From Onthophagus taurus (lineage: Eukaryota; Arthropoda; Insecta; Coleoptera; Scarabaeidae), in contig NC_091967.1 in the NCBI RefSeq assembly GCF_036711975.1, positions 10,974,001 through 11,038,000 on the forward strand: DNA of 64,000 nucleotides. Direction: 5' to 3'. Shown here piece by piece: positions 1 through 64,000 of the stretch. Below the pieces are notes generated by a model. The model saw only the letters and a list, made by a program, of their open reading frames with translations. It did not search any database and was not told the origin of the DNA. Position 1 is the first letter of the stretch; each line of letters starts with the position of its first letter. Made by a program: the position numbers and the translations under genes.

Positions 1-1557
1 CATTTATACAATTCCGTTTAATAAATTGCTGAGTTTTGAATTAAAAGTTAGACGTTCAAAGTTATATAATATTTAAGAAACGGACTCTAAATTGTAAATA
101 GAGAACACCAAAGAATTCTTTATGTTTATGAGCTCTCAATTTAATCTTTAGAACGCCTTTTACGCGCGATAATAAATATGAACTTTACGTCCCGCAATAT
201 AAACAAACTGAAAAGATAACGGTGGCAGATAAAATTAAAACTGGGAATCGTGTTTCTTTTTAAATAAGTGATTTTAAAACTAAAGCATTCGTTTTGTAGA
301 CGTAAATAAAAAAAAGATAAAAAGGTGTCCATTAGAATAAAAAAGTAAGCATTGTTTAAATTACTTAGCTACGTTCACGAGTGTTTTGAATATTAAATAC
401 TTTACTTTATTACATAACTTAATCATTATTTTTCAGTCTAATATGAAGAAATATAGCCTCAAAATAGCACTTTATGAATTAGCAACCAGCGACATTGAAC
501 AGAATTACCATACGCGTACCAAGAATTCAAAATATTCTCGATAATGTTCGGAATTTAACATTTTAATATTTCAATGACCAACTTGGTATTGGTACCACCG
601 ATTTACATTATGTGAAAGTGAAATACAGTTTTAATCAATAATGGCGTAATATAGAACTATTAAATGATTTCAAAAAGTTTATCTCTTAGTTTATAATTTA
701 TGGTAGTAGTTATATTGATAAATAGAATTTAATTAAATTTTAGATTGAAGATAAATCGTTGAGAAGAATGAAGTCGTTGAAAAGAATAATAACAACATTT
801 CAGTTCGAAGTCACTTTTAGTGAAAATCTTTCTTTTATGTTATTCATTATTGTAATATAAATGCTGCAAAAAGCTCTACATAAACTTCGAGGGTCATAAA
901 ACAATCACGCCGAAGTTTATTACACTAATAACTGCCAAACTGTCTCCTTGTAACAAATTGACAATTATTATTTGTTATTTTTGGCATGCATTTTATTTCA
1001 TGTTAATTTATTCGTTAGTTCAATGTTGTTATGAGAGAAATTTATCATTAATTTTGATTTCTCTCTTGTGTGTAATATTTCTTTTTTTTAGTAATAATGA
1101 AATTTAAATGTTGGTAAAAATGATTTCTGATAGAAAATGTTTTCAGTGTTCTAACCCATCGTTAAATATTTCTAACTTATGAGACATAAAATAGAACAGA
1201 TCTCATATTTGACATCTATATAACATTATTACAAGTTATTATAGGATCTATTCACGAATCATCTCCAATTCCAAACAAGAACATAAGATTTTTGGACATC
1301 GAAGTTATTTTGACCTAGTTATGTAAGTGTGAAAAAACGTTTCATCAAAAAGAGATGCAACTTTTCAGCATCCAGCAGAATATAACTTTGACATCATTTA
1401 AAAAGAGACAAATACTTTTCTAAAGAAATTCTTGAAGCACAGTTTAGCAAAAACTGAAATTAGGAGAGATACCTAATAACCTATAAATCATAAACTAACT
1501 TTTAAGCTTTAAATCATTTGTTTTCCTAGTGACAAAAGCATACAGGTTTAGACATAA
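1..1557. other. No gene recognised
   Basis: AT-rich sequence with stops in all frames. The one open frame above 60 codons (141-332, minus) is rich in Phe, Ile and Lys and resembles no family I know. No tRNA or clear repeat was seen. Confidence 0.5.
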
Positions 1558-1760
1558 ACATGCTGGATGTTGTGGTCACTAGGAAGATAGATGAGGGCAT
1601 GGAACTGGGCGTGTATTAGGAGAAGACACATACGAACAGGTATCCACAAGTTTCGTCCCATTGTCATCCACAACAGAAGATATCAGTGATCCAAACCCTA
1701 TTCCAACGAGAAGAAAGCAACGCAAGGAGAGAGAAGACACGTTAAATTCAGGTGTGATGA
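1558..1760 (+). mobile_element. Penelope-like element remnant (reverse transcriptase region)
   Basis: Conceptual translation around 1560-1740, with one stop, contains VVTRKIDEG, then THTNRY and a Ser/His/Pro-rich HPQQKISVIQTL stretch. This order resembles the conserved K-P-T-H-T-N-R-Y region of Penelope-like retroelement proteins, where a Tyr-Arg-Lys-Pro-Thr-His-Thr-Asn-Arg-Tyr type motif is followed by SSHHP. Internal stops and loss of flanking domains make it a dead fragment. The match rests on remembered motifs, so the family call is tentative. Confidence 0.5.
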
Positions 1761-1843
1761 TATTATAATACGATATAGTACAGTTAACAAAATTCGGAAC
1801 TCACTTCCGATAGCTAAATCTTTCCGGTTTAGTTCCTTCAAAC

Positions 1844-1925
1844 TTGTTTCTGAAGAAGGTTGCAACAAGGCATCCGAAACATCAACATGGCTTAACCCGG
1901 AAGTTTCTAGTTCTAAAGGTCTACT
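1844..1925 (+). repeat. Dispersed repeat module, copy A
   Basis: About 40 bases around 1848-1885 are near-identical to 21755-21795 (shared core GAAGAAGGTTGCAAC or GAAAAAGGTTGCAAC followed by GGCATCC). The stretch then runs into a CCGGAAGTTTCTAGTTCTA segment, which recurs in reverse orientation near 16390 and resembles the TCTAGTTCTAG palindromes at 8.4-8.7 kb. This is a multi-copy family, probably the 3' part of a retroelement. Confidence 0.55.
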
Positions 1926-2049
1926 CTCGAGTTTTTGTTCAACATTTATATTACTTTTTTGTTTGCGAACACAAAATAGCTGGCAGAATATTCTGTACTA
2001 CCAATGGAAGACTAGGTACTGCTATCCAAGATAGAGATTGAATCAAGTT

Positions 2050-5000
2050 ACTTTCAGAACTGAAGAATACGGGGAAAAGTAAACATTGATGTCAAAATTA
2101 ACTAAAACTCACTTTTAAGTTAAAACCGGAGAGCTGCATTGTTCGTTGCACCAGATGTTATCTTTGAGATCTACAAAATAAATGTTCAATGAAGAAAGGT
2201 ATAAACACCAACTTCTCCTTCTAAACCAAATTGTTCATGTACCAATATAATGTTGATATCGACGTTTTTGGGGCTCGTGATATGGCGTATATGGAGACAA
2301 ATACAAGAGTATGCAAGAAAATACAATTATTTCAAGAAATACTGCTTTCAATGTACAACTCGAGCCCCCTTCATTTGAAAACTTCATCATTGAAAAGGTT
2401 AAACTTCAATCAATAATTCCCTTCAATCCATTTTTAGAAATTTTTAACTTAATCCAAGAATAGTTAAAGTTTAAATTATGGTCAAAAACTACAAATGAAT
2501 AAATGAAGAATGTGGTTATTTTAATACATTAATTAATATTGTTGCCTTTAACTGGAATAAGATTGGAATTATGGAATCTGGAGTTAGGTTGGATTATCAT
2601 TGAAAGATTCATAATGTAGTAACTAATAACTTTATGCAAACATTATATATCATTGCTGACAATTTGGGCAATTTATACAAATTCACAGTGTAACTAAGCA
2701 TTTTATAAAATATGTTTGTTTGGGTTGCTTCTTATCGCCCTGAAATGTAAATTGAAAGAGATTTAATACATGCAGCTGATATAACATCTGCATACCGCGA
2801 ACTGATATCAACAGATCTGCACTTCATTTAGACAACATTCATTCTTGGATTACAATCTTTGCTATTTTTGAGTAACAATTGAGTAACATAATAAATTTGA
2901 CGTTTTGGACCATCACCAAAATACAACAAGATAAAAACAAATTTTTCATTTCAAGCATCACTGATCTGATGTTTATAAAACACACCATAAAAATTTTGTT
3001 GGTCAATTTAATACCCAATTTTAATCTTTTTCGATTAACCTGTTTCAAAGACGCCGAAGAACTTGTTTACCTTGAACATCTGACATACAATCCTATTCTC
3101 AAGCTGTGGGTAATACCGTGCAAAATATCAATTAACGATATATCCAACAATCGCCGATAACCATTGAAATTAATATAACAATTACTTCACTATTCCGCAA
3201 TAGATACAACAAACACTATTGTGTGACACACTTAAAAGCGGTTTATAAGAAATTAAAATTTACAAACAAATTAATCAGTTTTAAGTTAAAGCATAATGAA
3301 ATTAAAAAAATCGATAACTTACCGATATTTTTAAACTTAATAAACTATAAAACTTTACAGACACTTCACATTTTTTAAATGATTTCAAAATGTTATAATA
3401 GATAATGTTATCGTTTTTTTAATAGTTTTGTGTTGAACTGCAAGTCATATACTGAAGCACTTTTAACAAAAATCACATGGTCTGCAAAAAATTATTAAAA
3501 TCGCTGTTATTCGAAAATCACTGATTGGTCGAGCGAAAGTAATCGATTTTATTGGAAGAACTAGAAACACGGTCTTTTCAAATACGTAACTTAACACCAT
3601 AGAACGTAATCGAGTTCAAAGAAAAGTAGGACCGACCTCTTGCCGTTAAGCGCATGGACTGTCGCCGTATCCTGTTGCTTGGAGTTAGGTATGGTTTCAC
3701 CACGTCTGCGCAAGATTCTGCCTTAAGGCTCTCCGTTACGGTGGTGGATGCATTCTTGGGATTCCGGACTGGCAGACTTACCAGAAGAAGTCTTTTGACG
3801 TATTCTTTTGTGTTGTTACCATTCATGAGAAAAACGGTCTTTCTTTTTATGATTTATTAACAAGTAATGAATTTTCAACACTACATATTGATTTATATTT
3901 TTTTGTTAGATTTTATTATTATACATTATAAATGACCTTCTTATTTTTATTGCAAGAAAACTTTCGTAATATTTGTTACTAAGAATCTTCATTATCTGCG
4001 TTTGGTAAAGTGATCCTCTTTGGTTCTCGGAAAGAGACTATAAAGAAGAGACGACGTAAAGTCAACCAAGATTCTTTTCTACTTCTTCATCGTATTAGCG
4101 GGGATGAATGAGCGAGGAAACCAGTACACGGAAAATGTACCAACAACTACAAGAATGCTGTCGCAATCACATTTATGCCACCGCTATAGGAAAAAAAAAT
4201 ATATTGACGTTGCAAAACTATACGGCTTGATTGTGTGAAATTCCCGCCAACTATCGCTGTAGTAAATGAAAGTTGTAGCAATTTAACAGAAGAACCACTG
4301 TGGTTGAACGAGTTTATGGTGGTATTACATAAAGTTGATCGATGGATGGATTTTGATTGAAAGTATTTTTTTATGTGAAAAATTAGAAAATGGAATGTGA
4401 TAGATATCAACGAACTAATTTAAATAAAATTTTTTTATATATTAACAAAGTATGATGATTAATTAAAGAAATTGGTGATGTTCGATTTTTTTTTGTACCC
4501 CAACTTTCCCTTTTTGACATATTTGGAAATATTGTCGGTGAAAATATCCTCATTGAAGAAATTAAAATGTACCATTTTTTTCAGATTAACCGTATGTCAT
4601 GAGTAAACGAAAAGAATTTGTCAGCTGCAGTACTCTGGCCGTATTTTTATTCATGTATGGTGTTAAATATACTTTCTCTCCTGTTTCAAGAGTTTACTTA
4701 TTCTACTTATGCCCGCATTAAACCGATTACGGTCGACCACCGTCAAAGAACCAGAAACATAATCCATAAGAGAAAATCACGAATACTAATAAGAATGGTT
4801 ACTTTATAATTTTATCTACATAACACAAGGAAGTAATCTTGTTCTTTGTATGATAAGTTCATTATTTTTTCTGTAACGTCGTGTTATTGTTGATCAAAAA
4901 TTAATGACTACAAATATTTAGTAGCTTTGTCAAATTATCAATTATCAATTAGTGTTTAGTAAGGCATAAATGTTGCAAAAGTGTTAAGGTCTCTGACCTT

Positions 5001-5760
5001 CTCTTCCTTCTAGTTTCATTCAAACCTGAAATATGCTTTAAAAGCATTGCCCATGAAAAGTAGATACTGAAAAATGTTAATATGTTTTTTGTACAATATG
5101 GAAGAAAGGTGTGAATCAGAAAACTTGTTAAGGGGTATGCCACATTAGAGACCTGAAAATAAAGATAACTTTAAGATTTTTTAGCAATGAGGGAAAAAAG
5201 TTTTCTAATAATGAATTGTGGGGTTTTAATCAGCAGTATTTCTAGTTTTACATCAAATTATATTTATTAACAGTTATTAAAATTGCCCCATTAGATGTCT
5301 GCAATGTTAAGCTTGCAAATTGTGCAAGGTCAATTGGTGTGCAGGATTTCTCCTAACCCAGAAATCGAAGAATCAAATTTCGTATTGATGATGTGGTTTT
5401 CAATGCGGTTAAGCTTGCTAATACAAAAAATTACATTATTAAGTTATTAATTAGTACATTTATGCTTCCTGAAGGTTATTTTCTTATCCTGTAGCTAATC
5501 TGTCTGACAATAAGCTTCCACGAGCTTGTATAACCTCACCGGTCATGGAGAGCTCAGCGTGGGCATTGCGACGTAAGTCCGCTTCGTGGCAAAATTCAAG
5601 CACGATCTTCCAATTGTATACAATTGTATAATTTTAGTACTTACATTACTTCCATAATGCTTCTAAGAGTGTCATTACAATTGGACGCAATACCAACGAC
5701 TTTCTTGCCACTATGTGTATATAGCTTTTTTCTAAAATACACTTTAAACAAAAACAAAAC
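2050..5760. other. Gene-poor interval, nothing supported
   Basis: Short open frames at 2231-2416, 2879-3160, 3578-3860 (both strands), 4147-4410 and 4618-4809 have no recognisable domain and lack convincing splice contexts. The minus frame at 3578-3826 (83 codons, rich in Ser, Thr and Arg) is more GC-balanced than its surroundings and could be a decayed exon or transposon piece. I cannot assign any of this. Confidence 0.45.
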
Positions 5761-5779
5761 TTCTTTTAGATAAAACGAA

Positions 5780-6330
5780 GAACTAGACGAAGATGGCAGT
5801 ACTGGAGGGATGTTCAGGAAAGATCGGAATCCACTTGACATGAGAGAACTTGTTAAAAGAAAGCGAAGTGCTAGGAGAAGATGGTGGCAGTCGAGGGATT
5901 TCTCAAACAAAGCTATACTTAACAACAAGATCCACAAACTCAGACGAGAAATTCAAAAACTTAAACAAGAAGAAACCATGAGCTTTTATCTAGGAGAACT
6001 GTCAGCATATGAAGAGACCGATTGTTCATTATGGAAGGCAACTATCTATCCCTCCTATTAGAACCTATTACGGAACATTGGGCAGAAACAATAAGCAAAA
6101 AGTAACACTGTTTGCAGAACATCTTGCTAACATCTTTGCTCCAAACCCAAGATGAAACAATCCGTCAATACCAACCAGTACAAAATATTCCATCAGTTAC
6201 TAAGAACTACATTTAAAACATTAACTTAAATACACCCAACAAAAGAGCAAGTACATAAAATAACCCACATCATTAAACGAAGCTTCAAAGAAAAGAAAAC
6301 CAATTTTTTATTTATGTGTAAAAAAGATAA
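5780..6330 (+). mobile_element. Jockey-like non-LTR retrotransposon fragment
   Basis: The frame at 5810-6061 encodes a basic segment (ELVKRKRSARRRWWQSRD, then a Leu/Arg/Lys-rich helix, then CSLWKAT). It corresponds to the linker between endonuclease and reverse transcriptase in jockey-clade ORF2 proteins, where a KR-x-ARR-x-WQ helix precedes a SLWK motif. Just downstream, after a frame change, VTLFAEHLANIF (6102-6137) matches the next conserved block. Endonuclease and RT cores are missing, so this is an internal relic. Confidence 0.7.
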
Positions 6331-8355
6331 ATCCTGAACAGTAAATTAGCATTTGAAATCATCCCGTCTCATTAGAAAAAGCTATACATCTATCAGATAG
6401 CTACATACATCTATAGGTATATGTACATCTATTATAGGAACGGCCATTAAGACTGCTTTCAGATTATAGTGATTATTAAATCAATTAGAAAACGAAGTAT
6501 TAAAATTCAAAAAGTTGACTTCTTAAGTTGTTTCGTTTTTGTTAAAGCCAGGTTTGAAAACCAGTTGCTATAATTTTTTTTCCTCACTTCAATATGTTAT
6601 ATATCGTAAATTTCACCAATAAAATTGATTTGCCTCCCTGGTATGTAACAACAAATTGATTTCATTACTATGTAACTAACAATAAGATTAAAAAATGATG
6701 TATTCTATACAAAATCGTTGAATGAGTTTAGTCACGTAACTTATAAGGTCTTGGTACAAGTTAGTACGACCACCTCTATAAATAATAAACGCAACTGTAA
6801 AACAACATCGACTAAGAATCGATTATAACGTGTCTACCAAGGTCGCTGCGAAGAAATAGTCACAAACATCAAACGCGGTTTTAGTCGGTTTCCAATGGTG
6901 TTGTGCAATATGAATACGTATGCCGTTTACGACGCAAAACAGGTTCAACGAAATCTTGGTTGGAGTAAGTATACTCAACGTATATCATGGTGAGCCCCAC
7001 GAGGGCCTCTTAATCTTCGGGCAACAACATCACAAAAACCTAACTGTAACCGCACATGAATAATATGTAAAATAAGAAGTTTTACTCTCTCATTAACAAC
7101 CAGGTGTAAATTTAGTACTGTGACCTTTAAACACTTTCAAATAAAAAAGATTTTATACCATTTTTTTGTTGAATCAATTTATTTACAGAAGCTGCCATCT
7201 ATAAATCGAACGTAGAATCCTACATAAGTATTTTATCGCCATAACAACCACCCAGTAATACAAACATGAATGTATCTTTTGTCGACATTTGCACACAGCC
7301 TTCTTTAGATACTTCAATATGTGCTAAAATAAATACTTCTTGAAGCGATGAGCAAAAGGTAAAAGACCTCCAAAGTTGTTCACATTCACTTTTTCTGTAG
7401 ATGGAACATCTTATTTTCTCTTATTTCTTTTTTAGTTTGTTTTATGCAATCGGTTTCGATTGCAAATCACGAAATTCCTGCATACACACTCCTTTTAAAG
7501 TAATATCATGCCGTATCGCACCTGTATACGCTTTGGAATGTGCACGATTTTGTTTGTAAATACGGTAAAATAGGCTTTGGGAAAAACTGAAGATAACATT
7601 GAATACACACATTCAAAAAGTAATTGTTTTAATTTGCTGAATGTGCGTAAAAATATTAGTAAAACGCATGATATACATTAAATTAGCAATTTCATAATTG
7701 GTTGCGAAAAGTTGTTTTTTGTTGTAGCGATATTTTTGTATCCGTAGGCATTGTTCTTTTTCAACAAAGCACTTTTGTAGTTTTTGAATGTAGTTTTGTT
7801 TATACGTGTGAAAATTTGTAATACTTTCGCAAATATGGATGTTTTTACGCATTGGAAATATTCTGAAATTATTTACTTTTGAAAATGTTATAAATTAGAG
7901 TTATTGAAACAAATTTAAGTAAAAATTGAAAAAATAAAATGTATTTGTAAAACAGAAGAATATCTATGTTTATAGGCAACCAACTTTACAGTTTGCGTTA
8001 TTACAATATTGCCAACATTTTGGCGTTATCAAATATATAAAATTTTATCAAATATAATTTCGTGTAATATAGCTCTGAGGAGTTCTAAGTTATTTTTGAA
8101 TTGTTTTACACAAATTAATTTAATTCCTCATGTTTCAAGACACTTCAATTTGACTAAAACGAATGTTGAAATTTCTTATTTACTTAATATGGGTACATAC
8201 AATAAAACATAACGGACAAAATATTTTTAAATCATACTTAAATATAAATGTTAGCGCTCATAGATAGAATTCAACAGGGGTTATTCCTCAAGTTGCTCTA
8301 TTCCATATTCATAGATAAATTAGGGGTATTTCCCGAGTTGTCTATACAATGTATA
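6330..8355. other. Intergenic, nothing recognised
   Basis: AT-rich DNA with short open frames at 7613-7852 (-) and 8009-8212 (+). Both are of biased composition (Ile, Asn, Lys, Phe) and similar to no family I recognise. Confidence 0.45.
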
Positions 8356-8361
8356 AATGAA

Positions 8362-8685
8362 GGACCATAGTTCTAGTTTTAATTGTTATTCAGCGCTAGA
8401 ATGTGGCACATTTTTATTGAACGAAAAGTAGAACTAACACTATACCTAGAACTAGAATCATTCGGGTTTAGCCGTCTTTAGAGACATGCGGCTAAACCTA
8501 AATGATTTTAGTTCTAGGTATAGTGTTAGTTCCACATAATAACAGTGCTTGTGTAAAACTAGAACTATCGCTAGACCCAGAACTAGAAACATTCGGGTTC
8601 GTCTGAAGATGCACGGCTAACCCCGAAACTTTCTAGTTCTAGGTCTAGTGTTAGTTCTAGTTTTAATTGTTATTCAACGCTTAGT
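8362..8685. repeat. Two tandem long palindromes (dispersed MITE-like repeat)
   Basis: The segment starts and ends with TAGTTCTAGTTTTAATTG-type sequence. It contains two imperfect hairpins. In 8440-8543 the left arm (ACACTATACCTAGAACTAG, then CATTCGGGTTTAGCCG) pairs with the right arm CGGCTAAACCTAAATG and TTAGTTCTAGGTATAGTG. In 8564-8660 there is a second copy of the same design. Related single units appear at 45240-45330 and, in part, near 1890, 16390 and 21830. Such foldback units are typical of non-autonomous DNA elements. I do not know a family name. Confidence 0.7.
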
Positions 8686-9104
8686 TGTAGTATATTTTTC
8701 ATTGAACTAAAGTACTTTTGGTTGTGCAGTCTAAAAACTATTTTATGTAATCAGCTCCAAAAAATCCAATAATCTTTCATCAGAAAATATTACATTTTCA
8801 CAAAATCTCAAGTTCTTACAAATATATTTTAAGTACACTATTTCAGTGCATACAAAATTATATTATGAAATAGATACTCATTACAAGGGTGTGCAGCTGA
8901 TCCAATCAAAAATTTTATAATTTTAAAAGTACCAATGCACATGTTTGATTATCCAATTTGAAATTGTTTCATAATCGTACATACTTACTGTTTTTTCTAA
9001 TCACACTATAATTTTTTTAGAAGCAGTTTGAAAACACTTGATTAATCATATTACGATAACGTTTTTTAATAACACTTAAAATCCAACCTAAACTTTCCAC
9101 CAGA

Positions 9105-11581
9105 ATGTCTATGTTTATTTTAAACTTAAAGAAGAAATTATTTATGTTTTTAGTGAATTAACTGTTTCAAGATGGCTGGAAGCTCATCTCGACAGAAGCG
9201 CGGGTTTAACAACTCTACCAAGAAGTCTTGTTTTGGCCGATGTGACCGGTGATGGCGACCATAAGCTAGTTCTTACAGATTTAAAGTTTGCATCAAATGA
9301 AAGAAGTCGACTCAAGGTGTATAAAGGAACACTTTTGACTACTGACCAAACTTTACCTGAAACCCCATCCTCGCTAATTACTTTTTACACAAATTCTTAT
9401 GATTCAAAAATTCCTGGTAAATTCAAAAAATATTTAAAAAAGTCAAACTTCATTAAAAAAATTTGTTTCAGCGATTGCTGTTGCTTGTGGTACAGAATTA
9501 TTAATCTACAAAAACAACAAACCTTACTTTAAATTCACTGTCGTGCCCTTACCCTTTTCAGCGTTAGAACAAGCTGTTTGGAAAAAATTAAGCGATGAAT
9601 CGAATCGTGATGTTAGTTCTGCTTTAAGCGATCTTAAAAGCGTTCCTTTCCATACTTTATCATCAAGGTGAAACATCATTTTATTTTACACTGTTTTTTA
9701 ATTATGAATTTTTAGATCCCAAAATCTACTTTCATTGGAGGTAAATGAAATTTCTGAATATATCAATAAATATTCTACATCAGAACCGAAAAAGTTCTCC
9801 CCCATCACTTGTATGACCACGCTAAATAGAAGCACACAAGATAAGGATGCTCCAGCTTGTCCAATTTTAGCTACAGAGGCTGGACAAGTTTTTATTTTAG
9901 ATCCACAAACTTTTGCACCTTTACATCAAGTATGTATATAACATACTCAAAAGATTTATGAGTGCAAGTACTCATTTTAATAGGCAGTTGCATCTTCTAA
10001 TAAAACCACCCCATACATAATCCAAACAATTGGTGTGTACGACGTTGAATTTCGAATAACAATTGCAAGCAGAGAAGGTTATGTAACTTTACTTCGAAGA
10101 GGTTGGCTTGAAGGAAAAACTCTGTTTCAAACCACCCCAAATATTGTTGATATGGCATTAATTCCTGGTGATGGATTCATTATGATTGCAACAACAGAAA
10201 AGTTATTGCAATGTTATACAAAAAGAGTACGCATTTTTTATCTAAATGCAATTTTTTTCCTTAACATTTTTTTAGGGTAGCAAAGTGTGGAATTTAAAGA
10301 CAAAATATGAAATAACTTGTTTATGCGTAATTCCTTTGAGTTATATAAACACTTCCTTGTTGGCGGTTGGGTTTCGCGGCGGTAGTATTCATTTATACCA
10401 AGGAAGAACTTTAATGGACGTCATTATTGGACCGGATACACCTTCTGCAATTATTTTTGGACAGTTAGGTCAAGAGGAACACGTTATGGTCATTGTTACA
10501 ATGAGTAAGAAAAATTTTTGAGTCAAACTCATCAAAACATCCTTTTTATTTGTTTAGGTGGTGCATTAAATTTAAAAATATTAAAAAGAACAGCAGATTT
10601 TAACTTAAATAAAGAGGACTCTATGTCGGCTCCTATTCAACAAGCCAAACCTCTTCCACTACCAAAAAGAAGTAAATTATTTTTAGAACAAAGTATGAGA
10701 GAAAGACAAAACCCGATTGGTACTAAATTAATTAAAAAAAAAATTATTAATTAAAAATTAATCTTTTACAGATATGCATCAAAATTTTCAGAAAGACCTT
10801 ATTCGTTTAAGGTTATTAGCAGCAAGAGCAATGGTTCAAGCTCAATCAAACCAAACAGGTGTAGGAAATGAAAAAGAACTTCTAAAATTATCAGCTCAAG
10901 TAAAAAAAATATAAAAGATCAATTCTAATCCGGGTTTTACGGTTTTTTGTAGGTTTTAGGACTTGGACCAAAGTTTACTTTAAATTTAACGTTGGAAAAC
11001 ATAAACATTGAGCGAGCATTGATCGGATTAAACATAATTTTGCATTGCAATCCGACGATTTACAAACTGTCGTGTTATCTAATCAAAGTAAGTTATGATC
11101 CAAATCTGCAAAATACTTTTTTAAAAAGGTAAATACAGGTGTTACGTGATGCAACGCAATTCAACGAGTTGTGCCACGTAATCGAACAAAGTGTTTAATT
11201 TGCTTTAAATAGATATCAATAATTGTTCTCCGCCTCACTTCTCCAATTTTATTATAACTTTATGAAACGAGGTAAATAATTATCTTTCTTGATCAAACTG
11301 ATTAGTACGTTATCTGTGCTCGACTTTGGCAGGCCAAGGTTAAGTTGGATAACGTTGTTTTTTTTCGTAATACTCAGGTACCTTTGATACCACCAAATTT
11401 ATCGTATAAGATTGAGGTAAAAGTGCAAGAAAGAGATTTAGAAAACGTCGTTGAAGAAAATGATGGTGCAACGGAAAATGTTAAAATTATTAGAGTCTTT
11501 GCTAGTAAAAATGGGGAAAATCGACCTGTGCTAGCTGCTATTATTACTATGCCACCAAGTGAAGTTTCGACATTATTATAA
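9105..11581 (+). CDS. BBS1: Bardet-Biedl syndrome 1 protein (BBSome subunit)
   Basis: BBS1 is a core subunit of the BBSome, the coat complex that moves membrane cargo in cilia; in insects it would act in ciliated sensory neurons and possibly sperm. Exons: 9154-9416, 9472-9667, 9716-9929, 9984-10226, 10276-10504, 10558-10719, 10772-10899, 10953-11087 and 11333-11581. All junctions are GT-AG and the frame is continuous. The translation follows vertebrate BBS1 throughout: WLEAHLD then LADVTGDGDHKLVLTDL near the start, TCMTTL, YDVEFRITIAS, a GGALNLKILKRTADF block and LRLLAARAM. It ends in the ear-like C-terminal domain (PGKFTLNL-type and MPPSEV). The start is uncertain. I propose ATG at 9105 with an 8-nt coding exon (9105-9112) and a 41-nt intron, giving about 608 aa against about 593 in human. 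A more distant first exon is possible. AATAAA motifs lie just after the stop. Confidence 0.92.
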
Positions 11582-11599
11582 ATAAATAAAATGAATTTA

Positions 11600-13366
11600 T
11601 TGATTAATAATATGAATAATACTTATTTTTCAAAAAATAAATGTAAATAATGATTATTGAATTGAATAATTAAATAAATAAATATTACAACTTTTTATTT
11701 AGTGTGTTTTAATTTCTCTTATTTCTTACGGTTTCTTTGTTAACGATTTCTTACAAAAATTCTGCATAGCTAAAGTATAAAAAATTACTTATTAATTACT
11801 TTTTTATTAGAATGTTAATCATACTTGTATACTATTCGTGCCAGAAAAAAAAACAGAAATAAGATATGCGGGGAAAGGGGGTTTTGTCCAATCGGAGAAG
11901 CGCCTTTATTCCTTTTTGTAAGTAAAATAAAGGCGCGACGTCCAGTCTGGAACACACACCGGCCTTGTTGGAAGAAACCCTTCTCTCTGTGCATGGGGTT
12001 CGCTTAAAATATACTTTTGAACGTGAAAAAAAGGCACAGAAACACCCCTTGACTCATGAATCAAGGACTATCAAGACAATCATCAGAGAAGACTACAAGC
12101 ATCCTATAGATTGAACAATCATTAGTAGCTACAGTTTACCACGGCGATTTTGAAACTACGACCTGTACTATAATTGACATCTCAATATATCTGAGACCCT
12201 CTTCGATTGAAGAGAAGGATAGCCAGGCGATCTTGCACAAGCATTCAACGGGAAAAAAGTAAACGAAAGCCACTGCTTAATGTAACAAAGAAATTAAAGA
12301 AGTGTCCACTCAAAAACCATCATTGAGCTAATTATAAAACAGAAAGATCTCCACAGCAAACTATTATTTAGAAAGCCTACAACCTTAACATCAGTGCCAC
12401 TTTCTACTCAAATAATGTTTCCTGGTGCTAAAATTTCGGAATACGTAAAAATCTTCACTAACAAAGATCACAACCAAGTTCTATTAAGTAGAAAAGTAAA
12501 TGTCTACGAAGAAATATGGAATTGAAGAAGTTGCATAAGATAGGTTTGGCAGAAACTACCACTGTTACTCCAAAGCCGTCGACTCTTTAAATGAAAAATG
12601 CAACTTCCGAGCCATCTTTAATTTTAAACAAGCCCTCTAACCTTAATTGTAGTAAATTTCACCCAAAAACGCCAAAAATAGGTTTTATTACCGAAACTCG
12701 AACGATTAACAAATCGTTTGAGCATTGCCAATTATAAGACTAACGCAAAGAAACTATCGTGGAAGAGGTATGATAATTATTGGCAAAAACCTCCATCGAC
12801 TATTAATTCATTGAAGCCTGATCATTAGGAGATATAAGCTGCGAAAATCAAGCTTAGTATAGCAACAGAATGTTGTTACTTGACTTGAACTTCACCCTTT
12901 TTCAAGCAGATAATTGACGTTCTTCCTTATATTTTCGGTAGCGTACTTTGTACTTCGTACTTAGATGTCGCAACACTTTCTGCAAGGTCAGCATAGAACG
13001 TTTTTGCCATTAATCAGAAGAAATGGAATTTCCACTTTCGATAATTTGCATATATAATATGTTCACTATAATTTTGCAAAAACTACCCTCCTTTACAAAA
13101 AACCTTTCTGCCTCCAAATAATTCATTTGTATAGATATAAGTGAAGATGTAAACATTGTTTAAATTGTATATTTATATTATCTAGATTTGGGCGTTTCCA
13201 GCACCAAAATTGGTAATAAAGTAAACATGAATATCGTTTCAAATGAAACAGCTATATTAAGATTAACAAATAAAAAAAAATTAATATGCAATTTCTTTTA
13301 TTTTAAACATATGTGATTTTATATCGAACTAATTAAAAACATTTTGGTGCAAAACTTTATAAACTT
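11600..13366. other. Intergenic with unclassified decayed repeat
   Basis: The interval between the converging BBS1 and ACBP1 genes. From about 11850 to 12850 base composition is more balanced than the surroundings and short open pieces in several frames suggest a dead retroelement, but I found no diagnostic motif. No RNA gene was seen. Confidence 0.35.
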
Positions 13367-13787
13367 TTACTTTTCATATTTTGGTGCTAAATTGTGGACG
13401 ATTTGAACATACTTTTCCTTCGCTAACGGTTGCAAAATACCTTTTCTACTGTTCCAAGCTTCCCATTTGGCTTTTCCTTTTGGGTCATTTGGTTTTGCTA
13501 GAAAATTTAATTAATTAATTACATTTCCATGGCAATTTTAAATTCTTTATCACTAATTTCAAACCTGATTTAAACTCAGATACACTTACGGATGTTAACG
13601 TCCCCAACAACGGCTTGTTTATAATAAGAGTAAAGTTCCAATAATTCATTATCCGGTGGACGCTTGATGAACTTTTTAGCTCTATCGCAAGCTTCTTGAA
13701 ATTTCTACAAGAAAACAGTAAGAAAAAAAAATAAGGATTATTCATAGATTAAATTACATAAATATACGACTTTCTTACTTGTTCCAT
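13367..13787 (-). CDS. Acyl-CoA-binding protein, divergent copy 1
   Basis: Small cytosolic carrier of long-chain acyl-CoA esters. Exons (minus): 13779-13787 (only 3 codons), 13590-13704, 13367-13497, giving 84 aa, the normal ACBP length. Visible family features are ELLELYSYYKQAVVGD (acyl-CoA contacts equivalent to Tyr28 and Lys32 of bovine ACBP), GKAKWEAW (Lys54) and EKYVQIV (Tyr73). It differs from its neighbours: the usual RPGMLD-type loop is replaced by IPKPNDPK, and the C-terminus ends NLAPKYEK. It is transcribed away from the other three copies. A TATAAAA box lies only about 40 nt upstream of the chosen ATG, so the 5' leader must be very short. A second ATG a few bases upstream is out of frame with exon 2. 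Confidence 0.9.
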
Positions 13788-13822
13788 GCTTCTTCATCTA
13801 ACTCAAATGATTATTCTCGCGG

Positions 13823-13829
13823 TTTTATA
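13823..13829 (-). promoter_or_regulatory. TATA box of ACBP copy 1
   Basis: Reads TATAAAA on the minus strand, 36-42 nt upstream of the ATG of the minus-strand ACBP gene, in a short GC-richer patch. Spacing fits a TATA-driven promoter with a leader of roughly 10-15 nt. Confidence 0.55.
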
Positions 13830-14531
13830 CCTTTACAAACATTTCAATAAATAATTAGTTCAATAAATTAGTTCATCTTTTAACATTACAGTTTTGACAC
13901 TAATTATTAACTTCTATGACATATTTCAATTTTAATTATTTATAATAATTATTAGGTATTAAAGTAGAATATATGGAAAAGTATAACTTATTATTATTAA
14001 GTTGATATAGATTTTTTTGTAAAAAGTTTATCAAACATATCAATAACGTTTCTTATCGCTACTGTTGCATAACCTTATTAATTATTAGGATAGAAGTATA
14101 CGTGAAGGGCGTATTGATATTTGACCATAAAAATTCAGCCATAAAAATCTTTAATGAGATTGCCAGGACCGTATTGAAAATAATTAAGAAAGCATTAAAG
14201 TAAAATTGAATTAAATAATTTATTTTTAAAAATCATTTAAAATTATACGAAATACGATTTTATTTGAATTTAAATCTTTTTAATACATACAAATCGTGTC
14301 TTTTTCGTAAAACGAGTTTTGCGGCTTACAAAAACGCAGAGTGGTTTATTCCACGTAAAAGAGATATCTTTACATTTCATTCCTCAACTACCTCGATATC
14401 AGGTAAGAAATGATTTCAATTTTTATACAATTTTTAATAAAACGAATACGGTTCTGGCTTTTACTTTGGAACTTCATATTTTTTTGCGGTATCCTTCTTA
14501 TCTAAGCTTGCAGTCTATGTGTAGATTAACC

Positions 14532-14605
14532 CACGTGGTTTCTATATAAGCCCAGGTAAAATTGATTGTAGATTAGTTTTAGTTGCGATCCCGTACTAAC
14601 AAAAA
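14532..14605 (+). promoter_or_regulatory. Promoter and non-coding first exon of ACBP copy 2
   Basis: A CACGTG E-box (14532-14537) and a TATATAAG box (14543-14550) are followed, at transcription-start distance, by a sequence ending in a strong donor (AAAAA/GTAAGT, exon end 14605). The matching acceptor is the TTTTTTTTCAG ending at 14720-14721, nine bases before the ATG at 14730. So the gene has an untranslated exon. The E-box role is inference. Confidence 0.5.
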
Positions 14606-14729
14606 GTAAGTGAATCACTTATTTTAATAATTATTTTACACAGATTATTATTATTTAGTGCAACGTTTTATTTTAAATTAAAACTGAAAGAAAAGGTACT
14701 AATTCAGATTTTTTTTTTCAGCTTTCATC

Positions 14730-15240
14730 ATGTCTGCTGCCGATGTAAGTATTTTAACAAAAAATGGTTCCATTTTTCCATATAATTCAAAGAAATTATA
14801 TAAACCACTTCATGTTATACATTTGCAACGACAATATTTACGTATTGATCTATATTTATCTTTTCATTATCATTATCTTTATGAAGTATCTCGGCAATCA
14901 CATATAGCAAACAAATTTAATAAAACACGACTTGATTGAAAACAACAAAATTCTAAAAAAATATTTTTTGTGTATTTTATTCTAATTTATTTTTTATTTC
15001 TGGCAGTTCCAAGCTACCGCTGACAAAGTCAGAACCATGAGCCCACCAAGCCAAGAAGACCAATTGGAACTTTACAGCTTGTACAAACAAGCCACCGTTG
15101 GTGATTGCAACACCGCTGCTCCTGGCGCTTTGGACGTTAAAGGAAAGGCCAAATGGTCCGCCTGGAACGGCAAAAAAGGCATGAGCCAAGATGATGCTAA
15201 ACAAAAATACGTTACCAAGGCTAAATCCTTGGGAGTTTAA
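14730..15240 (+). CDS. Acyl-CoA-binding protein, copy 2 (lacks the second coding intron)
   Basis: Exons 14730-14744 (MSAAD) and 15007-15240, giving 82 aa. Conserved features are [37 protein letters not shown] and QKYVTKA; all acyl-CoA ligands (Tyr28, Lys32, Lys54 and Tyr73 equivalents) are present. Unlike the other three copies it has no intron after the TVGD block. Its codons are also more GC-rich at third positions than those of its neighbours, which is usual for highly expressed genes. Loss of that intron, rather than gain elsewhere, is the simpler reading because copies 1, 3 and 4 all have it. Likely the main, broadly expressed ACBP, though this is inference. Confidence 0.93.
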
Positions 15241-15900
15241 GAATTAACTAGACCACTACTCACAACATATATTTTATTTCCTTCATATGTTATCAATTAT
15301 TGATTAAAAAGTATAATTTAATAAAGTATGCACATTTTTTGATACGTTATATAGATTGTTTTATTTGCTGTATTTTATTCAGACGATTTAGAAGCTGTAT
15401 TCAAATACCTTTATTCAAATACTTCAGACCAATGACATTCCTCTCAATAATTACACTTAAAAAACAATATTTTGGAATCATTGAAACTAGCAAAGCAATT
15501 TAGAGAAAGTCACTCAGTTTACTTACCGTGATTGTAATAAGCTATTGGACCTACTGACATTTTCGGTATTGAATTACAAAATGAAAAATTACCTAATTAC
15601 TCATCATCTTCTTCAAGATCTTCAAATTCATGTATAAGAGATCCAGCTATAGGCAACGTTGGTATTCACATAAAATTACTTCATCAGATATGTACTGTGA
15701 GGCTTGAACACTCTTTTGAACCATGAATGAACCTCTATGCTTCGTTCATGGTTTACAAGCAACTCGGAAGAATGTTCAATAAGTATGGGATAATATGCCT
15801 CTATTCAAATGTTGGTACCGTCTGTAATAAACTTATTTAATTTGTTACTATTTACGCAATTACTTTACCGATTCCATTAAATATCAAGACTGAATGGTGA
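15241..15900. other. 3' flank of ACBP copy 2, no supported gene
   Basis: AT-rich. On minus, an ATG followed by 11 codons and a perfect GTAAGT donor (15561 down to about 15528) and an acceptor-bounded acidic tail ending EDLEEDDE-stop (15655 down to 15599) look exon-like. They are too short to join into a gene with confidence. Confidence 0.3.
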
Positions 15901-15916
15901 TTAATCAATAGGGTAG

Positions 15917-16156
15917 TTAATGTAAGCACATTATGATAATCATTTTCTGAGCATAAGTGTGGCTCCTAACGGTTTTTCTTCTGATCTTGCCTTCTAAACA
16001 CCGTTTTGCAAGAATTCTCATCCACCATAATAACCCCGCAATAACAAAATATACTATTACAACACTCACAATATTGTGTAATCCATATTTGTTGGTTGAA
16101 TCTGTAGTGGTTGTCATTTTTTCACTGTTGCCTGACTTCTTCTGCTTATTCTTCAT
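15917..16156 (-). CDS. Possible single-pass membrane microprotein
   Basis: Uninterrupted 79-codon frame on minus. A basic N-terminus (MKNKQKKSGNSEKM) is followed by a Thr-rich stretch, one clear hydrophobic segment of about 20 residues (SVVIVYFVIAGLLWWMRILA) and a basic tail. The layout fits a small single-pass protein with positive flanks. I do not recognise the family. It lies between ACBP copies 2 and 3, antisense to them. It could instead be one exon of a longer gene (a GTGAGT donor lies inside it) or a chance frame. Confidence 0.3.
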   Translation of the reverse strand: MKNKQKKSGNSEKMTTTTDSTNKYGLHNIVSVVIVYFVIAGLLWWMRILAKRCLEGKIRRKTVRSHTYAQKMIIIMCLH

Positions 16157-16379
16157 TTAGTTAGTTCTCGTATCTTCAATTTTTCTTGATCGGAACGGTT
16201 GGCACAATAACCATGTAATGTCTATTTCTTATTGTTAGTTGAAATTTTGGGTTAATTTACAAAAATCCATTTATAACTGTTAGTATTAATTTTATTTAAT
16301 AGACGTAGAAACAGCATTATTAAGACTTTATTATTGTTCAACTGTTGACTACGCTTAACTCAGTTCATTCACTTACTAA

Positions 16380-17945
16380 TTAGAGATTTAAGCCATCTAG
16401 AAACTTCCGGGTTATGCCATGCGTCTATTAAGACACAAATTGACATTTCAAGTTAAATATCGAGTGTACTCAGTTTTCACAAAAGCTTTCACCTTACAAC
16501 ATTACCATTACACCACCAGACGACCTTATGAAAGATTTTGATTTTGGTAGGCAAAATCGTTGGTCCACCTACGCGCGATGTAACCTCAAACTTTTCCCAT
16601 CGACTTTATGTTTGGTGAAATGTAGAAAAATTGGAGACCATAAGTCCACGAAAATGATATCCTCATAATACATCGTCACCATGCTCAGCGATTAACATTT
16701 TGCCATTTTTGTTTTTCTTGAAGCAGTCGTTTCCGCAAACTTGTTGCAAAGTGATGTTGAAGAGTTATTAGAAAAAATTCCCTTAACCGTCGCAGTTGAT
16801 ATGGATTATTTACATGGAAAGCTATAAATTTTTCCCAAAGTTAGATTGGCCATACTACGCGAGATGTTTTTGTTTGTGAAAATTTATGAAGTGTAGTCTA
16901 CAATGATAAAATTATCCGTGAGGAATTACCCATTCGCATTTTAAAAGTTGCTGCTCCCATAAAAGAACGACGAGACAACCTTATTGCGAAAAGAGTTAAA
17001 ATGTCAGTTATACTTATAAACGTGAAATAACCTACATCTATTGTAATATTTTATATATTTTTAAGTATAATATTTTTAATACTAGAATGTGCTCCATATA
17101 TTTTGCTTGACTAATTTCTGTCCGAATACTTGCATCGAAAAATGGTTAAACGCTTCTGTAATCATTTGATCAAGTTTTGTCTGTAAAGCACTTGATGTAA
17201 CGCTTAACTTACTGAAAAACGTGTCGTTTCTTTCATGATAAATTTTTTTAATTAAATTTTGTTTCTTAATCTAAACTGAACTATTGACTTTAAATTGGAA
17301 GTAACGTCAATTTCTAAAAAGAGATTATGACAGTTGTGATTAGATGATTACAATGATAACGATTTATATAACCATTGTATTGTATTGATGCAGACATAAA
17401 AAACGATTACACGTTGACTCATTTTGGTGCAAAATTCATGTAATTTTTCATCCAAATCACTACTCTTTATTTTTTTTGTAATTCAACCTTTACGATCCTG
17501 TCAAAGGTACAAAATCAAAATCAGATAGTGGTTGGCACTCGAATAATAGATTACAAAATTTGTTATCGAAACCCATTAACAATGATAACTTTGCTTTCAA
17601 GTTCTTGTGTGATTTATCAACACGTTTTCAAAAAATAGAAAAAAATTGAAGGTGATAAAGTTAAAAAAAAAAAAAAATCGATTAAGATTCGCATAAAAAT
17701 AGATTTACTTTTATGTTTTTTTGTTTAATTGACCAACGTATTTTTTTATTTGTTAAAGTTTGATGTAAAAGTTTAAGTACTGATTCATGTTTTCTTGTGA
17801 TAAAAGTCCACTTTTAACGCATAGCTATAGGCAACCAAAATGACAAAAATTTTTGTCGAGTGGTTTAATGACGACAAGTTCAAAGCCGGTCCGTTTCAAC
17901 TTTCAACGGTATCTACGGCCTATTTAACGACCATCAATTCGGAAG
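16380..17945. other. Intergenic with one dispersed repeat edge
   Basis: At 16390-16430 a segment (CTAGAAACTTCCGGGTTATG) is the reverse complement of part of the repeat at 1885-1915. Farther on, 16920-17030 (+) has a short frame (REELPIRIL, then a Lys/Arg-rich stretch) that I cannot place. The rest is AT-rich. Confidence 0.35.
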
Positions 17946-17951
17946 GAACGC

Positions 17952-18000
17952 TCAGTGCAAATCTGTGATTCGTTGTGTTACTAACAGGAACAACCAAATT
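17952..18000 (+). promoter_or_regulatory. Initiator and non-coding first exon of ACBP copy 3
   Basis: A TCAGT arthropod initiator at 17952-17956 begins a GC-balanced stretch that ends in an ATT/GTAAGT donor at 18000/18001. The matching acceptor (TTTTTTTAG, 18092-18100) precedes the coding start by 11 nt. I infer a short untranslated first exon, the same design as in copies 2 and 4. Confidence 0.5.
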
Positions 18001-18111
18001 GTAAGTTGAAACAAATTTTTAGAATTTTAAGTATTAAATAAATACATTTCAATATTAAGACAAAATTTAATTAATCCTTATTTTGTTTTAATTTTTTTAG
18101 GCATCGCCAAC

Positions 18112-19174
18112 ATGTCTCTTGAAGCTGTAAGTATAATTATACCAATAGTATTAGTTATAATCAATTTGTATGCTATATATAAGGTGAAAATTAATTACCA
18201 GAAGAATTAGTGCACTTTAATTACTAAAGTTCTGTCCTACATATTAAGTGATTTGTATCCTAAATTAAAGTGAAAGATAATTAATAACTAAAACAATCCT
18301 AAATAACAAAATTGCAAATATATAATAAATTTAAAGAAATTGGCAAAATCTTATATTGTAGACTGCAACTATTCCAGAACAAAAATCTAACTATTTCAAA
18401 TTTTCAACAAAGAAAATTTTCCCAGTTAATTTTATATTTTCATTGAAATAATTAATTTTTGTCACGTTCAAAAATATATTTCGATAAAAATTTTCTAGAA
18501 AAAACCAATCAATCATGTAGTATATATCTTTAATTAAAAGAATTTAAACACGATGTTTTAGTGCTTCATTTTATCGCAAATAAAATTCATTCGTATTTGA
18601 ACAGATACTCTTAAAGTGCTTAAATGCAAAGTAACAGAAATTTATCTCTAAATAAAAGATGTAATCATTTCTTTTACATAATTATTTTTTGAAGTACTCA
18701 TCCAAAAAGTGATTCAAATGATTAAAATGATCACACTTAACGATTAAAGTGTTGTAATACTACTTCAATATCTTTTTGGCGATTATATCATTCTTTTCTT
18801 TGTTGATAAAAACTTTTTTTTTTTAATTGTTGTAATTTTGTGTGTTTAGCAATTCAACGATGCCGCCGTTAAAGTCAAAAAATTAAAAGCAATGCCAAGT
18901 AATGATGATTTGCTTGAATTGTATGGCTTATTCAAACAAGCTACCGTTGGTGACAATACCACAGGTAATTATACGAATATTCAATGAGGTTTTAAAAAAA
19001 ATATATAAATAATATAATTTTTTATTAATTTTAGAGCGTCCTGGTATGCTTGATGTAAAAGGTAAAGCCAAATGGGACTCTTGGACATCAAAGAAAGGCA
19101 TGTCCAAAGCTGATGCTCAACAAAAATACATCGACAAAGTCGAAGCTCTTGTTGGTTCAATTGGTTTGCAATAA
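18112..19174 (+). CDS. Acyl-CoA-binding protein, copy 3
   Basis: Exons 18112-18126 (MSLEA), 18850-18964 and 19035-19174, giving 89 aa. Shows [47 protein letters not shown] and [10 protein letters not shown], ending GSIGLQ. Ligand residues Tyr28, Lys32, Lys54 and Tyr73 equivalents are kept; the residue equivalent to Tyr31 is Phe. Intron positions are identical to copy 4 and the two share the unusual GLQ C-terminus, so copies 3 and 4 are the closest pair. The first coding intron (723 nt) is long for this cluster. Confidence 0.93.
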
Positions 19175-20980
19175 ATTGGATCAATCCAAAACATAAACTA
19201 TTGTTGAGATGTACACTCATTTTTTATACTCTTTTTGTTACATCACAAATTTGTTAAAAAAAAATAATTTATACATGGTTAAATAAAAAATAAAATTTTC
19301 ACCAAACTTTTTTTATTAAAATTTTTTTTATTAGTAGTCAATAATCAGAAATTATCTTATTTAATGGCCAAGGTCGCAATACTAGTTTAATTATTTACGT
19401 TGCTGCAATCTGCTGCAATCGAACGTTTATTGCTGACGCATCGATGTAAACTTTTCTTTAATAATTCAAATAGTTACAAACACTTTGATATCAAAAAAGG
19501 AATTTTTTAAAGTTGCCTCAATTCAGAAAAATTAAGTATATTAATTTTGTTAAAATTGTAATAAGCCAATGTAATCCAAAAAGAAGAAAATTAAATCATT
19601 TATATTTATTTAACTCTTGATGTAGGAAAATAAACAAAATCAATAATTGCGGCAGTTAAGAAGTTGGTAGTACTGTGAATGTAGCCGCTTTACATTCTTT
19701 TATATACAAAAGAATTCAAAAGTTGAGTGGCATTAATTATTTTGTAAGCAACCATCATCTTGCTATTCTGAAGTATTTTACGACTCCGGAGTAATTTGCT
19801 ACTCTTGAATACACTACAGTATTCTGTAATTCCAGTGTTGTTCGTTGCTTTCAAATTTTTTTTCTTCTGTAGTATTCTGCGAACTCATTCTGGAATACTA
19901 GATTAAATTGCTACTCCTGAATAATTCACTACTATATTCCTCTACCATGTTTGTCATCCGCTTTAGTGTTTTTCTTTTTTTGGAGTATTCTGCCAATCTG
20001 GAAATCCTTGCTATTTCGAATTACTTTGTTATTTTAAAGCTTCCTAGTACACCCAAGTAGTCTGAAGTAGGTCGTTATTCTCAAGTTCCCTCTTACCGTA
20101 GTGTACTTTCTTATTCTGGAGTACTCCAGTAATTTAATGCATTAGGTTACTGAGGATTTCTTTGATACTCTATAGTACATTAATTAACGATGCAAAAGAA
20201 TTCTGCTGCATCTCCTGTTATTATGATACCCCTTAAACCCATTTGGTCTTTTACAAAAGCTGGAGAACTTCATGAGAGAAAATATTTGGCTATATATATC
20301 ATATATTCAGTTAAAACTGTACATATAGAATGAAATGTATCCGAATTCGACTGTTTGCAATTGGACCATAAATCAAAAAGTAGATTATGATTTAGAAAAT
20401 GTGTTTTATAGACTTTTTAGTACTTCACCACAGATGTCGATATTGTGAAACTGAGGGCCTAATCCTTTCATTTGCTTATTAATTTTAAAAGAATAGTTTT
20501 TAACACAACTCATTTGTCACATTACTTTTGATACAACCTGTACTTTTACATTTACTTTAATTGATAAATTTAAAATTATACATCTAAATTAATGATATCC
20601 TCACATTTACCGTTTAATTATATCTCAAAGTGAATATCTACCATTGATTTCTATTTTAAATTTGATCTCAAACTTAAATTTATACGGTTTAAAATAAGTT
20701 AGTCTTTTCGTTGCTACATTCACATCGCCACCATATAATTACCATTCACCAGTGATTCACCATCTTGTAAATCTTTACCTCGCCGGCATCTACTTCGTAG
20801 TCAGAAGGTAATTTGATGATTTCAATATTTTCCTGATTATTAATATTTTAAGAATTTTCTGAATAAAGCTGTAACTTTATATTTTTTAAATTTTAAGAAG
20901 TTAATTTTATTTCTTTTTGATGTTTTTTAACATTTTTTTTTTTATTTACTGATAATTTCTTTCTTATCACAGAACAAATA
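19175..20980. repeat. Intergenic with degenerate TATTCTGGAGTACT minisatellite
   Basis: From about 19760 to 20170 short variants of ATTCTGGAGTACTC, TATTCTGAAGTA and TTGCTACTC recur every 20-40 bases (19769, 19818, 19880, 19980, 20060, 20113 and others). It looks like an old, irregular minisatellite. The end of the interval (about 20750-20806) probably contains the untranslated first exon of ACBP copy 4, ending in AGAAG/GTAATT. Confidence 0.45.
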
Positions 20981-20983
20981 ATC

Positions 20984-21370
20984 ATGACTCTTCAAGCCGT
21001 AAGTATTAAAATGAATTCAAGATTTTAAAATTAATTTTATTGATATATTTATTATTTTTTAGGAGTTTGATGAAGCTGCTGAAAATGTTAAAAAATTGAA
21101 AACTATGCCTGGCAATGAAGATTTGCTAGAATTATACGCCTTGTTTAAACAAGGGACTGTTGGAGATAACACCACAGGTGAAAAAAACTACATTTTTATA
21201 AAATTTTTTTAAATTTGAACTATTATTTAGATCGCCCTGGAATGCTAGATTTTAAAGGTAAAGCTAAATGGGATGCTTGGACTACAAAAAAAGGGATGTC
21301 TAAAGAAGACGCCCAACAGAAGTATATTGAGAAAGCTAAAGGTCTCATTGCTTCAATTGGATTGCAATGA
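20984..21370 (+). CDS. Acyl-CoA-binding protein, copy 4
   Basis: Exons 20984-20998 (MTLQA), 21063-21177 and 21231-21370, giving 89 aa. Shows [47 protein letters not shown] and [10 protein letters not shown], ending ASIGLQ. It is the closest in the window to the vertebrate ACBP consensus around the [16 protein letters not shown] loop. The Ala after KQ in the helix-2 signature is Gly. Both coding introns are short (64 and 53 nt). It is probably a tandem duplicate of copy 3. Confidence 0.93.
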
Positions 21371-21754
21371 ATTTTTTGTCCATAAGACTTAAAAAATGTG
21401 GAAAAATTATTAAATTTTTATACTTTAATTTGTTGAGATATTAGAAAATAAAATTTTTATATACTACACATAAATATATTGTTGTTTGCCACAGCACAAA
21501 TTTTTAAGTGTGGTAATTTTTTATATATTTTTATATTTGATTAAATAAAAAAAGTTATCTAAATTAATAAATATTTTCTTCTTTTTAATTCTTAATTTTT
21601 GTTGAAATCTAGAATCTGGTTGAATGTTAAGTGAATGGCAATAAGAACACAATGACTAATTTATAGATACTTTTGAGATTATGTAATAGTTGAATGGATA
21701 TGTTATATGTATGTAATACTTCTTAGTCAAGACAATATTTAAGATGTTTAAAAT

Positions 21755-21860
21755 TGTTTCTGAAAAAGGTTGCAACATGGCATCCAAAACGTCAAACACT
21801 TTTTCAAAAGACGCTGACCCTGTCAGAATCTACTTTAGTGTTAGTTCTAGTTTTAGTTAA
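21755..21860 (+). repeat. Dispersed repeat module, copy B
   Basis: Near-identical over about 40 bases to 1848-1885 (TTGTTTCTGAAAAAGGTTGC core), followed by a TTTAGTGTTAGTTCTAGTTT segment shared with the palindromic repeats at 8.4-8.7 kb. Confidence 0.55.
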
Positions 21861-22163
21861 CTCAAAACATTTAGATTCCAGAATATCACATTCAGAATTC
21901 AAACTTTCTGTCGGCACCTTAGATCTTTTTAAGTTCACCTTACGTGGCCTCAAGGCTCCATATGGGAATAGAAAGCAGATTAGATTTTTTATTGAAATTG
22001 ATAGACTGAAGAAAATGTAAGGTATCATCATGTGGTTTGTTTTCTTGGTTTTCTGCGTTGAGACTAATTGGCCAACCATCTGTAGTAGCTATGGTAGGTT
22101 TGAGAAGAAAGAGTTGTGTTGAAAATCTACCTGGCATTGCACAACAATCATAACACATTTTCA

Positions 22164-22347
22164 TTTCAAAAGAAAACTAACTTTACCCAACATTCTTTTC
22201 TGGGATGATTGACAGTTCAAAAGAAAACTGACAATACCCAATATTCTTTTTCGGCATGATTGACATTTCAAAACAAAACTGACCATAGTCAACTTTCTTT
22301 CTAGGAATAATTGCTATTTCAAAAGAAAACTGACTTTACCCAACAAA
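22164..22347 (+). repeat. 51-bp tandem repeat, about 3.6 units
   Basis: Four successive units start at 22164, 22215, 22266 and 22317 (the last partial), each 51 bases. They follow the pattern TTTCAAAAGAAAACTGAC, a TACCCAACATTCTTT-like block, then GGNATGATTGACA. Related units occur at 49375-49540, preceded in both places by a similar GGCATTGNGCAAC segment. The two arrays therefore belong to one dispersed family. Confidence 0.75.
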
Positions 22348-22900
22348 ACGCTTTACAGCATAAAGAATCTCTATACATGTAAAATCGTACTGTGAAGTTA
22401 TATACATTGATTATTACAACATTTCGTGCAGAAAAAAGATAAAACTTTATACTTTTGATGTAGCTAACTCAATACGATATGATTTTCTTTCTACACACAA
22501 TCAACCAAAACGGCAGCCAATACATGATAAATTTTTTATCATGTCTCTTAGAAATCAAATTTTTGTAAACTCAGAAACTTTTCTTTGTTAGTTTAATACT
22601 AATTGATTTTGAGTCATCGCAAATATTGAATGTACAAATTAAGCAATTTTTTAATTTCGTCATCAACTCATAAAGAATATTAAATTCTAAGAAATATTTA
22701 TGCGTAACACAATTTTATCTTCCGGTTTTTTCTGTTATCACGTTTACTTGTGAATAAAACGATGCAATAAAAATTCCTATCAATGTTTATGGAAATCTTT
22801 AAAATGTTTATTCTTTTATGGAATAATTATAAAACTAAGAATTCTTTATTAATATATTCATAACATGTCTACGGATAAGCTGGCGGTCAATTAAAGTAAT
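22348..22900. other. Intergenic, AT-rich, nothing recognised
   Basis: No open frame of interest and no repeat beyond simple AT bias. Confidence 0.4.
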
Positions 22901-22919
22901 CTAACAATTAAAACAATTA

Positions 22920-23510
22920 CGGCATTGTGTCCGTTTCGTTTAGTCATTCATTTTACTGGCGTAAGCGAGCCCGTTTTGTAACACAACTCGCTTTGTAAAC
23001 GAACGCGAGACGTATATTTTTACGTACAGCTTGGTAAACGTTTAACTCGGGCTGGTTTGCTCGAGATTGATCGATAAAATAAACGGGAGTGCACTGTTTG
23101 GACGTTGGTATTTCTGTACTATACTGCATCACGTTTTGTGGGGAAGTTTAAAGGTGTGTGTTATTAGGGCAGATCTTGTTTCACACCTGCGTAAGAGTTT
23201 TTTTTTATCTGACAGGCGTGGTATGTTTGCATTCATTATTTTTAATAATTCCTCTTTTCCAGTTGTCGACAAGTGACGATGTTAAATTAAAACAAGAGGG
23301 GCATTGACGCAAGAAACACTCTCCTACGGCCCTTTATTATAGACGACGTTTAATCCGTGTGGGCGGGAAATAAAAAAGACCAAGAAAGAGATAAACAACC
23401 GGGAGCGGGTGTGTCATTGGAATAGTTCATTTATAAGAGGTTTTGGCGGTGTCTTGCGATAGTTTCAGTATCGTTTCAGTAGCTGAAACGGAATTATTTG
23501 ATTGCGCACG
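22920..23510 (+). promoter_or_regulatory. CpG-containing 5' region of the IPP-like gene
   Basis: Base composition changes sharply to GC- and CpG-richer sequence (CGCGAGACG, CGGGCTGG, GGGCGGG near 22990-23370), unlike the surrounding DNA. Two TTTCAGTA motifs that fit the arthropod initiator lie at about 23462-23481, 30-50 nt before the first in-frame ATG. This most likely is the promoter and 5' leader. Confidence 0.45.
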
Positions 23511-23511
23511 T

Positions 23512-26500
23512 ATGAAATTCCTAATGGACATCATAATTCCGCCCTTTCGAGGTATCAATGGTAAATGCAATGTTGATATGACGAAGAAAAATAATTTTTT
23601 GCAATCACAAACTGATGAAACTTGCTGTGATTATCCACTGAAGGTTCTTGATAATCTAAATGCTCTAAGACAAAATTCTAGATTTTGTGATGTGGAAATT
23701 ATTGCTGGGGAGAAAATTATCAAGGTAATTTTATATTTCACAAATACAAGTATATTTCTGAAATCTTTATGTATCAAATATAATTATATTAAATAAAATT
23801 ATTTTTTATAGGCAACTTATTAAACATTCTAATATAATACAGAGTGTCTCACGCAACTGGTTCTTTAGAACTTTTTTAGGTTCGTTATTTTAAATGGAAT
23901 GCTACAGTTTTTATTAAACCATTTAATTGTACATAAAAAATATGTTGACTTTCATAAAAGTAATTGGTACCTAGCGTTTTTCGTTTTCGAGTTATTTTGA
24001 TTTAAAAAAAAATTTTTTTTTGGAAATTTCACCATGCTCTTTAAAACCCCATATCCCAGCCAACGTTCTTTCAAAAAAGGTCTAAATTGGCACGATTACT
24101 CTTTAGATGTTGTTAAATAGATTGTCATTTGTTGTGTCAGAATATCTTCTACAGGATGGTCATAAATTGAGTTACCGTTTCCCCATTTTCAATGAGGAAA
24201 AAGTCGAAAATTTTAAACAGAACGCAACATATTTTATTAGCCAACCCAAAGGGGAATTTAATTCTCTTCAAATTATCTATAAACATTCCTATACCTATTT
24301 ATTGTAGTTTTCTCATATTGGGAAATTTATTAAAACATCTTCTCTCCAAAATTTCAAACCTCACCAGTTACGCGAGACACCTGTATAGTAAAACCTCAAT
24401 ATAACTGAATAATATAGGGAAGGGAATGTCTTTTATATGAATACCTTTGCGTTCAGTCTATATTTACACCAAAGATGGTAGAATGTAAGAGTACTGTTAG
24501 CCTTGCGTCATAAGACGCCTATTTTCGTCTGTTATATCGACGTTTTACTATATTATGAATTATAATTTGCTTTTTGTTTGTTGTTGAATTCAATGATTTT
24601 TTACTTAAATTCTAGGCTCACAAGGCAGTTTTAGCAGCTAGTAGTAACTATTTCCAAGCTATGTTTACTGGTGGATTATGTGAAAAAGATCAAAATTCCG
24701 TCGAATTACACGCCATATCACCAAATACTTTAGAATCTCTAATAGACTTTATATATTCTGGTAAAGTGTGTATAAGTCAAAATAACGTGCAAGAATTAAT
24801 GATAGCTGCTGATATGTTGGAGATGCATGAAATCGTTTCATGCTGTTCAACTTTTTTAATCAAAGAACTCCATCCAATTAATGCCATTGGCATTTATAGG
24901 TAACATACAGTACTGTGCGAAATAATAGGTGCAAGTCTATTTATGTGTTTTATAATAATGGGTATTTTTTTGAGCAACCTCTCTTAAAGAGTAGCCAAAC
25001 TTGATATTGGATCCACTTTGATTCTATAACTTCTAATTGCCTCTTTTGAGTTTGAAAGATAAAATTAATAAAGAACTGTCAAAATTTGGCTGTGCAAAAA
25101 ATAGGTGTTATAATTTTAAAAGTTAAATTTCAATATAGGTTGTAATTTCAGAAAGTTTTTATAGTTTCCAGGTAAGTTGTCTAGATTATTATAACATTTA
25201 TAACATTATAGCAAGGAGATAAGAGAAATTATTATAAAACTGTGTAAAGAGGGCAAAATATATCGTGCAATAGCCAAAATAATTGGCTGTTCTCAAAATA
25301 TGATAACCAACGCACTAAAATGGCGCGATAAGGTGGAAACCCATGAAAGAAAAACATCAACGCGTACCGTTGGAGCAATTATTTGCTAGGTAATTTGTCT
25401 GCTAGCCCATGAAGACTTCCATTATTGTCAAAAAAGAACGTATCGAGAAGATTACAATTTACATGCTACCATGGAAGACTAGCTGTTTAAAAATGGCGAA
25501 TATATTATCAAGCGATGAAAGTAAATCGCATCACATAGACTTAATGGCTTCCTCCAGGAAAAGAATGTAATCCTAGCTTAATTGTTTGGGATTGCTTTTG
25601 CTGATATGAAGTTGGCCCAATTTTTTAGATACAGGGTATTTTACATCAATATTCTGGAAAGTATAATATTGCCCTACACTGAGGACAATATGCCTCTGTG
25701 GTGGAAGTTTCAGCAAGACAACGACCCCAAACACACTTCCAGGGCAACAAAGGCTTGGTTTGCTGCAGTAATGCTAAAAAACCGCATTCTTTGTTGTATT
25801 ATTATTATTTATTGAATAATATTTGTTTTGAAAAACAATCGTTTAATAGTTCTGATTTTAGTATTAACCTTTTTCCCTTATATATTTTACAACTAAAATA
25901 CATTTAAAGACTATTTTTAGGTCACACCGATTATTTTGCACACCACTAACCTCGTTTATGGTGATTTTTATAATTTTTTAATTTAATTAATAATTTTACT
26001 AGATTTGCAGAAGGTCATAACTGGCTTAACTTAGCAAATGAAGCAATGGGTTATGTAGAAAGTCACTTTCCTGAAATTTGCCAAGAAGAGGAAATTTACG
26101 AGTTACCAAAAGAAGAATTTATCAAGTTTTTATCATCAGAAAGATTGCGTGTCGATTCGGAGTTTCAAGTTTTTCAGGCTGCTATTAAATGGGTTGAGCA
26201 TAACATAATAGATCGTAGGAGATATGTTTTTGAAATTTTAAAGTACGTTCGACTTCCACTTTTTTCTATCAGTAAGTAATAATAATAATAAAAATGTTAT
26301 AATATAATTACATGTAATAATTTTAGATTTATTAGAAAAAGCAGTTAATGATTGCACAGATGGTAGTTTAAAAGTCGCATTAAAATCCGTTCACAACGAT
26401 TTAATTAATAGAAAAGGTTGTCTTGTTACCTTGTCAGTTTTACCTAGACATTTAGCCAAAAGAGATATATACGTTATTGGCGGGAATAAAAGAGAATTGG

Positions 26501-27673
26501 CTTGGCATAGGGGAACAGAAAGTAGCTACGTTAGTGTTGTTAAATTTAACACATTCACCAAGTAAGAAATAAATCATCCCATTAAAAATTGCTTTTACCA
26601 TTGTTTTAGATACCTACGTATAATCAAACAACTGTATTTAATTCGCAGGATATCTTGCAGTTAAAACATGGAAATTATGTCGAAATCAAGTTACCAAACT
26701 GCAAATTAAATCCAGTTGATTAATTTAAAATACAACATTCCTTTAATTTAATTTATGTGTAGAGAATGGACAACAGCTCCAGATTTAATAGTAAATCGTA
26801 TTGTACCGGGTGTAGCCACATTAAATGGAAAAATTTACGTAGTCGGTGGTGAACAAGAATCAACAAGTCTAAACAGCTGCGAATGTTATGAACCTGACGA
26901 TCCCTGTTGGAAAAGTGTCGCCAGTATGATCGTCCCAAGATGCGAATTTGGTTTGTGTGCTTTAAACGGATATCTTTACGCTTTGGGTGGTTGGGTTGGA
27001 AGCGATATTGGTGGGTGTATAGAAAGATACGATTCAAGAATCGATGAGTGGAAACATGTTGGTGTTATGCCAGAACCTAGATTTAGTATGGGAGTTGTAA
27101 CATATGCAGGTTTTTTTTTTATTAAAAAATAATTATTTAAATAGATTGATTTGGATTTTTATAGGATTAATTTATATGGTTGGTGGTTGTACACATTCAA
27201 GAAGACATTTAACGGACCTATTAAGCTTCAATCCACTAACTGGGGAATGGAAATCTTTACCACACATGACTGTTGCGAGATCACAAATGGGCGTTGCAGT
27301 TATTGATGATTATTTATATGTTATTGGGGGCGATAATAAAAACAGTATTCTTGATTCTGTTGAAAGATATTCTTTTAAACAAGTAAGTTTAACTATTTTT
27401 TAATTGAGATATCATCTTATATTATTATAAACTATTTTGTTGCAGAATAAATGGAGTAAAGTTCCATCAATGATGGTAGCAAGAAGTAGACCAGCAGTAG
27501 TCGTTGTGGACAAATTATTGTACGTTATCGGGGGATCCCAGACGACCGACGATTTTTACAGAGCCCAATTCACTTTGGATTCGGTGGAATGTTACGATAC
27601 GGTGTCATATCGATGGACAAGTTGTCCAGCTTTACCCGAAAGTAGAGCTGAATCTGGTGCGGTTGTGATATGA
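23512..27673 (+). CDS. IPP: BTB-BACK-Kelch protein, IPP orthologue
   Basis: Kelch-like protein related to human actin-binding protein IPP; family members bind F-actin or act as CUL3 ubiquitin-ligase adaptors. Exons: 23512-23724, 24616-24899, 26003-26271, 26327-26561, 26763-27109, 27165-27382 and 27446-27673. They sum to 597 codons with an intact frame (human IPP 584 aa). BTB lies at about residues 40-160 (FCDVEIIAG, AHKAVLAASSNYFQAMF, NNVQELMIAADMLEM). BACK follows at about 165-275 (FAEGHNWLNLANEA, SEFQVFQAAIKW). Six Kelch blades follow, each with a double-Gly strand (YVIGG, YVVGG, YALGGWVGSDIG, YMVGG, YVIGG, YVIGG) and a Trp. YALGGWVGSDIG, TLDSVECYD and the last blade match IPP specifically, from memory of that protein. 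Start uncertainty: ATG at 23512, 23524 or 23578. Introns 1 and 2 hold transposon relics. Confidence 0.88.
23838..24385. mobile_element. MITE-like DNA element in IPP intron 1
   Basis: Terminal inverted repeats: the left end CAGAGTGTCTCACGCAACTG pairs with the right end CAGTTACGCGAGACACCTG. Both are bordered by TA (23838-23839 and 24384-24385), consistent with a TA target-site duplication. About 545 bp. Internal open frames (24107-24307 and 24192-24404) overlap in different phases and encode no recognisable transposase, so it is non-autonomous. It is inert with respect to the gene because it sits within the intron. Confidence 0.72.
24386..24550. mobile_element. Pogo/Tigger-like MITE adjoining the first
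   Basis: The left end TAGTAAAACCTCAATATAAC pairs with the right end GTTATATCGACGTTTTACTA, and TA follows on the right. The termini resemble the CAGTAAAACCTCGATATAACG ends of pogo/Tigger elements. About 165 bp with no coding capacity. It shares the TA at 24384-24385 with the preceding element, so one inserted directly beside the other. Confidence 0.65.
24908..25946 (+). mobile_element. Degenerate Tc1-like transposon in IPP intron 2
   Basis: Imperfect terminal repeats (CAGTACTGTGCGAAATAATA at the left; the right end reads ATTATTTTGCACACCAC) are flanked by TA. In between, frameshifted pieces translate to Tc1 transposase blocks: a helix-turn-helix-like CSQNMITNALKWRDK (about 25290-25335), then INILESIILPY and FQQDNDPKHTSRATKAWF (25648-25770). 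The last contains the QQDNDPKHTS signature around the second catalytic Asp. Multiple stops and frame changes make it a pseudogene. Confidence 0.85.
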
Positions 27674-28408
27674 ATTCATTTTTTTATGATTGTACTTGAG
27701 CTTCCAATGTGAATAATGTGGTATAATAATTTAAATTCTTATCAAAAATCGTAATCATACCAACCAAATATAAAATTAATACTTATGTGATCTCATTATA
27801 CCAAATCTCATTTACTTGTTTCATATTATGTATATTTTTATTTGAATCGTTGTAATTAATTGAAGTCTAAGTAGCAAAAAACAATTTATAACAAAAATCA
27901 TAAGTTTAACGTTTAAATGTGATTTTGCGCCTTACAAAAAACAGTTACCTGATTTTGTTCTTAAATTAGTTTTTTTTGCAAATGTGTTAAATCGCCGTAA
28001 TCCAAGTAGTGTAGCAAAAAGTTTTTTTGCATTCTTTGGAGTCGTAGTAAAAATTATTTTTTGTTTTCCTGACAATTTATACTAAATTTTGAACACTTAT
28101 ATTATTCACCAATACGTTTATTTTTAATAATAGAAACCGATGTATTTACGTTTTGTGACTCTTTCATATTGACCAACTAATAAAAACACTTTGATAATTG
28201 TAAAAACTGTTTAAAACATATTTTCATTAATATTACAATTAAGTTACATGAAAAGTGCATAATTTTTTTTTATCGCATCAAAAATAAATATAAAAAAGTA
28301 TTGTATAAAATAAAAATAAAATCTCCAATTGACCTTTTATCATTAAAAACTTTCAAATTAGTTTCGAACTTCGAAAATTCTTATACTTGATCAATTTAAT
28401 TCTTAAAT
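27674..28408. other. Convergent intergenic gap, nothing recognised
   Basis: About 735 bp of AT-rich DNA between the ends of IPP (+) and the ankyrin-KEN gene (-). It must hold both 3' untranslated regions. No frame or repeat of note. Confidence 0.4.
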
Positions 28409-31400
28409 TCAAGTAAAAATGTTATCCAACGAGTAAAAACTGGTGAACATTGAGTGTTTCACCCACATGGAATTCTCGAGCATTCGGTACAAAGACAGAG
28501 CGAACGCCGGGAATGCGGTTAATATGTAACTGGAGAGGTTTAAATCGGTGTGAAAACACAAAGGATCCTTACTTTCCATACAGTTCCTGATAAATTTCAA
28601 TAAACCGGTCGGTGTGTCATCGTTGAATGAAAACGAAATCTTCGGAAATTGTTTTTTAACAACTTGCACCCATTTACCTTTTATATTATCTTTATAAGCT
28701 ACTCTATACAGGCAAAGATGAAGATCTTCGAGTTTAAGTGCTGGTTGACTGGGCCGAGTTCCTAAACCGGCGCATGTCAAAATAAATCTCCATTTTCTTT
28801 CAGGAGACCAAAAATATACATGACTAAAAAATACTAGTAAAAAAAAAGATATAATAAAATAATTTTCTTTACGTGACGACTTGTTGAATCGTTGGTCTTT
28901 CGACTGGTTCATACAACAACATCCACGTTATCAAATCTGAAAGTTCTAAATTTTTTGCTGATAATTGAGGAACTGCTTTATCCAAATTTTTGAGAATTAC
29001 TCGCATATCATCGCCGTAAGGATGCTTTCCCGCGGTCATTAAAAAGTGAATTAACATTCCTAGAATTTTATATAAAAAATTAGTTTTTATACATAATCAT
29101 TAAAGAAAATTGTACTACCAGCAACTTGAATATCAGAAGCAGAGGTACATTCCATTGTTGAAAGTTGCTTAAACGTTCTGTAAGTCTCTGTAGCAAACCA
29201 AATTATTGAAGAATTTGGTGCTTCTTTAAATTTAAATAAAGCCTAAGGAAAGAACAAAAAATATAATTATTAATAAAATTAATAATGGACAAAAGATGAG
29301 GCAATACCAACTCATGGAATAAGAGCTAAGTAAATGTATGTAGCAACAGAATGAACATGGGAAGAAAGCTGCAAAGTATAGAAGTAATACAAAGCTTTCT
29401 GCCATAAGAAACGAATCGTTTCACCAAAGATCAGCAAGCAAAAATTGGTCTCGAAAAATCCAGTATAACGCTACGGAATTAATTTTAATTACAGACACTA
29501 TGGTGTATTTAATGGTAAACAAGAAGTGTAGCTCCACATAGTTCTAACCTGGGTAGAGAATCTTTAATGGGACAACTCGAGACTTGCCACCGATAAAATA
29601 AATTTTGATAGACTCATCTTGGTCTTGGTAACGTAAATAAGTTGAGGTAGCGTATCCAACCTCGGAGGCCTTGGATGACATAAAGCGAGGTATCTCAAGA
29701 TTTGATAATAAAGATAATTTTTGTTTAAATGTTTCCCATTGTGTTACCAGATGAATGAAATGCTTGGCTTTGAATGTAGATGGTGTCAAAATAAGTAAAT
29801 CCTTTATTGATGTTGCACTAGTGACAATATTATTAACATAGATATTATGATTTAGAATATGAGCACCATGAGGATGCGTATCGGAGTATAAATTTGTTAA
29901 TTCAAGTATTGTTCGAAGAATAAAACCTTCTGGCATAACTTTTACGATGGGGGAGCTTTTGAATCATTTCTGCCTCATTTCATTACTGACTTCTGGCTGT
30001 ATAATCATTAAGTCGATCAACTTTCTTGTTTCTAAATGTAAAAAATCACATATTGATGACATATATGACAACTCAATACAGAATGGAACGGAATATCAAA
30101 GGCTAGAAAGGCAAAGAGAGTGAGCATCATGATAACCATGAAATATCATCATGATTGCTGAACCATCAATTAGTAGTTATAAAAGTACAAGAAGGAAACA
30201 TAAAAAAACTCGTTGGAAAGATGAAGTTGATGAAAAGACAATACACGATAATTGCTCGAATCATCAGAAATGGAACAACTGTATGTTTATTAATATTCTT
30301 ACCCTATGTATTCCAAATTCAGCAATTTTAACGACACCATTCATATCAACAAAAATATTGGAAGGTTTTAGATTTCCATGTACAATAGGATAAACTCGAT
30401 TATGCAAAAATAACAGTCCGGTTAAAAATTCTTTAACAACATCCAAAGCACTTAAATTAGTCTGATTTTGTTTCATCAGCATTAAATACTGTCCAACGTT
30501 GTATTCGCAAAGAGGAGTCGCTATGATTAATTCGTTCGTATCGTAATCGCACGCGAAATAATGCAGTAAATTTTTGTGTCTTAAATCGAGTAGATCCACT
30601 AACATTGTCCTGATCATTTCGCAAACGCAACTTCCTTTCGGTATTCTTTTAACCGCTAATGGACGGTCGCAAGAATCTAAACCTAATTCGACGGGAGTGA
30701 AGTTTCCTCCGGTGGAAATCACGTGAGATTGCCGTTTTTCCTTGCAACTTATTCGAACTTTGCCGTCTAAAAATATTTGGCAATCTTCCATCATTTCTAA
30801 ACTTCTTACTAAAGTACACCACCGGCTGGTTTCTCCTTCGTTTTCTGGTTTTCTTAATGGATCAACAAAAGTATCGTTAAAAATCAGATCGGAACGAACC
30901 GAAAAAGCGTTTTTATTGAAAAACATCATTGTTTTTGAAATCCGATCGTAATTGAAATCGATTTCTTTAAATCGTCCCATTTCATCATCGCTTTCATCGC
31001 AAACATTCAAAATCGATTGTTGCATGTGATAAGCATTCTTCAACGTTTTCTTTTGAGCTTCAATATTGATTTTTGATTCACTCGGTTTTGATTTAGGCAA
31101 CGTAATCACTTCCTTCATGAATAAAATGTCGTCTGATAAATAATTTTTTGTGAGGAATTTGAGTTGTTGGTCTAAGACGTTGATGCGAATTTTGTCGAGT
31201 GGTTCGCGTCGGTTGTTTAAAACATCTTCCATGTATTTTACGATGGCGTTTTCTGTCGAATCGGGACAAGGAAGATCAATGTTTTCTGGAAGATTAATGT
31301 TAACAAAAACCGTTTCCATCGGACAAACTTCCGATATTATTGTTGTGCCACGAATTTCGTGACTAAGTAGAACGTATTCTACGTTTTTGATGAGGATTTT

Positions 31401-34046
31401 GCATTGTTTAATATCTTTTGCCGCTACTTGTTTGATGTATAGTATTAATCCGTCGAATTCTTTTCGTAAAGCATCGATTTTTTCTTGTTCTAATTTTTGA
31501 AGTATCGTTCCTTGTTCTAAACATTCGTCGGAGCTTAAAAATCCTTCTCTAGCGCAAAAATTTTTATCCGCTTCTTTTTCCAATTGGTTATCAATGATCC
31601 AATGTTTTTGGTACCGATTAATAATTTTCATTAAAAGTATTTCTAAATATTTTAAACTGGGGTAGATTGCGTCGTTTAAAGTGTTTCCTGGCCAAGATTT
31701 ATTTTCGCTGGAAAAAATTATAAAATCGTCTGGTTTTAAATAGGTAGGATCTTTTAAGTAATCAGGATTATAAGCGGAATTCGCACGGGAAGAAAATGGC
31801 AAATTCAAAATGTGACTTTTCCAATCTTCGGAGGAAAGCGTCATCGACTCTTTGGCTTTTTCACATAAAATTTCAGCTTCGATTCCGACCAATAAATTTT
31901 TTTTAAGCGAATTAACGATATCGCATTGATTCATTTCAAAGTCACGGAGGGATTCTTCTAAGTTAAAATCTTGTTGGGAGTCATCAATCCATGAAAAGTC
32001 TTGGGTTATTTGATTATCTTGCAATTGTTCCATATATTTTCTATTTGAAGTTAATCGCTCTCTTAACTCAGCAGTTTTAACTTTGTCGATTTTAGCTTTT
32101 AAAGCTTTTGTGCGTCTTTTAGTCTTTTTTAAAAACATTTTTGATTCATCATCGTTTTTTTCGGTTTCTTGTAAGATATTTCTTCCGTAAATGATTTTTT
32201 TGCAAATCGTTTCACCGCTTATAAGTAAGTTCATGAGAACTTCGAATTTTTTCATTTTGTTATATGTCTAGTAAGAAAGTTAAAAAATACATAAAGATGT
32301 TGATACAAAATTATTTTTTGTACTTACTCGTTCATCTGTAGTTTTGTTTTGAATTGAAATAATTCTTATTTGCTCATAATATGGTTGTAAATCCTCGTAA
32401 TTGTTTTGTAACCATTCTTGACAGCGCCCTTTGACCAAACATGCTTGCATAATAGAACGAAAACACAAAGGAACAATCCAAGAACAAGTTTTATCATTTT
32501 CGTACCTAAAAAAAAGTTATTTAAATTATATTTATCATCGTAAGCTTTGTTTTGATACTTTTTCATTATTTCTAAAGCAACATCAGCATAATCACTCCTT
32601 TCAAAAATGTCAGACAAAGTTAGTTCATCTACTACGGGATTTTGACAACATTCTGGATGTTGTAGGAGTTCCAGAAGGATTGAAAGAATTATTTTCAATC
32701 TATCTGGTACGTCAATGTATTTTTGAGCAGCCTTAAAAAAGGACATTTTATTCAAGAAAATTAAAAGACACGAAAAATACCATCCTGATTTTTTGGAAAA
32801 CGTTTAAATCCAAAAGAATTCTCATTCCTTCACCGGAATATCTTGCTACATACGTAAAAATGTGCAATAATATGCCTGAAATAGTCTGTCCACTGCATTG
32901 AGTTGTATTTGGGGAATTTATTATCATCATTAATCTTTTCTAAAATAAAAGCTGTATGAGATCTCATCAAAATTATAACGGAAAGTGTTGAAACTGTCAA
33001 AAATCTTGGAAATGTAGCTTAATGACGAAAATGTGGATATAAACTACATTTTCAAGACCAATAAAGATATATACTTCAAGATATTCTTCTAATGAAAATG
33101 CGTATTTATATAACTCGCTTAATAATTTTTCCACAACCAAATTTGGAATTTGTAATTGTTTTGTAATAGCCGAAGATAAAGCATAACACAAAGCAATAAA
33201 TCCATTTTTATCTTCTAGCGATACATTAGCTCCCGAGGAAATCAATTTTTCAATGATTTCAATATTATTTCTAAAACTGGCTAACATTAATGGCGTTATT
33301 CTCGTAACGTTAATAATATCGACGTTAGCCTAAAACATTTATTCAGTTTAATTAATCACATTTAAATGTCGTTTATTTTAATTACCCCTCTTTCGATTAA
33401 AATGTTAATAAATAATGTCCATTCTCTTCGTACAGCCATGTGAAGCATACTGTTTCCATTTCTGTTTATAATGTTGCTATCAACAATTGTCGTGTTGTTG
33501 ATATTATTCCATAAGAAAATAAAAGATTGTTCGTCCCAGATCTTGTTATCGAGGGCTACGAAAAGGACGTGATCGCCGTTTGAAGCTTTCGTTGTAGCAT
33601 CGGCTCCGTTTACTAATAAAGCTTCGATACATTCCAAATTTTTACATTTGATTGCCCATGTAAGTGGTGATATATTATTTTGATCGGTACAGTTAATTTT
33701 ATGTCCATCGCTTAAAATACTTCCAATCAAATCGACTTTGTTTAAAATCGCTGGGCCAATCATTGGTGGAATTCCAGACTAAATTAATGTGAATAAGAAA
33801 ATACGTTTTAATTTTATGCATCAAAATTAAAACGCAATAACAACAAAAAAGAATTTATCAATACTAAATTATGATAATTACCAAATCTTTAACTTTCAAA
33901 GTATTTCTTATGGTAAGAATTTCTTCATGCGTAAAATATTTGTTAAAAGATACTATCGAGCAATCTTTTGAAACATCCGTGACACTCATTGCTTTCTTCT
34001 CTTGGTTATTACTTTTGGTCTTCTTCTTTTTCTTCGACGGCATCAT
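28409..34046 (-). CDS. RNase L-like ankyrin / pseudokinase / KEN-domain protein
   Basis: Ten exons (minus): 33882-34046, 33386-33778, 33075-33329, 32781-32939, 32559-32731, 32328-32505, 30303-32267, 29119-29242, 28873-29059, 28409-28823. They total 4014 nt with unbroken phase, 1337 aa. Residues 1-55: Lys-rich start. About 56-270: ankyrin repeats (SPLTWAIKCKNLECIEALLV, NSMLHMAVRREW, TPLMLASFRNNIEIIEKLIS). About 271-950: long, largely helical region that I do not recognise. About 955-1200: kinase-like domain with VAVK-type LAVKR (Lys981), HYFACDYD and TPLCEYNVGQYL as in IRE1/RNase L. HRD is HGN (1071-1073) and DFG is EFG (1091), so catalysis is unlikely. About 1201-1337: KEN domain, opening HVYFWSPERKWRF and including LLKFIRN. 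Arg1279 and Asn1280 are kept, but the catalytic His five residues after Arg is Ser1284. The domain order is that of vertebrate RNase L; IRE1 lacks ankyrins. Function is inference: a 2-5A or other nucleotide sensor, or an inactive scaffold. No frameshift was seen, so it is probably a living gene. Confidence 0.85.
29520..29990 (-). mobile_element. BEL/Pao retrotransposon remnant in intron of the ANK-KEN gene
   Basis: The open frame 29544-29936 on minus first resembles the BEL/Pao reverse transcriptase around its catalytic loop (HILNHNIYVNNIVTSATSI; the usual YVDD is YVNN). It then jumps to the RNase H-proximal segment (EVGYATSTYLRY, then IYFIGGKSRVVPLK, as in the AYGA-x-x-YLR and AKSRVAPLK motifs). 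The part between is deleted. Catalytic Asp loss and the deletion make it dead. It sits in the roughly 1060-nt intron (29243-30302), same strand as the gene. Confidence 0.8.
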
Positions 34047-34490
34047 TTAACAGTAGTTCAACGGTCAGTATTACTCACGTATAAAGAAAAACGGTAAACG
34101 TGAGATATTGGATGTAAAAGTACGAAAAGGCAAGTGTTATTGTATTGACATGACAATGTTTACCATTTTGTCATTTTTAGTATTATTTGGAAAGTATAAA
34201 ATTGAATTGGAAGGTAACGCTTTTACGATTTAAATAAAAGGACATAATAATATTTCTTATTTATACTTTAAGTGTATCATAAAAGTAAGAGATAAAATAA
34301 ATACATAAATTTTTGAAACATAGATTTTGATTGGAATTGTTCGAAGCATCTCAAAAGTTGGTGAGCAGAAAACTTCTATCTCGGAAATAAATTGGAAATG
34401 ATGATTATGATACGAAACACATTTAGTCTTCATAGAGAAGGCAATGACAGCGTGCTATGAACCACAACATCCGCAGTAACAATAAATCAA
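34047..34490. other. Upstream region of the ANK-KEN gene
   Basis: Should contain the minus-strand promoter and leader of the RNase L-like gene. No convincing TATA box was found near the ATG. The rest is AT-rich and featureless. Confidence 0.35.
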
Positions 34491-34499
34491 AGAATGTCA

Positions 34500-35110
34500 G
34501 AAAGTTTCCCAACTACTACAGCCTTGTTACAAGGATGCTGTCTGTGTACGGATAAATTACTCCTTTTTATACACTTTACTGTCCGCAGACGACCAAGTCG
34601 TTGTGGGTGCAGATAGAGAAGATGCAAAATACATGAGAAGGAAACTTAAAGAAGAATACGAATCCTGAGGTCTTGAACTAACACAGCGAAAACAGAATAC
34701 TTAGCGGTGAGAGCAGAGTAAGATTCCAAATAGTGAGAGGGATATATCTCATACAATAAATCTAGGGCGTAAAGCAGTAGAACAGCTAAACGGTATATGG
34801 TGGTCTAACGGAATAAGGAACTGCACTAAACGCAGAATATTCCTATTTATAATAGAAAGTATTACATTGTATTGCTCTGAAACTTGGAACTTCTCAAAAA
34901 AATATGACTGGAGGTGCAAAATATCTAGACTCATAATAAACAGAATAGAGAAGAAAAGGTTGACATAGTATGGGGCATTTGAACAGATTGGTCGAGAACA
35001 GATGGCCAAAAAAGATGTGGTGGAGGATCTCGCCAGTAAAGCATAGAAGAGGAAGACCCCGGAATACGGAAGCGAGAATGAATTGAAAACGGAGGAATGA
35101 AACGACAATT
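34500..35110 (+). mobile_element. Non-LTR retrotransposon fragment (RT C-terminus)
   Basis: Frameshifted plus-strand pieces follow the order of a LINE reverse transcriptase. ADDQVVVGADREDAKYMRRK (about 34577-34640) contains the catalytic A-D-D box. Next come AVEQLNGIWWSNGIR and CTKRRIFLFIIESIT, a CSETWN-type block (about 34760-34900) and a basic tail. Stops and frame changes show it is inactive. The 3' edge abuts the polyadenylation end of the small secreted-protein gene. Confidence 0.75.
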
Positions 35111-35142
35111 GTGTGTATACGTTAACATATAACATAAACATT

Positions 35143-35148
35143 TTTATT
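35143..35148 (-). terminator. Polyadenylation signal of the small secreted-protein gene
   Basis: AATAAA on minus, 22 nt beyond the stop codon at 35171-35173. Confidence 0.45.
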
Positions 35149-35170
35149 AAGACCAAAAACGTGACATAAA

Positions 35171-35818
35171 TTATTTACAGTTATCTTTGGGGTTATAAGG
35201 ATATAATTTTACATCACATCCTTTTATATCCAAAGTCATCTTTTGCAAAGTATTTAAAAAATCTGGTTCTTGGTTAGGGTTTGATGTATAAACATACAAG
35301 ACTTTATCCCACTTCGTATACAAAAACGATTTTTCACCGCAATCTGTTCCATTTACAAGATAAAAAGTTAAATATTTCCCATTTTTATCTGAAATAATTA
35401 CAATTTTTATTTGAAGAAAAAATTAAAAGAAATACTAACCTTTAATTTTATAAAACGGTGATTTTCCTTGTTTAATCATCTTAATCGTTTGATTAACTGC
35501 CGGCTCTTGGCCTTTTCTGTTAAATTCTTTAGTTTCTAAAATGCCGGGCGATTTTTGGTGTAATTCCCGCAGTATGCAGCAATTTTCACATGGGATTGAA
35601 GCGGCGTAAACATAAAAATAACGAGTTTTTGCACACTAAAAAAAATGGTAAATTAAAAACAATTTTTAGGAGAAATTTCTTACATCATCTTCGTTAAAAT
35701 TATCACTCGGAGGTGGATTGTTACATTTTCCTGATTGAGCACCACCAAAATCAAGAAATAAACTTAGAGAAACAAAGATTACCACCGAATTTAACACATT
35801 TTTAAACATTTTGTACAT
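35171..35818 (-). CDS. Small secreted protein, possibly lipocalin-like
   Basis: Exons (minus): 35684-35818, 35440-35635 and 35171-35388; 182 aa. The N-terminus is a clear signal peptide (MYKMFKNVLNSVVIFVSLSLFLDFGGA, split here as MYKMFKNVLNS and VVIFVSLSLFLDFGGA), probably cut after GGA or GGAQ. The mature part has Cys residues near its start (GKCNNP, DDCAKT, IPCENCC), one mid (TDCGEK) and two at the end (KGCDVK, DNCK). Alternating hydrophobic strands (RYFYVYAAS, KYLTFYLV, KVLYVYTS) and a late helix before the last Cys pairs resemble insect lipocalins such as apolipoprotein D or bilin-binding proteins. The canonical GxW motif is not seen, so the family is unproven. An extracellular binding role is inference. 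Confidence 0.75.
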
Positions 35819-35827
35819 TTCAAATCG

Positions 35828-35864
35828 AACACTGTTTTAAAATTAGTAAAGTTACTCTTTTATA
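35828..35864 (-). promoter_or_regulatory. TATA and initiator of the small secreted-protein gene
   Basis: TATAAAAG on minus at 35857-35864, then ACAGTG at about 35829-35834, some 30 nt downstream. This is the canonical TATA-to-initiator spacing. The ATG follows about 12-15 nt later. Confidence 0.6.
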
Positions 35865-35869
35865 AATAC

Positions 35870-36406
35870 GATAATTAGACAAAAATGTCAGGATAAAACT
35901 GAAACTAACAAGTTTTTTTAACCACGCGTTTTAAACGTGCATTTTCTTCAATATTTTTATGTTAATTGTCTCGCAATTAGAGTTAGAACATTTTTCATAT
36001 GATTTTCAATATTTCTTTTTAATGAACGGACTTCGCATATAACGGCCAAAATATTTTTAAATCATTACGTAAATTATATATCGAGTATGAGAGAAATCTG
36101 ACTACATTGATAGCACAATATCAGTGCTTTAGTGTCTTCTGCAGTTTTGACTATGGATAGTAATTAATAAAAAAACGAAATGTTTATTTATGATTTTATT
36201 TCATATGTAAAAATATACACAGCTTAAAACATAAAAATACGCATTTTTGTACAGAAATTAAATTATATCAGTCCATTTTTTAACGATAATATCACAATAA
36301 CGTTGAGTAAATAATAATAAAAAAATATAGTTGTACGTAGAACTTTAAAAATATTAATTGTCGTAAAACCCTTTAAAACAGAGTCAAAAACGACTATTTT
36401 CAAAGA
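35870..36406. other. Intergenic and 3' UTR of PPxY gene 1
   Basis: AT-rich; contains AATAAA-like signals on minus downstream of the stop at 36407. No further feature. Confidence 0.4.
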
Positions 36407-39400
36407 TTACGTTTGGCTCTCAGTTTGTGTTGCATCTTGCAATGAAAAACTGGTTTCTCCATTATGTCTCAAGTTAGAATCAGTTTGTTCAGATGAAGAA
36501 GTGCTTTGTTCATGTGTATCATCATTTTCCATTGAGGAATTTCTTCGATCAACGATATTAATCGAATTCTCGTCATCCTCTTTTGCATTTGGAAATAAGG
36601 TGTTATAAGAAGGCGGATCTAAATCTTCGTATCTCGGTGGAGTGGCATCATCTTGTTGGTTATTTATGATTAATACTGTTGTTGGAGTTGTTTGAACGGG
36701 CTCAACAGGTTTTGGTTTTCTTAAACACTCGATTACTCCACAAAACATTAAAACTGCCGCACATAGTAACATCCCCAAAAGAATATAACCCCAAGGACCG
36801 TATTGGGAAAGAGTCATCGAAATCGACTCTAATGCTGTCGTTGGTTTGTCTTCTTCCGGCTGTGCGGTTGTAGTTGATTTATCATAATCGTGATTTTTTG
36901 GTACAATGTTAAATAAAGGTGCCTCCGAGGGTTTCCTTAAACTATGAAATATATTTTCCGCGAACATATCGTTTTTTAAAAACCGTTGTAGTTCATTTAT
37001 GTTATTAAAATTAGTACATAAATGAGTGTCTTCATCACTTTTCGTCGCACCTTTCGGACAATTTTGATAACCATCGCAAATTAAATGATCCGAAATGCAG
37101 AAAAGTGGTTTATGCCCGATACTCATACAAGTGTGTTGATCTTTTCTTTTGCAAACGTCTCCTAGTTAAATAAAAATAAAAAAGGAATTAGTTAATTGAA
37201 AATTATCGTTTTAAAATCATAATTACCTAATCCAACAGCCGTGAACAATAATTTACGATTATGCGTTGAACTTATTTTGGTGGGTTGATGCCAAAGGAGC
37301 GTTATCTCCGGATTCAAAAGGTCAACATTCCTTAACAGTCCATTCGAACACATATCTCCATTCCAAACTGGTTTATGAATGCTATCGATCTGAAACTAAA
37401 ATATTTTTTTTAATAGGTAAATATTTTTGGGGAAACGAAATATAAAGATTTTGTAATAATATACAAAATTAATAAAAATCTGAATGATGAATCAAATCCA
37501 TTAAGACTATATCTTACTATTAAAGATTAGATAAGAAATATTTCTTAGACTTTGACCGTATAATACAAGTTTAACTACAAAAATAGTTTTCGAAGATTTG
37601 TGGACTAAAATGATTTTACTTTATAGATTTTTTCAAAACACTCTAAATTTAGAGCTACATTGCGTTTTTGAATTGTATTGCTTTTTCTGTTCTTCATTGT
37701 AGTGTAGAAATTGATTGACCATCATAATATGTCCTATAGTGAGATAGATAAATAAGGTCGTGCAGAAAAGATAAAGCATCGGAGGCCCAAAATCATTTCT
37801 TTACTTAGCTTATAAATAATACATTTCCTTTTTTACGTTGAGGCAAAAAAGATGCTGAATTTTATTAATTCTATTATTCTGGAAGTATTGAATTTTATTT
37901 CAATAATCATGTCATTAATCTTGTTTTCATCGTTTAGTATCCAATACTATTTTCTTATGATTTATTCATCACACTTATCTTTATTACCTATTTTTTTTAG
38001 TTTTTATTTATCAATGAAAATGATTTACGGTATCTTTGTGAGGTCTTATTCCTACCATATAATAATTATTAAATTTGTCTTTATTCAAATATTTAATTTG
38101 AAATCCTGTTAATATTGTTGTTAAATTTTGTCTAAATTAAACTGCCAAATTTCATTAAAAGCTGTTTTGAGTAGCATTAATATCCATAAGCACAAAATAG
38201 AGATTATTCTTTTTTTGTGTATTCTTATAGTAGCAAAAAATATTACATCTGGTTTGTTAACCTTGAAAAGACGAGACAACAATAGCTTTATGCAGGTTTT
38301 GTGCCGTTATTGTCGGATTCAGATGAGTCATGTTCTAGGTTAGTAGAGATTTCTATCAGTTTAACCGTAATTTTCAAATTGAGGCGAAAAAAGATGCTGC
38401 AAAGAGGGAAGTTTTTTTTACACAGAGAACAACTACGTTATAAATGGCACGTATTGTACTTGCAATTTACGTAAATCAGAATTTAATTGATTCCGAGAGT
38501 AAATTACGTAGTATTAGTTTTTTTTGTTAACTTATAAACAAATGGTAGTAATAAATTTTTATACGTTCCTTATTGTTCTAAAATTTGTTTACAATAAATA
38601 TTCTAAGAATATATTTCTTAATGTTTTCAACTTTATAATATTTTAATCAATAAGTTGTGTTTAAAAGAAGACTTACCACGCTCATATTGCATGATGGTTG
38701 TACTGGAAAATGCTTCCTAAACTGGAGGTAAGGCGGTGAGGGAATTTCAACAATGGTCATGTGAACAACATAAGTTTTCGGCGCTTTTATTTTTACTTTA
38801 CACTCTCCTTCAATTATATTTGGATCTAACGAGACAAGAACTGAAGATTCCGATCCTTCTTTTAATATAATTTCCGAGTCTTCGCATAATTTTTTGATCG
38901 ATGTATCTACGGCGTATTCTGAAAGAACAAAAATCAATAAAGTTTGATTCCATAACAGAATTTTATTTATAGATCAGTCACAATTTTTTATTGTTCTTTG
39001 TAAACACGAAAAAGGAACATCTGCTATTTTTAGCACAGCACTGATATCGCAAACAACAATTCAACGTTGAAATTCAACGTGTTATGTCATATGCTCGTTA
39101 GCCTTTTTAAAGCAATCGTGAGATACATACAAAATAGATGGAGAGTTATGTTTTTTTATGATAAAATCGACAAAAAGATTGTTAAATTAAAAATAATTGT
39201 TATCTGACATGAATCGTCTAGTTAAAAATTTAATACTCGTTTTGGAATACCTCATAAACAATAATGCAATGAAAATATTTCGTAAGTAAAATGAATTAGG
39301 TATTTATTCATATAGGAAATATCTTGGTAAACACGTATTTTTAAAATTGTTTATAAATTCACCACTGATAACATGTTCAATAAATTAACAAACAAAATCA

Positions 39401-42400
39401 AAGTCAATTCAAAATATTTACTGCAATTTGAAATATTTATATTGAAATCGGTAGCATTTTGCGTATATTTTAAAATAAAACGGATATTTGTCGCCGAATT
39501 TATTTACTCCCGAATCGTAATCAAAATCAAATGACGAAATGCAAATTAAAGTTCTTTTTTAAACATTTTGAACTTTGGCCAAACGTTTTCAAGATTAATT
39601 TTGAACATTTTTATTAACCATAAATATTGACCTTTGGTGTTCAGGGGAATATCAAGTCAAAGTCTTCGGTCACTGCCGTTAAAGGTTCTATATTTTTCTA
39701 ATTTCTTATTTCAGGTCTCATTCATATTCATATCAATTCGAATAAGGTGTTGAAGATCTTTTATAAAGGGGTCAAATGCCAACACATTAAAGCCCACTTA
39801 AAGACAATTAAAAAAAGAACTGTTGCAAATTGTCCAACTTGCCCTTGAATGTTAAGTTTTAATTTCATATCTACTTACTTACGTAGATGTAATTACATCT
39901 TTTGTAATAATTGCCCAAGATTAATTTTAACATATATTTTTAATGAAAATGCATTAATAATTGCCAATGAAATCGACAAAATAACGAAGATTATTTCCGT
40001 AAAGATAAAAGTTATAATCGTACAGTTACTCAGCATCTAGGTCGTAAAAAATTTTGTTCTTATCGTTAACTTTGCGATTAAACATAAATCTAACTGAAAA
40101 ATTAATTAAACAAATGTTTAAAATATAATTTGAAATAATCGCAAACATTTTAAATTTTAAGTGGCATGGAACAAGTTTACACAAGAAAATGAGTTTGTAG
40201 CAAAAAAATTGTCTTAAAACTTCTAGATGTAAGTGGAAAGTAACTATTTTGTGATTATTATTCTGCATTATTATCATTACAGTAAGAACTATTAGAAAAA
40301 GGTGTTTTCGCAGCAGGAACCATTCGCTGTAATACACTTGAAAAATGTCCTCTGAGGACTGAAAATGTGCTGAAAAAAAGTAGACGTGGTTGCAACTATT
40401 CAATTGTTACAGACGATGACTAAATAGTAATAGTTCGATGGCATGATGATAAAAGCATAAACATACCATTGAACCTGAAGATGAAATGAAAAAATGGGAC
40501 AGAAAGAAAGGAACCTATGTAATGGTGAAACGCTACTCCTTTTTGAGTGATGCCCATAAAAGTACACATTAAAATAGTTAACATCATATCTTTTAACAAC
40601 GTTTTCTATCTGAGAAGGATTTTCTTCCATGGTCTTTCTAACACTAAGTAGATTCCACTGGTTGTTTTGTGCAGATTTGTCTTTCTATTTTAATGTTATT
40701 CACGTTTATGTAGAATTATTTAGGCATAACACTTTTTAAATGAAAGGGAAGGTAACCTTATCCTATAATTTTACGATGAATGTTAACGATTGAGAGTCAC
40801 TGCGTTATACCATCCGATTCGGGTGGATTCTTGTGTCTAGTGTCAGTGAGTTCAACTACATATAAATATAGATTTCACTTGGGACCTGTATTGCGTTCCC
40901 ACTTCATATCAACATCTTCAAAAATAACTTAAGGTTTTTCGCAAAATAGGTTTTCCTCCAGTATGTAAAAGACTCCACAGTTTTAAAACGGGAAACTTCT
41001 TTTTATTACCAAATGACGGGTATTTCACGATAAATATATTAAGGTACGAGCGATCATAAAAATGTTATTCTAGAATCTTGACGCCAAAGGATTTTACTAT
41101 GTAATGATTTTCTTAGATCTCAACGTGATTACAGATATTAGTCACGCAAATAAACTCGATTCTCGAAACGTTACATTAATGTAAAGTTAATTGCTCATGG
41201 TGTTAATAGTCATATGCTAGTAAATTTATGCTCTTAGTACAAAGTACATCGTCTACGTACGTTATAATCGTTTCTACGTAGATATGAGAAATACTAGAAA
41301 ATGAATGAATACTTATTAAGTTACTTGTACAATATTGAATTTTGTTGATTTCTCTAAAAGTATTCTAAAGAACTAAAGATGTCAGATTAAAACTGAATTC
41401 ATGACACGTGTCAAGATAGCTACTAATTAACGATGAAAAAATAACGATGATTGAATCCGTTTTAATCAATATATTTACAAAATTTTATCTTAATTAAATC
41501 TGGAAATTAATATTACGCAAATGAACGATTTATTCTTAGAATAAAATTTAAATTTTAGATAAATGAATGTTAATTAATGAATTTAAAGGAATTATTATCA
41601 TTTTAGTTTCTAAGGATTAAGAGATAATAGCATATCAGTGCAGCTGTTCATATTCAAATAAAAATTTGAATTTTGAGTTAACGAGTTATTTAATATAATT
41701 AATAGATCACGGAATTATTAAATTGTGTAATATTAAGTAAACAACAGGAGTGGAAATTTGTTATATTTTTTTAATAACAAAGGGGATGTAGCTCAGTGGT
41801 AGAGCGTTCGCTTTGCATGTGAAAGGCCCCGGGTTCGATCCCCGGCATCTCCAATGCTTAACTTTTTTTAAACCTAACTCCTAAAGCCATCTCAAAAATC
41901 TCTGATTTATTTTTGCACTCTTGTGCTTTTTAAATAGCCCGATACACAAAAGTACACGACCTCCTCCTCGCCTTATTCTAACTGCCAGGAAATGTGTTGT
42001 TTAGATATTCCTTTTCAGCAAGCATACAGTGTGGCGCAGCTCCATCCTGCATAAACCAGAAATTTTGTGTCCAATTTAATAGTAAGTCTTCCAAAAGCCC
42101 AGGAAAACTGTTTTCCAGGAAATCAAGGTACGGTTTTAATGGTTGTGGTAACAGAATTGGCCCTAAGAACCTATCCCCTAACATGCCTAACCAGATGTTT
42201 AGGTTAAAACGCCGTTTCAATAACACCTTGGTTATTCTCATTAGACCACACATGGTTATTATGGAAGTTGAATATTTCATTTCTGGTAAAACCAGTATAG
42301 TATCATCAGTTAATTAAAAAGTTTGGAAGTGAAAACCATTGATAGAATGTCGATCTTGCATGGTAATCCGGAAGAATGAACTTGCACGCGTTGGATATGG

Positions 42401-43979
42401 TAAAGGTGCATGGGATGCTCAAGGAGAGTTCTCCAAACAACATGTGTGCTTCTACTCACTTCAGAAGAAAATCTTCTCACACTTATTTTGGGATGTTCAT
42501 CCACTGCACTTCATATTTGTTCTTCAATCTATGGTATAGATATGTCAGAATGATCGGGGAAGAAACGAGTTATATAAGTCTGATTAAATTGTCGTATTAA
42601 AGAATTGAAAAAAATCAGTCTCATTACTTAATTTACACACTTCGTATATCTTTCTCCATTCTAAATTTAACAGAGGAATTGTATTAAGTACTTTCCTGAA
42701 CTTGTCAAAATCAATTTTCCTCAAATATTTCGAAATTTCATATCGATTAAATTAATCAGTTCGAAATTTATAAATCAAAAAGTATTTGATAAAAACCACA
42801 GAATTTCGTATAACTTCGCAAAACTAAATAGTACAGGTGTAATAATGTTTGTAAACCTGTATTATTAGTTTTTGATAACGATCCTCATAAAATTATATAA
42901 ATTACGATCGTTTTATTACATCAGAATCTAGGTTGTGGCAACATCATAAATATGCAAGCAACTTTCATCATTGTAACTTTAACACGTAAATAATGCTAAA
43001 CAATCACGATTGCAAATTCAGAACAACAATCAGCAATCGAAAAAATAAACATTTTTATGTTCCACTTTTACCGGGGGCGCCTATCTGCAATTTTAATGAT
43101 CCTATTTTACGATTTCTATTTTCATAAATGGTATCTATAAATCATCAAAATAACTATTTAATCGATTATTAATTAAATTTGATAAGGTCTAAAAAAAATG
43201 AATCTATTTCTGTTCTAAGTACTTGATAATTATAGATATTACATTCTAAAATATATTGTTTGCGACTTAATTCGTGGAAATTGAAACAAAACTGAATCAA
43301 TTGTTGATTACAACTATTTGTTTTGTTATGTATGATTAACAGCGATTAAAACGATTGTATTTTCAGAAAAATCATTGTTTACAACGTGTTAAAAAATCTA
43401 TCGTTTAATATTTGAAGCTTTATTTAATTCATGCAAATCCATCTACATTAAAGATCTCGTGAATTATTAATCAATATTTGATATTCTACCATTGACTTTA
43501 TGAGGTAGCCATCAAGGACAAATCTATAATTAAATTTTATTTAAGATGTTATTAACAATGTAACTACATTTACGTATTTACAACTGGCTATAAAAACGTT
43601 GATTAAGTTAAATATAGAAAATTAAGTAGGTACAAGAAATTGGTTTCTTTTTGATTAAATTGTTTATAAAAAGTTATAATTATAATTAAAACAATATAAG
43701 CATAAATTTTTATTAATAATTGTTTATGACGATCCGCTATCAGTAATGGCAGGATTCTTTTACATCAAGAAGAACTGGGTTATAGGTCTCCAGATAATAA
43801 ATTTATATCAGTGAAGTAAACTAAGAACAGCTCTAAGTTGAATTTAAAAATAACCTATTTTCAATATAAATCACTAATTTTTTCAAAAACATTTTCAAAA
43901 AACTTCTTTTACCTCCAAAAACGTGACTACTCATCATCCCAAAAACACCCAAAACAACGATTCCATAAACACCCATCAT
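36407..43979 (-). CDS. CUB-LDLa type I membrane protein with PPxY tail (PPxY gene 1)
   Basis: Exons (minus): 43913-43979, 38677-38918, 37227-37389 and 36407-37161; 408 aa in frame. Signal peptide MMGVYGIVVLGVFGMMSSHVFG. A CUB-like domain follows (about 23-155; EGECKVKIKAPKTYVVHMTI, WNGDMC). Next is an LDL-receptor class A repeat with six Cys and CDGYQNC plus SDED acidic calcium-site residues (about 158-205), a Thr/Ser-rich stalk, and a transmembrane helix (GYILLGMLLCAAVLMFCGVI). The cytoplasmic tail carries PPRYEDLDPPSY, two PPxY motifs that bind WW domains of Nedd4/Itch-type ubiquitin ligases. The layout resembles vertebrate LDLRAD3 and LDLRAD4/PMEPA1. Inferred role: ligase adaptor for a receptor or for TGF-beta-type signalling. 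The first intron is about 5 kb and holds a tRNA and a transposon relic, so exon 1 is the least certain exon. Confidence 0.82.
41782..41853 (+). tRNA. tRNA-Ala (anticodon TGC), copy 1
   Basis: 72-nt cloverleaf: acceptor GGGGATG pairs with CATCTCC, A discriminator, A box TAGCTCAGTGG, anticodon loop CTTTGCATG with TGC, B box GGTTCGATCC. A T-run Pol III terminator follows within 10 nt. No intron. It lies in the first intron of PPxY gene 1, on the opposite strand. Confidence 0.97.
41950..42560 (-). mobile_element. DDE transposon relic (mariner-like, DUF4817 type)
   Basis: The minus frame 42310-42504 carries a helix-turn-helix block (EHPKISVRRFSSEVSRSTHV, then VWRTLLEHPMHLYHIQRVQ). The frame 41978-42280 continues with FNLNIWLGMLGDRFLGPILL, YLDFLENSFPGLLEDL and FWFMQDGAAPHCML, where MQDGAAPH holds the second catalytic Asp. 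It is broken into frames and truncated. Nested in the large intron of PPxY gene 1. Confidence 0.82.
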
Positions 43980-44870
43980 AGTTTTTTTTGTATCTTTTTC
44001 TGTAAAACTCTTTAAAAAGTAATACTTTCTTTTGAATCACTTTCACTTCGCCGAGAAAACCAAAATTTGAATTAACTTTTTGTTAGTTAGTTTTAAAATA
44101 ATATACCGCAAGTAAGCACGTTGATTTATTTACGTTCGTTGTAGTAATACCGTTAAACGACACGGATCGTTTGTGAACGGACGAGAAAACATAACGTACT
44201 GACCGGGAAATGGTTGGTGAATGCACTTCTTAAGCGTTCACGTTGAATGGGAGCGAGTAAAGTGTGGAGTAAAGAGTTGATCTCATCCAGCACGCGACGA
44301 CGACGAACTCGATCGAAACTCAATCCCCACTTTATTTGAGTCACTTTATGGTTTTAACAAAAATGCTCGAGTGTAATTTTTATAACCTGACATGAAAATG
44401 ATTAATTTTGTATTGTCGTCATTTTATAAATAATGGCTGAACGTTAACTTATCTGCTCCTACCTTTTGAAATACATTTCAAGTATTTTTATAATACAAGG
44501 TTCAAAAAGATATTACGACTCAACCCAACATGCCTTGGTACCAACGCTAAATTAGGAAATACAGAGTCGATTTTTTTTTAATTTTTCATCATTTTAAATT
44601 TATGCTTCATACTTTAGTAATTTTTACTGTACGGCCAAAAAAACAAATACTTCAATCAACACCTTTCAAGTTTCTCGTTTATAAAATATCATAATTGTTT
44701 TAATCGCAATTAAAGCAAATAGTTGTAAAATGTTAGCTATGAGGAATTAAGTTTCTGAGAAAAGAATTTGAGAAAAGATATTAGGAAACAACTAAGAGTT
44801 CACTATAAACATCAATCGGTTATAGATTCCACGCTAAAAATTATACATAAAGTATACAGAAACAACTTCA
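43980..44870. other. 5' flank of PPxY gene 1
   Basis: 44130-44340 is unusually CG-rich (ACGTTCGTTG, CACGCGACGACGACGAAC) for this window and may be the promoter or an untranslated exon of the gene starting at 43979. The open frame 44153-44344 (-) within it has no known motif. Confidence 0.35.
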
Positions 44871-44874
44871 TTAC

Positions 44875-45234
44875 GTGGAAATTGAAAATATCACTCAAAA
44901 ATTACTCAATTTAGTAAAAGAAAAACAAAATAATGATAAAAAAATCGAATATAATAGTCATAAGGTTAAAAACAAGAATGTTAATTTAGTATATAATCGC
45001 AGCGAAGTCACTAATGACTCGGGTCGAGGAGTAAAACTAAATAATAATAAACATAATCCCGTTCAATACATACAAATGGATGATTTAAAAGGATTCACCT
45101 TTTCAGCACGCTTCACAAATCTAAGCGATTCCCAATTAAATAAGAGCAACATTGATTTGTTTAACTTGGGACACCAATTTTCAACACCATCTTGTTTGAA
45201 ACCCACTAATTTTGCTATCACTATAGAATGATTC
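44875..45234 (+). mobile_element. Putative Penelope-like element N-terminal fragment
   Basis: A 119-codon frame without an ATG start, very rich in Asn and Lys. It ends with an FTNLSDSQLNKSNIDLFNLG block, then FSTPSCLKPTNF. This resembles the N-L-S-x-x-x-L-x-x-x-x-x-x-L-L-x-x-G-L-x-F-x-P pre-reverse-transcriptase motif of Penelope-like or related retroelements. Remembered-motif evidence only. It directly abuts a palindromic repeat at 45235, suggesting a mosaic insertion. Confidence 0.4.
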
Positions 45235-45360
45235 TAGGTCTTGTGTCAGTTCCAGTGTTAGTGCAATACTAGAACTAACACTAGACCGAGAACAAGAAAC
45301 ATTCGGATTTAGCCGCTCAAGATGGCTAAACATAAATATATTTTTATGGCTAAATATATT
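45235..45360. repeat. Palindromic TCTAGTTCTAG-family repeat, single unit
   Basis: Contains CTAGAACTAACACTAGACCG, then AACATTCGGATTTAGCCG. This is the same core as the 8.4-8.7 kb palindromes, but with the right arm degraded to a GGCTAAACATAAATAT stretch. Confidence 0.6.
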
Positions 45361-48300
45361 TTTGTATTTTATTGTATTTTAAATGAAATTCACTGTATAA
45401 GAATCATGGGTATTTCATAAAGCCATATTGCTAGCTAACAAACCTGGTAGTTTCAAATCACCACATATCTTCCAATCATGAGTACACTATTTACTTCAGA
45501 CAGATGGAGCAAGTGATAATGATCCATAAATGTTAATGAGTTTCGCTTTTAACCCAACAGGCCAACCACATAAGTATCAATCTTGTTAACCTCTCATCAT
45601 CTCTAAAATCAAACAAAATTTTAGCCGGACTTCCATAAGAAAAATGATGACAAAGCTGATTGACCATCGCATCTTAGAACCGTTTCTCGAATAATAGGTA
45701 TAACTACTACATACACATAGCTTATATCACCATTAGATAACACATACATAACTGTATAGACTAAATCAACCTTTTTAGTAGTTCTTACTTCCTTCCCACT
45801 GGGGCTGATGGGAGATTTGTTGAAATTAGTTATCGTCATAAGTCATAATCGAGAGAAGGAAATTTCTTATAAGGACCATCGGCCAATTTCTCCCAAGATG
45901 AAAGGAATCGTGATATGTCCTTTAGCAAGTTACGTCCATGAAACTGCGATCCATCAATGAGGATGGGAATTAAAATACGAAAAATGGAACAAACTGATTC
46001 AAAAAGTTTATTAAGAAACATATGGCTATAAGCTATTATAAGCTATTGAGGCTATATGATTCAATCATTAATTTTAACCTCCATGTACAACATTTTGGGA
46101 CTTTTTATTTTGATATCGTCGCGATTAGCAAAAACCTCTCGATCTCACATAATTAATCTAGAGTTATTGGCAATATTTGTTAACTTCAGAACACAATCTC
46201 AAATGGTGACTCTTTGCACGATAATAATTGCTCCATATCAATAGCTATCATTTTGATAGACAAAGATCAGGCTAATCCCTCTTATTTAAAATTACACTTC
46301 CATTTAGTAAATAGATAATTTTATAAGTTTTTTAAACTTTGAGATATCGTATTTTTTCAGTCCATTTTCGAAAAATGTAATATTTGAAAAAATTCATGTA
46401 AATGTGTATTGAACTCACATCTACTACAAAAAAAGATAAATATACACAGCTCCCGGTAAAAGTAGCTATTTATTAAGACATTATACTGCTTATTTTTTTA
46501 TAATAAAATTTTTTGCAGTAATTGATGTGACTTAAATTATCTGTATTTAATTAACTTATTTTTACATTATGACATGCTTTATAAATGGAACAAAATTAAC
46601 ATGTTACGAAAACCATATCCAATTGAAAATTTGGAATACATTTTAAAAAAGCACCTTCGACCTTTAGTTTATTGAATAAATCAAATTATATAATAATACA
46701 GAAAACAAATCGCCTTTAAAAACAGAGGTTGAATTAAAATTTTATTAGTTATATATGTATTTGTAGACCTTGTGGAAGTTTTCTTAGCAAATTTTTCATC
46801 GCTTAGTGTTCATAAATGGCATCTTCGAACAACCTTCCATCTCTACATATAAATAAAGAATGATGTCATTTTCGGGTCGTTCCAATGAACTTGGATAACA
46901 TTTTTCAAATTTTTTTACCGTACCTAATGCAAAATAGATGAATAAACGATGTATTAAAATTTTCTTCATGTTGTAGTTCCAATAGATTAAAAAAAGCAAT
47001 TCGTCCTTGTGTCTAAGTTTTAGATGATGTGTCTGATTTTATAATTGATAAATCAAATGGAATTAATTTGTCAACTTACGTAACGAGTTTAAGTATTTTC
47101 TCACACTCAATCACAAGCCAAATAACAATAATAAATAATTATAATTAAAAACAGAAAAATAAAGCACTTATTTTGGGTTATTTTTTTATTTCTGTACGTC
47201 AATAAGTTATATTTAGTGGTTGTCATCGGAAAAAATCGGCGCCAGAAATTTATATTTGGCACTTGATTTTAATTGTTGATCTCGATGGGTACGATGAGAA
47301 TCACTTGTCTTTGCCCGAAGATAAGTACATTTTACAAAATGATTAATGACGAAATATAAATAAATGACTATAAATCTAAATTTAGATCGAACGAGTACTT
47401 TAATAAATTAAATCTGATAAGTATCTAAAAAAAGTACTCGTAATCTAATAAGTTCTTAAAAACAATATTCGTTTTAGCATCAAGGACAACAAGTTAATTT
47501 AAGGATAAATGATTAAGTGTACCTTTATTTTAATTAAAAGAAAAAAGTCGATGATAATTGGTATCAATAAACATAAATGAATTTATTTAATTGATTCAAT
47601 TAGTAAAAACATGCCTATGTAGTACAATTATTTTTCTAATAAAAACGAGACAATCGCTCAATATCAAGTACTACTAAATATAACATAACTGATATTCGCT
47701 GAAATATCGCAAAACTACACGTGGAATAGAGAACGACAAGGCTGAAGTGTGGCTATTAGAATTGACATAGAACAGCTCTCATACAATATCGGTTATTAGG
47801 CCTGCTTGCATTTTGAGCATGGCACAGAATAAGAATGTTAGGGGGTCATTGTACCGATCGATGCCAAAAATAGCTGAGGTACGGGAAAAATATAGGATAG
47901 CCGAATTAAAGAGTCAAAAATTTGATCGTCCTGCCAACAAAGCTCTAACTGTTGAAGATTACTGAATACTTCTCATATCTAATGGTTTCTTTTTATACTC
48001 ATTGTGGATGTCTCCTTCCCATTTCGCTAGTTAGCAATTAGAAGAATTTATAGGTACTATGTCATGGACACAATCAATCCAATTACTTTCGTCTCTTCTT
48101 TTATAAATGGTACAATACATTTCCGTTTTCTGAGAGGTTCTGCAAAAAACTTCATTCATAGAAACTATAGAAATTATATGAATGGAACGTATGTAAGGTA
48201 ATGAGATAGTCTCCGCCATTTTCTCAGTTTTTAAACTTAATGATGTGACTGCTTCTAATGCAGCAAACAATTCTCGTCACATTTCAATGTTAATTTTAAG

Positions 48301-49370
48301 AGTATTAGTATTCCAGGTTTATAGTAACTTATGAGAATGGGCTGTTATGTTAGGTCCGGTTTGTTGTGATAAATAGTCATTCATAGTCTTATATCTCATA
48401 GGTATGATAATCCAAAAAGTTAAATAAATGCAGTCTCCTGCAAATAATTTTATATTTTGTAGTGAGAAATATGCAACAATAAAAGCATTTGTGTAAAATT
48501 GGTAAAAATCCATTAAAAAGTTTCGACTTTTAATATTACAACCAACAATTGTTACATTTGTAAAAAAAATTAACAAATAATGAACATTATTAATAATTTA
48601 TTCTTTATCATCTTTTACATCTAATCAAATTTTAATAAACCATCACCATTAAGTGGACCTTTAAAAATGAAATCATTGCTACTTAAGATTATTTTTAAGT
48701 ACTAATTGCTGTGAAACGACAAAAAAAGCAAGTTGTATTAAAATATAATTAAAAGAAGTCTTAGATAATGTCATTGTATCGTTGATTTTTATCAATACAT
48801 GTGATTTTTTTCCAATTCCATTACATTTTCAAAGTGGTTCTTGAAATCATACGTCATTATTTTATTATTTCAATTATACTTTTTAAAGTGGATCAATTTT
48901 CCTTATGAATTAAAAGATTATTTTTTAAAGTAGATCTTAATATCTGTCTATCTATCGCTACAGAAATACATGGAGGCCTACCATATTTATAGTTGATTTT
49001 TTGTTGTTTGTTAAGATGATGACCAATGCTATGGACTACTAACTGGTGGAAATAAATTATTATTATTATTATCATTTTATATATTATATTATATTGTGAA
49101 TAATTTTAACACAACTATTTCAACAGTTTTATATTTATAAACTTACTTATTTTCATGTTATGTCATTTAACTAAAGCGTACTTACAACACGCAATGCGAC
49201 TCTTCTAGATAAGTCAAACCAACGTTATTCAACATTTCTTACCTTATGGTCATTAAATTTATTGAAGGTCAGTAATGCCTTTCCCAATTTACCAGAAATT
49301 CCGCAACGTCTTTGCAATTCTTGTAATTCTACCACCCAATAGTCTTTATTTTCAAATGACTAACCCCGAT
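45361..49370. other. Long gene-poor interval
   Basis: Open frames at 45621-45839 and 45836-46021 (-) overlap end to end and may be a decayed retroelement; 48031-48270 and 48319-48576 (-) are unplaced. No recognisable domain or splice-consistent gene. A short ATT microsatellite is at 49056-49072. The remainder is AT-rich. Confidence 0.4.
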
Positions 49371-49374
49371 AAAC

Positions 49375-49540
49375 AAAACTGACCTGGCAAAATCTAACGG
49401 GCATTGTGCAACGACCATAACCTTGCCCAATATTCTTTACCGGAAAGTCACTGTCCTGGGTCAAGTAAACTAACCTTACAACATTTTTTGCCTGGATGTT
49501 GTTGACCCCAGTAAACAGAACTGACCATATGCAATTTAAA
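49375..49540. repeat. Second array of the 51-bp-family repeat, degenerate
   Basis: Units AAACTAACCTTACAACATTT and AAACAGAACTGACC with GCCTGGATGTTGTTGACC recur with about 46-60 base spacing. They are preceded by GGGCATTGTGCAACGACC, mirroring the flank of the 22.16 kb array. Homologous but more diverged. Confidence 0.55.
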
Positions 49541-51218
49541 TTTAAAAAATTTCGTAAGTCTACGAACAAAATAGTAATTTCAGAACGACATGTGATTCTA
49601 GAATTTTGTCTACAAGCTACATCAAACAATCAAATCTGTTGATCATCAACAATTTTCGATAACAAGCTATCCAATGACTAGGCCTTGCTCAAACTGTCTA
49701 GTGAAAATGAAAGATATTGTCTGCAGCATAAGATATTAGCTTTACAATAATTACCAAAGGTTTGCACTGATTCTTCATCAAGATTTGTGGGTAAAGCTTT
49801 TTCTCAAACATTTTCATTTCCCGGTCTTTACCAGTTCTTTAAGAAACTGGTCGTTGCACCTACAGTATTCTAATCAACTATCGCGGAAGTACTAAGTAAT
49901 CAGTAATGGGAATACCAGGGCACACAAGACATTATATTGGAGCTTTAAATTGAAAACTTGGGTTAAATCGGTTAAATCCTATCAATAACAATCCCAACCA
50001 TAGTTTTCAAGGTTATTTCAATAACAACAACAATAACCTCGGGTTGGTATCAACCATATGCTAGTCCGATAAACAGCTAGAATGACAGTCGCTTGTTACC
50101 AATCAAAGATTAGTAATCTCGGTTCAATTAAAAACTGTATACTAGGCACTTTATTTGTTATTTTAAAATTCGTGTTGGAATACGTGCATAAATCCACGAA
50201 TACACCATCTTAAAACAGAATATTACACTTATAATTTGACCCTATTGACCCTCTCATGACATTTAATGTTTCGGTATGCGTGTTGCGTAAAAATATATTC
50301 AAAACTTGTACATTGTACTAAGGTAAATAAAAACAAAGAACGTTTTTTTCAGAACATCGTCTTTTAATTACAAAATAAATAACAAACAGTTTTCTACGAC
50401 CCGTTTACGTAGAATATTTTGTGAATTGCAACCGTGAATAAAAAACACTGTGAAATACATTGCTACTATTGTTTGTACAAAAATACTTTCCTTCTCTTAA
50501 AATAGATCTCTTATCGCTAAAATATCACAATATGTACTCGCAATGAATTGATTAAAATCTATTGATTTGAGTCTTAAAATTCATTAAAAATTTATTTTAG
50601 ATTAAGATAATAATCACGTGGCTTAATCCTAAGTCGGAAATTTTTGGTGATTCAACTCTAATTGATTTTTTTCTCGATATTCTAATCACTCACAAGTTTC
50701 TATTACTAAGATAACTTAAGTAGTCGAGCACATAAAAAGAGAATATTATTATTTTATGGCCACTTAATTGTATTGTTGTTTCAAGTTCCCCAAAATTTGT
50801 TGGCCTAGTCAAATAACAAAAACTGTGTTAACGTATAAAACATATTTGTTTACTTTTTAGATTCATTTAACTTTTATAATAGAAATTATCATTATTTACA
50901 TTACATTATTTGTGCAATAAGTTTTATAACGGCAGTATTTTTGTTTGATTAAATGACTAGTTTGTATTTTGTTCTGTAATTACATAAGCTAAAATGCATC
51001 TTATTCATTTTAAAACCAACCTGACTTTAATTAATTCATTGCGATTTTAATACTTAATTAGCACATTCATTAAAAAACGCACCACACAAACATATCACAA
51101 TATATCAATAAAAAAAATAATCACAATCACTCGTATAATCTTCGGAATAGTAATATCTTTTTTGTAAAGTCTTATATGGCACAACCTCCAAATTAAAATT
51201 CTTCACTTAATAAATATA
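49541..51218. other. Intergenic and 3' flank of PPxY gene 2
   Basis: AT-rich, no supported gene. The part adjoining 51219 is the probable 3' UTR of the minus-strand gene. Confidence 0.4.
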
Positions 51219-54200
51219 CTAAGCGTCGGAAACTCGTGGATTTTGACGATTTTCCAAATTTACTTCAGTTTGTAAGTTTTGTTCACTAATCGCGTTATAA
51301 CTAGGAGGATCTTCTTCTCTTTGTCTCGTAACATTTTCGTCAACCAAGCTTCCGATGGCATGAACGGGGACGACGTAAACATCAAATTCGCTTTTTTCTG
51401 ATGATCCGGCCGCGTTTAGACTCTCGTAAGAAGGTGGAGCGAAAAGTTCGTAAGAAGGGGGTGGCGATTCTGTACTAAGCGATGGTGAAGGTGACGATAA
51501 TCCTCTTCGTGATTGTTGTTCTCTGACGTGTTTTCTGCAACACCATTCCGAACAAGACACCACCAGGAAAAATGCTACTAAACCTCCGAATGATGCGATG
51601 TACCATACTAATGACCACGAATCAAAACTATCATCTGTAAATAAATGGAAAATGTATTAGTATTAGATATAAAAATAAAAGTTTTAAATTTAAACTTATA
51701 AATACTATACTAGAACTATTTTGCTAAATCATTTTTGCATGCCAAGATATTCGTTTTTGAACTTGTTCGAAACTTTTATTAATCTTTCCATTAAAACAAA
51801 CCGCTTTGAAAAATCTCTGTTTATGAGATATACATGTTTCAAGTTGATCGAAAATTCTAAAAAAAAATATTACATTTCCAGTTTTATAGTGTTGTGTTTA
51901 AAAATCTGTGAAAAATCGATTTCTTTTACAATCATTCTGGTTTTTTAGGATTACATCTTTGATGATAAAGATGCATGAATGTAGTAAATGATAATGATCG
52001 AGGTGTCTTCTGAAAGTGTCATCATGATCCCTAAAGTCTAAGAGGTAGCTACACGATTGGATTTCACAATACTGCTACATTTCTGGGTTTCAGTGAAAAA
52101 TTCTGCAAATTTATATCATCCGTGGGGATGTAGCTCAGTGGTAGAGCGTTCGCTTTGCATGTGAAAGGCCCCGGGTTCGATACCCGGCATCTCCAGAGGC
52201 TCTTTTTTATTGTATCTCTTCGTATCCTCATATCTTAATTAAAAATTCGCGGATAAAAACTTTAAATGTAACAAATACATTTTTTTTCGCTTACTAATCG
52301 AAAAAATGTATTTTCGTTTAAAAATATAAAAAGATATCTTAATGACCAAGTTTTTTTAATTTAATTTGCGGTCGAAACGTGAAAACCTCCTTTTATTGTT
52401 CTTTCGAAATCCAAAAGAAAAAAACTTACCATAATATCTGCGAAGGTCTCGAATTGTTTCAAGGTTCTTTAAAATTGTTAACGGTCACGCATCTGCTAAT
52501 CAATTATTTCTCTTTGTTTAATTCTTTTATTTTATTAACCAAATAAGTTAAAGTAAATCAAATTTAAAGAAAATTCTTATATTTTAAACAGTGGATTGAA
52601 TTTGGTTTTGATATCATCGATAAAATCGAAACTATAAGGTTGAGCGTTTAATTTTTTTTAATTAACAACGGCCGTTGATTAAATTCACAAAACCGGTTGT
52701 CGTTTAAAAACAGAAATTATTAATTCAGGAAAGGTCCAATCGACGGCGTAAATTCCAAATGCCATATAACAGCAAAGCAAAAATCCTGCGATGCGTTTTA
52801 AGGAGAAAAAAACACGACGAAATAATTAATTAAAATGAAAAAAAAACATCGTAATAATCTCTGACGACAATAACGTTCTATACATATGGATATATTACAT
52901 TATAATTGATTATATCGAATGGTGCGTATGACGTATTCAATAAACCTTTATTGGTTTATTAAAGAGCATTATCCCGTCACAGAAATTATTACATAAACAG
53001 TAAAAATTAATTGTAGTCGTTATTGTTACTGATAACAACCAACGTAGTATTTTTTGTTTGTTTAATTTCCAAAATAAAAGAAAGCAGCCTTACCTAATTC
53101 TTCGGAGGATGTATCATCTTCATCCGACCTATCAGGTCTTGACATATTTTCATCTGAATTCCAGTCCAAATTGTAGTTAAAACTATTCATAAAAGTATCT
53201 CCAAGCACTATGATGTCTTTGTTGACGTGATCATCTGTAACAAGTTAAGTTACATTTGAAAATGTTTTAAACAAGTAATTTAAGATAACGTGTGAGGTGC
53301 TAAACCTCCACTTCTTATTCCAATAAGATCATTTTATTGAAATAACAGGAGAAGCAAATACCATTACATGTTAAAAAATAATGTTTTTGCATAAAATGTT
53401 CATTAGTATTGTATTTATATTTTTACAACTGTTTAGTAAATAAACTTGGATTTGTTTGTGAGTTGAGTTGAGGGGGGCCCATAATTGTTTTGTTGTTTAT
53501 TTGGGGGAGATAAGCTAACCCACTTATAAATGCTCCAAATTAAAAACATGGTCATGCGTTTTGCTATAGGATGTCAATTTTCAAGGAGGATAAGGATAAG
53601 ATTAGTGGGAAAAACCTGTTTGTGGGGTCGATTATTGTTGGATTGTATGGGATTAGGTTGGGGCCACACGGCTTAGATTGTTGCTTTTATTTGATGTCGG
53701 TGAGGTTTTTCTTGGACAACCTGCTTCGTTCAGTAATGCTGCTGTATATGATTGTTGGCCGAGCCTGGTTGTAAAGTTATGTTGTTCTATTATTTTTCCA
53801 ACAGTTGTAAAGATTACGAAAAGGGGGAAGATTGATTTGTAGCTTGTGGACTTGGTGCTGTGGACGCTTACGAAATGATTCACCAGTAGGTCAGCTTTCG
53901 CTTCGAAGCCGGTATTTTGGGTCCTTATTTGATTTTAGAGTAGGCCCCTATTTTTTGACAAAATAATATAATACTGCACAAGTTACATCTTTGATAACCA
54001 TGTCTGGTGGGCTACCTCTATGGGGTTTGGTTGATGACAAAATTCTCCATTAATTGGCTAAAATACCAAAAACACATTTAACTCACTTCCCCATTTGACT
54101 TAGATGATAGTTCAATATTCCTTTTGTCACCTAAATGGGCGTATCCAAAACATCGTATTGTTTCTTGGCTTTAGCATTTTCAAACCGATATCATTTAGTT

Positions 54201-55887
54201 TGTGCGAAAGTCTCATTGTTATCAAGGAATCACATTCTTTCGTATATGCAAAAATAAACCAGTGTTCTACAAATCAACAATGGTAAGTAAATCAAATGAA
54301 AAATAATTCTTGTTATGAAAATACAACGAGCCACTATGTTTTGGTTTCGCCACTTTTAATCTAATCTAAGATACCTAGACTACAATGCATGTATGAAAGA
54401 ACAAGGCGGTTTTAGGATGTCTACAAAATTATTACCAAATACTTCTAAAAAGCATGGACTTAGACTAGCGCAGACAGTTGTTATTCGATTGTAGCTTTAT
54501 CCTGGATTTGCTGTCATCACGTTTGAAGATCTAATCACTATGTCCAATATGACGATAATACAGTTTTATTTCTTCAGAGGTTTACTGAATCTGATTCTGA
54601 GAAACGAATAGCCCCAATATTCAGACTTATTATGCTGACAACTTATGGACTACGCTGAATCATTGCAAATTCGTAATTATTGAGAACTAAAACAAATTAT
54701 TTGTATGTACTTTGAGCTGATTTTGATCCTCACTGAGTCATGATGAGGTCTACTGCCTTTTGATCCTATTAGAAGAGGATGATGATCAATAAAAAAGAGA
54801 ATTTGGAGATGCCGGGGATCGAACCCGGGGCCTTTCACATGCAAAGCGAACGCTCTACCACTGAGCTACATCCCCAAGATTGTTTGCAAAACTTTTAATT
54901 TTCTGGTCTTGTTATATAAAAATGAAATTACCAATACAAAATAATACTTAAAAAGGAATGAACTTACTTTCAACCTTGAGTTTTTGAGTGAATTTAATTA
55001 TTAAATGTTACCATAACAAAAGTGTTTTGAAAAGATAACAAAGCCAATTGCTTTCAATATTTTATAGATGATCGTGATATTGATTGTTTTGTAAGCCGTA
55101 ATGAATTATCGAAAAAAAAATAATTGCAATGAATAGGATATACGTGCACGTTATGATTCAATGGAAATCCCATTTTACTATCTACAAGGGGACATACTTT
55201 TTTCTTTACTTACTCAAATTAATAAGCAAAGATATCATTTCCTGTAATCATTAAGAAAATGTTTGATGATTTATTTGTGATTGTTAATATTTTCTTAGTG
55301 ACTATTTTACATAGGGATTACAATTCATTGGTAATTTAATTACCAATTCAAGTAGATGTTTTTCTATTTACCCAGAAATGCAATTCTTCACCAGCAAAAA
55401 CATTTTCTAAGAAAACAAAAAACTATTTTGCATTTACACTTTATTTTTTAATATAATAATTTTATGTTGTGATGAAAACGTAGTTTGAACGACACAAACA
55501 TTTTTAATTTCTGAATAAGGTCGGCGTATAGAACACGTTTTAAAGTACACCGGGAATAAATTAAAAAATAAGTCGGTAACACAATGGAAACGAGTATTTG
55601 TTTTTAAAAACTTTTCGTTGTTTAAATGTAAACCTCACAGGACTTGTTTAAACTTCGATTATGTCGCGATTATCATCGTTTGTGTATAAAAATTTCAACA
55701 ATTCTAATAATCATGTTCTTTCTTCTTCATTTTTGTAATAATCTTAAACCGGAAGTTAGTAGCCGAAAGTAATCGTGTTTCAAAATATTTGAAAATAAAT
55801 AAATTTCTTACCATCAACTTGAACAACGCTCATACTGAAGACTTGAAAAGCATACAATAAAAGAACGGCAAACACTTTAAAAAACAT
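51219..55887 (-). CDS. Short type I membrane protein with three PPxY motifs (PPxY gene 2)
   Basis: Exons (minus): 55812-55887, 53094-53234 and 51219-51634; 210 aa in frame. Signal peptide MFFKVFAVLLLYAFQVFS. A short ectodomain of about 60 residues follows, highly acidic and Ser-rich (DRSDEDDTSSEELDDSF), with no CUB or LDLa domain. Next is one transmembrane helix (WSLVWYIASFGGLVAFFLVV), a juxtamembrane Cys/basic patch (CSEWCCRKH) that may be palmitoylated, and a Ser/Pro-rich tail with PPPSYELFAPPSYESL and later PPSYNAI. The three PPSY motifs are Nedd4-family WW-domain ligands. It resembles PPxY gene 1 only in topology, intron-phase style (phase 1 after the signal peptide) and tail motifs. A role as an E3-ligase recruiter, as for Commissureless or PMEPA1-like proteins, is inference. 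Confidence 0.82.
52124..52195 (+). tRNA. tRNA-Ala (anticodon TGC), copy 2
   Basis: Identical to copy 1 except for one C-to-A change in the T-loop (TTCGATA), which leaves all stems intact. CTCTTTTTTATTG terminator. Located in intron 2 of PPxY gene 2, opposite strand. Confidence 0.96.
53240..54800. other. Intron sequence of PPxY gene 2, no gene seen
   Basis: Contains GC-richer patches (53460-53780) with open frames on both strands (53571-53774 plus, 53653-53883 minus). None resembles a known protein. Possibly an old insertion. Confidence 0.35.
54804..54875 (-). tRNA. tRNA-Ala (anticodon TGC), copy 3
   Basis: Reverse complement is identical in sequence to copy 1. Its 3' flank reads CTCTTTTTTATTG, the same 13 bases that follow copy 2, so copies 2 and 3 probably arose by a duplication that included the flank. 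Located in intron 1 of PPxY gene 2, same strand as that gene. Confidence 0.96.
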
Positions 55888-55946
55888 GTTGAATTATTTA
55901 TTGAAAGGATAAAGGAAGGAAACTTTAAACTTCACTTTAACCGTAA

Positions 55947-55955
55947 CTTTTTATA
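55947..55955 (-). promoter_or_regulatory. TATA box of PPxY gene 2
   Basis: TATAAAAAG on minus, 60-68 nt upstream of the ATG at 55887. This leaves room for a start site about 30 nt downstream and a leader of about 35 nt. Confidence 0.5.
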
Positions 55956-55959
55956 CAGG

Positions 55960-58900
55960 TAGGTTTTGTGCTTTAGCTGTCAGTAAATTTAGAAAAGTTA
56001 ACACGAAGTGAATTGGTAGGTTTTGAACGTAAATGTCGTCTCCGTTCTGTTACCTGGTTGATTATAAATAACCGTTATCGGTAGAGTACGAAAACTCCTG
56101 GTTCAGAGAGTTACCCCTTCTACCAAATTTAGCGATCAGATAAAATAAAACAACCGGAGGTTACAAGTTGCAAACTTGTGACGATATTCTAGAGAAGGTA
56201 TGGTTTTATCAACCATTCTCGCAGCTGTTTTTTAACGCTAAACATAAAATTTTAATAAGTGCGTCAACGTGGGATAAACATTATTTATACAAAAGATTAT
56301 TAATCTTTGAAGGTCTTTAAATAAATCTTTACGACTTACATAGAACAATTATTAATAATTACAAAAATCGATTTATTTAATGTTGCGTAATCTTTTCTAT
56401 ATTGAGAATAAAAAGTAATGAACTTTTTACTCTAAAGCAAAAGGTGTTACTTAACACTAATAAAGAAATTAACATAAATCATTGGAATAAAATTAACCCA
56501 TTTGCTAATATTAGAACGAAACTTCATAAATAATTATGAAATAATCTCTATGGTAATTAAAAGTCATCGTAAAAAGTAATTGTTAAAGATAACTTTGGGA
56601 TGAATTAATAGATTTTAATTATGAATGTATTAACCCTTAGATAATAATTAAATCGATGTGGTTTACGGAGACTTAAATAAGGTAAAATTAATAAAAAATA
56701 AATTTTTTGCACTCGGAAATAAAAAATGATCCAATTTTAAATGTTGCACACAACACCAACATCATTCAAAAATAACTTCGATTATCAAAAAGATAAAGAA
56801 TCTCATCAAATCGGATTGAAAATAACACACGGTACCAATTTACAATCATTTATATTTATTATTCAATCAATTTATTTTATAAAATTCTTTGAAAATAGAA
56901 CCCACTTATTTAAAATAGTTTGTAGGATGAGAAAAGGCGTATATACCGTAGGTTACGTTTTAATCCGGGGGACGATAAGAAAAAAGAATAGAAGATAAAT
57001 TTCCTTTTTTATTAAGGTTTAACGCACTTTAAGAAGTCATTGTTTCATATCATAATGCAGCACAAAGTTATAACAACATTATGTAGATGCGTCAATAATT
57101 TTATCGACTTTAAAAAGATTAAGTTGAAAGTATTAAGTTATATTTATGGATTTGTTATCTTTTAAATCTATTGATTCTTGGAATTAGAATTTTTGGGTAA
57201 ACGTAAATAAATTTTTTATCAGAAAATTTAGTTGTCTACAACTTTTATTTTATGATTAATAGAATTATTACGGTTGCACAAAGAGATGTCTTAAGATTTC
57301 ATATCTTCCAGTGCTATAATGTGAATGATACCACTAACAGTATTGGTTTTCTGACTAATAAAAAAATGTGAATGTTTGTAATAATCTTTTCTTATTTGTA
57401 AGAATGATAAAAGAATATATAAATGCATAAGGCATTGCTTTTCTTGCTCCTGGCAAAGTAGTGTATTCAGGAATGCATAAACTGCATTAATTTATCATTT
57501 GGTGTAATCGATATGAACTAAATGCATGCCCATCGCTTTGTTTGCCGTCCTTCCACTTCAATTCTTATAAATTTGGTATGTGCTTCTGCCATTGATTACA
57601 GCACAATAAAATAATACTTCCTACAATTAAAAACATCCTACAAGTTTGGCAGGATTTGTCACGAGTGTGTTTACGAGAACGTAAACATTCTAAAAAATCA
57701 CAACCTTCACAAAATTAGTCGGATGAAAGATTAAAGAGCTGGCAAGAGCTTGCAGGTCGAAATACAATGCCTAGTATATCATGCTTACGTCACACGACGT
57801 CGTTACTGGTACACCTCTTGCTTCTCGTACACACAGCGCGTTCATCTATACTGTCTTCTCCACAACAATTAAATTCAATGATACACACCTTTCATCCAAA
57901 TGAAAACTTGTTCTCTGCTAATCACTCAACAGCGATAAATTTTCTTCACATCTTTTCTTGTTTTACGAGGTTGGGGAAAATCTGCTAACACACATCCGGC
58001 CTGACGGTTTTGAGCGATCGGATAGTGTGGGGTTGGTATCATGATTGGATCTCCGACCCACTAAAAACCCCTTTCCTCGTCTTCTCCGGAACCACCAGCA
58101 CATCTTCTCTCGTTCATCCCCTTCTTTCTCTTACATAGCGGTCTCGGACAGAAAAAAGGATATACATTTTTTGATCTATTACATTTCGGTTATCTATTAC
58201 CTGGAGGGGGGATTGAGACCCTCCTCTCTTTCCTCTTGTGTACCCATGACTGTCTATTTCTATTTTCCTTACCGCTTTCCTCCAGCACTAGCATCCCATA
58301 GTCTTCTTCCTCCCATCATTCGGCCAAACCCAGCTAAATCCAACCCAACCCAACAAAATCCAACCAAACCCAATCCCCATTCAAACGTAATGGTAAAAAG
58401 AAATAAATAAAATTTGTAAGTTTATCTGTCTAAACAGATATTAATCTTTTATTTTACCTTATTGTAGAGAAAAAAAATTGCACTGAGGCAATAGTTTTGG
58501 AGTTACTAATTCTAATATTATATCAAATGTTAGTATCGATATTTTTTACGCAAATGAGCTGGTTGACTTAATTTTAACAAAGCCACTTTCCAGAAAGATA
58601 TGTTTTCATACCAACACAATCGACATCTTGCAAACCTCAACTCCAGTATCGATGCTATGCTTGATGCATCACGATATAATACCAACCTTACAAGTTTCAG
58701 GATAATTATTACTTCGAAAAATTTGTTGTAGTGGTGTAAGCAACTTCTTTTGAATGGCCATCGCAATCAGGGCTGACCTGAATCAACAAGTTGTCCTGTA
58801 ACTGACGGACTTCTTCTTGTCTATCTTTATTAACATCAATTCACGATGGTCCCACGTTGATACAATTCATAGGTACCTCTGACTTTTTATAGAAATCCTC

Positions 58901-60182
58901 CACGTTGAAATTTTTTGTGTTTAAAGTCTCGATTTTGTTTGGTAAGGTTGTTCCATACTGGATTAAATGTTAACATTTGTTTTCAATATTCCAGGTTAAC
59001 TTTTAAGTGATTCTACAGCTTAAGAACTGTCCAGGTGTTAGATTCAACATTTTTCTCATTATTCTGACGTGTTGATATGGTCTTCCTGATGGATATCTTA
59101 TTAAGGCTCAAAGTCTGATTGACATTGTGATGAATCATTTAGAGTGAGAGGCATCTTTGCTGTCTTAACGCATTTAGGTTGTGATGTTTAAATCTCTTAA
59201 TTCAATTTTTGACAAAGTATCCACATTTCTATTGAATTTATCCTTATTATAAACGATCTCTAAGTACTATTAACTAATGATAATGATAAAGTAATGATTT
59301 TTAGAGCCCTATGTTGAAAGGCAATAAGTTTTTAAAGGTTTTGATTATATTATTCGTTTTAGAATTCGTATAACAATATTATTTTTCTCCAGATTAATCT
59401 TACATCTCCATTCTCTCAAATAAACTCACTGATAACATAGCACAGGTATGTATATTATAAAAACTGACAAATCATCAATGTCTTTACAATATCGTGTTAA
59501 TATTTCTGTTTACTTATTTAGTATGACATTTAATTTTCTAAGGAGTCTTATTATACAATGAATGATAATATGCTTTGTTTCAAGTAACATCGACCCTGAA
59601 CTCTGATTACATGAATAACAATAATAAATACGTTCTTTACAAGACGTAACATAATCAATTTAGGAATATTTTAGATTTTAAAGTTTGGAGAATTTGTAAT
59701 TAAAATAATTTGGCGTATTGGCACGATATATTTACAACAAAATATACAATTACAATATATTTACAAAAAATATTCGAAAATTACATGGACTATTCCTAAT
59801 TATTCTTGTTGTAAAGGCATTTATGGAAATATAAATTTAATACTAATACTGTTACATAGCAAAATATATTTATGAATATTCTTGGAGCTTAACAATTAAT
59901 GATAAAAAGATATTCCCCCAAAAAACACTAAAGCTACGTCTAAAATTCTTTTTACGGTACAATCACATTGCAATCAATTCTATTTAATTTAATACCTTTT
60001 ACGTAATTTTGGAATGAAAAATTATTCAAATAATAATTTATATTCCTATTTTTAACATACTCTACAAAATTCTAAGTTTTTTCTTTGTAAAAACATCACA
60101 AAAATATTGTTATTAATATTTTAGTACTCAAATGTTAATAAAAGAAATAAAATACAAATAAATAAGTAAGAAGTCAAGTGAT
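55960..60182. other. Long intergenic interval, no gene supported
   Basis: Open frames at 56741-56998, 57767-57988 and 58045-58410 (+) and 58530-58766 (-) lack domains. 58320-58375 is a low-complexity AACCCAACC-type run, the source of the Pro/Asn-rich tail of the 58045 frame. Around 57770-58330 composition is unusually C-rich on the plus strand. No RNA gene was seen. Confidence 0.4.
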
Positions 60183-61572
60183 TTATCTATCAGGAAATAA
60201 ACTCTCATAAGATGGAGGTAAATCCTTTACTACATTTCTATCATCAGTTTGTTCTTGGGATTGAGATGGTTGTTCATTCATTTCTATAACTCTTGGCTAA
60301 AACCATAATAAAGTTTTTTATTACAACATAATTTAAAAGAAGAAACTTACCGTTTGAGCCTCTGAAGACTGTTGAGGTTGTGACCAATCTTCAGACCAAC
60401 AAAGTTTTTTATACTTTCTGCACAAATAAATACAAATAACGAAAACGACAAAAGAAATTACTAAGGAAGACATAGAGCTTATTATCACTTTACTACCAAT
60501 TGATAATTTGTCGTTGTATGTACTCTATAAGTTATACAAAAAAAAATTTTATTCTTGACATTGTTTACACTATTTAAATACCTGTATTCTACATCCACCC
60601 TCATCTACACATCCTGCATATGGACAATTTATAATTCTGTCATTGAAATACCAAGGTTTTATACACACATCCCCATCATCAAGACATGGTTCATATTGGC
60701 CAAACATTCTGTATTGGCATTCTAAATTAAAAAAAAAAAAGTATCAAATTAAGTAAATACAAAAAAATTGAAATCTCACTTTTATACAAAGTAAAAACAA
60801 TATTAATCGTAGTTGGAGTTAATTCTCTAGAAATATCCAATTCAGAAATAAAAATATCAACAATCAAATATGCATTTATATCGTTCAAAAACGTATTTTC
60901 ATCAACAGGCTCTACAGATGATTCCTCATTGACAAACATTGGATCCATTTTCCATTTAGCATTCAACATTCCACAATATTTTCGACTTACAACTCCATTC
61001 TCCGAAATGAACGTCACATAGTCTATACATTGTCCTGAGCTCTCATTTCGCCGTAAACCTAGTTCTTGAATTACCGCGATTATTCCATTTCCTTTAGTTG
61101 TCGTTTTTACTTTAATGGTACAATGAAAATTATGTTTTGGGCGTTTGTTTAATAGTTGTGCTGCTGTATATTTCGATTCATCCAATTTTATTTTTCCTTG
61201 TTTTAACTCAGCTGCTGAACACAAATTTGGGTCTTCCAAATAATCTAATAAAAATAAATAATGGAAATATTTACAAAAAAAGTGAGGTTAATTTTTTGGC
61301 AGCAAACGTCAAATAAATGTCAAAGCAAATATTTATCATTAATCAATAATAAAAAGATTAAATATAAATTCTTATCCAGAATACAAACAGCTTGTAATCT
61401 ATTCAACAAATCTGTTCGCATCTTTAATTGATAACCAATTGTTAAACAAAGGTTATGAACCAGGATCAACAATAAAATAATAGAACTACTTACAATGTTT
61501 ATAATTATCATCGTTTCCTTGGCAAACACAAATAACTATGGTTAAATAAACGAGCCATCCTATCTCTTTCAT
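60183..61572 (-). CDS. CUB-LDLa-like membrane protein with PPSY tail (PPxY gene 3)
   Basis: Exons (minus): 61494-61572, 60780-61244, 60582-60721, 60351-60524 and 60183-60296; 323 aa in frame. Signal peptide MKEIGWLVYLTIVICVCQG. A CUB-like domain follows (about 30-180; CTIKVKTTTKGNGIIAVIQE, QCIDYV, YCGML), then an LDLa-like Cys-rich segment (CQYRMFGQYEPC, DVCIKPW, NCPYAGCVDEGGC). That segment has lost the CDG and SDE calcium-binding pattern seen in PPxY gene 1. A transmembrane helix (VIISSMSSLVISFVVFVICIYLC), a basic juxtamembrane patch (RKYKK) and a short tail ending LPPSYESLFPDR complete it. The domain order matches gene 1, and the PPSYESLF end recalls the PPSYESL of gene 2. Probable paralogue of gene 1; adaptor role inferred. 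Confidence 0.82.
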
Positions 61573-62111
61573 GTTTTCATTTGTATAATAAACAGAAAAA
61601 TCTTTGCAATCACATTTCCAAATGAAAATGTTTAAGACCTGTTTTTTTATGAATCACTCGATACGCAATGGTTTGAAGAAAAACAAATGAAGGGGGGAGA
61701 TTCTAAGAACTCAAATTTGCTTTATAAGTTTTATAAATGTTCATTATATATAGAAACACATTAATGTTGAAGTTTCATCACAAAAGTGGTAAATAAAAAT
61801 AATAAATAAAAATATTTACTTAAATTCTTTATCAAAACTAACTTCACACATCTGGTTTTGGTATATTTTTCTGTCAATGACACCCAACATATCTGATTAA
61901 ATTTAAGCACATTCCTAAAATGATAAATTAAAATCAACAAACTATTTTACTTTCAACAAAGAATATTAAAATAAAATTATTTATTTAAAACTGGTACATT
62001 TATATTTATAAGGTTGGTACGAAATGTAACGATTGTTCCGTTCAAATAAATGTCAAGTTTTTATGTCAACCGACTTTTTTATTTAGTAAATCTTTTTCGC
62101 ATGTAATAAAA
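61573..62111. promoter_or_regulatory. Shared head-to-head upstream region (PPxY gene 3 / TTK)
   Basis: About 540 bp separates the divergent starts. It is AT-rich without an obvious TATA box for either gene, so a bidirectional promoter is possible but not shown. Confidence 0.35.
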
Positions 62112-63370
62112 ATGAATGGAAACTTAAATAATATACAAAATGGAGATAAAATTTTAAAAGATATCACACTAATTCCCAATAGTAACGATAATCAGGCGTA
62201 AGTATTGGGTTCAATTTCTTTGTAAGCAATTAATTCAATTTTTATATTATTATAATATTATTTTAGAATTGCTATGCCTTTAAGTGCATTTCAACAGGAA
62301 CTTGAAGAAGCTGCTAATGAGCCTTTATTCAATAATGTACAAGGTGATGAAAAATTGGCTGATTGTTCGTACACATCAGAAATAGATGCAGCCGATGAAT
62401 TAGATGTAGCTAATACTTCTTTTTGTGAAGACGATAATTTATCATCAAGTTCAAATACTCCCATAAAACCTCAATTTTTAACGCCTTTAATAAATAAGCC
62501 TAATAAATATGTTGGATTCACTCCAAAATTAACAGAAATCCACGAAAATGTAAAATCTACCAATTTTATGCAAACACCAAATAATATTTTACTTGGTTTA
62601 GATAAAAAACCGATTTTAAAGAATTTTATGACTTGTTCACGATTAAAAGATTTACGTAACGTACCTAGCGATGATCTAAAATTAAGTAGAAAATTGAATA
62701 TGTCTGTTGATGGGATTATTGAAAGAGCTGATCAAATATCGTTTAAACATTTACATGATGAAAAAAGGATACCGTTGAATAAAGCGGAATTAGTTGAACC
62801 TTTTAAAACGCCAAAAAGCGAATACAGGGCGGGTCAGAATTTGATTCAACACGCAGGGGTTGTATATTCCTCTCAAAAATCTGATAAAGAAAATGTTTTA
62901 AATCAATTAACAAGTGTACCGAAATTATCAATAAAAAATTCATTACAAAGTGAGAAGAAGTTTCTTGCCTCGTTAAAGGATGAAAAAATAACAAAAAATA
63001 TACCAGACACAAAACCTGTTCTAAAAGTAACTTCAAATGTGGTAAATCAAAATAGTCAAAGAGAAAATCACCAAAATGAAAATTCAAAAAAAGAAAATTT
63101 GAATAAAATTTGTACAGTTTCAACAAATAACAACCTACAGCAATTTGATGAAATCATTGTAAATAATATAAAATATCTGGTTTTAAATGAATTGGGTAAA
63201 GGTGGATCATCTGTGGTGTACCTTTGTTATAACATGGATAAGAAAGTTCATAGAGCAATTAAAAAAGTTAATTTAAGAGGAGATAAGTTGTGTGTAGAGG
63301 GATATATTAATGAAGTCAGAATGATACATAAGTTACAAAATTGTGATAGAATAATCAAAATGTATTCATA
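62112..63370 (+). CDS. TTK: TTK/Mps1 dual-specificity kinase, 5' part (truncated by window end)
   Basis: Spindle-checkpoint kinase that phosphorylates kinetochore proteins. Exons 62112-62197 and 62267-63370, then a GTAAGT donor; later exons lie beyond or are not visible before 64000. A disordered N-terminus of about 330 residues, with no TPR repeat seen, is followed by the start of the kinase domain. VLNELGKGGSSVVYLC is the glycine loop with the GGSS signature typical of Mps1. It continues with AIKKVNL (catalytic Lys), INEVRMIHKLQ (alpha-C Glu) and CDRIIKMYS, matching the D-x-I-I-x-L-Y of TTK. HRD, DFG and the rest are missing because of truncation, not damage. Start chosen at the first ATG with upstream stops. 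The Drosophila counterpart is ald/Mps1. Confidence 0.88.
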
Positions 63371-64000
63371 GTAAGTATATTTATATTGTTAAATGGAATT
63401 AGTTCTTAAGTACTAAGGGTACAGAGATAGTTAAAATTTTTCTAATCCCTTTGTATAAACTCTTCATACCCACAAAAGCTCATCATTTTATATCTCGATT
63501 TTATTTAGGATATTTATTTATGTAGAACTTTTTTAAAATGTATCTGAACACACAGAATTTTTACTTTTCAATAACAAAAATTTAGGGTGTCAAATGTGTG
63601 GAATATAACCAATAACTTCGCCATTTGTGGTTTTAAAGAAAAATGTTTCAAATGCAAGTTTCTTTATTAACCATGGCGCATTTTTTGGCGATATTTGTAT
63701 TGTTTTTGGTTTTGTTGGTATGGCAACCATTGTTATTTTAAATGGGATGCATATATTTTTTTTGTATACTTTAATAGAGGATAAATCTCTCTATGCGATG
63801 AATATATCAAATCATATGGTTGTATAAAAAAACATCGAGAAGAAATGTGTTTTTTGAATGTATTAAATCAGGTAATTACAAACAAAGTAGGCACCGAATT
63901 AACACCGTTGACAGCTTTAAATGTCAAAAAAATTACATGTTTTCGGATAGCGAACCGGAATTGGTATTATTTCGTCGTATTTCGAAAAATACTGAGAATT
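63371..64000 (+). other. TTK intron, unresolved
   Basis: Follows the donor at 63371. The open frame 63627-63827 shows no kinase motif. 63840-64000 has repeat-like composition but no motif that I can name. Confidence 0.35.

Follow-up and report, generated by a model that had tools for sequence, protein, structure and literature searches.

A divergent, single-copy beetle gene with a predicted RNase L-like order of ankyrin repeats, pseudokinase and KEN-like tail

Does an insect genome hold an intact gene with the domain order of RNase L and, if so, is its product an RNase L? This question is raised by a locus on the minus strand of the 64,000-nucleotide stretch of Onthophagus taurus DNA analysed here (the window). 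In the section of PMC6307210 that lists 12 lower metazoans, a springtail included, RNase L is given as not found in them. An intact insect gene with this domain order would mean that the design is older, or that it was assembled twice, and in either case the origin of RNase L becomes accessible to testing. The locus appears to encode a divergent, single-copy protein of ankyrin repeats, a pseudokinase and a pseudo-KEN domain, whose architecture is RNase L-like and which cannot be called an RNase L.

Gene model and copy number

The original prediction was of one in-frame gene of 1337 codons encoding ankyrin repeats, a kinase and a KEN domain. This is borne out by ten exons joined on the minus strand from 34046 to 28409, which amount to 4041 nt and encode 1346 aa and a stop, with no in-frame stops or frameshifts. 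The parts of the protein follow the order of RNase L: six ankyrin repeats, a middle region of about 690 aa, a kinase domain and a KEN-like tail. All nine introns are of the GT-AG type, eight of them measuring 49-108 nt and one 1060 nt. The features are as follows.

33882..34046, minus strand: exon 1, N-terminus, rich in lysine, with the start codon (aa 1-55)
33386..33778, minus strand: exon 2, ankyrin repeats 1 to 3 plus the larger part of repeat 4 (aa 56-186; Pfam Ank_2, 5.8e-11)
33048..33329, minus strand: exon 3, ankyrin repeats 5-6, preceded by the rest of repeat 4 and followed by further residues (aa 187-280; Pfam Ank, 1.8e-6)
32781..32939, minus strand: exon 4, middle segment (aa 281-333; from frame and splice sites, without codon-usage support)
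32559..32731, minus strand: exon 5, middle segment (aa 334-390; from gene model and codon usage)
32328..32505, minus strand: exon 6, middle segment (aa 391-450; from gene model and codon usage; strong donor GTAAGT)
30303..32267, minus strand: exon 7, linker (aa 451-about 955), then kinase N-lobe as far as its HGN and EFG motifs (up to aa 1105; Pfam Pkinase, 3.8e-11; open for 655 codons)
29243..30302, minus strand: intron 7, 1060 nt, with a fragment of a Pao-type retrotransposon inside (29963-29547; Peptidase_A17, 3.9e-8)
29119..29242, minus strand: exon 8, first portion of the pseudokinase C-lobe
28873..29059, minus strand: exon 9, second portion of the pseudokinase C-lobe (C-terminal part of Pfam Pkinase, 0.0041 for the exon alone)
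28409..28823, minus strand: exon 10, kinase-KEN junction HVYFWSPERKWRFIL, followed by the KEN-like domain, which runs up to the stop (aa 1209-1346; from Ribonuc_2-5A at E 0.029-0.049, shuffles and hhalign)

An in-frame stop lies close upstream of the exon 1 ATG, and a stop-free run as long as that of exon 7, 655 codons, far exceeds what chance would give (log10 P about -23). Codon usage favoured the frame used over both other forward frames in eight of the ten exons; it was outscored in exon 1 by a frame with 5 stops, in exon 4 by one with 8, and in exon 8 by one reverse frame with 2 stops. GC content is 12-30% in the eight short introns and 34% in the coding sequence. The exon 3 donor (AAT/GTAGTT) is weak, and the 3' splice choice of this exon is uncertain. 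That the locus is a decaying gene, or an ankyrin gene and a neighbouring kinase-KEN gene falsely joined, is very improbable: were intron 6 retained, reading on from exon 6 would meet a stop at 32280, and an in-frame ATG occurs early in exon 7, but the 12 nt between that stop and exon 7 cannot accommodate the end of one gene and the promoter of the next, and both the unbroken 4041 nt and the codon usage of eight exons argue against it. We regard a real gene with an RNase L-like order of parts as confirmed, as known from genomic sequence alone.

A search of the genome with the Pfam KEN family at E<=0.001 returned one match, the IRE1 on C5; the ankyrin-pseudokinase-KEN gene is absent from this search because its match is too weak. 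Used as a query, the KEN exon recovered itself plus two matches at chance level (E 0.6 and 2.6), exon 7 found itself and 14 matches that all lie within the kinase part, and the ankyrin-middle part found five pieces of its own and 33 matches, all in residues 1-211 of 395, the ankyrin part. None of these three queries found a second copy of the gene, and neither the family search nor the KEN exon found a further KEN gene besides IRE1. No relative was confirmed in the viral contigs and prokaryote genomes searched; the eight phage records that matched have alignments that fall on the kinase part or begin just ahead of it, at 25-30% identity. An RNase L-like insect protein was not evident among the matches listed from a literature library with few subscription journals and no bioRxiv preprints. 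Telomere repeats gave three overlapping TTAGG matches at a single place, as against 11 for the reversed control, and no TCAGG match, a result that does not narrow the taxon.

Between the ankyrin repeats and the kinase domain, Pfam gave no match for aa 281-450, the best PDB match to the linker and middle region was at chance level (E 0.24), and outside its own locus the exon 7 linker had no genomic match at E<=0.01. The highest 19-residue hydropathy in the protein is 1.38, so that there is no obvious membrane span.

The KEN-like tail and the pseudokinase

Profiles for all three domain types had been proposed as a check of the original prediction. On the joined protein, Pfam recognized Ank_2 (1.8e-16) and Pkinase (6.8e-22) clearly, whereas KEN was not listed at E<=1, and on the last exon alone Ribonuc_2-5A reached E 0.029-0.049, or 14.1-14.9 bits against a curated cut-off of 23.3. 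Though under this cut-off, the tail stands above its own shuffles. It scored 14.0 bits with a five-sequence KEN profile and 14.9 bits with an RNase L KEN profile, and none of 5000 self-shuffles scored as high with either (best shuffles 11.0 and 9.4); hmmsearch reported 4337 and 4239 of the shuffles, respectively, the others being under its limit. The KEN score was still reached by 0 of 5000 shuffles when the first 16 residues of the tail were removed. With an IRE1-only profile the tail scored 3.6 bits, which 54 of 5000 shuffles equalled or exceeded, and it is not distinguishable from chance. Aligning the tail to the five-KEN alignment with hhalign gave a P of 3.1e-5, and among 191 ORFs of the window it was the top scorer with both the five-KEN and the RNase L profiles. 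In phmmer, the tail alone matched human RNase L collinearly, but with an E of 0.74, and an unrelated PTB-domain protein ranked above it (0.41); NCBIfam gave no match for the KEN exon. Single-sequence structure models had pLDDT values of 39, for the KEN fold, and 35, too low to be informative.

The KEN match starts directly after the kinase, at a junction of the IRE1/RNase L type (HVYFWSPERKWRFIL; HxxFW). The tail keeps 10 of the 16 columns that are invariant across five RNase L and IRE1 KENs, has the LLKFIRN motif in common with the RNase L KEN, and is 26-27% identical to RNase L versus 19-20% to IRE1. In the active-site motif, Arg 1288 and Asn 1289 are kept, the catalytic His is replaced by Ser 1293, and the conserved Asp, which we take to be a catalytic residue of RNase L, is replaced by Gly 1282. 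In its passage on this family, PMC3710099 makes KEN cleavage dependent on two HEPN-motif residues, His and Arg, and ascribes to some HEPN domains that lack the motif a probable RNA-binding role with no cleavage. A KEN with an altered active site could still cut RNA, and the retained Arg and Asn, the shared LLKFIRN and the intact gene would all suit a divergent, working RNase L-type nuclease with a rearranged active site and a ligand other than 2-5A; with the conserved Asp lost, and with a Ser in place of a His described in that passage as essential, we rate such a nuclease as rather unlikely.

The catalytic motifs of the kinase are degenerate, HRD reading HGN (Asp to Asn 1082) and DFG reading EFG (Asp to Glu 1100), and the ATP-binding Lys is kept (Lys 990), as in the RNase L pseudokinase. 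When kinase and tail were searched together against the PDB, IRE1 came first with 65.6 bits, in an alignment that takes in the first 15-17 residues of the 137-residue tail, and the best other kinase was LKB1 with 49.8 bits. Without the tail, the kinase is about equally close to IRE1, NEK7 and GCN2 (50.8, 49.6 and 48.2 bits), so that membership of the IRE1/RNase L superfamily rests on the junction and the KEN. For exon 7, NCBIfam gave three matches, kinase-type or chance, far under the cut-off.

The protein might instead be an ankyrin-pseudokinase protein from another kinase family whose tail is merely KEN-like. Its closeness to NEK7, a best tree outside RNase L and IRE1, the sub-threshold Pfam score and the chance-level phmmer result for the tail would fit this origin, which we consider unlikely given a KEN score unmatched by shuffles with or without the first 16 residues, its position immediately behind the kinase and the 10 invariant columns kept. 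ANKK1, RIPK4, TNNI3K and ILK also combine ankyrin repeats with a kinase; they differ in that they are not known to have a KEN.

Relation to RNase L, 2-5A and IRE1

RNase L was absent among the best 60 of 333 PDB matches to the ankyrin part, which shows no special affinity to it. For the 2-5A pocket we compared seven RNase L residues in four registers, leaving out R155, R309 and H311. Three of the seven, N65, Q68 and Y135, we take to be further residues of this pocket. The other four, W60, K89, F126 and E131, are pocket residues in ankyrin repeats 2-4 according to the relevant part of PMC5927464. Agreement was found in one of 28 comparisons, F126 in one register, and the pocket residues compared are thus not retained. 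A search of the genome for the 2-5A synthetase OAS gave no OAS1_C match at cut-off (best 14.2 bits versus 19.9), and the same method detected pieces of STING. OAS is a requirement of the 2-5A pathway, not of the RNase L protein family as such. The suggestion of a nucleotide-sensing arm (2-5A or other) finds no support in these results, nor in a KEN without the catalytic His and conserved Asp.

Compared with RNase L (human 4oau, pig 4o1o), the ankyrin-pseudokinase-KEN order is the same, a transmembrane-like segment being absent here. Both proteins, unlike IRE1, have a short stretch from the catalytic-loop Asn to DFG; three outgroup kinases have it as well, and it is therefore not specific to RNase L. 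The protein differs from RNase L in having six ankyrin repeats rather than nine, in the spacing of about 690 aa between ankyrin repeats and kinase, in the presence of an activation segment that is mostly missing in RNase L, and in the absence of the 2-5A residues, the KEN His and the KEN Asp. With IRE1 (the genome's own on C5, human and yeast) it shares a kinase identity of 27-28% and the HxxFW junction, and the KEN only via a profile that includes RNase L. At diagnostic kinase columns it is IRE1-like in 18 and RNase L-like in 2, which may be ancestral states. It differs from IRE1 in lacking the lumenal sensor and transmembrane part, in its degenerate kinase and KEN (RNase) motifs and in its intron positions: the genome's own IRE1 reads as one open frame of 331 codons from TYAVD onwards to its end, whereas the corresponding stretch here has two introns.

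In AU tests on kinase and KEN together, p was 0.18 for a grouping with RNase L, 0.08 for one with IRE1 and 0.88 for a position outside both; on the kinase alone it was 0.098 with RNase L and 0.93 outside RNase L and IRE1. The best tree places the protein outside RNase L and IRE1, and on these sequences the tree does not separate the RNase L side, the IRE1 side and a position outside both, being compatible with shared descent or convergent fusion. A recent copy of the genome's own IRE1 was rejected (AU p 0.0009 for kinase and KEN, 0.0018 for the kinase alone), and that ordinary IRE1 is distinct from the ankyrin-pseudokinase-KEN gene. An orthologue of vertebrate RNase L, with the ankyrin-kinase-KEN fusion inherited by descent, is improbable: it would account for the identical order and for a KEN nearer RNase L than IRE1, and the RNase L grouping was not rejected, but the repeat number, the long gap before the kinase, the missing 2-5A residues and the mostly IRE1-like diagnostic columns speak against it, as does the lack of RNase L in the lower Metazoa examined in the cited section of PMC6307210.

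Proposed mode of action

The explanation towards which we lean somewhat is a single-copy member of the IRE1/RNase L kinase-KEN superfamily with N-terminal ankyrin repeats, a long middle region, a pseudokinase and a KEN-like tail in which some of the residues for RNA cleavage are lost, forming a partner- or ligand-induced dimer that acts without cutting. Because key RNA-cutting and 2-5A-sensing residues are missing, the protein is probably a sensor or scaffold and not an RNA cutter. It is probably cytosolic; its ankyrin repeats and middle region may bind a protein partner or ligand, and binding would join two molecules via the pseudokinase-KEN half, by analogy with RNase L and IRE1. Once formed, this KEN dimer would act without cutting, either by offering a platform to which RNA or protein binds or by regulating a further KEN protein, for example IRE1. 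Much more tentatively, the gene may stand for an undescribed invertebrate family of ankyrin-pseudokinase-KEN receptors that predates, or is separate from, vertebrate RNase L, with a non-cleaving KEN sensor independent of 2-5A.

If its KEN is a pseudo-RNase, this would be an unusual natural case of signalling by a kinase-KEN protein that does not cleave RNA. A likeness is offered by HEPN domains that lack the Rx4-6H motif, an RNase fold predicted in PMC3710099 to bind RNA and not to cut it; they differ in that the examples named in that passage are MtlR and Swt1, the KEN motif being described there as mostly conserved (95%).

Gene model and domain order

Ten exons on the minus strand, running from 34046 to 28409, join as 1346 codons plus a stop through introns that are all GT-AG, eight of them measuring 49-108 nt and intron 7 measuring 1060 nt. 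Codon usage, judged against 2358 codons taken from long open frames elsewhere in the same genome, was better for the frame used than for the two alternative forward frames in eight of the ten exons; exons 1 and 4 showed no preference for it, and in exon 8 one reverse frame outscored it. Exon 7 runs open for 655 codons, for which log10 P is about -23 given the composition of the window. Upstream of the first ATG there is a stop, and AATAAA-type signals lie beyond the terminal stop codon. The alternative to this model, two separate genes, would require a gene end 12 nt ahead of exon 7. Given the exon joining, splice sites, codon usage, open exon 7 and this 12-nt constraint, the single gene of 1337 in-frame codons in the original prediction holds, at 1346 aa. 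The least certain parts of the model are exon 4 and the 3' end of exon 3, which has a weak donor. A second copy of the gene was not found. Inside intron 7, at 29547-29963 on the minus strand, lies a Pao-type retrotransposon peptidase fragment (Peptidase_A17, 3.9e-8).

Pfam profiles matched the joined protein with Ank_2 (1.8e-16) and protein kinase (6.8e-22), and visual inspection gave six ankyrin repeats between aa 56 and about 266. No PDB match was found for aa 281 to about 965 (best E 0.24), the linker in exon 7 between the ankyrin part and the kinase had no other match in the same genome at E<=0.01, and no membrane-like stretch was found in the protein. The kinase keeps the Lys of its LAVK motif and carries HGN in place of HRD and EFG in place of DFG; the helix-C Glu is probably gone, the alignment being gapped at that place. 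Judged by these motifs the domain is likely a pseudokinase, and it is nearly certain that the gene encodes an Ank-pseudokinase protein.

The KEN-like tail

A PDB search with the kinase and the C-terminal part encoded by exon 10 (the tail) placed IRE1 on top at 65.6 bits, with LKB1 as the best non-IRE1 kinase at 49.8, and the alignment to IRE1 extended 15-17 residues into the tail, across HVYFWSPERKWRFIL. Once the 137-residue tail was omitted, yeast IRE1 (50.8), NEK7 (49.6) and GCN2 (48.2) were level, and the specific signal therefore sits in the junction that couples kinase and KEN.

In scans of 24736 Pfam models the last exon matched Ribonuc_2-5A below the curated cut-off (E 0.049 or 0.029), and phmmer of the tail against PDB returned chance-level E-values only, an unrelated protein coming first (0.41) and human RNase L second (0.74, collinear). 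We also used a five-KEN profile, built from human and pig RNase L and from human, yeast and the same genome's ordinary IRE1. The KEN part scored 14.0 bits with this profile and 14.9 with an RNase L profile, each equalled by none of 5000 shuffles; minus its first 16 residues it scored 9.9 and 14.2 bits, still with 0/5000. An IRE1-only profile gave 3.6 bits, matched by 54 of 5000 shuffles. For scale, the RNase L profile scores the yeast, human and same-genome IRE1 at 29.4, 18.4 and 13.0 bits, and the IRE1 profile scores RNase L at 40-41.5 bits. The KEN part was the top scorer among 191 window ORFs, itself included, under the five-KEN profile and the RNase L profile alike; under the IRE1 profile it came fifth. 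With hhalign, probability was 73 against the five-KEN alignment (P 3.1e-5), 72 against RNase L (P 3.4e-5) and 2.1 against IRE1 (P 0.023). We consider it highly probable that the tail is a KEN fold.

The tail keeps 10 of the 16 columns invariant across the five reference KENs, the other six being changed. Among these six, the conserved Asp, which has a role in RNA cleavage, is Gly 1282 and the conserved His is Ser 1293; Arg 1288 and Asn 1289 are retained. With Asp and His both substituted, and with PMC3710099 describing the KEN His as essential and the Arg as needed, we infer from these residues that the protein would not cut RNA through the usual mechanism.

Relation to RNase L and IRE1

The two domains differ in their resemblances. 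In KEN the protein is 26.2-26.8% identical to RNase L and 19.4-20.3% identical to IRE1; for the kinase the figures are 22.5-23.6% and 26.6-28.4%, respectively. Between RNase L and IRE1, identity is 21.7-25.8% for KEN and 25.5-29.6% for the kinase. Diagnostic KEN columns agree with RNase L in three cases, IRE1 in one and neither in 10, and diagnostic kinase columns with IRE1 in 18, RNase L in two and neither in 19. The IRE1-type kinase columns may be ancestral states since lost in RNase L. In the best tree, with three kinases of the same genome as outgroup, the gene fell outside RNase L plus IRE1 (ultrafast bootstrap 92 for the kinase, 84 with KEN). AU p values for placement outside, with RNase L and with IRE1 were 0.88, 0.18 and 0.08 for kinase plus KEN, and 0.93, 0.098 and 0.096 for the kinase alone; grouping with the same genome's IRE1 was rejected (0.0009 and 0.0018). 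As branches are long (1.6-2.0) and the tree holds six kinase-KEN sequences only, long-branch attraction is a concern. The RNase L-like order may derive from a common Ank-kinase-KEN ancestor or from a separate fusion, both of which are possible.

To our knowledge, Drosophila is without RNase L. As described in PMC3710099, KEN occurs with a kinase and in some cases also with ankyrin repeats, and its account of expansions covers Oikopleura and monocots, with no insect case mentioned there. The search described in PMC6307210, which took in 12 lower metazoans (four sponges plus eight further species, including a springtail), is reported to have found no RNase L.

Ligand sensing and neighbourhood

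The ankyrin part is 24% identical to human RNase L over 184 aligned residues, and RNase L is absent from the best 60 of its 333 PDB matches, other ankyrin proteins outscoring it. At human RNase L W60, N65, Q68, K89, F126, E131 and Y135, among which we take N65, Q68 and Y135 to be further residues relevant to 2-5A, the RNase L ligand made by OAS, one of 28 comparisons across four repeat registers agrees. W60, K89, F126 and E131 are named in PMC5927464, which describes some such mutations in mouse RNase L as without effect or partial only, E131A being partial. The OAS profile OAS1_C had no match above cut-off in the same genome, which carries STING and Mab-21-type genes. Because of the residues and the OAS1_C result, nothing in these data supports 2-5A sensing as a form of the nucleotide-sensing arm originally suggested; a ligand other than 2-5A is conceivable. 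The OAS-RNase L axis is reported absent in Aplysia (PMC9334734), and PMC10732462 considers OAS ancient among eukaryotes and gives STING as present in 8 of 19 arthropods.

The N-terminal half would sense a partner or ligand, the pseudokinase-KEN halves would pair, and the KEN, without cutting, would bind RNA or protein or modulate another KEN protein. We lean somewhat towards this reading as a whole.

The window also contains:
9092-9532, plus strand: one exon from a ciliary gene resembling BBS1 (PF14779, 1.1e-20)
25974-27672, plus strand: BACK and kelch exons belonging to a KLHL-type gene, which is convergent with the Ank-pseudokinase gene
34486-34968, plus strand, just upstream of that gene: pieces resembling by eye a broken LINE-type reverse transcriptase, with no Pfam match at E<=1
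36407-37165, minus strand: weak LDL-receptor class A match (E 0.34) in what may be an exon of a membrane protein
62256-63371, plus strand: protein kinase exon with a long N-terminus (Pkinase 3.4e-7, slightly below cut-off), by eye presumably TTK/MPS1-like
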